Shown here one piece after another: positions 1 to 64,000 of a stretch of 64,000 nucleotides of DNA; position 1 is the first letter of the stretch; the number at the start of each line of letters is the position of its first letter. A program made the translations under genes and the position numbers. The notes below the pieces were generated by a model. That model did no database searches. It saw only the letters and a program-made list of their open reading frames with translations, and had not been told where the DNA came from. The DNA comes from Limanda limanda (Eukaryota; Chordata; Actinopteri; Pleuronectiformes; Pleuronectidae). Location of the stretch: NCBI RefSeq assembly GCF_963576545.1, contig NC_083658.1, positions 9,813,428 to 9,877,427 of the forward strand. The letters are read 5' to 3'.

Positions 1-1479
1 GGTCGGGCTCATAAATTGCTCAGTGTAATCAGCACTGCAGTGTCGCACACCAGTGTCCAGGGTGGGGGAATATGAAAGAGGCGATAATGTGCGATGGGCA
101 AAGCAATCAGCATCCCTCACGGCCTCCACTGAGGATTGCTGCTGACAATTATCATTGCTTCATGGTTATAGTTTAACATCTTCTAATGGCTACTTTCTGC
201 AGGATAGTGCCCCACGTTGCAAAGTCTCAAACTGGTTTCGTGAGGACAGAGAACTTCAGTGTTCTCCACAGTCAGCAGATGGGAATCCAGTAGAAGCTTT
301 GTGATATGGAGGAGATTGGCAGCATGAATGTGCAGAGATGATGGGATGCAGTCACGTCAAGAAGGAGCACAACCACAGAGTGTCTTTGCTGTTGTATTGA
401 TTTGTCTTGTTTTGTAAATGAAATATATAGTAAATGCATTGTTTATGTGAAAAAGAAACATGCATGCGTTTAAGAAAACAGATTGGCTTTTATTTCTGGT
501 GAGAAAACTAAAGGCAAAAAGTTTAAGTAGACATTTATTTTTTTCAACAACTTGATATTGAACTTTGGGGCTCATGCAAGAACATTTTCATATTCCTCTC
601 ATTTTTTTTTCCTTTCAGTGAATTTGAAAGAACATGACACATGTAATATCAAGCAAATTAGTCTTACTTCAGCAAGTGTACGAATGACCTGCACAAACAC
701 AGTGAATGCCAGAAGTACTATTTAAGCAAACATGACAGGACTCTCTCTGTAGAAATGGCCGACTGACTAAAGCAGTGCCTGAACTGTTGTATAACCTGAG
801 GGTCACACTGGGTCATGGGAATAAATAAATAATGTTCTAATATGAAAATGGCAAAAAAAACCCTGTTATAGCTTGAGGCCCATTGTCTCAGTGGGTTTCA
901 GGCTCTATATAAAGCCATCTCTTCTGACTTTAAAGAGTGTTCCACACTGACTGCGGGTGAAAACCAAAGTAACACTGTTGACGTATTTATTACCAAGTTT
1001 GAACTCAATAATGTGACAGCTAATTAGAGAGAACATTTCCCTCTTTCCCCATTCTGCCGTTATCAACAAGGTTTTCAGGTCAAACTCAGTTTTACATTCC
1101 CATCAGCCCCGCTGACACGCATGCACACACAAATGGTTTCTTCTGTTGGCAACGTATCCGCTTGCAGAGTAAAACTGAATCGCGTCAAGCCAAATGTCAT
1201 TTTCTTTAAAGAAAACCACAATGCTGTGCGGCGGTTTGACTTTTACAAAATGGTGATCTGACCTTTTCAGGTCAGCTTCCACAGGAGAATAGAAAATAAG
1301 TGAGAAAAAGGGCATCTGCATTCCGCTCAGTGCGCCAGAGAGACTGTCATGATCGTCCCCTGTGCCCCTGTCTCCACGCTCACTGCTCCCATGTTCCTCC
1401 CCTCTTCTCCCCAGTCCTCCCTCTTGCTACCCACCAGATGTCCACCATCACCTGGGGACATCTGGACAGCACTCAACTA

Positions 1480-1482
<3 letters not shown>

Positions 1483-1533
<51 letters not shown>
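1483..1533. repeat. (CA)n microsatellite
   Basis: Uninterrupted CA dinucleotide tract of about 25 units. The reading frames across it are low-complexity His/Thr or Val/Cys runs and are not genes. Confidence 0.95.
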
Positions 1534-1537
<4 letters not shown>

Positions 1538-3202
1538 GTATCTCACTTTCTGTGCCTGTACTACCAGCCCTTTGTGAGATTGTCTGTTTTTCGTCCCATG
1601 TTATGCTCCTTGGTGCCACTTGTGCAATCCAATTCTCTCTTCCTTCCTGCCTGTCTTCTCCCCCCCTCCGAGTAACACCCCACCTACCTGCAAGTCTGCT
1701 TTTCTTACTTAAAATTGTGCTGCCTCGTGTCTTTATATGGGTCCTCCTCTGCTGCACTGCTTCCACTGGCTAATTGTAACATAGAGCTGTTCTGCTCTGA
1801 CACAGTAATGTCAAAAACGCAGAGATGACTCTTGAACCTCATCTAAAAACGATCTCATTAGATTTGGGCTTTGGGCTGGGGAATGGAAAGGAGAGAACTC
1901 TACACTACAATACTGTCACTTTGTTACACTGACTATTAAAGAAGCACTGGCATCGTGTAAGCTGTCAATTGAAAAAGAAAAAAAAAAAACATTTATATGT
2001 ACAGTTAGCTTTACTTGTGCAGTGTTACCTTTTATTGTGTTGGTGACACAGGACAAGGAAAACAGAACTAGCTGTTTTTTTTACTGTGTGCCTTTCTGAG
2101 AGACTCGTGTTTTTCTGCTCTATGTGCCTCACAAGTGAGGTTTTATTTTGCTCTGAGAGATTGGATCTAAAACGCCTCCTCAATGTGTCTTGGTCAAGTT
2201 CACACCTGAAATCAAGCTGGGCCTGCTTTGAAGAAGACTCATAGCTGGAACTGAATGTCAGAGAGACACAGTGGTTTGAAAGGATGGTTTTGCATACTTT
2301 CAGACCGCTTGAAGTCTGAGCGAAAAGATTAGATCCTGCCTCCTAACACATGCTTAAAAGAAACTGTCCAATAGAAAACAAGTCCATACATCACCTGCAC
2401 AACCAACTTATTTCAACCCTTACGTTTTAAGGTGGACAAAGAAATAATGACAGGAAGCAACAGCCTCTATTTGCTTTACAATAGTCTGCTTTCATAGTGA
2501 TTTTGTGTCAGATCTGTACATTTCTGTATCACTTTAAGCACAACACAAACCTGAACTGAATGCCACCAGATAACACAAACTGGAATAGCACAAAGTCTCA
2601 ATATTTGTCTGTCACACACAAAAACATCTTTTAATTTGCCAATGAACGCTGCAAAAGAGATTTAAAGTGGTTGAGGAGATTCTGGAATGAGTCAGTAAAA
2701 CCTTTTTCTCATTTTCACCAGATAAAAAACAAAACTGGTGCATCCATAAAATCGGATCAGCGCTCCCTCTCTGGATTTTCAATTCGCATTGCAACTGCAA
2801 GGATGACTCCTTAAAATGGGTTTCACAAACAGCATGTGGGCAGAGAAGATATTAAACGAGAGGCATAGAGGCAGGCGGCAGAACTCACTGACATGGTAAC
2901 ATTAAATAATGACATTGATGTATAGTGAGGATGCCTCTCCGGTTGAATGCCACTGAGAAATAACACAATGACGTTGAATAGACCAAATGGAACAAGACTT
3001 GGTTTGTATCTGAATGCCAAATTTAATTGGTGCAGATCCAACATAGTGTTTGTAAAAGTATGCATTCTATTTATATTTTTTCTTATTTCAGTAAGCCAAG
3101 CTCTGGTGGTTTTTGGAATTAATTTCAGACTATTCAAAGAGTCTTGTTAAGGAAATTGTGGACGAATCATATCCAACAAGGAAACCCACCATCTACATAC
3201 TT

Positions 3203-3400
3203 CTCCCTATATTCACAAATCACAATTTGCCTCATAGATCTTAACAAGGTGCAACATCCTCTACCTTAACTAGAGTCAGGAAAACTACCAAAGGACGGAC
3301 AGAAGTGTAAAAGATGTCATGTGTAACAGAGCACATCAACAAAACACTATATTTACAACATTAATGAGAAAAGACTGACGGAAATATAGAGATGTATCAA
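3203..3400. repeat. Teleost SINE-like dispersed repeat, copy 1
   Basis: Contains the blocks CATATTCACAAATC, CTTAACAAGGTGCAACA and GGACGGACAGAAGTG. The first two also occur, diverged, near 17020 and 43590, so the family has at least three copies in this window. I recognise it as a repeat common in percomorph fish; its exact class is not certain. Edges are approximate. Confidence 0.6.
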
Positions 3401-4475
3401 TGTTTAAAGTATTGGAAGTAGAAACTCTTAATGCTTCTAATAACTGTTGCCAGACATTAAGTTATCAGTTCAGTTCACCATTAAAAGTTCAACTCTATTA
3501 ATCTGTTTGATTCTGACCTCTGTCACACATTTACTTATTAGTGCCTCATATAGTAAGTTGGCTACAGACAGTTAACTACACATAAGTATTTATTAATCTC
3601 TAAGTTCAAGTATCAAGGGTTTACTGCTTGGGGGTTTCCTGATTGAAATCAACACTGTGATGTGTCTGATGCAATTAATTTATTGTGCACTGTCCCTGGT
3701 TGAAAAAACGATAAAGAGAAGAATAAAAGAGGGATATGTCTCTTAAATTCAAAGTGTGTTAGAGGTTCTAGTATAGTGGAAGAAACAGATCTGAAAAATG
3801 TATGAGTGGGTTCACTTAGGAGGGGGAGCATCCCGTGTGCTCATGATGAACATTAATTATGGCTTCAATAGAAAGAATATCCTTTAAAATCCACTGATTC
3901 AAACAGTGACACAAAAGAAAATGGCTCCATCATATCATGAGATAACACAAAGTGAGCAAACACTTACTTCTATCAGTAAATGTGCTCTCATGTCTGAGGG
4001 AAGCTGTTAGAATTAATAACAAAAACACATTTCTCTCTGAACGGGGAGAAGCAGCACTTCAACAGATAAAAGTATTTTTCTTTTTCATTTTGAAGTCTTT
4101 TGGCCAGATTTCTGATAACATTCATGATCCAATGAGGAGGAATGTGAGCATCGGGTGTGAGCTCATGAACTTTTCTGCAAACTTGGCGTGCTTCCCCCAA
4201 GGAGTTTAACACAAGGTGTTTCAGAATGTAGCAAACAGATGGAGGTTTCATGTAAAGTAGGATGTGGCTCTATGAATAAATCATTAGCATAACCAACCTA
4301 ATGACAGTATAGCCAGTTAATGCATTTTAGGGTTGTACTGAACACTGTTAGGCTATTTGTTTGTTTATTGAGTCTAATTTTCCACAGCCAATACCCCACA
4401 CAACCCTCTCAGCTCTTTGTTTGTCACAAACACAACAAAACATTCTGCTCACTGTGTAATTTACCAGCTACCGTT

Positions 4476-4736
4476 TAAAGGTTCCATGTGTGGAATTTAG
4501 TGACATCTAGTGGTGACGTTGCATGTTGCAGCCGAATACGCCTCACCTCACCCTCCCCTTTCAAACATGAACGAGAAATTTTGGTGGCCTTCAGTGCTCA
4601 TCTAGGGTAAATTGAAATAATAATTTGTAGAATTGAGATAACCATACGCTCGGGAAAACATCACTAGGATTATTTTATCTTTAATTTCTGCCAATGGATT
4701 CCTTCTTCAAATAAATCGTACACACTGGACCTTTAA
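4476..4736. mobile_element. Non-autonomous TTAA-type MITE, complete
   Basis: The left end reads TTAA-AGGTTCCATGTGTGG (TTAA at 4476-4479) and the right end reads CACACTGGACCT-TTAA (TTAA at 4733-4736), giving short imperfect terminal inverted repeats around a 253-bp core at 4480-4732. The TTAA flanks match a piggyBac-type target duplication, although part of the TTAA could belong to the inverted repeat. The core has no coding capacity. The phrase TAGTGACATCTAGTGGTG inside it is typical of a MITE family abundant in fish. Confidence 0.72.
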
Positions 4737-7700
4737 CAGAGTCACAGTAGCAGCTTAGATGACGTGGCAGTGCCTTGGGTTGACTCACTGTGGAGAATAA
4801 CAAGCCTGACATTTATACTTCCTAAGCGTTATCATAAAGCGTCATCACGTACACTGGGAGTTTTGAGCCGACTGATTATTGATATTTCTCTGTGTCAAGA
4901 AACTCTATCAGATCACAAGTTTTCTTTGTTTCACCCCTCGGAGGAAAATAACTGCATTTCCCTGCATTCAGCCCTCCACAGTAACCAATCCTTTCGGGTG
5001 CTTTGTATCGAAGGTTTTCTAGAGTGACACCTCGGCAATTGCTGAGAGATTACCCACCCCATGCCCTCAACCCTCCCCAGCGACCGTTGCTTGCTTATTT
5101 GTTGGTAGAAAGCATTAATTGGTGGACATCAGGTTTTTTTTATTTTTTACTCAAGGCTAATATGAGGCAGCTATCTGATACAGTCTAACCACCACTTATT
5201 TCCCAGCAGAGCCCCCAATTCAAAACTGTCCGGTAGACCAAAGCTACTGCAGGCCAGTGTGGGAATTAAGGCAACTGTGCTGCAGTGATAAAATATAAAG
5301 TCTTATCGTATTCCAGGGAGTAGCCTCAGAAATTCTAACCTTGCAATTATCTTAAGGTGTCAAAAACCATATTCTGTCTCAATTTAACAATCAGATAGTA
5401 TTGGAGAGCGGCACAGCCTCACCTCTCAACCTGCGCTGCAGAGTAAATTAAATATACAAGTTGTAAACTCAAGGAACTCCGTGTAAACTTTTGTAAGTTA
5501 CTAAATAATAACAGTCAGAGAGGGGGGGTGTCAGAATGGCAGCAGTGCCTTGGGATGCTGCCAGTAGTTTAAGAGAGAAACCCTCAGAGTTTTAAATTGA
5601 ATCCTCTTCCTACATATTCCACACACATCTGTCTCCCTGTTTCTCTGTATGTGGGATGCTTCTCAAAATATTTGTCTCACACAAGTGAGCAGTTATGAAG
5701 CAAATCCAGTAAAATTTTATGGAAAACATTTACTCTGAAAATCTTCATTGCAAATATACGGAAGCTCTTCCGTACAAATAAACCATGTAGGATGAACACA
5801 AAGTTTTCTAACTTCACTCTGCACCACAGACTGTTATAGGAAGCTGACACTAATTGTCAAACTGTTGAGGAGGAAACAGGTTATTCCGAACAGGCAGGTT
5901 TTAGAATGACCACTGCACTAATAAATTAAAAATACGAGGTAGAGTTGGTATGATTATCATTAGTTAATGAGAGAAAACACTTCTATCCATTGTTTTAACG
6001 TCAGAAATATATATGTATTTATCAGTATCTGATAATAAAGTACATTTTAAGTATGCTTTAAGTTGAGATTTCTAATTTACATGTTGTCTCCTGAATTGTG
6101 AAGACACAATAAGAAACTCTGAAAGCTGGCAGAGGAGCAGGACAGTTAGGATGTGTCCACTGAACATTAAAACTGCAGACTGCAATTGGTTGTTTTATCC
6201 ATGACATTTCCACAACCATAACTCTAGACGTATTATTGTAACCATGACGACAAGGTAACACTAACACGAACATTAAGTGAGCTGTTATTTTGAATTGAAT
6301 TAAAGGATTATACAGGGCAGGTCATTTAATTTAAGGGCGCAGTTGTGATTCTATAGTTGTATGGGGTCAGTTGTGTGTGAATGTGGGCACTTTCTCTTCC
6401 ACACTCGTGTACACTTACACATCTGTGCAAAACTGATTTTTTTTGCGAATATAAATCTCAACCCCAAAAATTGTTGAAATATAAAGGGGAAAAAAGGACA
6501 ATCACTGGTATAACTGTCATTTAACAGTGATACACCTCTATATTTATGTTAGATTTTGTCTTTTTTTCATGAATGTTATTTTGTTGACATGGTCTGTTAC
6601 ACATGACATCAAAAGCACTTCTGTCTATCCTGGGAGAGGGATCATTCACATGCAACTCTCTCTGAGATTTTCTGCGTTTTTTTCCCTGTTAAATCAAAAA
6701 TTACCTCTTCGGTAGTTTTCCTTACTCTTTGTGAGGGTTAAGGGAAGATGGCGATGTTTGGGAATATGGGCTGTATAATTCAATTTTGTTTAATTTTATT
6801 ATTGATCCATTGATTGATTGCTGTGTGGTGTGATACTGTGTTTGAACGTAAAAGGTAATTCAAAGATGTCTTTAGCCTTTATGACAAGGCCTCATCCTGA
6901 GGCTACAACCAAAGGCCGATTGCATCACAGTGGTAATGAGACTGTCCAATTTCAAAGGAGTCTTCAAATGCAGCTGAGACGTGCTTCTTTTTCAGAGGAA
7001 CGATGGATCCAATGCAAGGCACGGTCTTCCTTAGTCTACATGAACTAGACAGCTCCTTTTATAGGATGTTTTGTTGTATTCCATTGGGTGTAGTTGTTGT
7101 CTGCTGGTCAATGGTCAACTCATCAGTGAAGAAAGTGTTCAGGAGCCCTTTGATGTCTCATGCTGAAATATTAATAGAAGTTTGGCCAAGGAGAAAATCT
7201 GAATTCATCAAACAACAACTGTGCATGAAGTTCGCTTTCCTGCACTCTGACTTTAAACCCCTACAGATCATTTAATCTATGGGTCTGCTAGTTCCTAAAC
7301 AATTAAATGTATTTGCTAGTTCTGGAGACGGCATTGCCTGCCTACGCAGTCTCTCATATGTGGAGTCTAGGGAGTGAAGCCTTTGACCTTTTCCAAGCTC
7401 TCCCACTTCCCCAAACACAACAACCAGTTGCACTATGCCCCATAGAGAGGAAAATACCATAACAATAATCACCGAATGTATATACATGTGAGTGTACACA
7501 TACATACATTATAGAGGAGACAAAATAACTGGAACATTACGATTATTTAATCAAACTATTGTTTCTGGGATGAAGAACGAGCTGTCACATTCAAAGCGTT
7601 TTTATGCATTTTAACCAAATCTCAACAGATTTAATGAAACTACATCAGCACTTCAGATCGAATCAAAGGAACAGATGACGAATATTGCAGAAAACAGGCA

Positions 7701-8783
7701 AACAGTTGGTCTGATCAGAGTCTGAGTAATGCTGAGTGAGGAATTGATCTATGAACATGCTCGGTGTATGCATTTCAATAAGCTCAGTAATGTGCTCTTT
7801 GTGTTTACGGCCACTTGTTGTAGCTAATTATGCAGGCATCCCCTGCTCAGCATTTCCAAGCCGACTGTGATCAATGGAATTATCAGGAGAACATCCCACT
7901 TTGACCGGAGGGCCAAACAAAACAGTGGAATGGCTAATGTCAGTCTATGGATGTCTCTCTTGGTATTGATCGTTCTTTGCACACTTTGCTCTGAGGGGAC
8001 TCGGGCACACGCTCTCAAGCTGTGATTTAAAAAAAAAAACAGAATGCCTTGCAGCCGCCTGTTTATAATCAGTTTATATGTTGTTCAAATTAGTCAGGAC
8101 ATGGCATCTGTCTCCTTAGAGACTTGCCTGCCCTGCAGCGTACAAGCATGAAATGTCGTTATGTGTGTTATGTGTAATGCGGGGGGGAAAAGGGTCCCCC
8201 AGTGAAAATTAAACAAGGCAGAGAAATGTGACAGCGGCAGATTGGAGACAAAACATGACGTACTACTCGGGTTTATTTTAAATAAGATTTGGCCGGCTCA
8301 GACGGCAGCTACATGCTGAGGGAGAACAAATAACGCCACCATGCAATTGTTAGAAATCTCACCTATAGTGAGGCAAATCTTCAAAATGACAAGGTGGTTA
8401 GATTTTCAGGAGGCAAACCTCTCGGCCCTGAAATGACTATTGGATTTTTGGGGATCAACACCAGTGGAGGAGAATCCTGTCATTGTAAGGCAAATCCAAG
8501 AGGAAAAAAGATACATGGTCTCAAAAGACACTGAAAGATAGCTCATTGTGAAAGGAACAGTTCACCTACAATCTAAAAAATTCTGTTCACTTGTTATGGA
8601 AAATTGTGTAATTTGCTGCAGTAGATTTAAAACGTGATGGTGCAGCCACTTGCTGCATGTGGATGATTGCATCAATAATTACTTCTTTTGATATTTCGGT
8701 GAGCTGTTTGTTTCATAATCTGTGTGATATGAGAGGCCCTATGAGACATAATTCACACTTGGTTTCACAGACAGCATCTTGAT

Positions 8784-8785
<2 letters not shown>
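4737..8785. other. Intergenic DNA, no gene recognised
   Basis: Only short chance ORFs on both strands and AT-rich simple sequence. No recognisable protein motif, RNA gene or complete mobile element was found. Confidence 0.5.

Positions 8786-8854
<69 letters not shown>
8786..8854. repeat. (CA)n microsatellite
   Basis: Pure CA tract of about 34 units, followed to about 8990 by degenerate ACAC-rich sequence. A shorter (TG)n tract lies at 9418-9440. Confidence 0.95.
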
Positions 8855-8855
<1 letters not shown>

Positions 8856-9417
8856 AGTATACTGTAACACAATACCACTATACCCTCTTTCATACACCAT
8901 CATATACACTCTTATACACACTACTATACTCATGCACCACACAGACGCACGCCACTATAGTCTTACACACACTACTAAAGAGAGTACTAGAGAGTATGAT
9001 GTACTCACTCTCACATGAGTACTTGTGTTGTGTCATATTGATGAGGATGTTTTCTTACTTTGATTGTGTTATGTCCACTTGCATGTGTTTTCTTACGTTG
9101 CAGTGTGTTGAGCTCTCAGGGCCACCGTATAAAGTACTATGCAGTTATGAAGCATTTTTCGCTTCTGCAAAAATTTCAGCATAAAAACCTTTTTACAAAC
9201 AAATGAATGGATTCAGTCAATAGAAACGCTTCGAGATGTGACCAGGAAATGTTGCAAATATTTATGTTAGTGACATTTCGTCAATAGATAAACCTTGACA
9301 TGATTGAAATATCATATTTTCTGTCTATTCTGCTGAAAACCCCATGGAGCATGTAACAAAGTATGATGGTTGCCTACATGAAAGGGAGATCAATGGTGTT
9401 TGTGTAAGAGTGTACTG

Positions 9418-9440
9418 GTGTGTGTGTGTGTGTGTGTGTG
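9418..9440. repeat. (TG)n microsatellite
   Basis: About 11 perfect TG units, lying about 560 bp after the end of the CA tract at 8786-8854 and in the opposite dinucleotide orientation. Confidence 0.85.
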
Positions 9441-12400
9441 AGATTATGATGCTGTGTGTGAGAAGTATGAATCATATCTCATTGGGCCTGTCATAGTGTG
9501 AAGCAAGATGGCAGGCACCAATGTCAGGTCTCTCAAGTGATTTTATTACAGCACCCAATAGTGCAGCCATTTCCCCAGATTTCCTCCCAACAAACTGCAG
9601 ATGTTTGCACCTCTTCAGATAAGTTTGTTGGGTTTCATAAAAAGTTTTAAACCCAAAATTTTTATTATAATACAGTCACACTCATACAATTGTTTATACT
9701 CAAAAGTATTATAATGAATAGTTATTAGATGAGTAGCCAACAATAAAAATGATGGTCGGCCCTTTATCTATAAACTGACCTTGGGTACTGCTTGGAAAGA
9801 GAAGGGAGTATCTGTGGAATTAGACAAGCACTATTCTCCTGTACAGATATAATGTAATATACAATATACATTATATATAGTGGCGTATAGAGTAATGTGT
9901 GAGGATATTCAAAAAGTCCTCAACATGCCTGGTTTCATGAGTTTGGCCCCTCAAAAATGTGAGTCTTTGGGGTGGAAAAAAAATATCCGAATGTCTAGAA
10001 TTACAATAGGGTCTTAGCAGCTGTCAATGCTTGGTGCTAAAATATTAAAATGTATATCTCCAAAGGAAAGAAAGACAAAAGATCTGGACATTTCCTCTCT
10101 ATATGTGAGTGTAACAAGTAGTGAGCGCAGTTCTTTAAGAGCAAGTGTGAAGTGTAAAATAGAAACGGCTCATATGAAGCCTGAGTTTAGTTATTGATTG
10201 GATTTGTAAGGAGAGCCTGGAGCTTTCGCTGTAGTGGAATGTAACGTCATATGGGCACGGAACAAAGGCAAGATGAGAATGTGTTTCAGGGCTAATAACG
10301 ATACAAAAGCCCCGCTGTCTTTTTCTACCAATTCAGAGATGGATTTTCAGCTTTATTTTTGGAGCACAGGATAAATATTTAATCAGTCTGAAAACCCACA
10401 GTGTGAGGATACAGCCTTGTAACCAGTTTAAAGGTTCGGCAAGAATCGCAATAATTCATGGCCGTCCTATTTGATGTTTTGTAATTCTATCAGTAAAAGA
10501 AGGGACATTCTGTGACTCTAACTTTTTGGTTTTCTTTTTTATAATTCTTAAAGTTTCACTTGATATCGTCACAGCTTGTTTTGATCAAGACCAAAACATG
10601 GTAATCCAGGTTGAATGTAATCTGTCCTCTATGCAGACATGCAATTAGACATTAAAAAGTGGAAAGCAATGTCTTATCTCAGCTGTCAATCATGACATTT
10701 CACGCTAAAATCAAATAACTGAGGGGTAGGACAAGACAAGCATGTTGCTTCTTCTGCTCTCTGAAATGAAATGTCAATCTATGTTAATTTATGTTGCTAA
10801 TACTTTTGTTTTTTTCTTCTATTTATGGTGCTGATTGTCTATTTTGTGATTCTTTTCGGCACATTTATTTTGCATTATCTTTTAAAAACATTTGAAATAA
10901 ACTAATTCAAAACCAGGCTTATTTGGCAAATTACAGACAAGACAAACAAAAACACAACAAAAAACTCTCCAAAGGCTTTTTACACTCATCTCTGTCAGAA
11001 TTGCCAAAAACAAAAAATAGTCGATGAAATGCATAGAAATTAATTACTATTAATTAATTATGGTGTGAGCAGTAGAGGAGCCAAATTGGAGCAGGATGGA
11101 GATCAGGCAAAGCTCCAACCTAAAAATTGTCCTCACGCTCCTCTCACGCTCTGTTGCACACTATCTGCACCCTCATTACCTACATGCATACATCTACATG
11201 GTCGGATGGAGCAATTTAATCACAGACGCTCATGCCTGTACACACACACACAAACACACCCAACACACAAACACATGCTTATGAATTAGCAAGGTTGGCA
11301 AAAAGTAGCCGACAGAGGCCTTCAGCTTGTGAGATGACCCTCACAAGTTGTTTTGTACGTTGTTATTCTGCCAGCTCGGGCGTATTTGTATATTGCGTAT
11401 TGGATGTACCGGGTGAACACAGTGTAAAGCATCTTGAGTCCCTCAGGGGTAGAGATGATGAAGGTCATAAGAAGGAATGTTATCCACACTGAGGCTTACA
11501 AACAAAACTGTGTAATGTTTTTCATTGTCCCATGTCCACATAGAGTAGAGGACTCGGAATGCCACTGGCCTCTTGTAGTTGGAGGTGAAGTTGTCCAATT
11601 ACAGGAAGACCGAAAAACTTTTAGCTCCTTTCCTTTCAAGTAAACTTGTCCCATTGCAGAAAGCGATTGAGTTTCGACTGGGCCCTAAATGTGATATGGA
11701 ACACAGTTTTTTTTTCTCCTTCTTTCTTCCTCCGCGGCCTCAGCATCCGCTCCAAGAATCTCAATCACTGTTTTCCCTCCATCCTCCTCCTGAAGTGAAG
11801 GATATCCAATTTTCCCTTCCTTAAATAGTTTGTCCTTCATTTTCCCGAGGAGACACAGTGAGATTTCAAAAAGTGCCCGAGACGACGAGCTACTGCTTAT
11901 TCCTGTGATCGAATGTTTGCTGTCACTTTACCCTGAGCTCAGTCTGTGTACAGTAATTCAATCACGACTGCTTGTTATGTATTAGAGAAGGAAAGCAACT
12001 TTCTTTGTTGTTTTGTCAGGAAACTAAACTTTAATTAGTCTCACAGGATCTGGGCTTTGCCACGAAATGCCTCTAACACCGCGCCAACATCATTATGAGT
12101 CATGTTCCGACGAGGTGAGTAATCCTCTTGTCCTCACACTCTGCTATGCAGATCTGCGGCGATATGACAGGTACATGTTTGCAGGGTGTTGATGTGATTT
12201 GTCCTAATGGCCTTTCAGCAAGCCGTCACCTCTCTCCTTTGTCATCTGTCACATCTGTTTCTGTTTTTTCCTCTCATCCTCACGCCCACGTATCCTTCCA
12301 TCGCACCCTCAGCCTCTCTGCTGTGCTTTTTTCGATTTCATTCGGATTTCTCCTCTCTCCTGCCTCGGCTCCACATTGAGGTCTCTCTTTTTTTTCCTCC

Positions 12401-12782
12401 GATCTACAGGAAGTATTTAATCTTTGAACAGATTTGCTTTATCTGCGTGACCTTGCAATGTCTTTCCAGCGGCACGTCGATGGGTTTGTGGAGGGAGGAG
12501 GGGGAGCGGGTTTGCTTTCTCCTCAATCTGCCCATAAAAAAAAAGCCTTTAGGCCTTTATCAGCTAGCCCGAGCCCTCAGAAGTGTAATTACTCCCCCCC
12601 GTTTACACACAAACATGGAAACATCGAGCCCACTCCTCGCAGTGGGTGTGACTCAGATAATGTTCCCTCCACCATTTTTCCCGAAAGTCCCTCTTGATTG
12701 AGACGTTACTCTGGATAATTAGTCTGATAGCAGAAATTGGACTTCTTCGTTTCCTTTATCCATGACTTTCACTGGGATGAGC
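9441..12782. other. Intergenic DNA, no gene recognised
   Basis: AT-rich up to about 11000, then more pyrimidine-rich to 12780. Reading frames at 11065-12701 are low-complexity Ser/Pro/Leu/His runs with no motif. No RNA gene or complete transposon was recognised. Confidence 0.45.
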
Positions 12783-12825
12783 CTCTCTCTCTCTCTCGCT
12801 CTTTCTCTCTCTCTCTCTCTCTCTG
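12783..12825. repeat. (CT)n microsatellite
   Basis: CT-rich tract with two small interruptions. On the opposite strand it gives runs of Arg-Glu that are not a gene. Confidence 0.9.
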
Positions 12826-12989
12826 GGGGAATAATGAAATCCCGGCTCAGGTTTAAATTTTGACCTCTGCTGGTAGCTGACCAATGTCGTCGGAGCAAGG
12901 AAAGTATTGCGTGCGGTGGTACATCTGTTCCCGTCCTTGCGTTGGTGGAAAAGTGACTCAGAATAAACAGACGAGGCCACATCACAGCA

Positions 12990-13145
12990 GATACTTTCAA
13001 TTCACTTTTATTTGTACAACACCAGTTCAGAACGTACATAGCCTACAAAGCACTCTACACTGTATGGAGGAGACTTTACAATAAATACAGTCAGCCAACA
13101 GTTCCAACAATGAGCAAACACTTGACGAGAGGGAGAGAGAGAGAG
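12990..13145. repeat. Teleost SINE-like dispersed repeat, second family
   Basis: Begins with TTCACTTTTATTTGTACAAC and contains ACAGTTCCAACAATGAGCAA, both characteristic of a repeat seen throughout percomorph genomes (TTTTATTTGTA near the start, ATGAGCAA near the end). It ends in a short GAGA-rich stretch. It is diverged, and its class is from recognition only. Confidence 0.55.
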
Positions 13146-16100
13146 TAATGCTCAGTGCATCATGGGAGTTTCTGCAGCGGTATAGATCTATGGCAGCGCA
13201 ACTTAGCTTCACTGATATTACTGTGGAATGGAATTCGATGACTTGGCGTACTGACCTCACTTTGACGCCAACTACTCTTGTCAGCGATATTACTCCAGTA
13301 GATTTTTCTCCCCAGATTTACACTCTCTTACACTCAGCTTCCTATGGACCAGTTCGCACTCCTGTGATCAGAGGAATGTGAATTTAACGATCACTGCCAT
13401 TTCAAACCATGATTTAATTACTCCGACTCTACATGCTTTACATGGGCAGGGGTATTGTAATTGGTGGCATCTGTCTGTTCAGGCATCTAGAACTCAATTC
13501 AGTTAATGCTACATTTTATATTGAGTTCAATATTGTGTTGATTGCTTAACAGACCTCAGAAATATCCCTCATGCCGTGTATGAAAGTGTCACCACCAGTA
13601 AATTAATCTAAGATAAATTCAAGCCACACATGTGAACAATAATAAACCTGATTCAGTTTCAGATCATGAATAACATTGATTCAAAAACAGAAACTTTTGT
13701 AGTTTGAGATTAAAAGCTGCGGCCAGCATCACAGCCCATTCCAAACTGTCAGCTTTAGAACGGCCACTGCACCACTGAAGTCTCTTGATGCTGTGAAGGA
13801 ATCAATGTTCAGTCTTCGATGCGGCGTTGTTATGAGATATAATGCAATAGGATTCAAATAATTGTGTTTGCAGCCAATTCATTCTTACAGAATTGTGTGG
13901 TGTGAGCTGTTTTCCGAGTGGGGAAGCCTTTGAACCACTGTTTCAGCATCAGGAGACACGAAAGTTTCCCCCCCAAACTCAGGCTAATGAAACCATTTTT
14001 AGAGGAGTCAGCAGCTCCTGGAGGCTTAGTGAGACAGGTTTTATGAACTGTTAAATAATCTGCTCTCACATCGTACTGCTGGGTTTCTCTGCTCAGATAA
14101 TATATCATATAAGTAATAACAACACTCTCATCTGTCAGGGGCAGACTGGGACAATAATTTAGTCCGGGAATTCGACTCATTTCAAGGCCTCACTGCAAAG
14201 CAAAGGATCAGACCTCTAATTTTGTAGGCTAACCCAATTTGGGTTACATCACTGCCCACTGTCATCTTTGCCAAGTGCCATAAGAATCTCCATTTCTGTT
14301 GCGACAACCAAAACAGTCAAAATATGACACTTCCAAGTGCTTTTTTACTTTTTCAAATTCAGATTGTCCTGATATTGTCTGGGTGAAAATCTGAGGTTGT
14401 GAAGTAAATTTAGTCTGTGGAAACAGCTTGTTTCTCAATGACAGTCTGTTACTTTGTTGCTTATTTTTGTTGTAGAACTATTTAAGAAGGGCTCACTAAT
14501 GAGAAGAAGAAAAAAAGTAACTCCAGAGCATTACGACAGGTCAAGCAAATAGATCCAATCCTAACTGGCAGGCCTGCAACAGGCGCTGCACTAGTCCAAG
14601 CAAATTCCAAAAGTTGAAGATTCTCTAAGGCCACACCCTTTAGAAACTGTCTCTGGAAGGTCCCTTGAATAAAAGCAATTTCAAGTACTATTCATGACAT
14701 TTTCTTGGCCGAGTCCCATTGAAAGTTTGTTCATTCAGAATAAAACCTGGGATCTATGACGGGAAGCTGGCTTTGACTCCTGTAGCTACAGACTATTGCA
14801 AGAGTATTAGAGACATGCTGATAGATGAATAAACTACTTGCACATTCGAAATATAGAGAAATAGAGCTAATAGTATTATATAGAGAAAATAGGTAATTAT
14901 TTTGAGGTTATTATATAAGTGATACATTAGATGTTTGTCCTGGGCACTTATACTCCTTCAGCCAAGAAAGAGTGCAGCCAGGTGAAGATTTCCAGGATGC
15001 ATAAGATGCAGGAGAGAGGCAGAGAAGACTGACGCCACAAAATTAAGGAGAGATCTGCTGTCTTGATAAAGTATTCTATATGTTTTAGTGAGGTCCATTT
15101 TTGTCATTTGTGTCATTAAAAGATGGTGTAAAAGTCCCTGCACACCCGATTTTCAGCTCTATTTGAGGTCTGTCATCCTCAACACGCAGGAATCCTGATG
15201 TGAGTCATTCCAAACAGTAAAACATTTCTGCTGCATAAGAGCTGAAAGTCCAAAACATCTCTTTCCGTCCTTCACCAATGAAAAGCTTCATCATCCTTCC
15301 ATTATTTCAGCAGCATCCAAACACTGTTGCCCCCTCTGATGGAGTTCCGCACTCTCCTTTTTTTTCTCCACAGCACATAACCCCCTCCCAAATCCACTTT
15401 AGGCCATACATAATCATAGGCAACACCGAAGTAACGGGGAAATTTGTGCTGACGTGCCAGGAAAGCAGGGGGGGGCGAGAGCAACGAGTGGAGAATTCCG
15501 ATGGCAGAGGGTCCATGGGAAATAAATGCTGACTGAAGTGGTAGCAGAGGAAGAATTGCACTCCGGGGACACTGCTTTAAGCGAGAAAACAACAAAGTAG
15601 GGCTAATAATAAAAAGTGCACTGGTTTATCATTTGGGTTGTTATATGACAGGGCTATCAGACATCCTGTGGGAGGAGTTTCATTACAAGTTTTTGGGTTG
15701 AAAACACTATATATCCGCTTGGTCGGAGTGGGACGATCCTTATCTGTTAGAATTTTTTTTGGACCGTTATTACTGCATCACACAGGAGAAATGTGTAATT
15801 AATTCCACATAGAGATGACCTTTCTCGTTGTTTTAGACACAGTTATGGTTGTGAAGTGCGTGTGTTTTATATCAAACAGATTGTGGGTCTTACCTTGTAC
15901 AAAACCTTCAACAGTAACAGACAGTTAATTGGGCTCCTGTGTGTCTTTGTGGCTGTTTGGCAGCTGGAGCTCTTGGACCGAGCGCATTGCGACGTACAAT
16001 CGGGGGGGAAGCGATTACATCTCATGGGGTCTGACGTGACAAGAGTCCTTCCTGGCGTGTGCCAAATCACACCAATGCATTGGCTAAATGAGCTCATAAA

Positions 16101-16350
16101 ATGTGTAACAGCGTCGAAAGCAACTTCTTCTTCACTGTTACTAGAGCAAATCTGCTTGTTTGGAATGGTGTGTTTGTTTGGCCTGTGTACAGTCCTTTGG
16201 CTATCTGTCTATAATGAAATATAATTCTAATAAGGGTGAAATAATACACTGAAAACTGATTTGGGGAAAAAGTTCTCTCTGTAAACTTGTCGAAGCTTTC
16301 TCTCTTATAACAGGCACTTGTGATTTCACTGTTTTTTTGTGTAATTCCAG
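13146..16350. other. Intergenic or intronic DNA, no gene recognised
   Basis: AT-rich, with short ORFs lacking known motifs. It may be intron or upstream flank of the candidate exon cluster that begins at 16351, but no further exon could be supported. Confidence 0.4.
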
Positions 16351-16506
16351 GAGAAGGAGCAGCAGTCCAAGCTCAAAGACCTTCAGAGAGAGCTGGGACG
16401 TTTTATAGAGGAGATGACTCGCTTGGAAAGAAAAATAGAAGACACCAGGGACGACATAAGTAGAGAGATGGAATCTATGCACAACCAAAATGTCCATGCA
16501 CTCAAT
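16351..16506 (+). CDS. Candidate coiled-coil exon of an unidentified gene
   Basis: A polypyrimidine/AG acceptor (GTAATTCCAG, ending at 16350) precedes an open 52-codon stretch rich in Glu, Lys, Arg and Leu with clear heptad character; residues 9-27 read KDLQRELGRFIEEMTRLER. A possible donor (GTACGG) follows at 16507, keeping phase 0. An earlier GTAGAG at 16459 is an alternative end. The composition and the acceptor suggest a real coding exon. I do not recognise the protein. The surrounding reading frame continues to 16731, but its later part looks non-coding. Confidence 0.45.
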
Positions 16507-16612
16507 GTACGGAAAAGATACGTGGATGCTGCTTATATACATTATGTATTTGCTCCTCAGGATATCTTCATAACCATTCCATGTATATTCCTATTCATGG
16601 GCATTGATTCAG

Positions 16613-16648
16613 GAGTTGATGACCCTAATGGAACTGCTGATGGAGCAG
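16613..16648 (+). CDS. Candidate 36-nt microexon of an unidentified gene
   Basis: It is flanked by an AG (TTGATTCAG, ending at 16612) and a donor-like GTCAGT at 16649. In phase 0 it encodes ELMTLMELLMEQ, an acidic amphipathic helix that would extend the coiled coil encoded at 16351-16506. It is short and could be chance; the support is matching phase and helical character with its neighbour. Confidence 0.3.
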
Positions 16649-16982
16649 GTCAGTGGCATAGGGAGCTGATATTTTACAAGCTAGAAAAGAGTGAAGTGAC
16701 AAAATGCTCAAAGTATTTCTCTCCTGGATAAAATGTGGGAATTCCTGGAATATTTTCCCATTTTTAGACAGAGGGCGAACTGATCATGTCTGACATGTAT
16801 TTTATATGGTGCAAAGTGTCCATGTGGGACCAAAGCTCCTGTTTAATTTCATGAAAATCTTAAAGATTGCCTGCACCAATGTCTGGAAAGAGGTCTTGAA
16901 AACAGAGGAAATGTTTAGGGCTTCTGTAGACTGAGGTAAAAGAGCACTGCCTATAGAGCTATACACTTTATTTATTTTTATC

Positions 16983-17062
16983 AATCAATCATTCACATTT
17001 TATCTTTACAGCCCATATTCATAAATCTCATTTTGTGCTATAGAGCTTAACAAGGTGCATGT
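16983..17062. repeat. Teleost SINE-like dispersed repeat, copy 2
   Basis: AGCCCATATTCATAAATCTC followed by GAGCTTAACAAGGTGCA matches the copies at 3203 and 43421. Short fragment. Confidence 0.6.
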
Positions 17063-17695
17063 AATTGAATTAATTGTAATTCAAGTGTGTGGCAGTGGTG
17101 CTTGCCATGGGGCTCTCCCACACACAGCCAAAGACGGAAGTGTTTCTTAACATACTTTATTGATCCACCACACACATGTGAACAAACATAAACTTAACAT
17201 AAAGTGACTAGATTTGCAGCTTAAGCATTAAGACCCCAAGGAACCATATCAACTTGTGGTAAAATGGGAATAATATGTCTCCTTTAAATAAAGTTTAGTT
17301 AAACTAAAGATTGTTTCATAAATCTGATTGAATTTGTGCTCATTAATAGATAAAAGTGATAAAGAGCTGAAATAATTTTAAATGGTGTTTTTTAAATAAT
17401 TATTACATTATTTTCCTGGCGCAAAAGGGTGAATGAAAAACAAAATAAACAAATATCGGTATCAGCTATCGGCTAGATTGTTGTTTTAAACATCAGTATC
17501 GGCCGAGAACTACCATATCGGTGTATCCCTAAATTATTTGCATGTAAGTTGAAGCTGCTTGTCGACTCCTGGCAGAAAATGTACAGAGACAGTTACTGAA
17601 GTGAGGTTGATCAGATCACATTTTGAAAACTGATTTGAGTCTCTCTGTCAACAGCAGCAGTGTTGTATTACTACTTATAAAAATGCACAGCAGAG

Positions 17696-17796
17696 GACAT
17701 TGGAGACCCCCGGCTGTATGAGGACTCTCTCTGGCTGCGTGACGCCTTGGCCAGAGACTTCAGTGACAAAGAGACATCCTATAAACATTCAACATG
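17696..17796 (+). CDS. Candidate coding exon of an unidentified gene
   Basis: After an AG-rich acceptor (CACAGCAGAG), one frame reads DIGDPRLYEDSLWLRDALAR and then DFSDKE, a composition typical of real protein. The 3' end is uncertain: possible GT donors lie at 17763 and 17797. The exact start is also uncertain (17694 or 17696). No family was recognised. Confidence 0.35.
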
Positions 17797-17867
17797 GTCT
17801 CATGCACTGAGCATCACCATGTGCTACACTGAATTTTGGACTATTTTTCTATTTGACACTTGCACAG

Positions 17868-17914
17868 CCTGACACTACTGAACAAAGCAATTTGGCTGAT
17901 GATGAATTTTACAG
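17868..17914 (+). CDS. Candidate 47-nt exon of an unidentified gene
   Basis: It is preceded by a pyrimidine-rich tract and CACAG (AG at 17866-17867) and followed by a strong donor, CAG|GTAAGA. One frame encodes the acidic peptide PDTTEQSNLADDEFY. The donor is near consensus, which makes this the best splice-supported small exon of the cluster, but phase compatibility with the flanking candidates is unresolved. Confidence 0.35.
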
Positions 17915-18425
17915 GTAAGAGGATGAAGCAAAGTCTAACAGTTTGTATTAATTGGTTCTTCGTAGCCAAGTGGGCCGATCAAGGCAAGTGTTGTGTTGTA
18001 TTAATCTGGATTGAGTGTGTTAATCCATGTGGCCTTTGTAAATCAATTAGAGTTGTATCCTGTATTCTTTAATGACATTTTCATGACTCAGTATTGAAAA
18101 GCCCACACTGACAATCAAGATGAAATATGCATTTTGTTTATCCATTAATTCATATTAAAAATTTCACATTTAAACCAGTTTTACTAATATAATCAAAGTA
18201 AACAAATCGTTTAAAGCATTATAAATAATCACAGAATTTTGTTTTGGTTCCAATCAGTGATTAGAAATTGTCTCTTCTTTAAATTTTGATCATGGTGCTG
18301 CACCACAATGTTGAAGTTAAGCATCAATACCACATTGTTCCTATCCTATTTGATACAGAAATTCATTGTAGCAGTAAATAATATAACAACCCTTGCATGA
18401 AATTAGCATAATTAACATTTCTGGC

Positions 18426-18470
18426 AGGCACTGACAGGTGAGGCCCTATTGAAATTGTTATTATTATTTC
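18426..18470. repeat. Fragment of a GGGCACTGACAGG-type repeat
   Basis: About 33 nt here are identical to positions around 32917-32949 in the longer copy at 32899-33235. The match stops in a TTATTATTATT run. A second piece of the same family, corresponding to the sequence next in order in the long copy, lies at about 21725-21755. Confidence 0.7.
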
Positions 18471-18665
18471 CTCAATATTAAAAACTCCATATAAAAATGA
18501 ATTAGTCATTTTTTATTGTAATTTTTATAATGAATCTATGAATCCTTTGATGCTGAGCCGTCAACCACAACTCCACTCCGGCAGTGAGAGTGTCAGTGGT
18601 CATAGATCAAAGGAATCTTTGATGTCTTCTTGTCAAGGTGACGTCTCTCTCTTATTCTCTCTCAG

Positions 18666-18701
18666 AATTGGGACATTTCCTCAAACCCTGTAAACATTGA
18701 G
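18666..18701 (+). CDS. Candidate 36-nt exon of an unidentified gene
   Basis: Acceptor TTCTCTCTCAG ends at 18665 and donor GTAGGT begins at 18702; the 12 in-frame codons read NWDISSNPVNIE. It ends 462 bp before the fumarase start codon on the same strand. It is too short to identify and could be chance, but both splice signals are good. Confidence 0.3.
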
Positions 18702-19163
18702 GTAGGTCGAAGGTTCATCCTTTGACAAAGGAAACGATTTTGTGATAACTCTACTGTGCATTGTCCTGTCACCACCAAACTTCTGTCTCATGACCAGAGT
18801 CCAAGCCTGAACAGCTCTCTTTATATTTGTCTTCACTTAATTCAAAGTTTATGAATGTAACACTTTTCTGTAAATAAGTAAATTCACCACGTGTTAAACA
18901 TCAATCAAGTCTCATACACATTCGCACATTGATCAATACATACATCAGTGTTATTATTAGGTTTCTGAGTAAATATCAGAAAATCCTTATGTCAGAAATG
19001 TCACATCTGTATCTATTCAAATGTTTATTTGTCGGGTATATCACAAGTTAGGTAAGGTTATCGACTTTTACTTTAGGAAGGATTGAACCCTGTTTTCATT
19101 TCTGATATGAAGTAATGTTATGCTGCGTTGACCTCCCCCTGCATTCACCTCTCGTGAGAAGCC

Positions 19164-20663
19164 ATGTTTCGGTCTTGGAGGAGCTTCCAGCAGTTTAACT
19201 GCAAGCTCCAGGCTTTACAAAGACTCAACGTCCGTTCCAGACGGCTCTTCTGCACCTCCAGGATGAGCTGCTCACAGTTCAGGGTGGAGCGGGACACGTT
19301 CGGTGAGCTGAAGGTCCCAGCTGACAAGTACTACGGAGCCCAGACTGTCAGATCCACCATGAACTTTAAGATCGGGGGGCCGAGTGAGAGAATGCCCCTC
19401 CAAGTGATCAAGGCCTTTGGGGTCCTGAAGAAAGCTGCTGCTGAGGTGAACAAGGACTACGGCCTCAACCCACAGGTGGCAGATGCGATCTGCCAGGCTG
19501 CAGACGAGGTGGCAGCGGGTAAGCTGGATGATCATTTCCCTCTGGTGGTGTGGCAGACTGGGTCTGGAACCCAGACCAACATGAACGTCAACGAGGTGAT
19601 CAGCAACAGGGCCATTGAGATCATGGGAGGGAAGCTGGGCTCCAAGGATCCCGTCCACCCCAACGACCACGTCAACAAGAGCCAGAGCTCCAACGACACC
19701 TTCCCCACCGCCATGCACATCGCTGCGGCCACAGAGGTCCACCATGTCCTGCTGCCCGGCCTGCAGGCTCTCCACGATGCTCTGGCTGCCAAATCCGAAG
19801 AGTTCAAAGATATCATCAAGATAGGGCGCACACACACTCAGGATGCTGTGCCGCTCTCACTGGGACAAGAGTTCAGTGGTTATGTCCAACAGGTCAAGTA
19901 CAGCATAGCGAGAGTGAAGTCCGCCATGCCCCGGGTGTATGAGCTGGCAGCAGGTGGCACAGCGGTAGGAACAGGACTAAACACCCGAATTGGCTTTGCT
20001 GAGAAAGTGGCCTCCACCGTTGCTTCTCTCACAGGCCTGCCTTTTGTGACAGCTCCCAACAAGTTTGAAGCCCTGGCGGCCAACGATGCCCTGGTGGAGC
20101 TGAGCGGAGCCCTGAACACTGTGGCTGTCAGCATGATGAAGATTGCCAACGACATCCGCTTCTTGGGTTCAGGACCCCGCTCCGGCCTCGGGGAGCTCAT
20201 CTTACCAGAGAACGAGCCGGGGAGCAGCATCATGCCGGGCAAGGTGAACCCCACCCAGTGCGAGGCCATGACCATGGTCGCAGCCCAGATTATGGGGAAT
20301 CACGTGGCGGTCACCATCGGAGGCAGCAATGGACACTTTGAGCTCAATGTCTTCAAACCCATGATCATCAAGAACGTGCTGAACTCTGCACAGCTACTGG
20401 GCAACGCATCTGTCTCCTTCACCAACAACTGCGTGGTGGGGATCCAGGCCAACACAGAGAGGATCAACAAGCTCATGAATGAGTCCCTCATGTTGGTGAC
20501 AGCACTCAACCCACACATCGGCTACGACAAAGCGGCTGCCATCGCCAAGACGGCTCACAAGAAAGGCACCACGCTGAAGGCTATGGCCATTGAGCTGGGA
20601 TACCTGACCGAGGAGCAGTTCAACCAGTGGGTGAGGCCATGTGAAATGCTGGGGCCAAAGTAA
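19164..20663 (+). CDS. fh: Fumarate hydratase, mitochondrial-type, intronless
   Basis: Class II fumarase catalyses fumarate + water to L-malate in the TCA cycle, as a homotetramer in mitochondria and also in cytosol. The 499-codon ORF spans the whole protein without interruption. Residues 1-33 form an Arg-rich, acid-poor mitochondrial presequence; Met34 ([15 protein letters not shown]) sits where the cytosolic form starts in other vertebrates. Active-site blocks are intact: [14 protein letters not shown] (133-146), [16 protein letters not shown] (165-180), [12 protein letters not shown] with catalytic-type His224 (221-232), and the superfamily signature [11 protein letters not shown] (353-363) with the catalytic-type Ser354. 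The C-terminus ends in MLGPK, as expected, and length matches the family (about 500-510 aa). Vertebrate FH genes usually have many introns, so the complete absence here indicates a retrocopy under coding constraint. Transcription is not demonstrated. A less likely alternative is that this is the only fumarase of the species. Confidence 0.96.
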
Positions 20664-21724
20664 ACTCTAGAAAAACTCAGAGGACACTACTACACACAAA
20701 ATACCTACTATATAAGCTGTGAGAAGTGTTTCTGTCCGATCAACAGAACTGTCTACACAAAACCTGAACATCTCTTATTTAATACAAATTGCGAATCCTC
20801 TGCTGTTGTGATGCAGCTTCTTACCGGTGCTAATCCAGCTCACTGTCATCGAATGTGGTTGAACTAAAGCATTTTCTTACATCTATAATGACTGAGCCAC
20901 TGAGTTTTATTCAATTGGCCAAAAGTTGATAACATATGATGCAAAGACAGACAAAATGTTAAATCAAGTAGTACTCAAGTTATTTATGAATGATTTGTCA
21001 CAAATTAAGCTGTATGTCTTAAATTTTGTTTTCAGTCAGCAATGCATAACTTTTGCATAAACCCGACGATTCACATAGATACAACTGTTTCTGTAGTAAA
21101 ATGCAAATACACTGTTTGGTTCTGGTATTCGAAGTCTCACCCTGTGCCCCTCGTTTTAGATTTTACCCTCACTTCAGTTCCCTTATTGACTCTGTGCCAT
21201 CTCAAATAATTCAACATTGACTTCTGTGCCTCGTTTGTTCTGGTTTACAGTTCCTGTATCGATTGTGCAAATGCGTCAGTTCAAATGCAAATCTATATAA
21301 AAAAAATATTTTCTGGCTTTCTGACATTTTTCTTGAATTGCCCACACACACAATGAAACATTAGCCAATATGCTTGGTCATAAAGGATATATTGTTTGTA
21401 AGATAAGGAAAAACTTGACAAAATGTATCTTTTCTCAAATCCTATATTGTATACACCAGGGACGGCAACAAAATCTAATTTTATTGTATATCGATAAAAT
21501 AAGTAAATAACAAACATACACTTCCAGAGAGGGTTGTGTGAGATTTTTCTAAAAGTTTAATTTCATTTGTAAGTCGCTTTTAATGAAGTGTTGAATGTTT
21601 TATTGGAATACTGAGAAAGTTACATTTTATTATATTTTATTCGGCTTATATTATAACCCGTAATATTGCACATGTTGAAGTGAAATGAAAGCGAATTTAA
21701 TTCTTATTCTTATTATTATTGTGA

Positions 21725-21755
21725 CCAAAATGAATTGGCTTTTTGAGGGCTTTTT
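21725..21755. repeat. Fragment of a GGGCACTGACAGG-type repeat, second piece
   Basis: Shares about 25 identical bases, including GAATTGGCTTTTTGAGGG, with the copy at 32899-33235. It is preceded by a TTATTATTATT run like the one that ends the 18426-18470 fragment. Confidence 0.6.
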
Positions 21756-21813
21756 TCATGGCTGATTTGGTTTCAAGGCACACTAAACACATAGGTTTGC
21801 CTTTGAATTCTGT

Positions 21814-21835
21814 AAAAAAAAAAAAAAAAAAAAAA
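21814..21835. repeat. A22 homopolymer
   Basis: A run of 22 A, 1.15 kb after the fumarase stop codon on the same strand. It could be the remains of a retrocopy poly(A) tail, but no AATAAA sits just before it. Confidence 0.9.
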
Positions 21836-22539
21836 GAGAATCTGTTTCCCATCTTGACTGAAAGCTACAGTTCTCTTGGTCCAGTTTTCTTTTTTGGCCG
21901 TGCTCATGTCTCTCTTGGTCGCTGGCTGGAGTGGAGGAGGCCTTAGAGAAGCTTGCTCTTGGCTTTGCCAGCAACCTCTGTTGTGACCAGACTCATTACA
22001 ACTGGGATCTGGTTCAGATGTGGTAATGGCCTGCTTGCTTCCAACACCAGCGCAACCAACAATTTATTGATAATTGGACATTTTCTCACAGGCCCCACAG
22101 AGTGAGCACAGGGGCCGCTGTTTTTACTGAGCTCCAGTTTTTTTCTTCTTGCAACTGCAACATGGAATAAAATAACTTATAACTTATTTCACCTCCAGTT
22201 TAGTTGATTGATTTGATTTATTTCATCAATTTGTTTTAAATTAAATGTATGTGCTTTATTTATTTTAAGGCTTTTATATTTGCTCTTGTCTTTATGTGTC
22301 TTTCTTTTGGTGTCTTGGATTGCTTTGTATATTTTCTATACTCACTTACATTGTAAATAAGGTAAAAAAAAATAAAGGTTGAGTGTTTATTTCCGCTTAA
22401 AATGCATATGCTTGAATTGTAACGATTTTATTTATTTCTTTTTGTTTCTTTTTTTAATGGACTGGCAATAAGTCTTGTTCTCGTTTTGTCACATGTTGTT
22501 AATAAAGTTTGTTTGAAAAAAAAGAAAGAAACGCCCAAT

Positions 22540-22650
22540 GCTTAAATTCCTGGAGTAGACTTGACATGCGTGTGTATTTCTGCACTTACGTATGCAGGGG
22601 ATGCATTCATCCACAACACTGTCCGCTCCAAAATCGACCACAGGGGTGAT
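22540..22650 (+). other. Possible first (5' UTR) exon of sts
   Basis: The sts start codon is preceded by a good acceptor (TTTCCTTTAG at 23831-23840), implying an upstream non-coding exon. The best candidate end is the near-consensus donor GGTGAT|GTGAGT at 22650/22651, just after a poly(A)-signal-rich zone. The frame GDAFIHNTVRSKIDHRGD read here looks protein-like, so it could instead be a coding exon of another gene. Start is unknown; transcript data would settle it. Confidence 0.25.
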
Positions 22651-23858
22651 GTGAGTACTGTCCGTTTTTTAATGGTTTGCATGCTTCCGGGTATTACACG
22701 GAAGTCAGAAACGTGTGTATTCGTAACGCTCCGATTCCGTGGTTTTACTTCTCTTCTGTCACAAACTGTCACATCGAATGGGACATTTGTTCTGAACTGT
22801 CAGTTTATTTGCAAAGTCACGGGGCAAAGTCCATCGGGAGTTTACGCTTTAAATCCCGCTGAGACAGCATGTTCAGTCTGTACTTTTAATATTATAAGAA
22901 CAAAAATATTACGCACAATAAAGCTATTATTGTGTACTTTTCCGAAGTAATAAGTCGAAAAAGTTAAAATAAAAATGAAAGTATACTGAGAATTATAAAT
23001 AATAATATACAGTGTACGGTAGTGTATATTATGCATACTGAATATAAGAGTGAGTAATATGAAATATTGGAGTAAAATGATGCAGAAATTTGAAGTAATT
23101 ATGCACGTGAAAAAACTGACTAATATTATGGGTATTAATAATATACGTTGTATGTTTTATTTGTATGGATGTATTTCATGCAATAAATGCAGCTTAAAGT
23201 CCTTTACGTACAAAATAGATGAAAATAAAAACGTGTTAAAATGTAATTCAAAATAAGAGGGCAGATGTTAAGATAAATATAAGAGGAAGTAAAATTAGAT
23301 TGGCAAAGATGCATAAGCACACAAATAAGAAAAGTGATATCCTCTACCCTTAAGGTAACCCTCAACAAATGTATGAGCTTTCCATATGGCAGGAACAATG
23401 GTCCATTGGTTCATTTCCTACTAAAACATTAACTCGCCCTAATAAGCATTTGACACTACATACCATGTATCCCAGTTTATTTATAAGCCTGCAGGGGAAT
23501 TTCTTTTTTTCAGTGATAAGTGCCACTCTCCATAACATTTGCACCTTCGTTTTAGAGCTACATGAGCTGCATGTCAAAATACCAAAACAAACAAGTAATT
23601 CACACAAACACTCAACTAACGATCCACTTTAATATAAAACAAATTGTTGCGTAAATGAAATATACATGAATTGAATAGCTGGTATCTTGAAATATCATGG
23701 AATACCACTGTGGTGTTGCTGGTAGTCGAAAAAACAAAGAATCATGACGTGATATTGGCTGCCATAATTGAAGCAGTGGGTGTATATTGTGTATAACAGT
23801 ATATTACAACAGAGTCAACATTTGGTGTGGTTTCCTTTAGTGTTTCTGCTCCGACACC

Positions 23859-24025
23859 ATGAAGTCAACATGCCTGCCAGCCTCTCTGCTGCTGCTGCTG
23901 CTGCTGCTCTTCTTGGAGATGAGCTGTGCGTCTCCCCTGGAAAGCAACAAGCCCAACTTTGTCCTGATAATGGTGGACGACATGGGAATTGGAGACCTGG
24001 GCTGCTATGGCAATACAACACTGAG
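23859..24025 (+). CDS. sts: sts coding exon 1: signal peptide and first metal site
   Basis: The start is the ATG at 23859 (context GACACCATGA), followed by a signal peptide containing seven consecutive CTG leucine codons. It then encodes [20 protein letters not shown] with the two metal-binding aspartates. The donor is CTGAG|GTAAAA, and the codon for R56 is split across the intron. Confidence 0.92.
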
Positions 24026-27000
24026 GTAAAAAGATTTAGCTGGTTTTATTGACTAGTAATAAAAAAAGCAGCCAGTGTGAAGTACATTCAATGTACGTCA
24101 ACTACCTTGTGAAGGCTACATCATGTGATTAGTTTATAAATATATATTCAAATTTGAAACTAGTTATTCATATGCTGCTATCTGGTCCTGTGCATATATA
24201 CTCTTCAGTATTTACCTTCACTGTTCATTATGTATGTATCTATTTAGCTTCTGCATATATATTTATTCATAAGCTACCGTTTTTATTCATCTGCTGCCAC
24301 CCTGTCCTGTACATGTATTATTATTCACTTAAACATTTAACACTGGAGGGCTTTTAGGAGATTATCTTTTACCTGAGTTTTAATGTTTATGTCAGAAACA
24401 TAAATGGTTTCCACACTTTCTGTATATGCTCTTCAAAATAAAAACACCCCAGCGTTTCTGCTGACCAAATGCATTCTTTTGTTTAAAAAAAGGGGGGTTT
24501 ATTGTGAATTATTTGCAAGAGAGAAAAATGCACGGCTTTATACTTTATAGAACTTACTTTATTTGAGAAAGCAGGACTACTTTAATACAAGAAAATACTC
24601 ATTGTGATTGATTGAAAGCAGTTCTGAAGAGGTGAATTGGAGTTGAAAAAGGTTTTGGTAGAACATATAATAAATAATTTTTGTATTAAAAAATTCAAGT
24701 GTGTCGAAAGCTGAGCTTTATCAAGGTCACCTGCATTTTTTTGTTTCATATGAATAATTTCCTATTAGTTAATAAGTGGATCACAAGTTGGTGATGTATT
24801 TCCACTTGTCCCTCAGTTGCCCAAAATTTTTTGGGATGCCGGCGGATGAAGTTAATTTCTCAATGAACTTTGACTTTAAATAGTTTTCAGTAAAGCGGCT
24901 CTAAAGAGTCAGCTCATCCAATTATTTTCACTTCAATTGTGTGTATCAGAGAATTCTGCCCCCACACTTTTCAATGAGATCCTCTATTTAATGGGGAATA
25001 TTTCTATCCATCCATTATTAGCCAGTCCCAGAAGACATTGGGTGAGATGCGTGGGAAAACCCAGGATAAGCAGGTCACCAGCATGGAAGTATTAAAACAT
25101 GTATCTTCATTATTCTTCAGAGGAAGGTTTTGAAAAAGCTATATTTCTTTCTTCCTTTTTTGCTTGGACACAAGTTGTTTTTATTAGACACTTTTCCTCG
25201 AATTTTTGGAAATGCCTTTCAAGAAGTCCTGCATTCATCTCTTAATGTTGAACCTGCATGTGACTGGTGATGATATGTGCTTTTCCAGGACCCCCAATAT
25301 TGACCAGTTGGCACAGGAAGGCGTGAAGCTCACTCACCACATCGCCGCAGCCAACCTGTGCACGCCCAGCAGGGCAGCATTCCTCACCGGACGCTACCCG
25401 ATACGATCAGGCCAGTTCAAGGACGCTAACGCGGGGAAATCTTTACAGACTGACACGGTGCTTAATGTTCCTCTGCAGGCCAGGACCATGGGAAACACGA
25501 CTGTTTAACACTGTCACATAAAACAGATGTTTACTCCACCTCCTGCAGGAAACCCATTTATTCCACGGCTGAATTATTTAACACGGGATTGTCATGAGGT
25601 CAACCCGCCTACAAGTTAGAGAGAGAGATTGTGGCAGCCTCAAATGCAGTAGCGTGTGGGGTCGTTTCATCCAATGGTTTCAAAGAAATGAGGGAATGAC
25701 CCTGAAAGTCATCTGACAGCAGTTGTTGATGTGGGACCAAAGTATGTGAGAGCACTTCTGCAGCCAGAGCTTATGAGAGCAACGAGAACACTGCTAATTA
25801 TTAGTTCTCTGCTCCAGTCGTTAGTCTCATGCATCCGCTCTCTTTCTCTACCTGTCTCCTCATAACGCACACAACGACTTGCTTAATAAACCAGTTTGAC
25901 TGCTTATGAGTATAATTTTTCACGCAAGCTACCTGATCTCATAGCAGTGCAAGCGGAGTCAGTTTTAGAAGCGCCCAGTCTGTAGCCAGTCCCGTGTCAC
26001 AGATCCCAGGTATGATGCTCAATGGGCAAAGGTCTAGAACGAGCTGCACCCCCCCCCCCTCCACTTGACGACATTTTTTTAGAAACGATAGATTCAGCGG
26101 ACGGCAGTCAAGCTAGCTTCCAAAGACAAAAACCCACATCCTTTCCACTTACACATCATTTAATTGATCTCTATTTTTAGATTTAACAGGTCAAGCAAGC
26201 ACTGTTGGACTTGCTTGCCCTAATGGGATGCCACTGCTTAGATGTTATGTTTTGTGGATTCAAATATGTTCATTTATTTTTTCTCTTCAACAGGTATAGC
26301 TGGTTTTCAATATCCTGGGGTCTTTGTATTTAATGCAGCATCCGGAGGTCTTCCCAGCCAGGAGATGACCTTTGCAAAGATTGCAAAACAACAAGGCTAC
26401 GAGACGGCTCTAATAGGTACACTGCAGCCGTCTGTTCTTTCACATTTGCTTGAGCCGCAATGTGAGGTTCCTGGTATGACTTCTGTATTTCCTTGAATAA
26501 AAAAGGAGCTCATGTAGATGCCAGAATTTACAGTGTGAAGCCGTGCGTCTCTTGGTACTTCAAATTGTTCACGATAGACTCGCGGGACAGTGTGGGTTAA
26601 CCTAATAGCATGGGCGCCAGAAAGAAAAGCAACATGTTCCCTTATGCACACATCCAGTGTGGCCCAGGGGCAACTGTCTTTACTCCACATCAGCTACACC
26701 ATTAACACTGGTAACTGGTTTCATGTGCTGTGAAATGAGTGTATTCATCACTCTCCAGTTTTAGTGTCGTGGCAGATCAATGTCTTATGTTGTGACAGTA
26801 GTATATATAGTGATATAGCAAAATGGAAAATAATTTGAATAAATGATCAAACCAGCCACCAACAGGATTGACAGCTGGGTTTGAGTAAAAGCTGTGTTCA
26901 CCCAGACAGTAGTAATGCAGGACTAAGGCTCCAATTATCACATGAAAAAAAAACGAAAAAAGTTTAGTCCATTGTTCTTTTTTTGGTTTCTTTTTTTGTC

Positions 27001-30000
27001 TTGGTCCCAGGAAAATGGCACCTTGGACTTAACTGTGAACGCAGAGACGATCACTGCCACCACCCCAGCGTCCACGGCTTCGACTACTTCTTCGGTATCC
27101 CGCTGACCAACCTGCGGGAATGCCAGCCAGGACACGGCGCCGTGATCAACCCCATTAAATATATACCATACGAGACACTGGCCATTGTATTGGTCACCGC
27201 AGCCGTACTCCACTACTTCAGCATCCTCACCATCCCCAGATGGCTGATTTGGAGCCTGCTGTCTCTGACCCTCGTGGCCACGGCTCTGTTTAGAGGATTC
27301 ATGATGATCATCCCGTACATGAACTGTGTTCTCATGAGGGACCATAGAATTGTGGAGCAGCAATTCACGTCTGAAAACCTGACACAAGCAATGACTAACG
27401 AGGCCGTGGACTTCATTGAGAGGTACATTTCAGCTTTCCTGAATTACATTTCATAGAGAAGAAATAGAGAACATTTCTTTCCACAATAGGTTAAAGCTGC
27501 GATGAGTTTAATCTTATCTCAGTTATTGCACTCCTATGAATATTCATATGTAATGCTGATAGGTTAAACTCTATTTTCTGTTTTTGCAGCAACTCAGCGA
27601 AGCCTTTCCTGCTGTTTTTGTCTTTCATCCAAGTGCACACGGCCGTGTTTGCTTCGGCAGCGTTCAGAGGATCAAGCCAACACGGCCTCTATGGAGATGC
27701 CATCCATGAGGTGGACTGGAGTGTAGGTGTGTCAGCACCCACAACGTTATTTGCCATGAATATATAGACAGTGGCCGCTCGCCAGATTCTAATTTGTCAA
27801 GCCACAGCGGATGGGAACCTAAAACCTTTTTCACACTTCACAAGTTGGTGATATTACAAAGCTGTTGCGCCATTCGGGCTGAATTTTGTTGGCGAGAGTT
27901 GATTCGGACTGCAGCTATATTTTGTGAACCGTTTAAAAATATTTTTTTGGTCTCAAGTTTCATTTTTTCACACAAGCCTGCGTGTCTTTTGCTAAACAAG
28001 TGGTATTTGTGGGATGATGCCATGTTCCAGGATAACTGTTAACTGGGTGAAGGACGGTGGCGAAAAGCCTTGGTGGGCCTTCTCATATTTAGTTTTGTCT
28101 TTTTCCAGCTATGGGGCCTGACAGAAAATTGGGAAAGGAAAGTGAGTTTAACAACCTCTCCCTGTAAAACTACCGTCATGTTACGTCAAAATCTCCTCAC
28201 AGTTCCAGGAAGTGCAACCCCAACCCAGCGGTATTGTGGCAAAAGACAACAGACTGCATTTTTAATCATCACTTTGCAGTGGAGCAGCAACCATTTAAAT
28301 ATTTACCACTCATTGTATTCCACCAAGTATGACTACAGCAGCAAAATCCTCGAGTGTGGGGAATTGAAAAAATCCTGTACATATCTTTCCACTGTTATCA
28401 GATTTAGGCTCACTTCTAGTGCATCAGACGGTCCTTCATTAATATAGCGTTTCGTTGAAAAAGGCCATTTTCTCTCTGCTCTTATTGCTGCTCAGTCTCA
28501 AGGACGGCCTCCGTACAATACCGCCCCACAATGGACTGAATGCAGGGGGCTGCTTTGCTAATGAACGTGTAATTACCCCAATTATTTTAGCTTGAGGAGT
28601 ACTGTGTCAGCACAAAGGAGGGGGGCAATAATGGCTTAGTATTTTGCTTGCTGAATGCTACTTTCTTTTCTCCCTGCCTCTTGTGTTTGGCGAGGAGCTT
28701 TCAATTTGCACCCAGCGGCAAGAATCCTTACAAGGAATTAGTATTATGTATGTTACAATATCACTGGCCATTTACCCGAAGTTTATGGTCTGTTCTCAGG
28801 TCAGATGGTGAACACTCTGGAAAGACTCAAACTGAGAGAAAACACTCTGGTTTACTTCACTTCAGACCAGGGGGCTCATCTGGAGGAAGCCCTACATGGA
28901 TCCAATGGAATATATAAAGGTACACGAGAGAAGTGTTTCTTTTCAGACCCCTGCCAGGCCTCTCACTGCCAGGTTTTTACCGTTTATGAAAATTATGAAT
29001 TCTTTATATTGCCAGTGAGGCTATGCTCAGGAACAATTTGATGCAACCTTGAGATTCAATGTCCCTGAGCTCACAACACCTCCCTGAGTCTGAGATACAC
29101 ATTTAATGAACATGAACACTCATTTAACACATTAACAATTCATGTCCAGCTAAAAGATAATCCAGGAGGAGGCTGTGGAGGCGGCAGGAGATGAATGTGT
29201 GAAAGAAGAAGAGTAGGGGTGAGGACACAGAGCCCAGTATTCACGATGAATGAGTGCCAGAGGTGATGGACCACATATTTTGTGAGGACAAACACAATTT
29301 ATTTGTAATTGGAAGGAGTACTCAACATGTGACTATAAAATGACTTCCATGCTTTCCGAACAAATACAAGGCTCCAATATAACGCGTCATAAGATAACTC
29401 AATGCATATTTCTCCATCAGCCTCTATGCACCATAGTACAATTAAAAATCAACATTAACCCTAATTCAAATTGTATATTTACATATGACATACAGCGAAT
29501 ACAAGCATTGGAGTACAGTGTAGCAATGAAATACAAAATCTCAACCATTGTTGTAACAATAACACCATAACGCTTACTTAAATATTCCTTAGAAGAAACG
29601 TATTCATCCCATATCCCTTTATCCACCATTGCTGTGTTAGGTACAACAACACGTCTATACATGTCCTTACCAGTAATCTGAATTGTTATTGACAGATTTA
29701 AGGGATGCCGGTGTTTCTGCAACAGTTGTTGAACGGAATTTGCCCTCAGGATAAATTGTAAAAATGTCACCGTGGTTTCTGCGCGCTGTGTAAATTGTAT
29801 GTTCCTGGTCCACAAGCGGATTAATGTTCATACATCCATCCGTTCATAAGCATCATCATTACATTTAACTATAACTGTGAATTGTATTGAACACAATCCC
29901 TTTCTCCTTGCTTGACGTTATTCTCTGTAATTGCGTAGATCCCTCAAGGAAATTTTCCAGCAAGTGAAACACCTCTAAAAAACCCAAATGTTACAAAACT

Positions 30001-32714
30001 TTGTCTGTGATGAGACTGAAATCTAGATCCTGCAAACTAAGTATAATCAAAATAAGAATGTTTGTTTTATTCAGATCAGACGAGCGGTGCGTCCTAAGAG
30101 AGACAGCAACAGACTATTGTCTATGATTTAAGACAAGCTTCCCTGACAGAGGCTCACAGTGTGGACTCAGATTTGATGTAATCTTTCTGTTTGGACCCAG
30201 AAGACCGGATTCAAAGAGCAGCGAAAGCTTTTGTTATGCAGCCAAAGTCGGCAATGCTCTTTTATCTCTGCAAGTAGCCACTCTTAAGGAGCAAGTTGTT
30301 GCTTTAGTTACCAACCCAACGCTGGTTTTAGACTAGACATGCTGAGTTATGGCAGCTGGATGAGAAGTGCTTTCATGGATTTGTGTCCTTTTCCTTCTTC
30401 TGAGCAGCAGGGAAAGGCACAAACTGGGAGGGAGGGATCCGGGTCCCCGGGATTGTTAGCTGGCCAGGAAAAATCCCCGGTGGCGTAGAGATAGACGAGC
30501 CCACCAGCAACATGGACCTGTTTCCGACAGTGGTACACCTGAGTGGAGCTTCAGTCCCAGAGGACAGGTGAGGCCACGCAGCGGTGAGACAGCACTCCCT
30601 CCACACGTCAGTCAAAACTAGCGCAGCCGGAAATCTAGGTCACATTCAGAAGTGAGTGAGTCATTGGGCCCACAGTGAGTGAGATGCAGGCTCTGAGCAG
30701 AGCAAACAAGTTTACTAATGAACAGGGGGTATTAAGGATAACTCGGAGGCTTTGATCTGAGGGTTTCGACAGCCACGGTGAGTCACAATAATAATAGTAC
30801 GTGATGTATCAATAATACGTGATGTATCAATTCCAGGGGGTTCTGCACGTGTTGCCTGTTTTATTTTAGCATGCTGCTTGGCTAATCCAGGGAACAACCA
30901 AAGAATGGAGCCATCCACTCCAAGCATAACTGAAATTCCATTTGTGCAGTAAATGGTTTAATGGTTAAATGGAACTTAACTGCAACACACAACATTGGTC
31001 CGGAAGCAAACAACCCTACAAACCTGCTGATATCAAATGCAGAAAGTCCCAAAAGTAGAGTAAAGTTGATGAATCAATCATCTCTTGAGAGGCAAATGGG
31101 TCAGGATAACTATACCCTGAGGGTCAGATGCCCGTTTTACATTTGTTACAGTTTGGCCATTATTTGGAGGAAAACGACAAAGGATCAATAAATGGATACC
31201 ATGCATAGTTGGTATCCTGACAACACCCATTCACATGCTGAGCAGCTGAATGTGTTTGTGTCCTCGGCTCTGCAGGGAGATCGATGGTCATGACCTCATG
31301 GATTTGCTCCAGGGGAGAGTTGAAAGGTCCAACCACGAGTTTCTGTTCCATTACTGCAACGCCTACTTTAATGCAGTCCGATGGCACCCCCGAAACAGTA
31401 AGTCCAAACAATGACCCTGATTGATGAGTTATCCACAACATACATGTAAATAATCTGTATAAATATCTGGTCCAGGTCATCTGGAAATCAAGAAGATAAG
31501 ATGAGATGTTACACCCACAGATATTCAGAATGAGGTAGACAAGAGAGTAAAAAAGGCAATAGAATAAAAATAAGAAAATTAAATAAAAACACAGATAATA
31601 TGTAAGAAATATTGTATGTAGATAAATGTGCATGAGTAAAGTGCAATGGTACAAGATGATTGAATGAGGGTGTAAACTGCATTTGTGCGTTAAGTATGAG
31701 ATATTAAAATGGACATTACCGAAGATATGCTGTTATAGTATGGCAGGTGTGATATAAAAATAAACATTCCATGTGATGTGTGTATGTGCGTATACCATAG
31801 TATACTAGTATAGCAGTATATTATATAGTATAACTATTTTAAGATGTGTACATATATACATTTTATTATTAATATATAAAGTACAATACAATTTGAATAA
31901 AACATGGTATGCAAGTATTTATAAATCAATCAAATCAAAATAGAGAAAGTAGAGGTAAGAAGTTGTGTTTTATTATATTATCACTACTTCTATTACTCTT
32001 ATTCTTACAAATGTTAGTAATATTATCAGTAATATACAAATACAAATATCATGCATTATTTATCTATATTTATGTATATACCCTACTACTTTTTACTGTG
32101 TTTGAAAGCTCAATAAACATTAATAGTCTTCAATCAGCCATATACTTTGCACAAGGAAAATAGACTTAAAAAGTAAACTTGAAATCAATATCTTTTATAT
32201 GCTTCAAACAACCTCTGGGGATAATGGGGGTTGCAATTCGGTTATTTTGGGGGTCGGCGGCTGAAAAGTTGAGAAACCCCTGATCTACGTGAGAGACTGT
32301 AGGAAAACACATAGGCTGCCTCAAGGCAATAAGTCACATTGAGTTGTTCCATTTCTAATTTCTGCAGGTAGCTCAGTGTGGAAAGCCTTTTACTTCACAC
32401 CGAACTTCGACTCAGAGAACGCGACGACATGTGTCAACACACAAATCTGCTTTTGCACGCCGGGCTGCGTGACCTATCACGATCCTCCGCTCCTCTTTGA
32501 CCTCTCGAAGGACCCGTCGGAGACCACGCCGCTGACGCCTGACTCCGAACCGGCCTTCGAGTCCATCGTGTCTGTGATGGCGGAGGCCGTGGAGAGGCAT
32601 CGGAGATCGGTGAAGCCCGTGGAGAACCAATTATCTGTAGGGAATTTGATGTGGAAGCCCTGGCTGCTGCCCTGCTGCTCCACACTTGGACAGTTATGTC
32701 AGTGCCAGAATTAG
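23859..32714 (+). CDS. sts: Steroid sulfatase-type arylsulfatase, complete, nine coding exons
   Basis: Steryl-sulfatase hydrolyses 3-beta-hydroxysteroid sulfates such as DHEA sulfate and estrone sulfate at the luminal face of the ER. Coding exons: 23859-24025, 25289-25410, 26294-26416, 27011-27422, 27590-27726, 28800-28919, 30411-30567, 31276-31397, 32368-32714; all phases join to give 568 aa (human STS is 583). Visible: Leu-rich signal peptide (1-24); metal-binding D40-D41; formylglycine motif C80-T-P-S-R; K139/H141 in KWHLG; two-helix membrane hairpin (about 190-238) specific to the STS branch; H291; D343-Q344 in SDQGAH; K362; glycosylation sites N52 and N260 as in STS; C-terminal WKPWL followed by a Cys cluster. 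Intron 2 has a GC rather than GT donor. Closely related paralogues (ARSD, ARSL, ARSF, ARSH) share this architecture; the convergent pnpla4 neighbour favours STS. The preceding acceptor at 23840 implies a separate 5' UTR exon. Confidence 0.93.
24995..25085 (-). repeat. LINE/SINE 3'-end remnant in sts intron 1
   Basis: Starts at CTATCCATCCATTATTAGCC and runs through ACATTGGGTGAGATGCGTGG and CAGGTCACCAGCATGG. This is the reverse complement of a common fish retroelement 3' end that finishes in ATGGATGG repeats. A related 3' end in the other orientation is at 35720-35800. Confidence 0.5.
25289..25410 (+). CDS. sts: sts coding exon 2: formylglycine (CTPSR) exon, GC donor
   Basis: Acceptor TTTTCCAG ends at 25288. 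The exon encodes [14 protein letters not shown] and the sulfatase signature [18 protein letters not shown]. Family alignment and reading frame put its end at TCAG, followed by GCCAGT, a GC donor; no GT is available at this point. The frame reads on past this point to a stop at 25508, which would truncate the enzyme if unspliced. Confidence 0.9.
26294..26416 (+). CDS. sts: sts coding exon 3
   Basis: Acceptor CTTCAACAG ends at 26293 and donor AATAG|GTACAC follows. It encodes [19 protein letters not shown] and continues to the ETALIG block, colinear with the sulfatase core strand after the active-site helix. Confidence 0.9.
27011..27422 (+). CDS. sts: sts coding exon 4: KWHLG motif and membrane hairpin
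   Basis: Acceptor TTGGTCCCAG ends at 27010; donor GAGAG|GTACAT. It begins in KWHLG (catalytic-type Lys and His), then [17 protein letters not shown], then two hydrophobic helices separated by a short turn (TIPRWL), the ER-membrane hairpin of steroid sulfatase. It includes the ENLT glycosylation site. Confidence 0.93.
27590..27726 (+). CDS. sts: sts coding exon 5
   Basis: Acceptor TTTTTGCAG ends at 27589; donor TGTAG|GTGTGT. Encodes the [16 protein letters not shown] block with the active-site His291 and then [18 protein letters not shown], matching the sulfatase core. Confidence 0.92.
28800..28919 (+). CDS. sts: sts coding exon 6: second metal site
   Basis: Acceptor TGTTCTCAG ends at 28799; donor TAAAG|GTACAC. 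Encodes [13 protein letters not shown] with metal-binding D343 and Q344, then GSNGIYK. The loop between the two blocks is about five residues shorter than in human STS. Confidence 0.92.
30411..30567 (+). CDS. sts: sts coding exon 7: substrate-loop lysine
   Basis: Encodes [20 protein letters not shown] and [19 protein letters not shown]362 corresponds to the active-site lysine after the GIYK block. The acceptor is a tandem run GAGCAGCAG, so the start could be 30405, 30408 or 30411 without changing frame. The donor is GGACAG|GTGAGG. Confidence 0.9.
31276..31397 (+). CDS. sts: sts coding exon 8
   Basis: Acceptor GGCTCTGCAG ends at 31275; donor GAAACA|GTAAGT is full consensus. Encodes [13 protein letters not shown] and [19 protein letters not shown], a stretch highly conserved in the STS/ARSD/ARSL group. 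Confidence 0.93.
31480..32170. other. AT-rich intronic DNA in sts intron 8
   Basis: Very AT-rich, with low-complexity ATATA stretches and no coding potential. It may derive from an old mobile element but has no clear boundaries. Confidence 0.4.
32215..32284. repeat. Possible hAT-type terminal fragment in sts intron 8
   Basis: GGGGGTCGGCGGCTGAAAAG followed by TTGAGAAACCCCTG resembles the GGGTCG...GTTGAGAACCACTG ends of common hAT elements. Only one end is recognisable. Confidence 0.3.
32368..32714 (+). CDS. sts: sts coding exon 9: C-terminal domain
   Basis: Acceptor AATTTCTGCAG ends at 32367. Encodes [33 protein letters not shown] and the Cys-rich end ([16 protein letters not shown]) typical of this sulfatase branch; TAG stop at 32712-32714. 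This exon is markedly GC-rich relative to its flanks. An AATAAA at 33265-33270 is a possible poly(A) signal. Confidence 0.94.
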
Positions 32715-32898
32715 CAGCATGAGCAGCAGGACCAGTAGGACCTCGCTGTACCTCGAACAGAAGGTCATTGCAGTCACATATGGGACCTCTTTCCATGAAA
32801 AATATCCTAGATACAATTCAAAATAAGATTTATTTGACATGTTATTCAGTAGCAGGTTGGATCTTTAGATATTTTGGGCTTTTCAATTCAATTTAATT

Positions 32899-33235
32899 AG
32901 GGCCCGGGCACTGACAGGCACTGACAGGTGAGGCCCTATTGAAATTGTAAGGATTATTATTATTCAGGCAAATGAATTGGCTTTTTGAGGGCTTTAACAT
33001 GCTCAAATTCTTACCAAAATTTGCAGAAGGTTAGAAAGTGGTGAAAATGTACTTATTCTGGAGGAATTTTCAATGGGCGTCGCAAAATGGCTCAACGGTG
33101 ACCCCCGGAACGTGTTCACATTGAACGATCTTCACAAAATTCGATACACATGTGTATCATGACCAGTCAAACAAAAAAGTTTTTAGATCCAATTGGAAAA
33201 ACACAACAGGTGCCAGCTATATTCCATTAAATTTC
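32899..33235. repeat. Teleost GGGCCCGGGCACTG-type dispersed repeat, longest copy
   Basis: Starts AGGGCCCGGGCACTGACAGG, continues through a TTATTATTATT run, GAATTGGCTTTTTGAGGG and CAAAATGGCTCAACGGTGACC. I recognise this as a very common percomorph repeat of unsettled class. A short internal duplication (GGCACTGACA twice) is present near its start. Fragments recur at 18426 and 21725. It overlaps the likely 3' flank of sts. Confidence 0.65.
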
Positions 33236-33270
33236 ATTTTAATTTGGTGTAGTGGAAATCTGAAAATAAA

Positions 33271-34142
33271 GATCGCACAACAGACCCCTCCGTGTATATT
33301 TTATTATTAGAAGCTTCAAACCTTTGTAAAGGGGTTGATACAGAGACAGAGTTACCGAGAGTCTGCCAGAGATTGACACAGTCTTTTTTATGCTCTTGAT
33401 GTTATCTGGTGGGAAGTGGATGAAAACTTGATGTCCTATGCATTGATGTCCTGAGAAATGATAAGGTCTGAGAAAAAACTCTCTCATTTAAACAAATCCA
33501 GAGTGATGTTTTTCCTGTTTTGCAAAAGCTCTTGTATTATTGCCTGTTTAGACCTAAAATATTTGAGACCTAAAACCTGGCTCATTCTGTCTCACTCATC
33601 TCAGAATATTCCAAATGATGCCCAGCCCTTATTTGACACTGAGCATCTGATGATGTGAAGCATCATATAACTACATAATTAACAAACCCCTAAAAAAAAA
33701 CATGAAATAGCTTTAGTATGTAAATCAAGAAGAAAACAGACACACATAGAGAGATGTACCCACTGTTTCCCCACTGGTATTATGTAAGCCCTCCTGTTGG
33801 TTCTCTTAATGAGTCTCAATTAAGGCTTCCCTTAAATTAAAGTTTCCACTCGGGGCTCAGCTTTTTTTGTACATTACATTTCCAGTTCTTCTTGTTGGAA
33901 AACTCACTCTCGGTAATGAAGCACTAAAGGGGCCTGCTGTATGGGAACAGGCCAAATGCCAAAAGAGAACGTTTGTTAGCATAATTATTCAGCTGCTGAC
34001 TGAAAGGAGCCGTATGCACCTGCAATGTGCTACCGCCCTGATAAGTGTGTTCAAATCCACGGAAAAGCCCGAGAACGTCAGCTCACAGAGGAGAACACTT
34101 GCCAAGTGTGAGTCACTGCAGAGAGACAGTATGAAGGGTCAC
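33271..34142. other. Intergenic DNA between the sts and pnpla4 3' ends
   Basis: No recognisable gene. ORFs in this stretch lack known motifs. It separates the repeat behind sts from the hAT-type element at 34143. Confidence 0.45.
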
Positions 34143-34831
34143 CAGAGGTGTCAAATAACGAAGTACAAATACTTAAAAATAGCCTTGTTACTCCTATTTA
34201 ACTATTGGCTTGTTTTCATTTCGGTTTGTCATCGTTGGGTGCCATGCTCAACCAGAGTCGAATCAAGATTACAATACAGGATTGAGTCCAAAGGTCTCAA
34301 GGTCTCTTCCAATAAAGGTTATTGATAACATTCTACTGAAGTTTGACTTTTTGCACTATTACAATACTTATTGGCAACTAGTTATCATGTCTTCCGCTCC
34401 ATGAAACGCATGTTAATGCTCAGTAGTACACATATGGTACTTTAATGTATTTGCATTGTAATAAAATGTGATCATTTTCAATGGGCAAGTATGCAGCTGA
34501 ATCGGGTAGCCTAGTGCATCCCACATTTTTCAACATAACATTTTAATATAACATTATAGTCATAATGGCCTTTAGAAAAATGTTTTTTTTTGGAGGATGT
34601 GGTGTAGTGCACTGTAGGCCCCTGAGACGCGGCTTAAGAGTTTGTCCTTAATGGAAAAAAAGTTCCCCTTACATTACTTTTATACTTTAAGTAGTTTTGA
34701 AACCAGTACTTATACACTTTTACTTAAGTAAAAAGCTTGAGTTGATACTTCAACTTCTACAAAAGTCTTTTTAAACCCTAGTATCAATACTTCTACTTGA
34801 GTAAGGAATCTGAATACTTTAGACACCTCTG
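34143..34831. mobile_element. Non-autonomous hAT-type element
   Basis: Left end CAGAGGTGTC; right end ACACCTCTG, its inverted complement over the outer bases. Flanking 8-bp sequences AGGGTCAC (34135-34142) and AGTGTCAC (34832-34839) match at seven of eight positions, as expected for an old hAT target duplication. Both ends carry subterminal repeats of ACTT-AAGTA type. The 689-bp interior has no transposase. Confidence 0.75.
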
Positions 34832-35369
34832 AGTGTCACCATGTACAACACCACTGATAACATTTCACAGGTCTGATGTGTACGCAAGTCGCACACGTGT
34901 ATGTTGTGCTGCTGCAACTGCCTAACCTGTGGCCATATTTCTACAGTAGACGTCCCCGCTGAGCCCCAGTGCTGCTGGGAGATTCATCCAGCAGGTAGAA
35001 GAGCTACCTGATCAACAAGCTGATGCACAAACTCCTGCACTGCAAAAATAAACCTGTATCTCTCGAGGCTCTGAAGCAAAAACCCAATAACATAGATTAT
35101 TTTCAACTGCATTACGAGCAGAATTTGTGCACATTCTCTGAGCTCTGTGTGACACTCCAAATTAAATCTGGAAGTATTTCAACCGGGGAGGCGTTCTTTA
35201 ATGTCCCCATTATTTATTTATTTTTATTTCCCCTCCTCGGCAGAGAGGATGTTCAGCTTACTCACATCAACCAGTCGGATTTTGTTACGACCTGTGAGCC
35301 ATTCACTTTATGATGATGACTGCAGTTATATGCCTCTGAAACTTGTTTTTTGTGAGATGACACAAAATT

Positions 35370-35745
35370 CAAATCAGGTCATCCATGTAACTTGTGCCAG
35401 ATGTAATGAAATTCCCTATACTGGCAGTCCTGCCCTTGACCTTGGCACCAAAATCTATGAGTCCAAGTAAATAGTTGTATCACATTTTAAAACATTCCCT
35501 CAATTTGATCTTAATATATCACATTCAAGAAAAAATAAACATACTTCATAAGGCCCACCGTGACCTTGACCTTTGCCAAAATCAAATCCAAGTCCAAGTG
35601 AATGTTTGTGCCAAATGTGAAAGGTTTCCCTCAAGGAGTAGATATCTCATTCACTATGTGCTTTGGGAGGTCAAACTAACCTTGACCTTTGACCTCTGGT
35701 AATCAGATCATCCTTGAGTCCAAGCTGGGATTGGCTCCAGCTCTC
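35370..35745. repeat. Degenerate tandem repeat with TGACCTTGACC motifs
   Basis: Two to three diverged units each contain TGACCTTGACC(TTTG), AATC(A/C)-AAGTCCAAGTGAA or a related form, TGTGCCAAATGTGA and TTCCCTCAAG. This is a known type of fish intronic or intergenic repeat. TGACCT is the nuclear-receptor half-site in reverse. Confidence 0.6.
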
Positions 35746-35800
35746 CTCCATGACCCTCAAAGGACAAGCTGTAAAGACTTAGATAATAATGTAGATGGAT
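35715..35800 (+). repeat. LINE/SINE 3'-end remnant
   Basis: AGCTGGGATTGGCTCCAGCT, then CATGACCCTCAAAGGACAAG and a decayed ATGGATTGATG tail. This is the conserved 3' end of a retroelement family widespread in fish. Confidence 0.55.
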
Positions 35801-36141
35801 TGATGCTTGTTTCAAATCATAATTTTACTTATTTCAAGTCTGCAAGGACTAAAAAAGAGAGAAAAACAATACATTGACTGACATTACAGAAAGCACTTGG
35901 GAAGTAAATGCGTATACATAAAGTATATGCAATGATTTTAACTGGAGCGACAAATTAAAACTAAAAATACCCTTTCATGGCAAACATAGTGGGTTTACCA
36001 GTGGGATCAGTTGTGTGTTTTTGAAGTTGTTAAGTGTCATTGAGCATCTCACTTCAAAATAAAACATATTATTATTATTTGACGTAAAAGATCCACAGGG
36101 AACCTTTAAGATCTGTGCTTTGAAAAACTTTAATCAAATAT

Positions 36142-36154
36142 TTTATTCTTTATT
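36142..36154 (-). terminator. Candidate poly(A) signals for pnpla4
   Basis: Two TTTATT hexamers on the plus strand (36142-36147 and 36149-36154) read as AATAAA on the pnpla4 strand, 1.4 kb beyond its stop codon. Position only; no transcript evidence. Confidence 0.3.
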
Positions 36155-37124
36155 CATTTGTACACAGTCTTTACAATTCATTTTCCTGGGTAGAAGTTAG
36201 TTATGGAAAGTCAACTTTGATTTAGCTGCTGTTACAGGAGCACATTTTTATGAATATGCCCGTCATTGTTACTCTGCCATGTTATCATTTCTGTATCAGA
36301 TCTGCTTTACATATGTGTCTCATAATAATTGACACAGGATCAATAGAAAGTAGATATATAGAAGTTAAAGATGTCCCACCAGGAAGTGTCAGTGTCAAGA
36401 GGAGGGAAACGAGTACCATGATGTTAGGTTAATGTCATTTGCATGATTTCAAATTTAAACATTATAGCTCATTCTACAGCAGCTGACATTTCGGTGATAA
36501 TAGTACAGCAGATCAAACTTCAATAATTCATGCAGCTTTTTTGTTCCTCCTGTAAATTCAACAGCTTCTTAAGATTCTCTGATCCCCCTTTGGTTGGTAG
36601 AAGTTGCTTTTTGATCCTTCGTCATTTTAGTTGCCTTCAGTGACAAAGCTTTTGGGAAACGTCTTTAGCTGAGGAAGGTTTGTATGATGGATCCTGCCAT
36701 CTTCTCAGTTGAAAGATGCATTTGGGAAACCAGGCTCTAGTCTGTTCTGGAACTGCAAAAAAATCGGAGTCTCATGAGCTCCAGCTCAAATGGCTTAAAA
36801 AGGAACCGACGGAGAACCTGCTCTTGTCTCCTGACGCTGGAAGAAATCAAAAAATAACCCAGCGGCAGAGAAACCCCGTGGAATCGCCGGGCACTTCAAA
36901 GACGATGCTCCCTTCCCGCGTCCTAAGGGAGCTCCCAGGCAGCATTCATGACGGCAGCATGGACTTCCTGTGAAGTGCTGCGATATCCAATATTTTTTTT
37001 TCCCCCTCCGCTGCACCAAGCTAGGGGAAATTAAATGCCTCCTTGGAAAATTGATGAAGAGTACATGCTCTCATGAAGGCTTTTCATCATGCTCAGCTGC
37101 TGTCAGAGAGCAGAGGGAGATACC

Positions 37125-37290
<166 letters not shown>

Positions 37291-37570
37291 TAACAGTTAT
37301 CTGATTGAAGCTCACAATGATACACACTCTTTCATGCTCTGCTTTATAAATATACACTGAGGCCATCACAGATCGGTCTGCATGGAGCTGTTGAATCCAT
37401 GTGCTGGTAGCTTCTCTCCAGCATCGCTTCATGGAGACACTATAAAACTAAAGTCACGCTGGAAATAGAATACAGTAAAATCAATCAAATCTGTCATTTC
37501 GGCGAATGATATTTGGCTTCGTGCTCGTTCGTAAGAGCAAGTTCTTTCCATGAGTTTTGTTTTTTTCCCG

Positions 37571-37702
37571 TCAGCTCATCCAGTCCTCTCTCTTTAGGAA
37601 CCTCACGGCGTCATCGAAACCTTGTTCGCATAAGAAGTGCATGCCGCTGGTTGATGGAGGGAACAGAGCCTGGTTCAGACGTTTGATGTTCTCCATGGAG
37701 AA
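37571..37702 (-). CDS. pnpla4: pnpla4 coding exon 6: C-terminus
   Basis: Acceptor GTCTCCTCAG. Encodes FSMENIKRLNQALFPPS, then CEQGFDDAVRFLKREDWMS and a TGA stop (37573-37571). Confidence 0.95.
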   Translation of the reverse strand, partial: FSMENIKRLNQALFPPSTSGMHFLCEQGFDDAVRFLKREDWMS

Positions 37703-40415
37703 CTGAGGAGACCAAAGACAACAGCACAGTGAGAGAAAGTGTCCTTAAAACTCCAGGCCTTTGTTTCCACTTAAAAGTAACAAACAGTATATATTATTTA
37801 AGAAATGGAAATAACTCCCAAATTTACACGAGCCGTGAATCCCCATGTGCCTAGATTTTATTAGGGCGACCGCTACTTTATGTGTGAATGTCTGCTTTTC
37901 AGGGTCGGGTCTGCTAGATTTCAAATGACTCTTTTGAATATAGTTGTGATTTTGTCGGCTTATGTTTTGATGTATTTTTGTCTTGAGGTTTATCTTGAGT
38001 TTCTCAGCATGTTCTGGATTGACAGTATGGAATACACCGCTGTGTGTGGCTCATCGATGCATTTTTATACTTCTTGGATAACGATAGAGCTCTATGGCAC
38101 GGAGGAGGAAGACCTGATATTTATGGACAAAGAAAATATAAAATTTCCCTTTCACACCATCATTTGCAAGATTGCTAGAAAAACACTGCAGCAACTGATA
38201 CAACTTAATTTCCTGATTAAAATAGTCCTTAAGAAATCAGGTGTTTCCTCCTGTTTGATAAACAATTTGAAGAAATTACTTGGTATGTTTAAAAAATGTA
38301 AAAAAATATCTTGAATCACTTGCAGATGCAGTACACAAGGGATGCGAGGCAAAATGTGTTGAGCCATTAGATCACATACGAAGTCTAAAGCCCTTTTGAT
38401 GAGGGAAAATGCGTCAGACTCTTTTGTTTTAATGGTTCCATATGGTTTCAACACTATGATCTAATGCATGTTCCCCAGTGAAGCGTTTGAAATGATTAAC
38501 CAACTAACGACTTTCGATTAGGCATTGCTAAATGTGTTTTATCCCTGATGGGGTTTGCTTTTAAGGCTGATGCAAAATGAAACACACCACCCAGACAGTG
38601 AAATGAGACCACGGTCCGTGTGGGGCTTATTAAAATGTGTCCTGTGTCACGTATTCAGCTGGATGTGTTTTCAGGCCCACTCCCACACAATAAGGATCAC
38701 TGCTGGAATGTCTCTCTGATCCCAAACTAAAGAACTCCACATTGACTGTTGTTTTGTTTTTTCCCCCATTGGGGTCATCACGGTGACACAAACGTCATGC
38801 TTAACAATAGCGTGTTCGAATGGTGCCACATCTTTAGAAACACACAAAAATACACCTAGAACCCTTATGTCAGACTCCCCTTTCTCTCAGACCAATTTGA
38901 TGCAACAATCCACTACTCACCATAACGTTCATGTTGGCCAGCCTGAGATGAGTGTTGAAGTGCCCACTGTGGACAGGACACACATCCTGCAGTCCAGCAA
39001 AGGGAGACACGGTGATGGTTCGCCCCACAGGCAGAATTGGCAGGCTGTCAGTGAACCCTCCATCAATCCATTTCTGATAAAAAAAAAAAACAGAGTCTGT
39101 GAAAACTGCCGGTCGGAGGGGTGATAAAATATCTAGGGGTTGGGTTTCTCTCTATATCACTGTCAGGTCTTACTCTCTGTAAAGAGACAATGTATGTATG
39201 ATCTGATGCTTTATGTAAGATCGGATATGCCATCTTGTTACTTTTAATCAAGGTACTAAACTAAAGTTTTAGATGACATTGCTCCTGTTAAAATCAAAGT
39301 GCTGCTAATAAAACTAAAAGTCCTTGGGTAGTTGGTGAATCGATAGGGAGGAGGAAAAGGAACTGAAGAAGAGTACAAATGGCGTAAAACCAAACTTTTA
39401 GAGCATCGCAACAGCTTTAATTATTTATGCCTCAGTAATTAAAAAAGCAAGGCAAGCACATTTTGGAAAAGATAATAAACAAAAAACTATCTCTACCATA
39501 GATCAACTATTAAATAACTCTATAAAATATTCTTATAATTGCAAAGAACAGAAACAGCCAAAAAATTACTGAAGAATAAATAATGACAATGGTATTCTGT
39601 CTATTTTAGTACTACAGGATTTGAGTGCGCCATTCGACACAATCGGTCATAATATTTTAATGAAAATATTAGCATTATATTATCATACCCTAAAGGATGT
39701 GATATTTGCATTCGTCTTGGGAAATTTGATCTCATGTGGTGTACCCCGAGGATCTATTTTAGTCACTTTAGGTCCAAACATCTACTGTGTAAAGGCCCTC
39801 TCAGCTTAATATGCTCATGTTTTTATTGTATCCTGATTTTTGTGAAATGAAGCATTTTAATTGGGAGTTGTATGTTGGCATGTCCCTAGATTGACACAGT
39901 ATAATGGTTTTCCTCAGTACCAATTAGAAACAGAGAGACCATTATGTTTTTGGGGAACATCAAACTTCACAACAAAGACATTTGTTGGGACTTTTATTTT
40001 GGAATTTATCCAACTGGAAATGGTAAATATGCCTTATTACGTGTGTTCTTACACTCGGACCAATCCAAAATACACATGTGTCACTATATTGTTTTCTTAA
40101 AATCTATCAATCTTTTCTAAACAATGATACCAAGTGCTTTACAAAGACAAAAAAGCACCAGTCAGACTTCAAATAAGAACAAGTCAAAGCAACATAACTG
40201 GGGACTCTCTACAAAAATAGGCAAGATTTGCTCTAAAGTTGCTCAAGGGAAATGTCAGTCAATACGACAAACACCCCCCTGATGATGTAATAGAAACTGT
40301 AAGAACCAACTCATTTTGAAAGAGCAAAGGCCAATGGGAAGATGAACTGGCTGATGTAGCCTCAATCTTGTGTCTGAGCCAAAAATCTTAAATAATAGAT
40401 AAAGAGCAAGCCAGT

Positions 40416-40461
<46 letters not shown>

Positions 40462-43198
40462 GAACATTTTGTCCGCCATGTTTGTGTGTGTACGTGTGGA
40501 GCAGTAAGCAATGGAGGAAGGCAGACAGCCAAAGAGAAGGAGTTAATGCAAGAGGCTCAACAATTACCTTTCCTCATCAACACAGGGCCCATTGGACCGG
40601 CTGTAATTTGTAGAGATGCAAGTATCAAGATAGAGCACTTGCACAAAGATGGAGGAGTGGACAGAGGCACGGTAACAAAGACAGATGTTTCAACTGGAGC
40701 CCACAATCACCCTGCCTTACTCCTTTCTTTCTCTTCTCTCCCTCTCTCTCTAACCTTCTCGCTCTCTTCTCCCGTTTGCAGTCCATCTTTCACACTCTTG
40801 GCGAGGCATGCTGGCACTGGGGCTTTCACAGCTACTGCATTTTAGTAGTTTAACAGTCAACTCTTTCAACAAACGTCATAGACTAGTCGATTACTCATGG
40901 GAGATGATGCGTGCGCATGGTTAAAAGCGAGGATATCTCTGGCCTTCAAGTCAAACATGACAAACCAGGCCTATGAATTATCGACTACTTTTAAACAACA
41001 GCACCCCCTGCTGCATGTCTGCGATAGATCCATTATTGCACAGGGCTAAAACCACGAATGGACGACTAGTCTACAACAATGCACAGTTTCAACTGGTGGT
41101 TTTGATTATCGAGTATTAGTCAAGTAGTTTGTGCTAACCCAAGTTAACATGTATCTAAACAAATGGACACCTTATTGTGTTGATGTGTAATGTGTGTGTC
41201 GATTTGGAAGGTCCTGGCAGATGAGTACATTGGTTCATTTGTAGGCGTCATACGCAATAGTAAAGGGTTGTACTTTTCAATTCAAGTTTTTAGGTATTGC
41301 CTATACTTGGTACAGGTACTTTGCATTCCAAACACTAGTCACTGCAATTCATAATGGAGCAATGTATTGGAGGAGAACCACAAATACTGCACTAGAAGCC
41401 AAATTTGAAGAACTCTGAGACTTTTCTCTGGACAAACAGTGAATGAGCCCATTACCTGTCCCCTGAATTCCACTGGTTTGAGTCCAGCATAGACAGGAAC
41501 AAAGCTGCTGGCCAGTAGAGCCTGGAGAAGTTACAAGGGGAAATACATTAAACCAGTAAATACTCACAAGAGGCAATGCTCCTTCAGCAGGCGGTGGCTG
41601 TACATTGAATGTTTTGGCCCAGTCAACATCTAACATGAGTGACTTTGTGTAAATGTACCATAAAGTAGATTCAAAGATCACAGTTAGTGCCTCAAATGCT
41701 ATTAGTGGCATTGCTGATGATATTACATTACTTCATTACACAGGTATTGACTTTGTTAGTGTCACTTTCTGTTCAAAGCAGTAAAAAGTAAACACTAAGC
41801 TGAAGAGTGGACAGAAACGAGGACGTAAGACAATCATAAACATTTATGAGAGCGTTTTAAAGTGAAAGGATCAGCGAGTGTGGGTGTGTACCTTTATGAG
41901 CTCCTCCCTGGAGGTGAACCTCGACACAATGTGGTTCCTGCCACTTCTGGAGTGTGTTATTGAGACGTGGAGGCGGTCCGTGGCCAGACTGTGAGCGTCA
42001 CCGGGTAGAATCTCCTCCATCCCCTCCCTGGAGAGCAACAACACACTGATGCTCATTTGTCAGGTTTTCACCAATGTCCCCACAGTGTCTCATAAACACA
42101 GTTTCACGTAATTAAAACTACAGACTCACCAAAGCATATTAAAGAAGGATGTAACGACATGGTCAGCTCATTTGATTTGAACTCACAACACTGAGATCAC
42201 AGTTTAATTCACTTTTTTTGTTTTCATTAAAAAGTATGTGTTTTGACATTTGTGTAAACCCTTGATATTCACTGGATACAGCTCAGTAAGATGAAACAGA
42301 TGCTTTGTGGTTCTACTCTTGACAAATTGGCCAATTTTATTCAATTTCAACAGAGAGGACGATCATGCTCAAAACATTGTTGTACTCTGCTAATAAATGC
42401 AGATTGGTCAGATGAGGATCTTCGGCTTATGATTGGACACTGTTGGCAGCCAATTGTAAATCCGACTCATGTTGCAGATGCTTACTGGTGATGGTTGAAT
42501 CAATAACTTCATTCCACTCTGTAAATATCCAATAAATGTTTGTGTTTGTGGTGCATGACGTCACAAACACTTGAAGAAAGGTGTTTCCCTACAAAGCTAA
42601 TCAAATTTAGTATATGCCCTTTTATAAATTATAAAAATAAAATTGGTATAATAGTTAAATTCCTGACTAAATGATTTCCAAAATTATAAAAAATGTATCC
42701 TCAGGTTGTGGGTACCAAATTCTTCTTTGTGGGAACTATTGGGTTTCCCCACCTTCCAATGTAATTGGTGTTATATAAATAAAATAGAATTGAGTAAATA
42801 CCGTAACGTCAGCATGAAGTTGTATCCTGGTGTCATGGCGCCGAGCTGCTGTGCTCTCACATTCTGAGCAAACCTGTAAGTGAAGTCTTTACACTCCTGG
42901 AAGACGGGGAAACAATGATCACATCTCACTTCCTGACACATGGTTTACGAAGTTGTGTTTAATGATTTTAGGCCACATTCACAAGCTGATCTGTTCCGGA
43001 ACAGAACACATATCTGACCTCCAACTTGTCGGGGGCCGTGATCATCACAGCAGCCACCAGGGCCCCGGCCGAGGCCCCTGCACAGGCCCCGAGGGAGCCA
43101 ATCAGCTGGTTGCCATGGCGGAGGAAGGCTCCCACGGCCCCCAAGTGGTAGATCCCCAAGAATCCACAGGCGGCAAAGGACAGATTCAGGACCGTCAT
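37571..43198 (-). CDS. pnpla4: Patatin-like phospholipase domain protein 4, complete, six coding exons
   Basis: PNPLA4 (GS2) is a small patatin-fold serine hydrolase reported to act as triacylglycerol lipase, phospholipase and retinyl-ester hydrolase/transacylase. Coding exons on the minus strand in order: 43019-43198, 42802-42896, 41892-42027, 41456-41521, 38921-39073, 37571-37702. Phases join cleanly into 253 aa, exactly the human length. Visible: oxyanion glycine motif CGFLGIYHLG (11-20), nucleophile motif GASAG (41-45, Ser43), and the dyad Asp in DGG (163-165), plus ASSFVPVYAGLKP, LPILPVGRTITVSPF and NQALFPPS blocks. All introns are GT-AG. The start is the ATG at 43198, preceded by an acceptor (TGTGTAG), so at least one 5' UTR exon lies upstream. 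It is convergent with sts, 4.9 kb away. Confidence 0.95.
38921..39073 (-). CDS. pnpla4: pnpla4 coding exon 5: catalytic Asp
   Basis: Acceptor TTTATCAG and consensus donor GTGAGT. Encodes KWIDGGFTDSLPILPVGRT with the dyad aspartate, then ITVSPFAGLQDVCP. Confidence 0.95.
39330..39810 (+). mobile_element. L2-clade LINE fragment in pnpla4 intron 4
   Basis: The 3' half (39599-39780) reads VLQDLSAPFDTIGHNIL and ISCGVPRGSILVTLGP, which match the reverse transcriptase A-box (DLSAAFDTVDH) and the CGVPQGSILGP block of L2/Rex1-like LINEs. Upstream sequence to about 39330 matches the linker before the RT but is frameshifted and stop-filled. The element is truncated at both ends and dead. It is antisense to pnpla4. 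Confidence 0.75.
40417..40458. repeat. (CA)n microsatellite in pnpla4 intron 4
   Basis: About 21 CA units. Confidence 0.95.
40850..41130. repeat. Probable decayed MITE in pnpla4 intron 4
   Basis: GACTAGTCGATTACTC near the left and GATTATCGAGTATTAGTC near the right are loosely inverted, and GACTAGTC recurs near 41066. The GACTAGTCGATTA phrase is typical of abundant fish MITEs. Ends are not defined. Confidence 0.35.
41456..41521 (-). CDS. pnpla4: pnpla4 coding exon 4
   Basis: A 66-nt exon between acceptor CTTCTCCAG and donor GTAATG. Encodes ALLASSFVPVYAGLKPVEF followed by RGQ. Confidence 0.94.
41892..42027 (-). CDS. pnpla4: pnpla4 coding exon 3
   Basis: Acceptor CTCTCCAG; encodes EGMEEILPGDAHSLA, DRLHVSITHSRSGRNHIVS and FTSREELIK; donor GTACAC. 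Closely colinear with the mammalian protein. Confidence 0.94.
42802..42896 (-). CDS. pnpla4: pnpla4 coding exon 2
   Basis: Acceptor CTTCCAG; encodes ECKDFTYRFAQNV and QLGAMTPGYNFMLTL, ending in a split Arg codon before donor GTATTT. Confidence 0.92.
43019..43198 (-). CDS. pnpla4: pnpla4 coding exon 1: oxyanion and nucleophile motifs
   Basis: Begins MTVLNLSFAACGFLGIYHLG and includes GACAGASAGALVAAVM with the catalytic serine. It has exactly 60 codons, ending ...APDKLE before donor GTCAGA. A GTG three codons upstream in frame lies right after the splice acceptor and is not a likely start. Confidence 0.94.
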
Positions 43199-43420
43199 AG
43201 TCAGCACCTACACAGACATGACCACACATAAAATATATAAATATTTTTAGCATCCAATTAATCAATCACAAAATGTTAAAGTACAAGTGTTTCTCCCTGA
43301 AAATACTAATAAAGGTCATTAGAATGCAGTGCTGAGAGGCCCCACACACACATACATTGTAAACACACACGCATACAACATACTAAGTAGCTTACTTAAG
43401 TAGCCTAAGTTATATAGGCA

Positions 43421-43487
43421 ATCAATCAAATGTTATTTGTATATCCCTGTTGGGACCCTGAGGTGCTTGTATCTACTGTGCCTGTGG

Positions 43488-43549
<62 letters not shown>

Positions 43550-43770
43550 ATATAAACAAGAATCGATTTTTTTTTCTGGGTCGTAACAATCCCATATTCA
43601 AAAATCCCAATTTGTTTCATATAGTGCAACATACTCTGTCCTCATACCTCAACAAGAGTATAAGGAAAAAATTGTAAAAAAAACATTTAACAGAAGAAAA
43701 GAATATATAGAAACCTCAGAGAGAGCCACATGTGAGGGATCCTTCTCCCAAGTGGGACAGAGATGCAAGA
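43421..43770. repeat. Teleost SINE-like dispersed repeat, copy 3, with (CT)n
   Basis: Starts AATCAATCAAATGTTATTTG, is interrupted by a (CT)n tract (43492-43546), then resumes with CCCATATTCAAAAATCCC, CTCAACAAGAGTATAAGG, CCTCAGAGAGAGCCACATGT and GGGATCCTTCTCCCAAG. Same family as 3203 and 16983. Confidence 0.65.
43492..43546. repeat. (CT)n microsatellite
   Basis: About 27 CT units. It lies inside a SINE-like repeat upstream of pnpla4 coding exon 1. Confidence 0.95.
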
Positions 43771-44269
43771 AGAAGCCACTTGCTGTCGTATGAAGAAGTG
43801 TTCCCCAGCATTGATTTATTTCATCTACTCATTTATTTAAATCCGTCGTATAATTTATATATAACCGCTGTAACCCACTTAAGTTAGCAAAATCTCTTTC
43901 ATAATGTGCAAATGAATTGCCATTATGACGACTGTATACTATTATTATCAGAATTATTATTATTGGATGCTTACAGGGCTTACATATGAGCGTTACACAA
44001 CTGTCCCTCTCCCCCTCCCCCCTTATGTATGTTGTGCACAGGCATCAGCTGTAAAGAAGCATGGGGTGGATTTATTGTGCTCAGGTCCTGTCATACAAGC
44101 CACTGAGTCAGCACCTCTGTATGTCTGTGGGAGAACAGCGCAGGATGACGTAGATTACAGCTCCTTTGAAAACATCCCATAATGCACTGATAACGCCACA
44201 CAGCTTCTGTTGCAGATATATAGATCACAGAGGCTGTGGTGACACGTGTATAGACATGTTATAACCTTC

Positions 44270-44530
44270 CGCCACAACTGGGTCTACAATCAGTGCACAG
44301 GCTAAGCGCTAAAGGCTGCGGAGGAGAGGACGTACCGTGAATACGGTCCGAAACCCTCCGATCTGATTGGCTGCTCGGTTATCACATTCGTTACCGGTGG
44401 ATAATTTAACATGACAGAAAGAACTTCTGTTGATAGAAAGTCCAGGATTCACTTTAGCTGCGCCCCGCGGAGCGGAGGAGCACGCTGAACCTGTTCCGCT
44501 TCTGTTTACAAAATAAAACCACGTTTCAAA
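44270..44530 (-). promoter_or_regulatory. Probable pnpla4 promoter and 5' UTR exon region
   Basis: Locally GC- and CpG-rich (for example GCGCCCCGCGGAGCGG) in AT-rich surroundings. On the minus strand a strong donor ACG|GTACGT occurs at 44336/44335, fitting a non-coding first exon ending at 44336 that splices to the acceptor just before the ATG at 43198. An inverted CCAAT box (GATTGG) lies at about 44363. Inferred from position and composition. Confidence 0.4.
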
Positions 44531-44599
44531 ATAAAACTACGGTGGCCGAGAGAACTCAACGAGCTGCAAATTAAGGGCATCCATTGGACGACACTGGTG

Positions 44600-47500
44600 C
44601 AAAAAGTCGCAACACATGCAAATACAGGAAAAACATGAAACAAAATCTAAATCATATATTTCTACCGAGCTCTTTCTTCACAAATGTAAAACTGCATAAA
44701 GCAGTTGCATAATATAATAAATACTTGCATTCCTCTAATATGAATATGAATTAAACTAGCAAGACTTAACCACCTCACTCCATTTCAAGGCATATGTGAC
44801 TCCTCTGGGAGATTTCTGGAGTTATAGATGTTCATTACATGATTCAAGGATTTTATGAAACAGCCATGTTTCCCCTTTCAAACAATCATTACAAGGGAGT
44901 TTGCAGGAGCGCTTTATTTAACAGCATAGCATGGCCCATTCTGCAGGTTAGCTCTTAATTTTGATCAGGAGTTCCCCCAGCATGTGGAATCCTCTATAAT
45001 GTGCGCTTCACACAAGGACATATCATAGAGGGGCATCCTCCATCCTCAAGAAACCTGCTCCACCTCATTCAAATGTACTTTGGACCAACTCAAAACCCCG
45101 TTATATTAATAATACCAGCTCCCTCAACCCTGTTTAACTTTGAAATATTTCCCTTCAACTTCTTGAAACCGCTTTATTATACCACTGCCTTCAGTTTTTG
45201 TGACAGATCCAGATGTTTTTTTAATAATCAAATGACATTATTAAACGCTATCACCATGCTACAAATCCCAAATGAAAGTGAACACTGCACTGAGGTTGAC
45301 GTTTAATGTCAGGAAGCTTTGAACTTAGGAATCTTTTGATTTTTGGAAACCGAATGTGATAGATAACCATTCCTTTTTGAAAACAAAACAAATGAATCCG
45401 ATCCATAAAATTGATAACTGTACTTTGAAATAAGGCTACATTCACAGATACCAGTATAAAACTCCTGATTTGACTCCATCTGTCCCTTTTCCTGCCTTCT
45501 TCTGTACTCCTTTAGGTTCTCTACAACCTCAGTTTTATTATTTCCTCGTCTGCCAGACAGTCGGCTTGGGGGTAGTGAATCCTGATGAGGGGTTGACTGC
45601 TGTGGCAATTGTGCTCCGAGGCCCGATGGAGTCCTTGACTACCCTCTGCCCCTAATCCAATTGGAAGTGATATCAAATCAAATGTTCAGAAGAAATACAA
45701 GGTTAAGTTAACCAACATAAAACATTTTGTGAATCAGACTGACAAGAGGTGGAGCCAGAATATTCAGATTAGATTCACAATCAGTGTAAAGGGCATCCAC
45801 ATAAAGCCTACATGTGATCTAGTGGCCCTTTTATCAGATAATACTGGATAAAAAATGGGCTATGATTTGTGCTTCATACTATGTTTGCTTAGTGGCTTTA
45901 ATTTGTCTTTTAGGACCAAAGTGTTTGGGAATAAGCAAACTATGGGGGTCAACAAAATGGGTAATGTTAGAGGAAGACATGAACCAGAGCAGTAACGGAG
46001 GTGAGGTGCAAGGCTTCTGGAACTATTATTCATCACAAGTCCTCGGCTGTGGTGGAAAAAGTAAAAAAAAATTCTCCTTTTTGTAAACACTCTTCTCGAC
46101 CTTGATGGAATACGTCATGAGGCTAGAGAAAGATGTGAAGGGGAATTCATAGGCATTTCAGATAAAGAAATCTGTGCTTCTCAGAAAATCCGACTGCACA
46201 TAGGCTGAGAATTTGAATCAACTTTATCTGTAACACATGGAAGAAATGTACAGTGACTAACTCCATGCTGGAGTGCAACAATTCGGGGGAAGTTTCCTGT
46301 CCAAAACAAAATCACAGATTTTAAGAGGGTTTTCACTTTAATCTTTTTAGAACTTTAACCATCAATTGCTAAATGACCTACAGAATATTTATAGTTCAAA
46401 CTAACCAAATACATAATATAAATATAAAACCTGTGAATAATAATCAGGATTTCTATTGTGACAGGGTGGGGTCATGATGCAACATGACAGTAAGTATCTC
46501 ATGAATGAATATGTGGCAGCCAACGGGAATAATGGGACGTTATTATCTCCTTTCCTTTGATGAAGGATGCTTCAGTGTATCCTATGCTAAAGGAGATGAT
46601 AAAGGAAACATTGAAGCACCTACATCCTTCTTCTTCTTGGTTATTTCGCTTAGTAAGGAACATTTAGTCTATTTATTTACCGAATGTGGACATGTATGCA
46701 ATATTTGCTTTTAATCATTATTTTAACAGTTTACAGGAAGTTTACTGTGATTTTGCAAGCTAGCTGTGTTTAACCCCAATCTGACAGTTAACAGCACAGT
46801 TGAGTCTGGTTCTGCTTAGTGTTTTTCTTTCATTCTTGTGTTTTTCTCTATTATTAAACCACAGATCATCAAATGGGTTTTTAATACAAGAAAATGTGAC
46901 CATTCTTTCTCACTCCATCAGGCACAGATGGGGGCAGCCTTTGGCAACATCCATACTATCACGTTTTAAAACTTAAATATCAATCATTATGATTTATGCC
47001 TGTTCCTACTAGCACCTGAAAATGCATATCATGTTCCCATTCACTTACACTGGGCATGTGCTTGCCAGTGAATACAGGGAGGCATGTGCGTCACACTGAT
47101 CACAGGACTTGTGGCATTTTTCCTGAATAATTGCTCCTATACGCATGTAGCTGCATCGTTATAAAATGCAGAATTTAACATCACACAACCGCTGTAATCA
47201 AAGGAAACAGGGTCAGCAACTCTTGTAATTGGTTATCCCGGGCTGCGTTCTACTCAGGTAGCCAAGACTGATTGTTTTCAGCCAGAAGGGGGTCATGTGA
47301 TAGGAGCGTGACGAATCAGCATATTGTGGCTGAAGAGACCCAATCAGCATTCTTCTGTAAAAGAACCACACTACATTGTTTTGCAATTGTAGTGTGGTTG
47401 TACCCTTTATTTCTGGTGTGCTTACCCCATGTGAGCCAGAGTGCAGCCAATGTGGTGCTGAGAGCCAGTACAATATGATAAACTATTAATTACAAGTATT

Positions 47501-47892
47501 TATACAACAATGTTTAGGGTTTACGTTATAATTTCCCTTATTGTATACCTATACATGTCATGTCCTCTTTTTCTCTCTTTCCAAACACGATATTTTTCTC
47601 TCTGCACATCGTGTTTCGGAGGCTTGCAGAACGTTTTAAGCCACTGCAGCCTCTCACATTACCTTGCTGAGTCATGCACGGAGTCATACACAGCCTCGAC
47701 ACGATTTCGGGTGTCCTTGTCATCCGCATCTCCGTTTGAAATCCTTTTGATGATTTTTTTTTTTTTCACCCCCTTCACCTGATGTCTGCCGGTGAATGTG
47801 GGAAGCTGTTGGAAGTGTGGAGAAATACTGGCATCTGTTGTTTGGGTCCCACATTGCACAATCTGAACGTTTCAGCTTGCAACAGCATGCAA
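44600..47892. other. Intergenic DNA, no gene recognised
   Basis: AT-rich with short ORFs that show no family motif. No complete transposon or RNA gene was recognised. Confidence 0.45.
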
Positions 47893-47897
47893 CCCCC

Positions 47898-47928
<31 letters not shown>

Positions 47929-47929
47929 A
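47893..47929. repeat. C22 homopolymer joined to (CA)n
   Basis: A run of about 22 C (47893-47914) directly followed by CA units. On the opposite strand it gives glycine runs that are not a gene. A second C-rich stretch lies at about 48404-48421. Confidence 0.9.
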
Positions 47930-49139
47930 TCAACGCCTTCAAGTGCAATCTTACCTGCACTTGAACCCCAATTGCATCTCACCCCTTACTATGACGATCC
48001 AGGACAATTGCCCGGCTTTGATTGGGGCATTCAGAACCAATATGCACAATATTTGTCATATTACTAAACATTGCTGCTCACAAACGAAGAAGAAGAATTT
48101 AAATTAAGTTTTTTGCTGTAGTGTTGAAGCGTCCGTGCTGTTTGCAAACACTGACCTGTGCACCTCGGCTGGCAGTCGCCCAACGTGCTGTCGAGTCTTT
48201 GAAATGCAACATGCACTGCAGCCAATACGTGTACGCGCCTGTTTTTAAAATGAGTGCACTGTGCTGAGGCTGACCACTTGATAGCTTGCAGAGCAAATAA
48301 TGGACCATCCGTACTCGACAACACCACTATCCATCTGCCACAGAGCCAATCATTAGGCCACGCCATGAGCAGTCAAGTCACATCTTTGCAGGTTTCTGCA
48401 GCTACCCCCCCCCCACCCCCCCAGACATGGCCCTAAAGAACGCTGCTATATTCAGCTATATGACACATTAAAGCCTTTTTCTTCTTCCAAGGCAACTTCA
48501 AACTGTCAGAACACAATGGCAACTGAATTGGAGTTGTCATAATTGGATTTATTAGTTGTTGGAAATGATCTGCCATCCAGTTATTAGATTTTTAAAAATT
48601 AATTAAATTCTCTCAAGGGGAAACGATCTTTTTTCCATAAAAAAACGTTCAGAAGAGGTCTTGTAATTTCTCCATTAACGGCAATGAACATGATAATAAC
48701 CCATAAGGATTATCATGTTTACCATGTCAGAAACAGATGGAAATGTTAAAGGTCGAAAAGCCATTTGCTTGAACCAATTTCTCATATCTAGACAAAATGT
48801 TTAGAAACCAACCATGAAAATTTTTTACCCTGCCACTGGGTAAATCTTGGCCTCGGGGGAAATCTGGTCATTTGATCTGTTTTTGAAAATGCATTAGCCA
48901 TTCTGAACAGGGTCTCCATTCGATAAATGTGTAGCCCTCGAATATAGTCATAAAAAACATGGATCCTCCAGTAATTAGAGGGTTTAGACCGTTATGCTAC
49001 GTAATAAAGAAGCAAGATACAATGAGGTCTATAATTTAACCACCTCCATCTTCCTAGTCCCTGTGGGAGAGGCGGTTGTTTAGCTGCTTTTTTTATAACA
49101 AAGGTTTTAAGTGCTCTCTCATTTCCTTTAGGTAATTTG

Positions 49140-50338
49140 ATTTGATTTAGAGTCTCATGCTTTCTAATTTCAGGCCCTACTCCTTTACTGTGTATTTTAG
49201 TATATAGACCTCCAAGGTATAATCATTTTATTACAGAATTTTAACACAACTTTTATCTATCGTTTTCTCCAAGTGCGACAAAGGGCTTATTCTGGCTGTT
49301 TTTTTATATTCACGTCTGCTGCCAGTCACACCCCATGTCTAACAAATGCCTCTATCTTGCTGAATCATTCAATCTAAATTCAGTTAAAGATCTTACACAT
49401 GCGAAAGGTCATATACCCGTGATACTTTCCTCGGGTCTCTGCCCAGAGAATGTTGAACTAACAGATGTCTTTGTAAACCTGGTAATTTGTAAAGCTCCTC
49501 TTCTCTTTAAAAAGCTCGCACCATGACTTACTCCCACATTCCTACTGCTGACTCTGCAGCAAAATCCAGCAAATGTTTTTTTCCCTACTTCTACTCTTCT
49601 CCAAATCCAGATGAATTTTTAGCATCTTTATCAGTCACTGAAACGCCCTCCCCTGGCTTAATGAACACACCCGATCCCTAAAAAACTTTAACGCAAATGG
49701 AAGAAGTCCAGATGAACTGTTAGTCCTTTTATGTTATTGATTATTAACAGTTCTCTGACTACTGGCATCTTTCCCAAATTGTTTTGAATCACAATTATTC
49801 AACCGCAACTGAAAAAACTTAATCTGGACCCTGTACCTCTCCACAATTACACACCTATCTCAAAATTATTTTTTTTATCTAATGTGGTAGAGAAAATGAT
49901 CTCTCATCTCTTTTATACATAATAACAATAATAATAATAACAACTATCATCCATCTCTACTGTTTTTTCTTCAGATCTCGGCTTATGGCTAAAGGTGACC
50001 AGACCTTTGCTGCTTGAGCCCCCAAACTGTGGAATACTCTATTGAAATCAGGCAGGCAACATCATTAGTATAATTTAAATCTCTTCTTAAAACCTTCCTT
50101 TATCACAGTGCATTTATGAATACTTAAAACGTTGCTGGATTTTAATCCTCCCACCCTTGACATTTTACTAGTTTTACTTTATTTCACCTCCCAGTGTTTT
50201 TATGTTGTTGAACCTTCTGTTGTGTGTATTATGGTTTTTGTTATTGCTGTTTTGGTTCTCCTTCTCTGTAAAGCACTTTGTAACCTTGTTAAGTGAAGTG
50301 CTACACAAATAAAGTTTATTATTATTTTAATTTTATAT
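49140..50338 (+). mobile_element. L2-clade LINE remnant with 3' end
   Basis: In order: endonuclease pieces (LVYRPPRYNHFITEF near 49200; CLYLAESFNLNSVKDLTHAK near 49350), the start of reverse transcriptase (LHNYTPISKLFFLSNVVEK at about 49838-49900), then a jump across most of the RT, the C-terminal APKLWN-like region (near 50020) and the 3' tail GTAAAGCACTTTGTAACC ending in ATAAAG plus TTATTATT. Internally deleted and frameshifted; inactive. Confidence 0.82.
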
Positions 50339-51560
50339 CATCTGCATAAAAGTGAATGTACAGGTAAACACTTGGATATCTGGGGACCTTGGTTGACAAG
50401 TCCTTAGCACTTTGTTTTGAGCTCACCCAAATGTCTCTTCCCACTGTGCAGCTCTCAGTTAAGCATCAGACAGGGACCCGAGGCATCCTAGTGGGACCTT
50501 CTGGAGCCTGGGGGGGTTGGGACCTTCTTAACAGGTGCTTAAATCCCGAGATATAGTGTCAATGCAGAGGAGCGGCAGTTGAACAGCGAGGTGCTCATGG
50601 ATCACTGGGCTCCACTGATTCCGCTGGTCTCTGCTCAGTGACTGTGACCACCTGGGGCAAAGCGCTGAGAGGAAATCAAGTGGCAAATAGTGAGCTTTGC
50701 CTGGTGGCTCCCGGAGATGTAATATTGTCGAGTCCAGCTTTCACCGGACGGAGAACTTAGTGAATTGGACTCGGAAGACATCTCCGTCTCCAGTAGATAT
50801 TTGTGCATTAGGTGAACCGTGCAAATGGGAATTAGGTTCTTTCGGCTTTAAGTTTACTCGAATTTCTCACATGCAAGAAGAAATGCATGAGCGAATAAAG
50901 TGTGCAGCAAGAGGGGACGTATAGAAGTGAGCTGTTGTTGCGATTAATAATTTGCTGTCAGTCAGACGAGTGGAGGTTCCTCTAGTGGGTCACTGCACAA
51001 AGTGGACCAACGTGATAACAAATTATAGAGAAGTAAAGAGAACACAGAGAGAGATAAAAATAACCAGTTAAGAGAGATGCCTGGCCCATATCTCCTCATT
51101 TCCATTTTGCTGTCTCCCCAAAAGCCAAACACATTTATTGCCCGATACCATTTCAGCTGAAGCACTGCACTGAACGCAAAAAAAAAAAATGTTAACGTGC
51201 TTAACAGAGGCTTTCCATATGCTTCAAAATAGCAGCCGCTCTGCAGGCAACAGCCAGAGGAGAGGAGCAGAGCAGCAGTGGATCCAAGGTCGCCGCTCCC
51301 GTCACCCCAATGTTTCACAGCTGAAATATGAGGCAGAGCGCCACAGGAATGAGATATCAAAGGATATCGTAAAAAAATCCAACGTGATAACTACACAATG
51401 TCTGGTCTGTGTGATTATCAGAGACGGGGCGTCCATACAGAGGCGTTTGGTGAAACGTCAGTAAAATGATTTATATGAGAGCTGTGCTGTTCAGATGGAA
51501 TTCTAATCGTACACTAACACTTGTTGTTCATATAGTGTGGGATCTGAAAAACATGAATAC
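50339..51560. other. Intergenic DNA, no gene recognised
   Basis: An open frame at 50697-50924 and a few others have no known motif. Moderately higher GC than neighbours around 50400-50950. Confidence 0.4.
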
Positions 51561-51569
51561 CTTTCAAAT

Positions 51570-51828
51570 ATAAAAACAACTTGTATTTATGTAGAGTTTA
51601 TAATCTTGATGACCACTCTACAGTACAGTACAGTTCATTGCCATTCACCTATTCACACACACACACACACACAATCATAACAGTGCACCTATGGGCAGCA
51701 CTCTTTTTCTAAGAGGGACGATTAAGGGTTCAGCGTCTTGCCCAAGGACACTTTGGCATTCAGATGGGGAAGACTGGAGATCGAGCCGCTGACCTTCTAG
51801 TTGGAGGACGGCCGCTCTTTATAATGCT
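51570..51828. repeat. Teleost SINE-like repeat, third family, copy 1
   Basis: CATTCACCTATTCACACACA, then TCAGCGTCTTGCCCAAGGAC, ACTTTGGCATTCAGATG and GATCGAGCCGCTGACCTTCT. This order is diagnostic of a repeat very common in fish. A second copy is near 58300. Confidence 0.7.
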
Positions 51829-51879
51829 GGTAATTTCTAGATCTGAGTGCCACATTGTGGTGAGGCTGGGCTCTCAAGG

Positions 51880-52350
51880 CCAATTTATGCCTCTCCGTTT
51901 TTTCTATTACGGACAGATAAGACCGCCCTATCCGTCGTGAAACGCCCTCTCCGAGTGCTTCGGACAGCTTTTCGTACACGTCTGATTTTTCTAACTATCC
52001 GTCTTCATGTTGGAGACCCGACGGACCGCTCTTGGCTGTGATTGGTCCGCGAACGACATAATTTCCGTATGACGTCATTTCCGTATTTCCGGACCTCAAA
52101 CTTCCTGTTTACTTGTAGCAACAAACACGAACACAACTATGATTCTACGATTAATGTGACGTGTGTGTTAAGCCAGCGGAGTTGTCCGGCTGACGGTGGC
52201 TCGTTAGAGCACTGAGGGCATGTGTGCACGGTCACAGACGGTTATAACGAGCTTTCAAAACAGCGCTAGCAGGCTAGGCTAGCCACCATGCTAACTGCGG
52301 TGGTAACAGTGCAAGAACCCGCCGTCACGACTTTAATTCCACTTCTATCA
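51880..52350. promoter_or_regulatory. CpG-enriched patch with CRE and CCAAT box, no gene attached
   Basis: A palindromic TGACGTCA (CRE) at 52070-52077 lies 25 bp from an inverted CCAAT box (ATTGG, 52041-52045), in sequence with many CpG dinucleotides in an AT-rich region. No supported coding exon is adjacent. It may be a promoter of an unseen transcript or a CpG-rich transposon fragment. Confidence 0.3.
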
Positions 52351-52359
52351 TGACACTGT

Positions 52360-54386
52360 TTCTATAATACCGTCAGGTTAGAAGCAAACACTGGATAGTA
52401 GTTGTTAGTGCCGGGAGTCCCTGCTGACTGTGTGTGGAAGCTGGGGGAGAGCTAGCTCCGGGTAGCTTCTAGCTACATGTAGCCTCAAGCAGATTCAAGC
52501 TTCCGACGGACTGTGTCGGAGAAGTAAAAATCAAAAAGACTCTTTGTCTCCTGCTGAGACCTCTCCAAGAAACGGACACGTAGTAGTATATAAGAGCCTT
52601 CAGGCTCACGTCCCCCATGTTTAATGCACGAGTGAAAGCACAGGGACATGATGTTGTTTGCACCATGGTTGCTGTGGTTTGCTGTGCTGCAACTGAGGTA
52701 GCACCATTCACTCTCCTTAGTTAGTCTGCCTCTCCACAAGTGGCCTAAACTCACTTTTCACCTTTTTTAGGGATAGTAGTTTTAATGGTTGGTGTATGGT
52801 GGAACATTTGAATCCTCCTCTTAGATGTTTTAATGCTTCTTTTTCTCCCCCAGCAGTTCCAGCCGCTGTGATTTTTATTGTTTTGAATTATTTCAATAAA
52901 ACATGTGTTTTTCCTGAGAAAAAACACGTCTCTTTCTCTTCTAAGTACAAGCTTGTTTAATTTATTGGTGTCCAGAGAAGGACCTTGAAACAGTAGATCA
53001 GTAGGTTTGTTGTTCAAATCTCATTCATCTGTTTATTGCCCCCACCACACAACCCAAAAACTGCAAACTATTTTTATTATTAATTGACTTTTAATAAGAT
53101 CAACTGTCTCAACACGGCACCTCAGCTCACACAGACGTTCAGACATGGAGACACGCTTGAAGACGTTTTAACTGTGTGAGACTTTGAACTGAGCTGGGGG
53201 GGGGGACAAAAGCACCTGGGTGATAAGATTATCTTCCCAATCGTCAGTCTGTGGTCGCTGCTGCAAACAGACAGGAGTCACAGAACTCCGAAGGTCAAAG
53301 CCTGCTATAAATTTTATATTTGACTGGATTTTAATTGACTTTGCTGACTGGTTTTTATGGTTTTTATATAAATCTTCACTTCAGTACTTTTACTATCTAG
53401 ATTTGGAGCGTAAACAATTTTTTTTCCTCCTTAGAAATCCAGAGATGTAATGACATTTCCTTATCAAGAACAAATATCTGACTCAACAAAATGCAGTTGC
53501 AGATGTATGAAACTGGAAATTGGAAAAGTGAAGTCGACATACCTTGAATTTTGATTTTGAAAAGTATAGTTCGTAATATCAACTGCAAATTTATAGATGT
53601 CCTTATCTTACAATGCGCTCTGACTTTCTTTCTGAACTTTCCTAGAAAGTGTCAGAAAGAAAGTAAAAAGTTTAAGAACTTGTAATTTATTCTTGCATTG
53701 ATGTCTGATAATTCACCCAAAGGATATGAGAAATTTGAGCATTTCATTACTTTAAAATTAACCCTTTATAGATATAAAGGGTTAATTTTAATTTTAGGGT
53801 TAAACATAAGCTGGGTGTAGATCTGAGAGTGGGCAGTTTAGACATGTCCCAACAAGGTGTTGTTCAATTGTCCCGATCAATATATTATCCCATTTAAATT
53901 AATCTAGATGATTTATATGGGGCCAATAGTGTCGCTATATAATTTGTGTGTGTGTGAAGTTGTGTATCTCTGCCTCAATCTGTGTATGCCTAACAGATTT
54001 GTAAATGTGTTAATATAATCTGTTATGAGAAAATGCCCACCAGAGTGAATTAAGAAATCAGGACCTTTTTAAAGCACTGCACTGTAAGTAACCGCTGAGC
54101 TCAGCTAATGAGAATCTTCTCCAATCAATCCAAACATACATCCTCTTTGAAATTAGTGAGAAAATATTTCGTATTTAATGCCTCCCTCCCTGTTTCCATG
54201 AGCGAGTTCTCTCGGCATGTGGGTCATTAAACAGCCCTGTATCATTTACACATGAGCATTACTTCACGAAGTAAATTAGCCGAAGCACGTCCAACCGATA
54301 ATGTGAGGCACCATTTTATTCTGTAAAATCCTGCCAGCAGCAGTCTGCAACCCACACTTCAGGAGCTGAATGAAAAATAATACAGA
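52360..54386. other. Intergenic DNA, no gene recognised
   Basis: AT-rich; includes a perfect inverted repeat at 53754-53789, listed separately. ORFs at 52469-53017 have no motif. Confidence 0.45.
53754..53789. repeat. Perfect 17-bp inverted repeat, 2-nt loop
   Basis: Left arm AAAATTAACCCTTTATA and right arm TATAAAGGGTTAATTTT are exact reverse complements separated by GA. A partial third copy (AATTTTAGGGTTAA) follows directly. Confidence 0.9.
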
Positions 54387-55557
54387 CAGTGTTGGGGAGT
54401 AACGGAATACATGTAACGGCGTTACGTATTTAGAATACAAATTATGAGTAACTGTATTCCGTTACAGTTACAAATTAAATAGATGGTATTCAGAATACAG
54501 TTACATTGTTGAAATCAGTGGATTACATGACGGTACTTCTCTGTTTCACGAGTTTAATCACTGTCTCGTAAATCCACCGGAGGCAAAGCCCCCAGGAAGC
54601 AGCTGGAGACCAGGGCTGCCGTAAGAGCGCCCGGACCCCGGCGGCGTGAAGAAGCCTCACCGCTACCCGCTCGGGACCGTTACAGGCCCCGGGACCTTGG
54701 CTCTGAGAGAGTTCCGTCGCTACCAGAAATCTACGGAGCTGCTGATCCGCAAGCTGCCCTTCCAGCGCCTGGTGAGAGAAGACCGACCTGCGCTCCCAGA
54801 GCTCCGCTGTCATGGCTCTGCAGGAGACCAGCGAGGCACGCAGGGTTCACACCGGACGCTGAAGCGACGCTAAAATAATATCACCCGTTGACCCAGTAGT
54901 ATAAAAGCATATGGTCACTTGTTGCTCCAACATTAACTGCAACAGCGTCCCAATTTAATGTCATCCATCTTCAAGAACTTCTCCGCTGTTTGCTCCGTTC
55001 AATGTCGGGTGTCGAGGGTAAATTACGTATTCTCCGCCCCCCCCCCCCCCCCTCTCTTTATTTAAAACTCCAGGACAACAGAAGGGGAATACAAACTATG
55101 GGATGCATACTTTATCATTTATATCATATAAAATATGTCATCAATATCGTTTAAAATCCTTTTTCAGTGTGTTTCCTGGAGCGATATGCTCGCGTCAAGC
55201 GCAAAAAATAGACCCGACGCCGAAACGATCGCTGCACGGCGCGAGGCAGCCTTGGCGCAGGGGGGGGATTCAGCCTCCGGTGAGACCCGCACAGAGGTGG
55301 GAGTGGATGGGAGCCGGACATCCAGCGGGCCCGCAGCATCGGTGGAGAGAGAGTTTAAACTGCTGCTGCTCCACTGACTATAACAACGCCGCAATCATAC
55401 ACTTAAAAAATGCAATACAAACCGGAAGTATTCCAAGTATTCAGAATACGTTACTCAGATTAGTTAATGTAATGGAATACGTTACAGATTACATTTTTGT
55501 GCATGTATTCTGTATTCTGTAACGGAATACGTTTTGAAAGTATCCTTCCCAACACTG
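54387..55557. mobile_element. hAT-type element with intact TSD, carrying histone H3 sequence
   Basis: Left terminus CAGTGTTGGGGAG (54387) and right terminus CTTCCCAACACTG (ending 55557) are inverted repeats with the CAG...CTG ends typical of hAT. Identical 8-bp flanks AATACAGA occur at 54379-54386 and 55558-55565, a textbook hAT target-site duplication. Subterminal regions hold many GGAATACGTTAC-like repeats on both sides, likely transposase-binding sites. No transposase is present in the 1171 bp. The interior contains a broken histone H3 fragment (54566-54839), a C16 run (55037-55052) and a CpG-rich stretch (55180-55370) of unknown origin. Confidence 0.92.
54566..54839 (+). pseudogene. Histone H3 fragment inside the hAT element
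   Basis: Translating across frames recovers H3 in order: RKSTGGKAPRKQL near 54567-54605, KKPHRY at about 54648, then after a small duplicated GPGT insertion [20 protein letters not shown] and PFQRLVRE (about 54700-54780), and, after loss of about six residues (IAQDFK), [19 protein letters not shown] (to 54839). It thus covers about H3 residues 8-98 with at least two frameshifts and neither end of the gene. It cannot encode a histone. Its DNA similarity to H3 is high, suggesting a fairly recent capture. Confidence 0.9.
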
Positions 55558-55734
55558 AATACAGATACATACATTTGTTCATTTAATCTAAAGAACAGAT
55601 CATGGCTGTGTTATACAGAGTGCAACTTGACACATTTTAAGAAAACGTCCAACTACACAAAAAAAGGTGGCAATAGAGAACCTTTTAATCAATTTGATAG
55701 GACGTGCGTGGGAAATGGGAAGATACTATGCAAA

Positions 55735-55890
55735 TACTCATAATACTACAATTACTCACAACACAATCAAATACTTGCATCACAACCCAATACTCACGGT
55801 ACAACGAAAATACTCACATCACAACCCAATACTCACAACACAACAAATTACTCGCATCACAACCCAATACTCACAGTACAACAAAATACT
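55735..55890. repeat. Minisatellite, about 38-bp unit
   Basis: About four units built from two related halves of about 19 bp, AATACTCACATCACAACCC and AATACTCACAACACAACAA-like, with point differences. Lies 180 bp beyond the hAT element. Confidence 0.8.
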
Positions 55891-55899
55891 GACATGTTT

Positions 55900-58290
55900 G
55901 CTGACAATATAATATTTTATATTATTTAGATATTTTATTTTTGGATTAGATTGTTCCATTCATTTCCATTTGATTAAATGGTGAGGCCATTGTTGAAATT
56001 GTGTTTTTTTATTTCTAATTCGAATGGACAGTAACTCTTATAAGGGCAAAGTCTAGGTTCAAAGGGTTATATACACTAAACAGTGACAAACAAAGTCAGA
56101 TGAACTCCACACACAGTTTTTTCGGAGGAGAAGCAGTTTGCTCCCACGGCCAGAAAAATGGAACTTGGATGTATCTGAATGTGAAATCAGGAGCAGTCAG
56201 CGATTGGAAACTGCTTTTTCAAGATGGAAGGAATGAAAGCTGGGGTTTTGGGATAAGGTCGCAGTTCCTGCACCTCTGCATATGGAACGACTTAAAATGC
56301 TGAGGCTTAAGGTTTGAGGTAGCTTTCCCATTTATCTAATTACAAAAATATCAACTATAATATAATTACTTATGTATTTTTTAAAAGAAAATGACATTTA
56401 GAAAAACATATGACACCAATGTAATCCTCTTCATCCTTCTTAGAGTAGGAAGCAGCTTAAATGTTAAAGCAATTTTATTTTGACGTCTTAATTTGTATAA
56501 TTCTGACTGATTGTACTATTTTGCTCCCATTTACATTAAAGTAAAACATTTTGAATGCTATATATCTTGGAGCATTAACGCATTTTTTTTCAAAGACCAT
56601 TACATAATGATACATTCACAACAATTTACAACATACAATTTCCATACTTTGTTTATATGAGTCTTTAGATAGAACATAATGAATAGGGGGGTCCTCGGAG
56701 TTAAGTATGAGGGTGCTGTGGTGCAACCAGTAGGGAGCAGTGTTGCAAAGCAATCCCAAAGGGCATTTGGAGCATCACTCAGGAGGTCAGGAGGAGAAAA
56801 GTGTAAAGTTGCACTGCAAGAGTAGATAAAAACAGTATGTGTATGTACATACTGAAGACAGAGCTGCTCATAAGTAGGGAAGAATTTATCGTAATTTGAC
56901 AACATTTGCTCCTTTTTCACTTTTTCTTAATTTGTTCAGCCTGACAAACACATGTTGTGTAACCCAGTGTTCTTAATTCCCACAGAACCTATATCTAAAG
57001 TATTAAGGCCACTTACAGGAGAAGCAAATATGAATGATTGAAAAGGTAACTGAGATTTTGAGAATAAATTTGAATAAGTCATAATATTACGAGAATGAAG
57101 TCACAATTGGATGATATAGAAGTCATAACATTACGAGAAAAAGAGTTTCAATCTCTCTGGATCCGAAATATTGAACCAAACTCGATGTTTCTTAAGCCAC
57201 TACAATATTCAATTTCAATAGAACACAAACATAAAAGAGACAACTTCTGTGCGGTTCTTTCTTCAAACACAGCTTACTCTCTGTCCTAGCCATTTGAGGC
57301 ATTAAAAAGCTCCAATGATAAAAAATAAATAAATATTCAGTCATTTACACAATATCACCAGGGGTGGGGAAATGTAATCCTATCCGGCCAATTCATTTTT
57401 AAAAGCATTCTTCACAGGCCAAGCTAAATTATTGAACATGTCTAATGCACTGGATGCAAATCGCTTTTCTTTGGCAAGATGATGTCAGATGGTAGTCATG
57501 GTGATGATCCTACCCACATCTGGTTTTAGCCTTGCTCATAAAGATCCAATAGACCAAAGAAAAACTAAAGGAACCGTCCAGTGGTGTCCTTCTGTGAGTG
57601 TTTCTCTTTTTCCACATCTTGTTATCAAGGACCCGTTCTGTGAAGATTTCTTCAACACAAACTGAGACTTCGGAACAACTTTGCTTTGTCTGGTTCCAGC
57701 AGTTTCACAGCGGTTGAGAGGCCCCGTCACAAACTCTCTTTCTGAGAGAGGCTTCAGCTTCTTAGCCATCAGACAAAACTTGACTGCAGTAACTTTGTCT
57801 CTGTCAGAATCTGATCTAGTGAAAGCTGCTTGTTGGGAACCAATCTCCGAGACAGCCGGAGCCTGTTCAGTCATTCTGTCTTGCCGTCTAAGCCAGTGTT
57901 TTATGTCTTCCACTGACAGTGCTTGGTAGCTTAGCGCTTGGAATGTTGTCAGCAAACATTCTGTCATATGGAAGAAGGTTTGTAGCAACACTGATAACAT
58001 TTATACAGAGCCGGCACTACAGCTGAGACACGGCTGCATCGCGAGAGAACTTCTGTTCAAAGGCAGTGCCAAGTGTTGTCATCTCACTTTCCATATAGTA
58101 GTAGCAGGCATTGTCCTTAATCCGTGGCTGACATCTTCCTTCAAGCTTAATCGATAATTACAACTTAAATCAGCTTTTAAAGTTCATCCAACGATTGTCT
58201 GACCAAAAAGCTGATTTCCATCAACAGCCATTTAACGTGTTTGTTTTTTATAATTACTCCTTTATGCACATAGTGAATTATCTGTATTTA
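55900..58290. other. Intergenic DNA, no gene recognised
   Basis: AT-rich. A minus-strand open frame at 57536-58000 (154 codons) lacks a confident family match. Nothing else supported. Confidence 0.4.
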
Positions 58291-58299
58291 TTTAGTCCT

Positions 58300-58460
58300 T
58301 TCTAGTCTCCACCTATTTACACACATATTCAGATTATATGTGAAGCACTTTCTCTGTCACACATCTATCACACACTGTTGTCACAGCCATCAGGGGCATT
58401 TCGGGCTTCATTATCTTGCCCAAGGACACTTTTGCCATTCCTGCACTGGAATGAAACTTC
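58300..58460. repeat. Teleost SINE-like repeat, third family, copy 2
   Basis: TATGTGAAGCACTTTCTCTG, then ATTATCTTGCCCAAGGACAC and TTTTGCCATTCCTGCACTGG. Diverged relative of 51570-51828. Confidence 0.55.
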
Positions 58461-61400
58461 CCTCACATGAACCAGGTACTAACAGAAAATGATGCAGTCT
58501 CCAATCCACTGTTTAAACAACTTGAACGTGTTTGGCTGCAGTGTGAGGGTTATAATATATATTTTGTATCAAATCGCTTCCAATTTCTATATTTTTTATA
58601 TTCTATGCTTCCACAAACACGCCCCAGCAAATCCCTTGTAAACCATGTGTGATGCCCTTCTCCTACAACAGAGTCAGATGGAGTATGGATCATGAGCATG
58701 TGCTTTTTCCAGAGCTCAGCAATTACTTTGCAGGCACAATGTTATTATTATTTTTATCGAAGGACGAAACTAATGTTGGAAAAAGCAATTATTCTTTAAC
58801 TAAGTAATAAATCTCTGTATTATACTAGCTCAAACTAATATTCCACGCCTTTCATGCTTAAACAATATTATGAAAATGTTCTTTCGTGATCATTCACCTT
58901 CATGGTCAAACACCTGCTGGGTAAGAAAATGAAGCCATGCTGACACCATTAGAGTAGTTATGTTGTGGATTAATGTCTCAACACATCTGTTTCCTCTGCA
59001 TAGTGTTTGACCAAGCACAGCTGGATAAGAAAACCAACCAATATAATACTAATAACAATAATAATAATAATTATAATAAATAGCTATTTTCTAATGAAGG
59101 TACATAACCTTAATAAAATAGGTTACCATTATTGGAATCAATAAAAAAGTCAGTCCTGCTCCTCTGGTCATCTCTTCATTCCTCCACACTGAGTGAATAA
59201 GACTTAAAAAACAATTATAGATACTTGTATAAAGGATAAAAAATATAACAGACTGTAGGTTGTGGCTATATAAGCTATGTATAAAGATGGAGGACGTGTC
59301 ACTTCCTGCTAGTGTCCAAAAATGAAATCAAAGTATTTTGGATACAAATCTGCCAGAGTCTGCACAGCAGGGGATCAGCTGTCGATCATAAAGATCATAA
59401 AGATTCACCCTGTTTTTAAGCCGGAATAACTTTTGGCCCGTTTCCGATCCGCTAGCCTGGGGTAAGCAGTGTTTATGAACTACATTGCAGGCAGCCACAA
59501 GGAGGCGATCAAGACGATCAAGACACTTTTTGGGGGAGCTGTCATGTTCATGCTGTCACTTCATTGAAAACCGTCTCTCCCACCCTCAAACTGGGTGGGT
59601 GGGGCCCCCTGGGGGAAGCATAGAGCCAATGCAGAGGGGGCTTGGATGATCAGGGGAAATTAAGGAGTAAATCGAAGTTGAATGAATATGATTCATGCAA
59701 GGAAGGTAAATAAACAAGCGTTTGCGGAGTTTTTCATTTCATTAAAATTCAACTTGGATCCTCTTCTAATTAGTTGCTTCCCCTATCATTGTTTGTGTTT
59801 GTGTTTTAAAGTAGGGCGGGGGAGGCAAACCTCTTTCGGCTTCTGAAGGGAATGGTGCCACGCCAGAAGAAGTTAGAGATCCACTCTCTAACCAGAGCAA
59901 AAGGCTACAAATGTGAGGCATGAATTTGTTGTTCTTTGCTCTGCAGTTGTGTCTGAACCACAGCAGATGGCTGACGGCTTTGATTTTCCCCACAGCTATA
60001 TCAAACACTCAATAAAACTGAGAGCGCTCTCATAAACACACACGTACACACACGCACGCACACACTCACTCTAGGTCAGAGCCATGAAAGGCATCCTCAG
60101 CCTGCGGCAGTTCGGGGGGGGGAGCTTGCGTTTATACCCTGCTCCGGCAGCAGAATTAGGGCAGAGCGCGCATGTGACAGCGGGGTGCACGTGAGTCAGT
60201 GCAGCGCTGCGGTAACACACAAACAAAACAAAAAATCAACAAAACAGACGTGATCAAAACTCCCGGGCCTCTGGGTTTTCAGTCATGCAGAGAGAAACTG
60301 TTTAAATTCTGTCTTACAAAAAAGAAACTTCACTGCAAAGATCTAATAGGATTGAAAATATCCTTCTTTTGACTCAGATATAAAGTAAATCATCATAGTT
60401 TGTTTTCTGTGATTGTGATTGTGGCGTGCCTATTTGCATTGGATTCAGTTCTGTGTAGCGTGTGTTTGATGATTGCACCGATCACAGGAGACGGCCGGAA
60501 TCATAGTAATTAGATGGCTGTTCCGTATTTTGAGTGGCTCCTCATGTTGATTCCATTTGGCCGTGGGAAGGTCTGGAGCGCTCGTTTAAACTCCAGGCCT
60601 CGGCTCACCGGCCAGCACTGATGGAGTTCAGTGTCTGCAATCGATTTCCACAATCTAACCCCGGGCTTTACAGCCTGAGTGGTAATCCTGCAACACATCA
60701 CTTCCTGTGCAGCCAGGGGCCACTTGCAACTGTGAGGTGAGCCAAGTGAAAGTTTATGAGTGGCACCGCAGATGGTATGTTTGGTTTTGGAAGGAGGTGA
60801 CATCACCGTAGCTTTTCACTACCGACTGTTTATTGAAGAAATGAAAAAGACACAGTAGCCAAGCAACAAATCCGTGCTCGTCCCGAATCCTGTGTGAGGT
60901 TTATGCTATAAAAACACTGATAGCAGATTTCCCTTCAGTTTTGAGGATGGCCTTCTAATAAATTTGTGTGTCTATGCAGTAGAAAAGGAAAGACAAAATC
61001 TAAATGTGTTCAATATGACTGAAGAAAACAGAGAAAATAGAGTGTGGTATTCCCTATTTCCCCACTTTAAGTCCCAGAAAGCACTGGGCTCCCAGGCCTC
61101 TCTCCTATTGGATGCTTTGGATGCTCTGCAAGTTAAACCAACATTCATGAAGCGTACAGGAACTACAGCGTATAGCGGTATGGAGTGCATGACCATACTT
61201 TCACTTATGCTTATTTTCACCCATATACTACTAGTACAGGTAGTAAGGTTATAACTTTAGGCAAAACCACCAATAGCACCACCGGGCAACTAATACCCAT
61301 ACCCAAGCAATGTATAGTATTAAAAAACGTGTATATTTTCACAATATAATGTTGCTCTGTCTGTAACCAAGCACTTAAGCTTTTGAATGTGTCCTGCTAG

Positions 61401-62330
61401 CTTTGGCTGGCCTGTTTTGTTTTTAAAATCCTGGACTACTTCTAGAGTTATCTTCTGTCCAAACGTAAAAAACGCACCTAGCAGACGTTTAGCATCAGAA
61501 GATCAACAATATCTCCGGTGGGAAATAAAACATTCTTCATTTAAATATACTATTGATACTTTAACAATTCAAAGCAGGCTGAAAACCAGCAAAGTCCCCA
61601 TTTAAGTTACTGTGGACTTGAACCGAGGTTTTCATCTGGCACACTACCTCTCCCAAACCTTTACCAAGTGCCGTGAGTTCCTTGACAGAAACACAACAAA
61701 CGTTATCCATGTGTTAGTTGCTACAGACAGACATCTTGTGGGAACAAATGAAATGCATTATAAGGAAACAATTTTCGTCTTGGCAGTAAGAGAATAATCA
61801 TTAAAGAGCAACTGTACAGGAACATATGCCCCCTTCACGATTAATCGCTTTTTCCCTCTAAAGACGGAGGCTTGAAGTGATGGATATTTAGGCTGAGCAT
61901 TTATTTTATCATGGGAGCAGATGTTTAGCTTTTTGCCTGGGCTGACAGGTCGGAATGGCTGCGTCTTACGCGGCTGACAGTTCCAGACACTATTTAAAAC
62001 TTGAGAACTTTGATTCATGACGGGTGAGCATGTCAGAACACATGCTACGAGTGTCCTACTATTCAAGTGATTTTATAGTGTGGATGCAGGGATGAATAAA
62101 TGACTTTCTGACAGGTGCAATTTCTCTAAGAGGATATTAATAATCAAAGCTGACGAGCTGTAACAGTGAATGGTGCAAGAACCACGACACTTAACTAAAG
62201 GCATAGGTGGTGCGGTAAGAAAGAGAACATTATACTTTTTTGCTTTTTCATATGACCTAAAATAAATAATTTAAAAATTCACAGCAAAAATTAATATGTA
62301 TTATGTGGCTGCCCAACCAAGCAATACATT
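58461..62330. other. Intergenic DNA, no gene recognised
   Basis: Mixed AT-rich and moderately GC-rich sequence; a short ACAC-rich tract near 60035-60065. ORFs here have no recognised motif. Confidence 0.45.
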
Positions 62331-62573
62331 TTAATTCACTACAGCAGCCGGCCATTGGGATTGGTTCATTAAAATCGAGCTACATGAGGTGTAAAAGACT
62401 TTGTCCGAGGATGACCTTCCTTTTATGAATCCCACTTGATTTGAATGTATTAGGTGTGACGGCCTCATAGTCAGAATTTTTCTCAGGCAATTATCACAAA
62501 AGATATTGTGGGTCGGTATGATGTTTGGAATTAAATGTTTCTGGTAGCTGCCACGGTGAAAGCAATTCTTCAT
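62331..62573 (-). mobile_element. L1-like LINE reverse transcriptase remnant
   Basis: On the minus strand the frame contains HLIHSNQVGFIKGRSSSDKV, matching the IHPDQ-GFIKGR block of L1/Tx1-type reverse transcriptases, followed by an AAVVN that corresponds to the AVVSLDAEKAFD lead-in before a stop. Flanks are unrecognisable; a short dead fragment. Confidence 0.7.
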
Positions 62574-62726
62574 AAATAGTTCTCAGAATAGGGGCCAAAT
62601 ATCTCAATGTATTTCTTAAAATGACCTGATGGATCAATGAAATATCATATTTGACATCTTCTTTCGCATCTTTCCAGGACTCTTTAAATTATCTTTCTGA
62701 TTCATTTCCCCCGGTGTGAAATGCCT

Positions 62727-62765
62727 CTAAATTAACATCTAATTGTAGGTTAGATGTTAATTTAG
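62727..62765. repeat. Perfect 16-bp inverted repeat, 7-nt loop
   Basis: Left arm CTAAATTAACATCTAA (62727-62742) and right arm TTAGATGTTAATTTAG (62750-62765) are exact reverse complements around TTGTAGG. Confidence 0.9.
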
Positions 62766-62989
62766 GTGGTTGTAGTACAATTACAATAACTCATAACTGG
62801 TGTACAATTACTTTCCTTTTGGTGTAACTGCCTAGCAAACCTGTTCCCTGTTTTTATCAACTCTAATATAAAAAGTAAGTCCTCACTTACAATATAGTTC
62901 AGCTATTTGAAATGTTTGAGATGTGAGATCCTTCACTATATGTGTTTGCTCTTTTTTTTCTTTCAATACTGGAGAAGATTTATTTTGCT

Positions 62990-63580
62990 CATCTACCACA
63001 AGACTGACTGCAATTGTAGATTGCTCTCTCCAGGTTGAGGGAGAGTTTTCGCCTCAAGTTGAAGTACTTTGGGGTCTTGTTCTCGTGTGAAGGGACAATG
63101 GAGCATGAGATGAACAGAGGGTCGGTGCAGTATCAGCAGTAATGCAGGTGTTGTACTGGACCGTTGTGGTAAAGGAGGAGCTGAGCCGCAAAGGAAGGCT
63201 GTCCATTTACTAGTCCATCTACATTCCAATTCCTCACTTTTGGTCACAAGCTCTGGGTAGTGAGCGAAAGACTAAGGCCGAGTTTACAGGCGGCAAAAAT
63301 GGATTTTCTCTTGAGGAGTGGGTTGAGCAGTTCAGACATCCGGAGGGAGCATGTAGTCGAACTGGTGCTCCTTCATGTCGAAAGATGACAGTTGAGGGGG
63401 TTCAGGTTCCTTTGGAGGTTTACAGGGCACACCTAATGGGAGGGAACCCCAGGGTGGACCCAGAATTGCTGGAGGGATTGCATATCCCATCTGCCTTCCT
63501 CAGGATCCCCCAGGAAGAGCTGGACATAATGGCAAGCCTGGGTAAGAAGAAAACAAATGGATGGATGAATACTGTCTCAA
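62990..63580 (+). mobile_element. RTE-type LINE 3' end remnant
   Basis: Begins with sequence matching the LKYFGVLFTSEG-like block (LKYFGVLFSCEGTME is visible near 63055-63110), passes through the conserved 3' region (GGAGGTTTACAGGGCACACC; GATCCCCCAGGAAGAGCTGG at about 63504) and ends in GGATGGATGA tail repeats at about 63560. Order and tail type match RTE/Rex3-like fish LINEs. Frameshifted and indel-rich. Confidence 0.7.
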
Positions 63581-64000
63581 TGGCCTCCCAGACTACACCA
63601 CCATCATTTGTGGACCTTTTACTTTCAGTCTCCACTAATATAGATCATATTATTCAGTGAAAGACACTGCCCTGTAAGTCCCTGGAGATCAAAATAAAAA
63701 AAGATACATCAAACCTTTATTAGTAGTTTAATTGCCATTTTGTAATGTATTAGAATGGGTTTTTCTTGCAAACCTCTCCTGCAATCTCTCCACAACAATT
63801 AAATACGGAACCCAAGAGTATTAATGCAAACATAACATCTGCATTTAAACAAAATTCAATGAATGTAATTTATACAGAATTTCAAAGCCTCTTACATGTC
63901 ATATTTGTCCCTCAAGAGTTTTGCAGGGTGAACTGTTCTTTAGTTTGTCAGATGTTCTATGCAGACAACCATGTCTTTCCAGATTCTGCAGTGCTCAAGC
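63581..64000. other. Intergenic DNA, no gene recognised
   Basis: AT-rich sequence to the window edge; nothing recognised. Confidence 0.45.

Follow-up and report, generated by a model that had tools for sequence, protein, structure and literature searches.

A hAT-like element carrying a damaged histone H3 fragment in Limanda limanda

The question raised by this locus in the flatfish Limanda limanda is how a piece of a histone H3 gene came to lie inside a short transposon, and whether it has travelled with that transposon since. The window, by which we mean the whole 64,000-nucleotide stretch that was analysed (64 kb), had been annotated from its letters alone as holding a hAT-type transposon that captured the H3 piece. 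We delimited the element, characterised the fragment and its damage, compared it with a related protein of European plaice (Pleuronectes platessa), and weighed the possible origins.

Boundaries and identity of the element

The element and its parts, including the terminal inverted repeats (TIRs) and the target-site duplications (TSDs), are as follows.

54379..54386, + strand: left TSD, AATACAGA
54387-55557: hAT-like element, 1,171 bp, bounded by TIR and TSD
54387..54396, + strand: left TIR, CAGTGTTGGG
54387..54551: left subterminal stretch with 12 GTTAC/GAATAC motifs across the two strands
54839..55407: remaining body of the element, which includes a C16 run (55037-55052)
55408..55557: right subterminal stretch with 10 GTTAC/GAATAC motifs across the two strands
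55548..55557, - strand: right TIR, CCCAACACTG as read in the window
55558..55565, + strand: right TSD, AATACAGA

The precise boundaries claimed by the initial annotation were exact to the base. The TIRs are identical at 10/10 positions (12/13 when extended) and the two TSD copies agree at 8/8. An exact 8-bp repeat at the TSD place is expected by chance at about 1.5e-5, and the pair CAGTGTTGGG...CCCAACACTG within 3 kb was absent from 20 shuffled windows. When the TIR was searched for more loosely, as the 17-base pattern CAGTGTTGGGNAGTAAC allowing 3 mismatches or fewer, the window gave 2 matches and 16 of 100 shuffles gave 2 or more; this pattern is not significant alone. Chance as the source of the TIR and TSD was rejected on the shuffle controls and the exact 8/8 TSD. 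The outer 165 bp and 150 bp (315 bp together) hold 22 GTTAC/GAATAC motifs, whereas 1,000 dinucleotide shuffles have 1.7 on average and never more than 6.

hAT TIRs begin CAGNG, and some hATs prefer the TSD nTnnnnAn. The element has an 8-bp TSD, a short TIR of the CAGNG type and subterminal repeated motifs, all of which are hAT characters; its TSD AATACAGA does not match the nTnnnnAn preference, which counts against the explanation that we favour. Measured from stop to stop, ORFs that overlap the element reach 166 codons at most. Pfam found no transposase domain in the 5 ORFs that were scanned of the 21 with at least 35 codons, and no family at all in the 4 scanned besides the one that matches histone. 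We take the element to be non-autonomous and hAT-like. No second copy was found within the 64-kb window at E 1e-3, and scans of viral_contigs and genome_contigs by pattern gave 0 matches, in collections where fish DNA is hardly expected.

The window around the element was also surveyed. Rfam gave 0 matches in the 64 kb at gathering scores. Some 170 bp beyond the element's right end lies a degenerate tandem array (55731-55895) with periods of 19, 38 and 77 bp and a unit like CAAATACTCACATCACAAC. A perfect (GT)n run of 81.5 units occupies 37127-37289. Exon-like pieces of an arylsulfatase-type gene were found on the + strand at 25188-32714, with Pfam Sulfatase at 25188-25505 and 28742-29038 and Sulfatase_C at 32343-32711; the piece at 26968-27453 in the same region had no Pfam match.

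The histone H3 fragment and its damage

The H3 fragment and the features within it are listed below; P0001 is the predicted plaice protein described in the next section.

54567..54838, + strand: histone H3 fragment, codons R8 to A98, from a frameshift-aware alignment
54618..54619, + strand: 1-bp deletion in codon A25, common to P0001
54625..54873, + strand: longest stretch open in the H3 frame, 82 codons without an ATG
54629..54630, + strand: 1-bp deletion in codon A29, absent from P0001
54667..54687, + strand: net +18 bp insertion at R42, absent from P0001
54778..54788, + strand: junction of a 17-bp frameshifting deletion, codons 74-79, common to P0001

The proposal of an internal H3 fragment from about codon 8 to 98 in a hAT-like element was borne out: the alignment runs from R8 at 54567 to A98 at 54836-54838, and the Pfam Histone match scored 34.9 bits (cut-off 26.4). 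The best tblastn frame gave E = 2e-19 against an H3 protein sequence, and H3 matches in the window outside the fragment were all at E 2.6 or worse. Among sequences of solved structures 167 matched, with H3.Y best at 66.5 bits and H3.2 next at 66.2 bits, a gap too small for interpretation. A host gene fragment thus sits between the TIRs, as in elements called Pack-TYPE or Pack-TIR.

We read S87, V89, M90 and S96 at the positions that separate H3 types, a set which we take to be diagnostic for replication-dependent H3. These residues point to a replication-dependent type for the fragment, and H3.3 was rejected as the source on residues 87, 89 and 90, which are S, V and M. We assume that every fish has an intact H3 gene. 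Genes of the replication-dependent type have no introns, so capture may have gone by way of either DNA or RNA.

The same lack of introns would allow an independent H3 retrocopy or fragment to have entered the window element after its transposition, a nested insertion that we consider very improbable. The piece is truncated at both ends, and neither a flanking duplication nor poly(A) was seen by eye. The H3 codons M to A7 fit the upstream DNA poorly, at no more than 13/24 positions over the 7 offsets tried (a figure with no null distribution behind it), so the left edge of the homology lies near R8. The same damaged piece also exists in plaice, which argues further against a nested insertion.

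The initial annotation had described the fragment as rearranged by frameshifts, a small insertion and a six-residue deletion. The rearrangement was found, and it includes two 1-bp deletions, one in codon 25 and one in codon 29; the insertion is real and amounts to a net 18 bp, while the supposed six-residue deletion is a loss of 17 bp that shifts the frame. The insertion may perhaps be a decayed tandem duplication, the weak signal for which was matched in 78 of 2,000 shuffles. Replacements in the fragment include A31D, T32P, V46L, I51F and A95T. A functional H3 variant was rejected on the broken frames and an H3-frame ORF without ATG; a protein product from the H3 piece is unlikely because of that missing ATG. 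The element cannot make an H3 protein, and inert cargo is the best explanation of the piece.

A damaged relative in plaice and the origin of the fragment

The top match to the H3-frame ORF, among the best 120 of 7,641 matches, was P0001, a predicted European plaice protein of 91 aa (E 2.9e-24, 56/69 identical). It is unnamed in NCBI and entered in UniRef as a core-histone-domain protein. Five features are common to the window and P0001: the codon-25 deletion, T32P, I51F, the 17-bp deletion and the point at which H3 homology stops. P0001 enters the H3 frame at codon 25 as the window fragment does, has neither the deletion in codon 29 nor the insertion of 18 bp, and shows the private changes G33V, H39D and A91T. 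A21E and K23R were not counted as common changes, as the reading frame of P0001 leaves these residues undetermined. Among 202 proteins compared, the junction of the 17-bp deletion (VREDRPAL) occurred only in P0001, while I51F alone was also present in one other protein, P0040. With P0001 as query, no further relative with such damage appeared among the best 120 of 7,946 matches.

The edges of the two pieces were compared. The first residues of P0001 do not contain H3 codons 8-15, so no common left edge is seen. On the right, P0001 ends at the codon where the window homology ends; 7 other proteins with the same frame pattern (of 322) continue for at least 6 residues past that codon. The end of P0001 may be a gene-model or exon end that mimics a common right edge. 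The leader of P0001 matches the element DNA just before H3 at 21/30 nt. As high a score came up at 127 of the 127,940 positions in the window, with values of up to 24/30, and 7 out of 2,000 shuffles of the leader did as well there. The leader match is suggestive only, because its register came from an earlier alignment.

Judged on these sequences, the H3 piece was very probably damaged already before the window copy and the P0001 copy split, and is very probably not a one-off insertion in the window element. The initial annotation had proposed looking for other copies with the H3 segment; the same damaged fragment does occur beyond the window locus, at the protein level, in the five common features of P0001.

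We consider it probable, by a modest degree, that a non-autonomous hAT-like element captured the H3 piece, that the damaged version predates the separation of the window and P0001 copies, and that the element moved in trans. An internal piece of about 275 bp from a replication-dependent H3 gene would have been acquired by the element, probably through gap filling or template switching where the element had broken internally. The 1-bp and 17-bp deletions and two or more replacements in the piece would have followed, all before the two copies parted. A hAT transposase supplied from elsewhere would bind the termini and the subterminal repeats and move the element, and P0001 would lie inside another copy of it.

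The common damage would also arise if the H3 piece had filled a break in an already inserted element that never moved again; P0001 would then be that insertion as plaice inherited it, altered privately after the two species parted. This single-copy history is unlikely in our estimate, and several observations agree with it. Single-copy Pack-TIRs prevail in animals and are mostly credited to gap filling, multicopy ones being credited to fork switching and transposition (PMC8277862). By our estimate, neutral divergence between genera would fit the six replacements and two indels that separate the copies. The fumarate hydratase (FH) encoded in the window shares 96% identity with its counterpart in Hippoglossus stenolepis (Pacific halibut), a member of the plaice family; going by this protein, the host is probably a percomorph close to the halibuts. 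This FH frame (19158-20663, + strand) is intronless and full-length at 501 aa, and its other full-length matches reached at most 91% (best 120 of 7,994); it is an intact retrogene or an intronless main copy, with no obvious poly(A) tract seen by eye in the 457 bp downstream.

The damage common to both copies would need no mobilisation if P0001 were the donor, that is, an H3 pseudogene that already had the deletions when the element captured it and that still lies elsewhere without transposon ends. The private changes of P0001 and its lack of H3 codons 8-15 agree with this. However, a donor would be expected to contain H3 beyond codon 98, where P0001 stops, and the P0001 leader does not resemble H3 but has a weak match to the element. 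We regard a donor role for P0001 as quite improbable. Extending capture followed by movement in trans to a multicopy Pack-hAT family with replication-dependent H3, spread in flatfishes, is a tentative and rather doubtful step.

Known Pack-TIRs and histone H3 in other hATs

Vertebrate Pack-hATs have been published before, and so have hATs with H3 as cargo. A survey of 100 animal genomes, 81 of them vertebrate, reported 370 Pack-TIRs, with 208 being hAT and 8 coming from zebrafish (PMC8277862). The initial annotation held such capture to be seldom described in vertebrates, which agrees with the multicopy cases, four in number (three in frog and one in alligator, beside one family in fly populations), but not with the survey as a whole (PMC8277862). 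One animal case in the same source draws on an intronic stretch of the histone gene H2BC15. Captured coding pieces are also carried by Turmoil-1 of C. elegans (PMC2572040).

Pack-hAT-N8_XT of the western clawed frog likewise is a hAT enclosing a host gene fragment; it has three copies with distinct TSDs and a 291 bp cargo of CAPSL 5' UTR (PMC8277862), whereas the window element is known from one DNA copy and carries H3 coding sequence. Maize Ds elements are non-autonomous hATs whose TIRs are short and which have some subterminal repeats, but they are a plant family, and the start of the abstract does not mention H3 cargo (PMC3260210).

The element also resembles cases in fungi, where hATs carry H3 coding sequence in Pyrenophora tritici-repentis (PMC3538342) and in Pseudocercospora fijiensis and relatives within the Mycosphaerellaceae (PMC6710886), the latter source calling the Pyrenophora event independent. 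The P. fijiensis H3 is mostly truncated, and an 8-bp TSD is stated for P. fijiensis and Cercospora zeae-maydis (PMC6710886), as in the window element. The fungal elements measure about 2.3-9.9 kb, many with a hAT domain, and their H3 copies number 26 in Pyrenophora and 784 in P. fijiensis (PMC3538342, PMC6710886). In contrast, the window element is 1.17 kb, had no transposase domain found and carries vertebrate H3. Literature searches judged by titles and abstract starts found no vertebrate hAT with H3 among the papers listed, and of 20 of the 54 papers that contain the TIR string none was on a fish hAT by title.

The initial annotation also warned that such a family could confuse histone annotation. 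The damaged relative P0001 is indeed named as a core-histone protein, while its siting in a transposon is something we infer; fish annotation may contain false histone entries that stem from damaged H3 in transposons. Animal reference genomes hold few multicopy Pack-TIRs (PMC8277862), and a multicopy fish case, if true, would offer a system that can be dated for studying how hATs take up host exons and spread them. A flatfish family, if true, would be a third independent hAT-H3 capture beside the two fungal lineages. That H3 was chosen repeatedly is the point of most interest, but so small a number of cases, reached by different routes, is no test of bias. H3 as hAT cargo both in fungi and in a fish makes a capture bias testable, and H3 capture by hATs, if the family is real, may be nonrandom, for example if clustered H3 genes expressed in S phase were favoured templates for fork switching at hAT ends.
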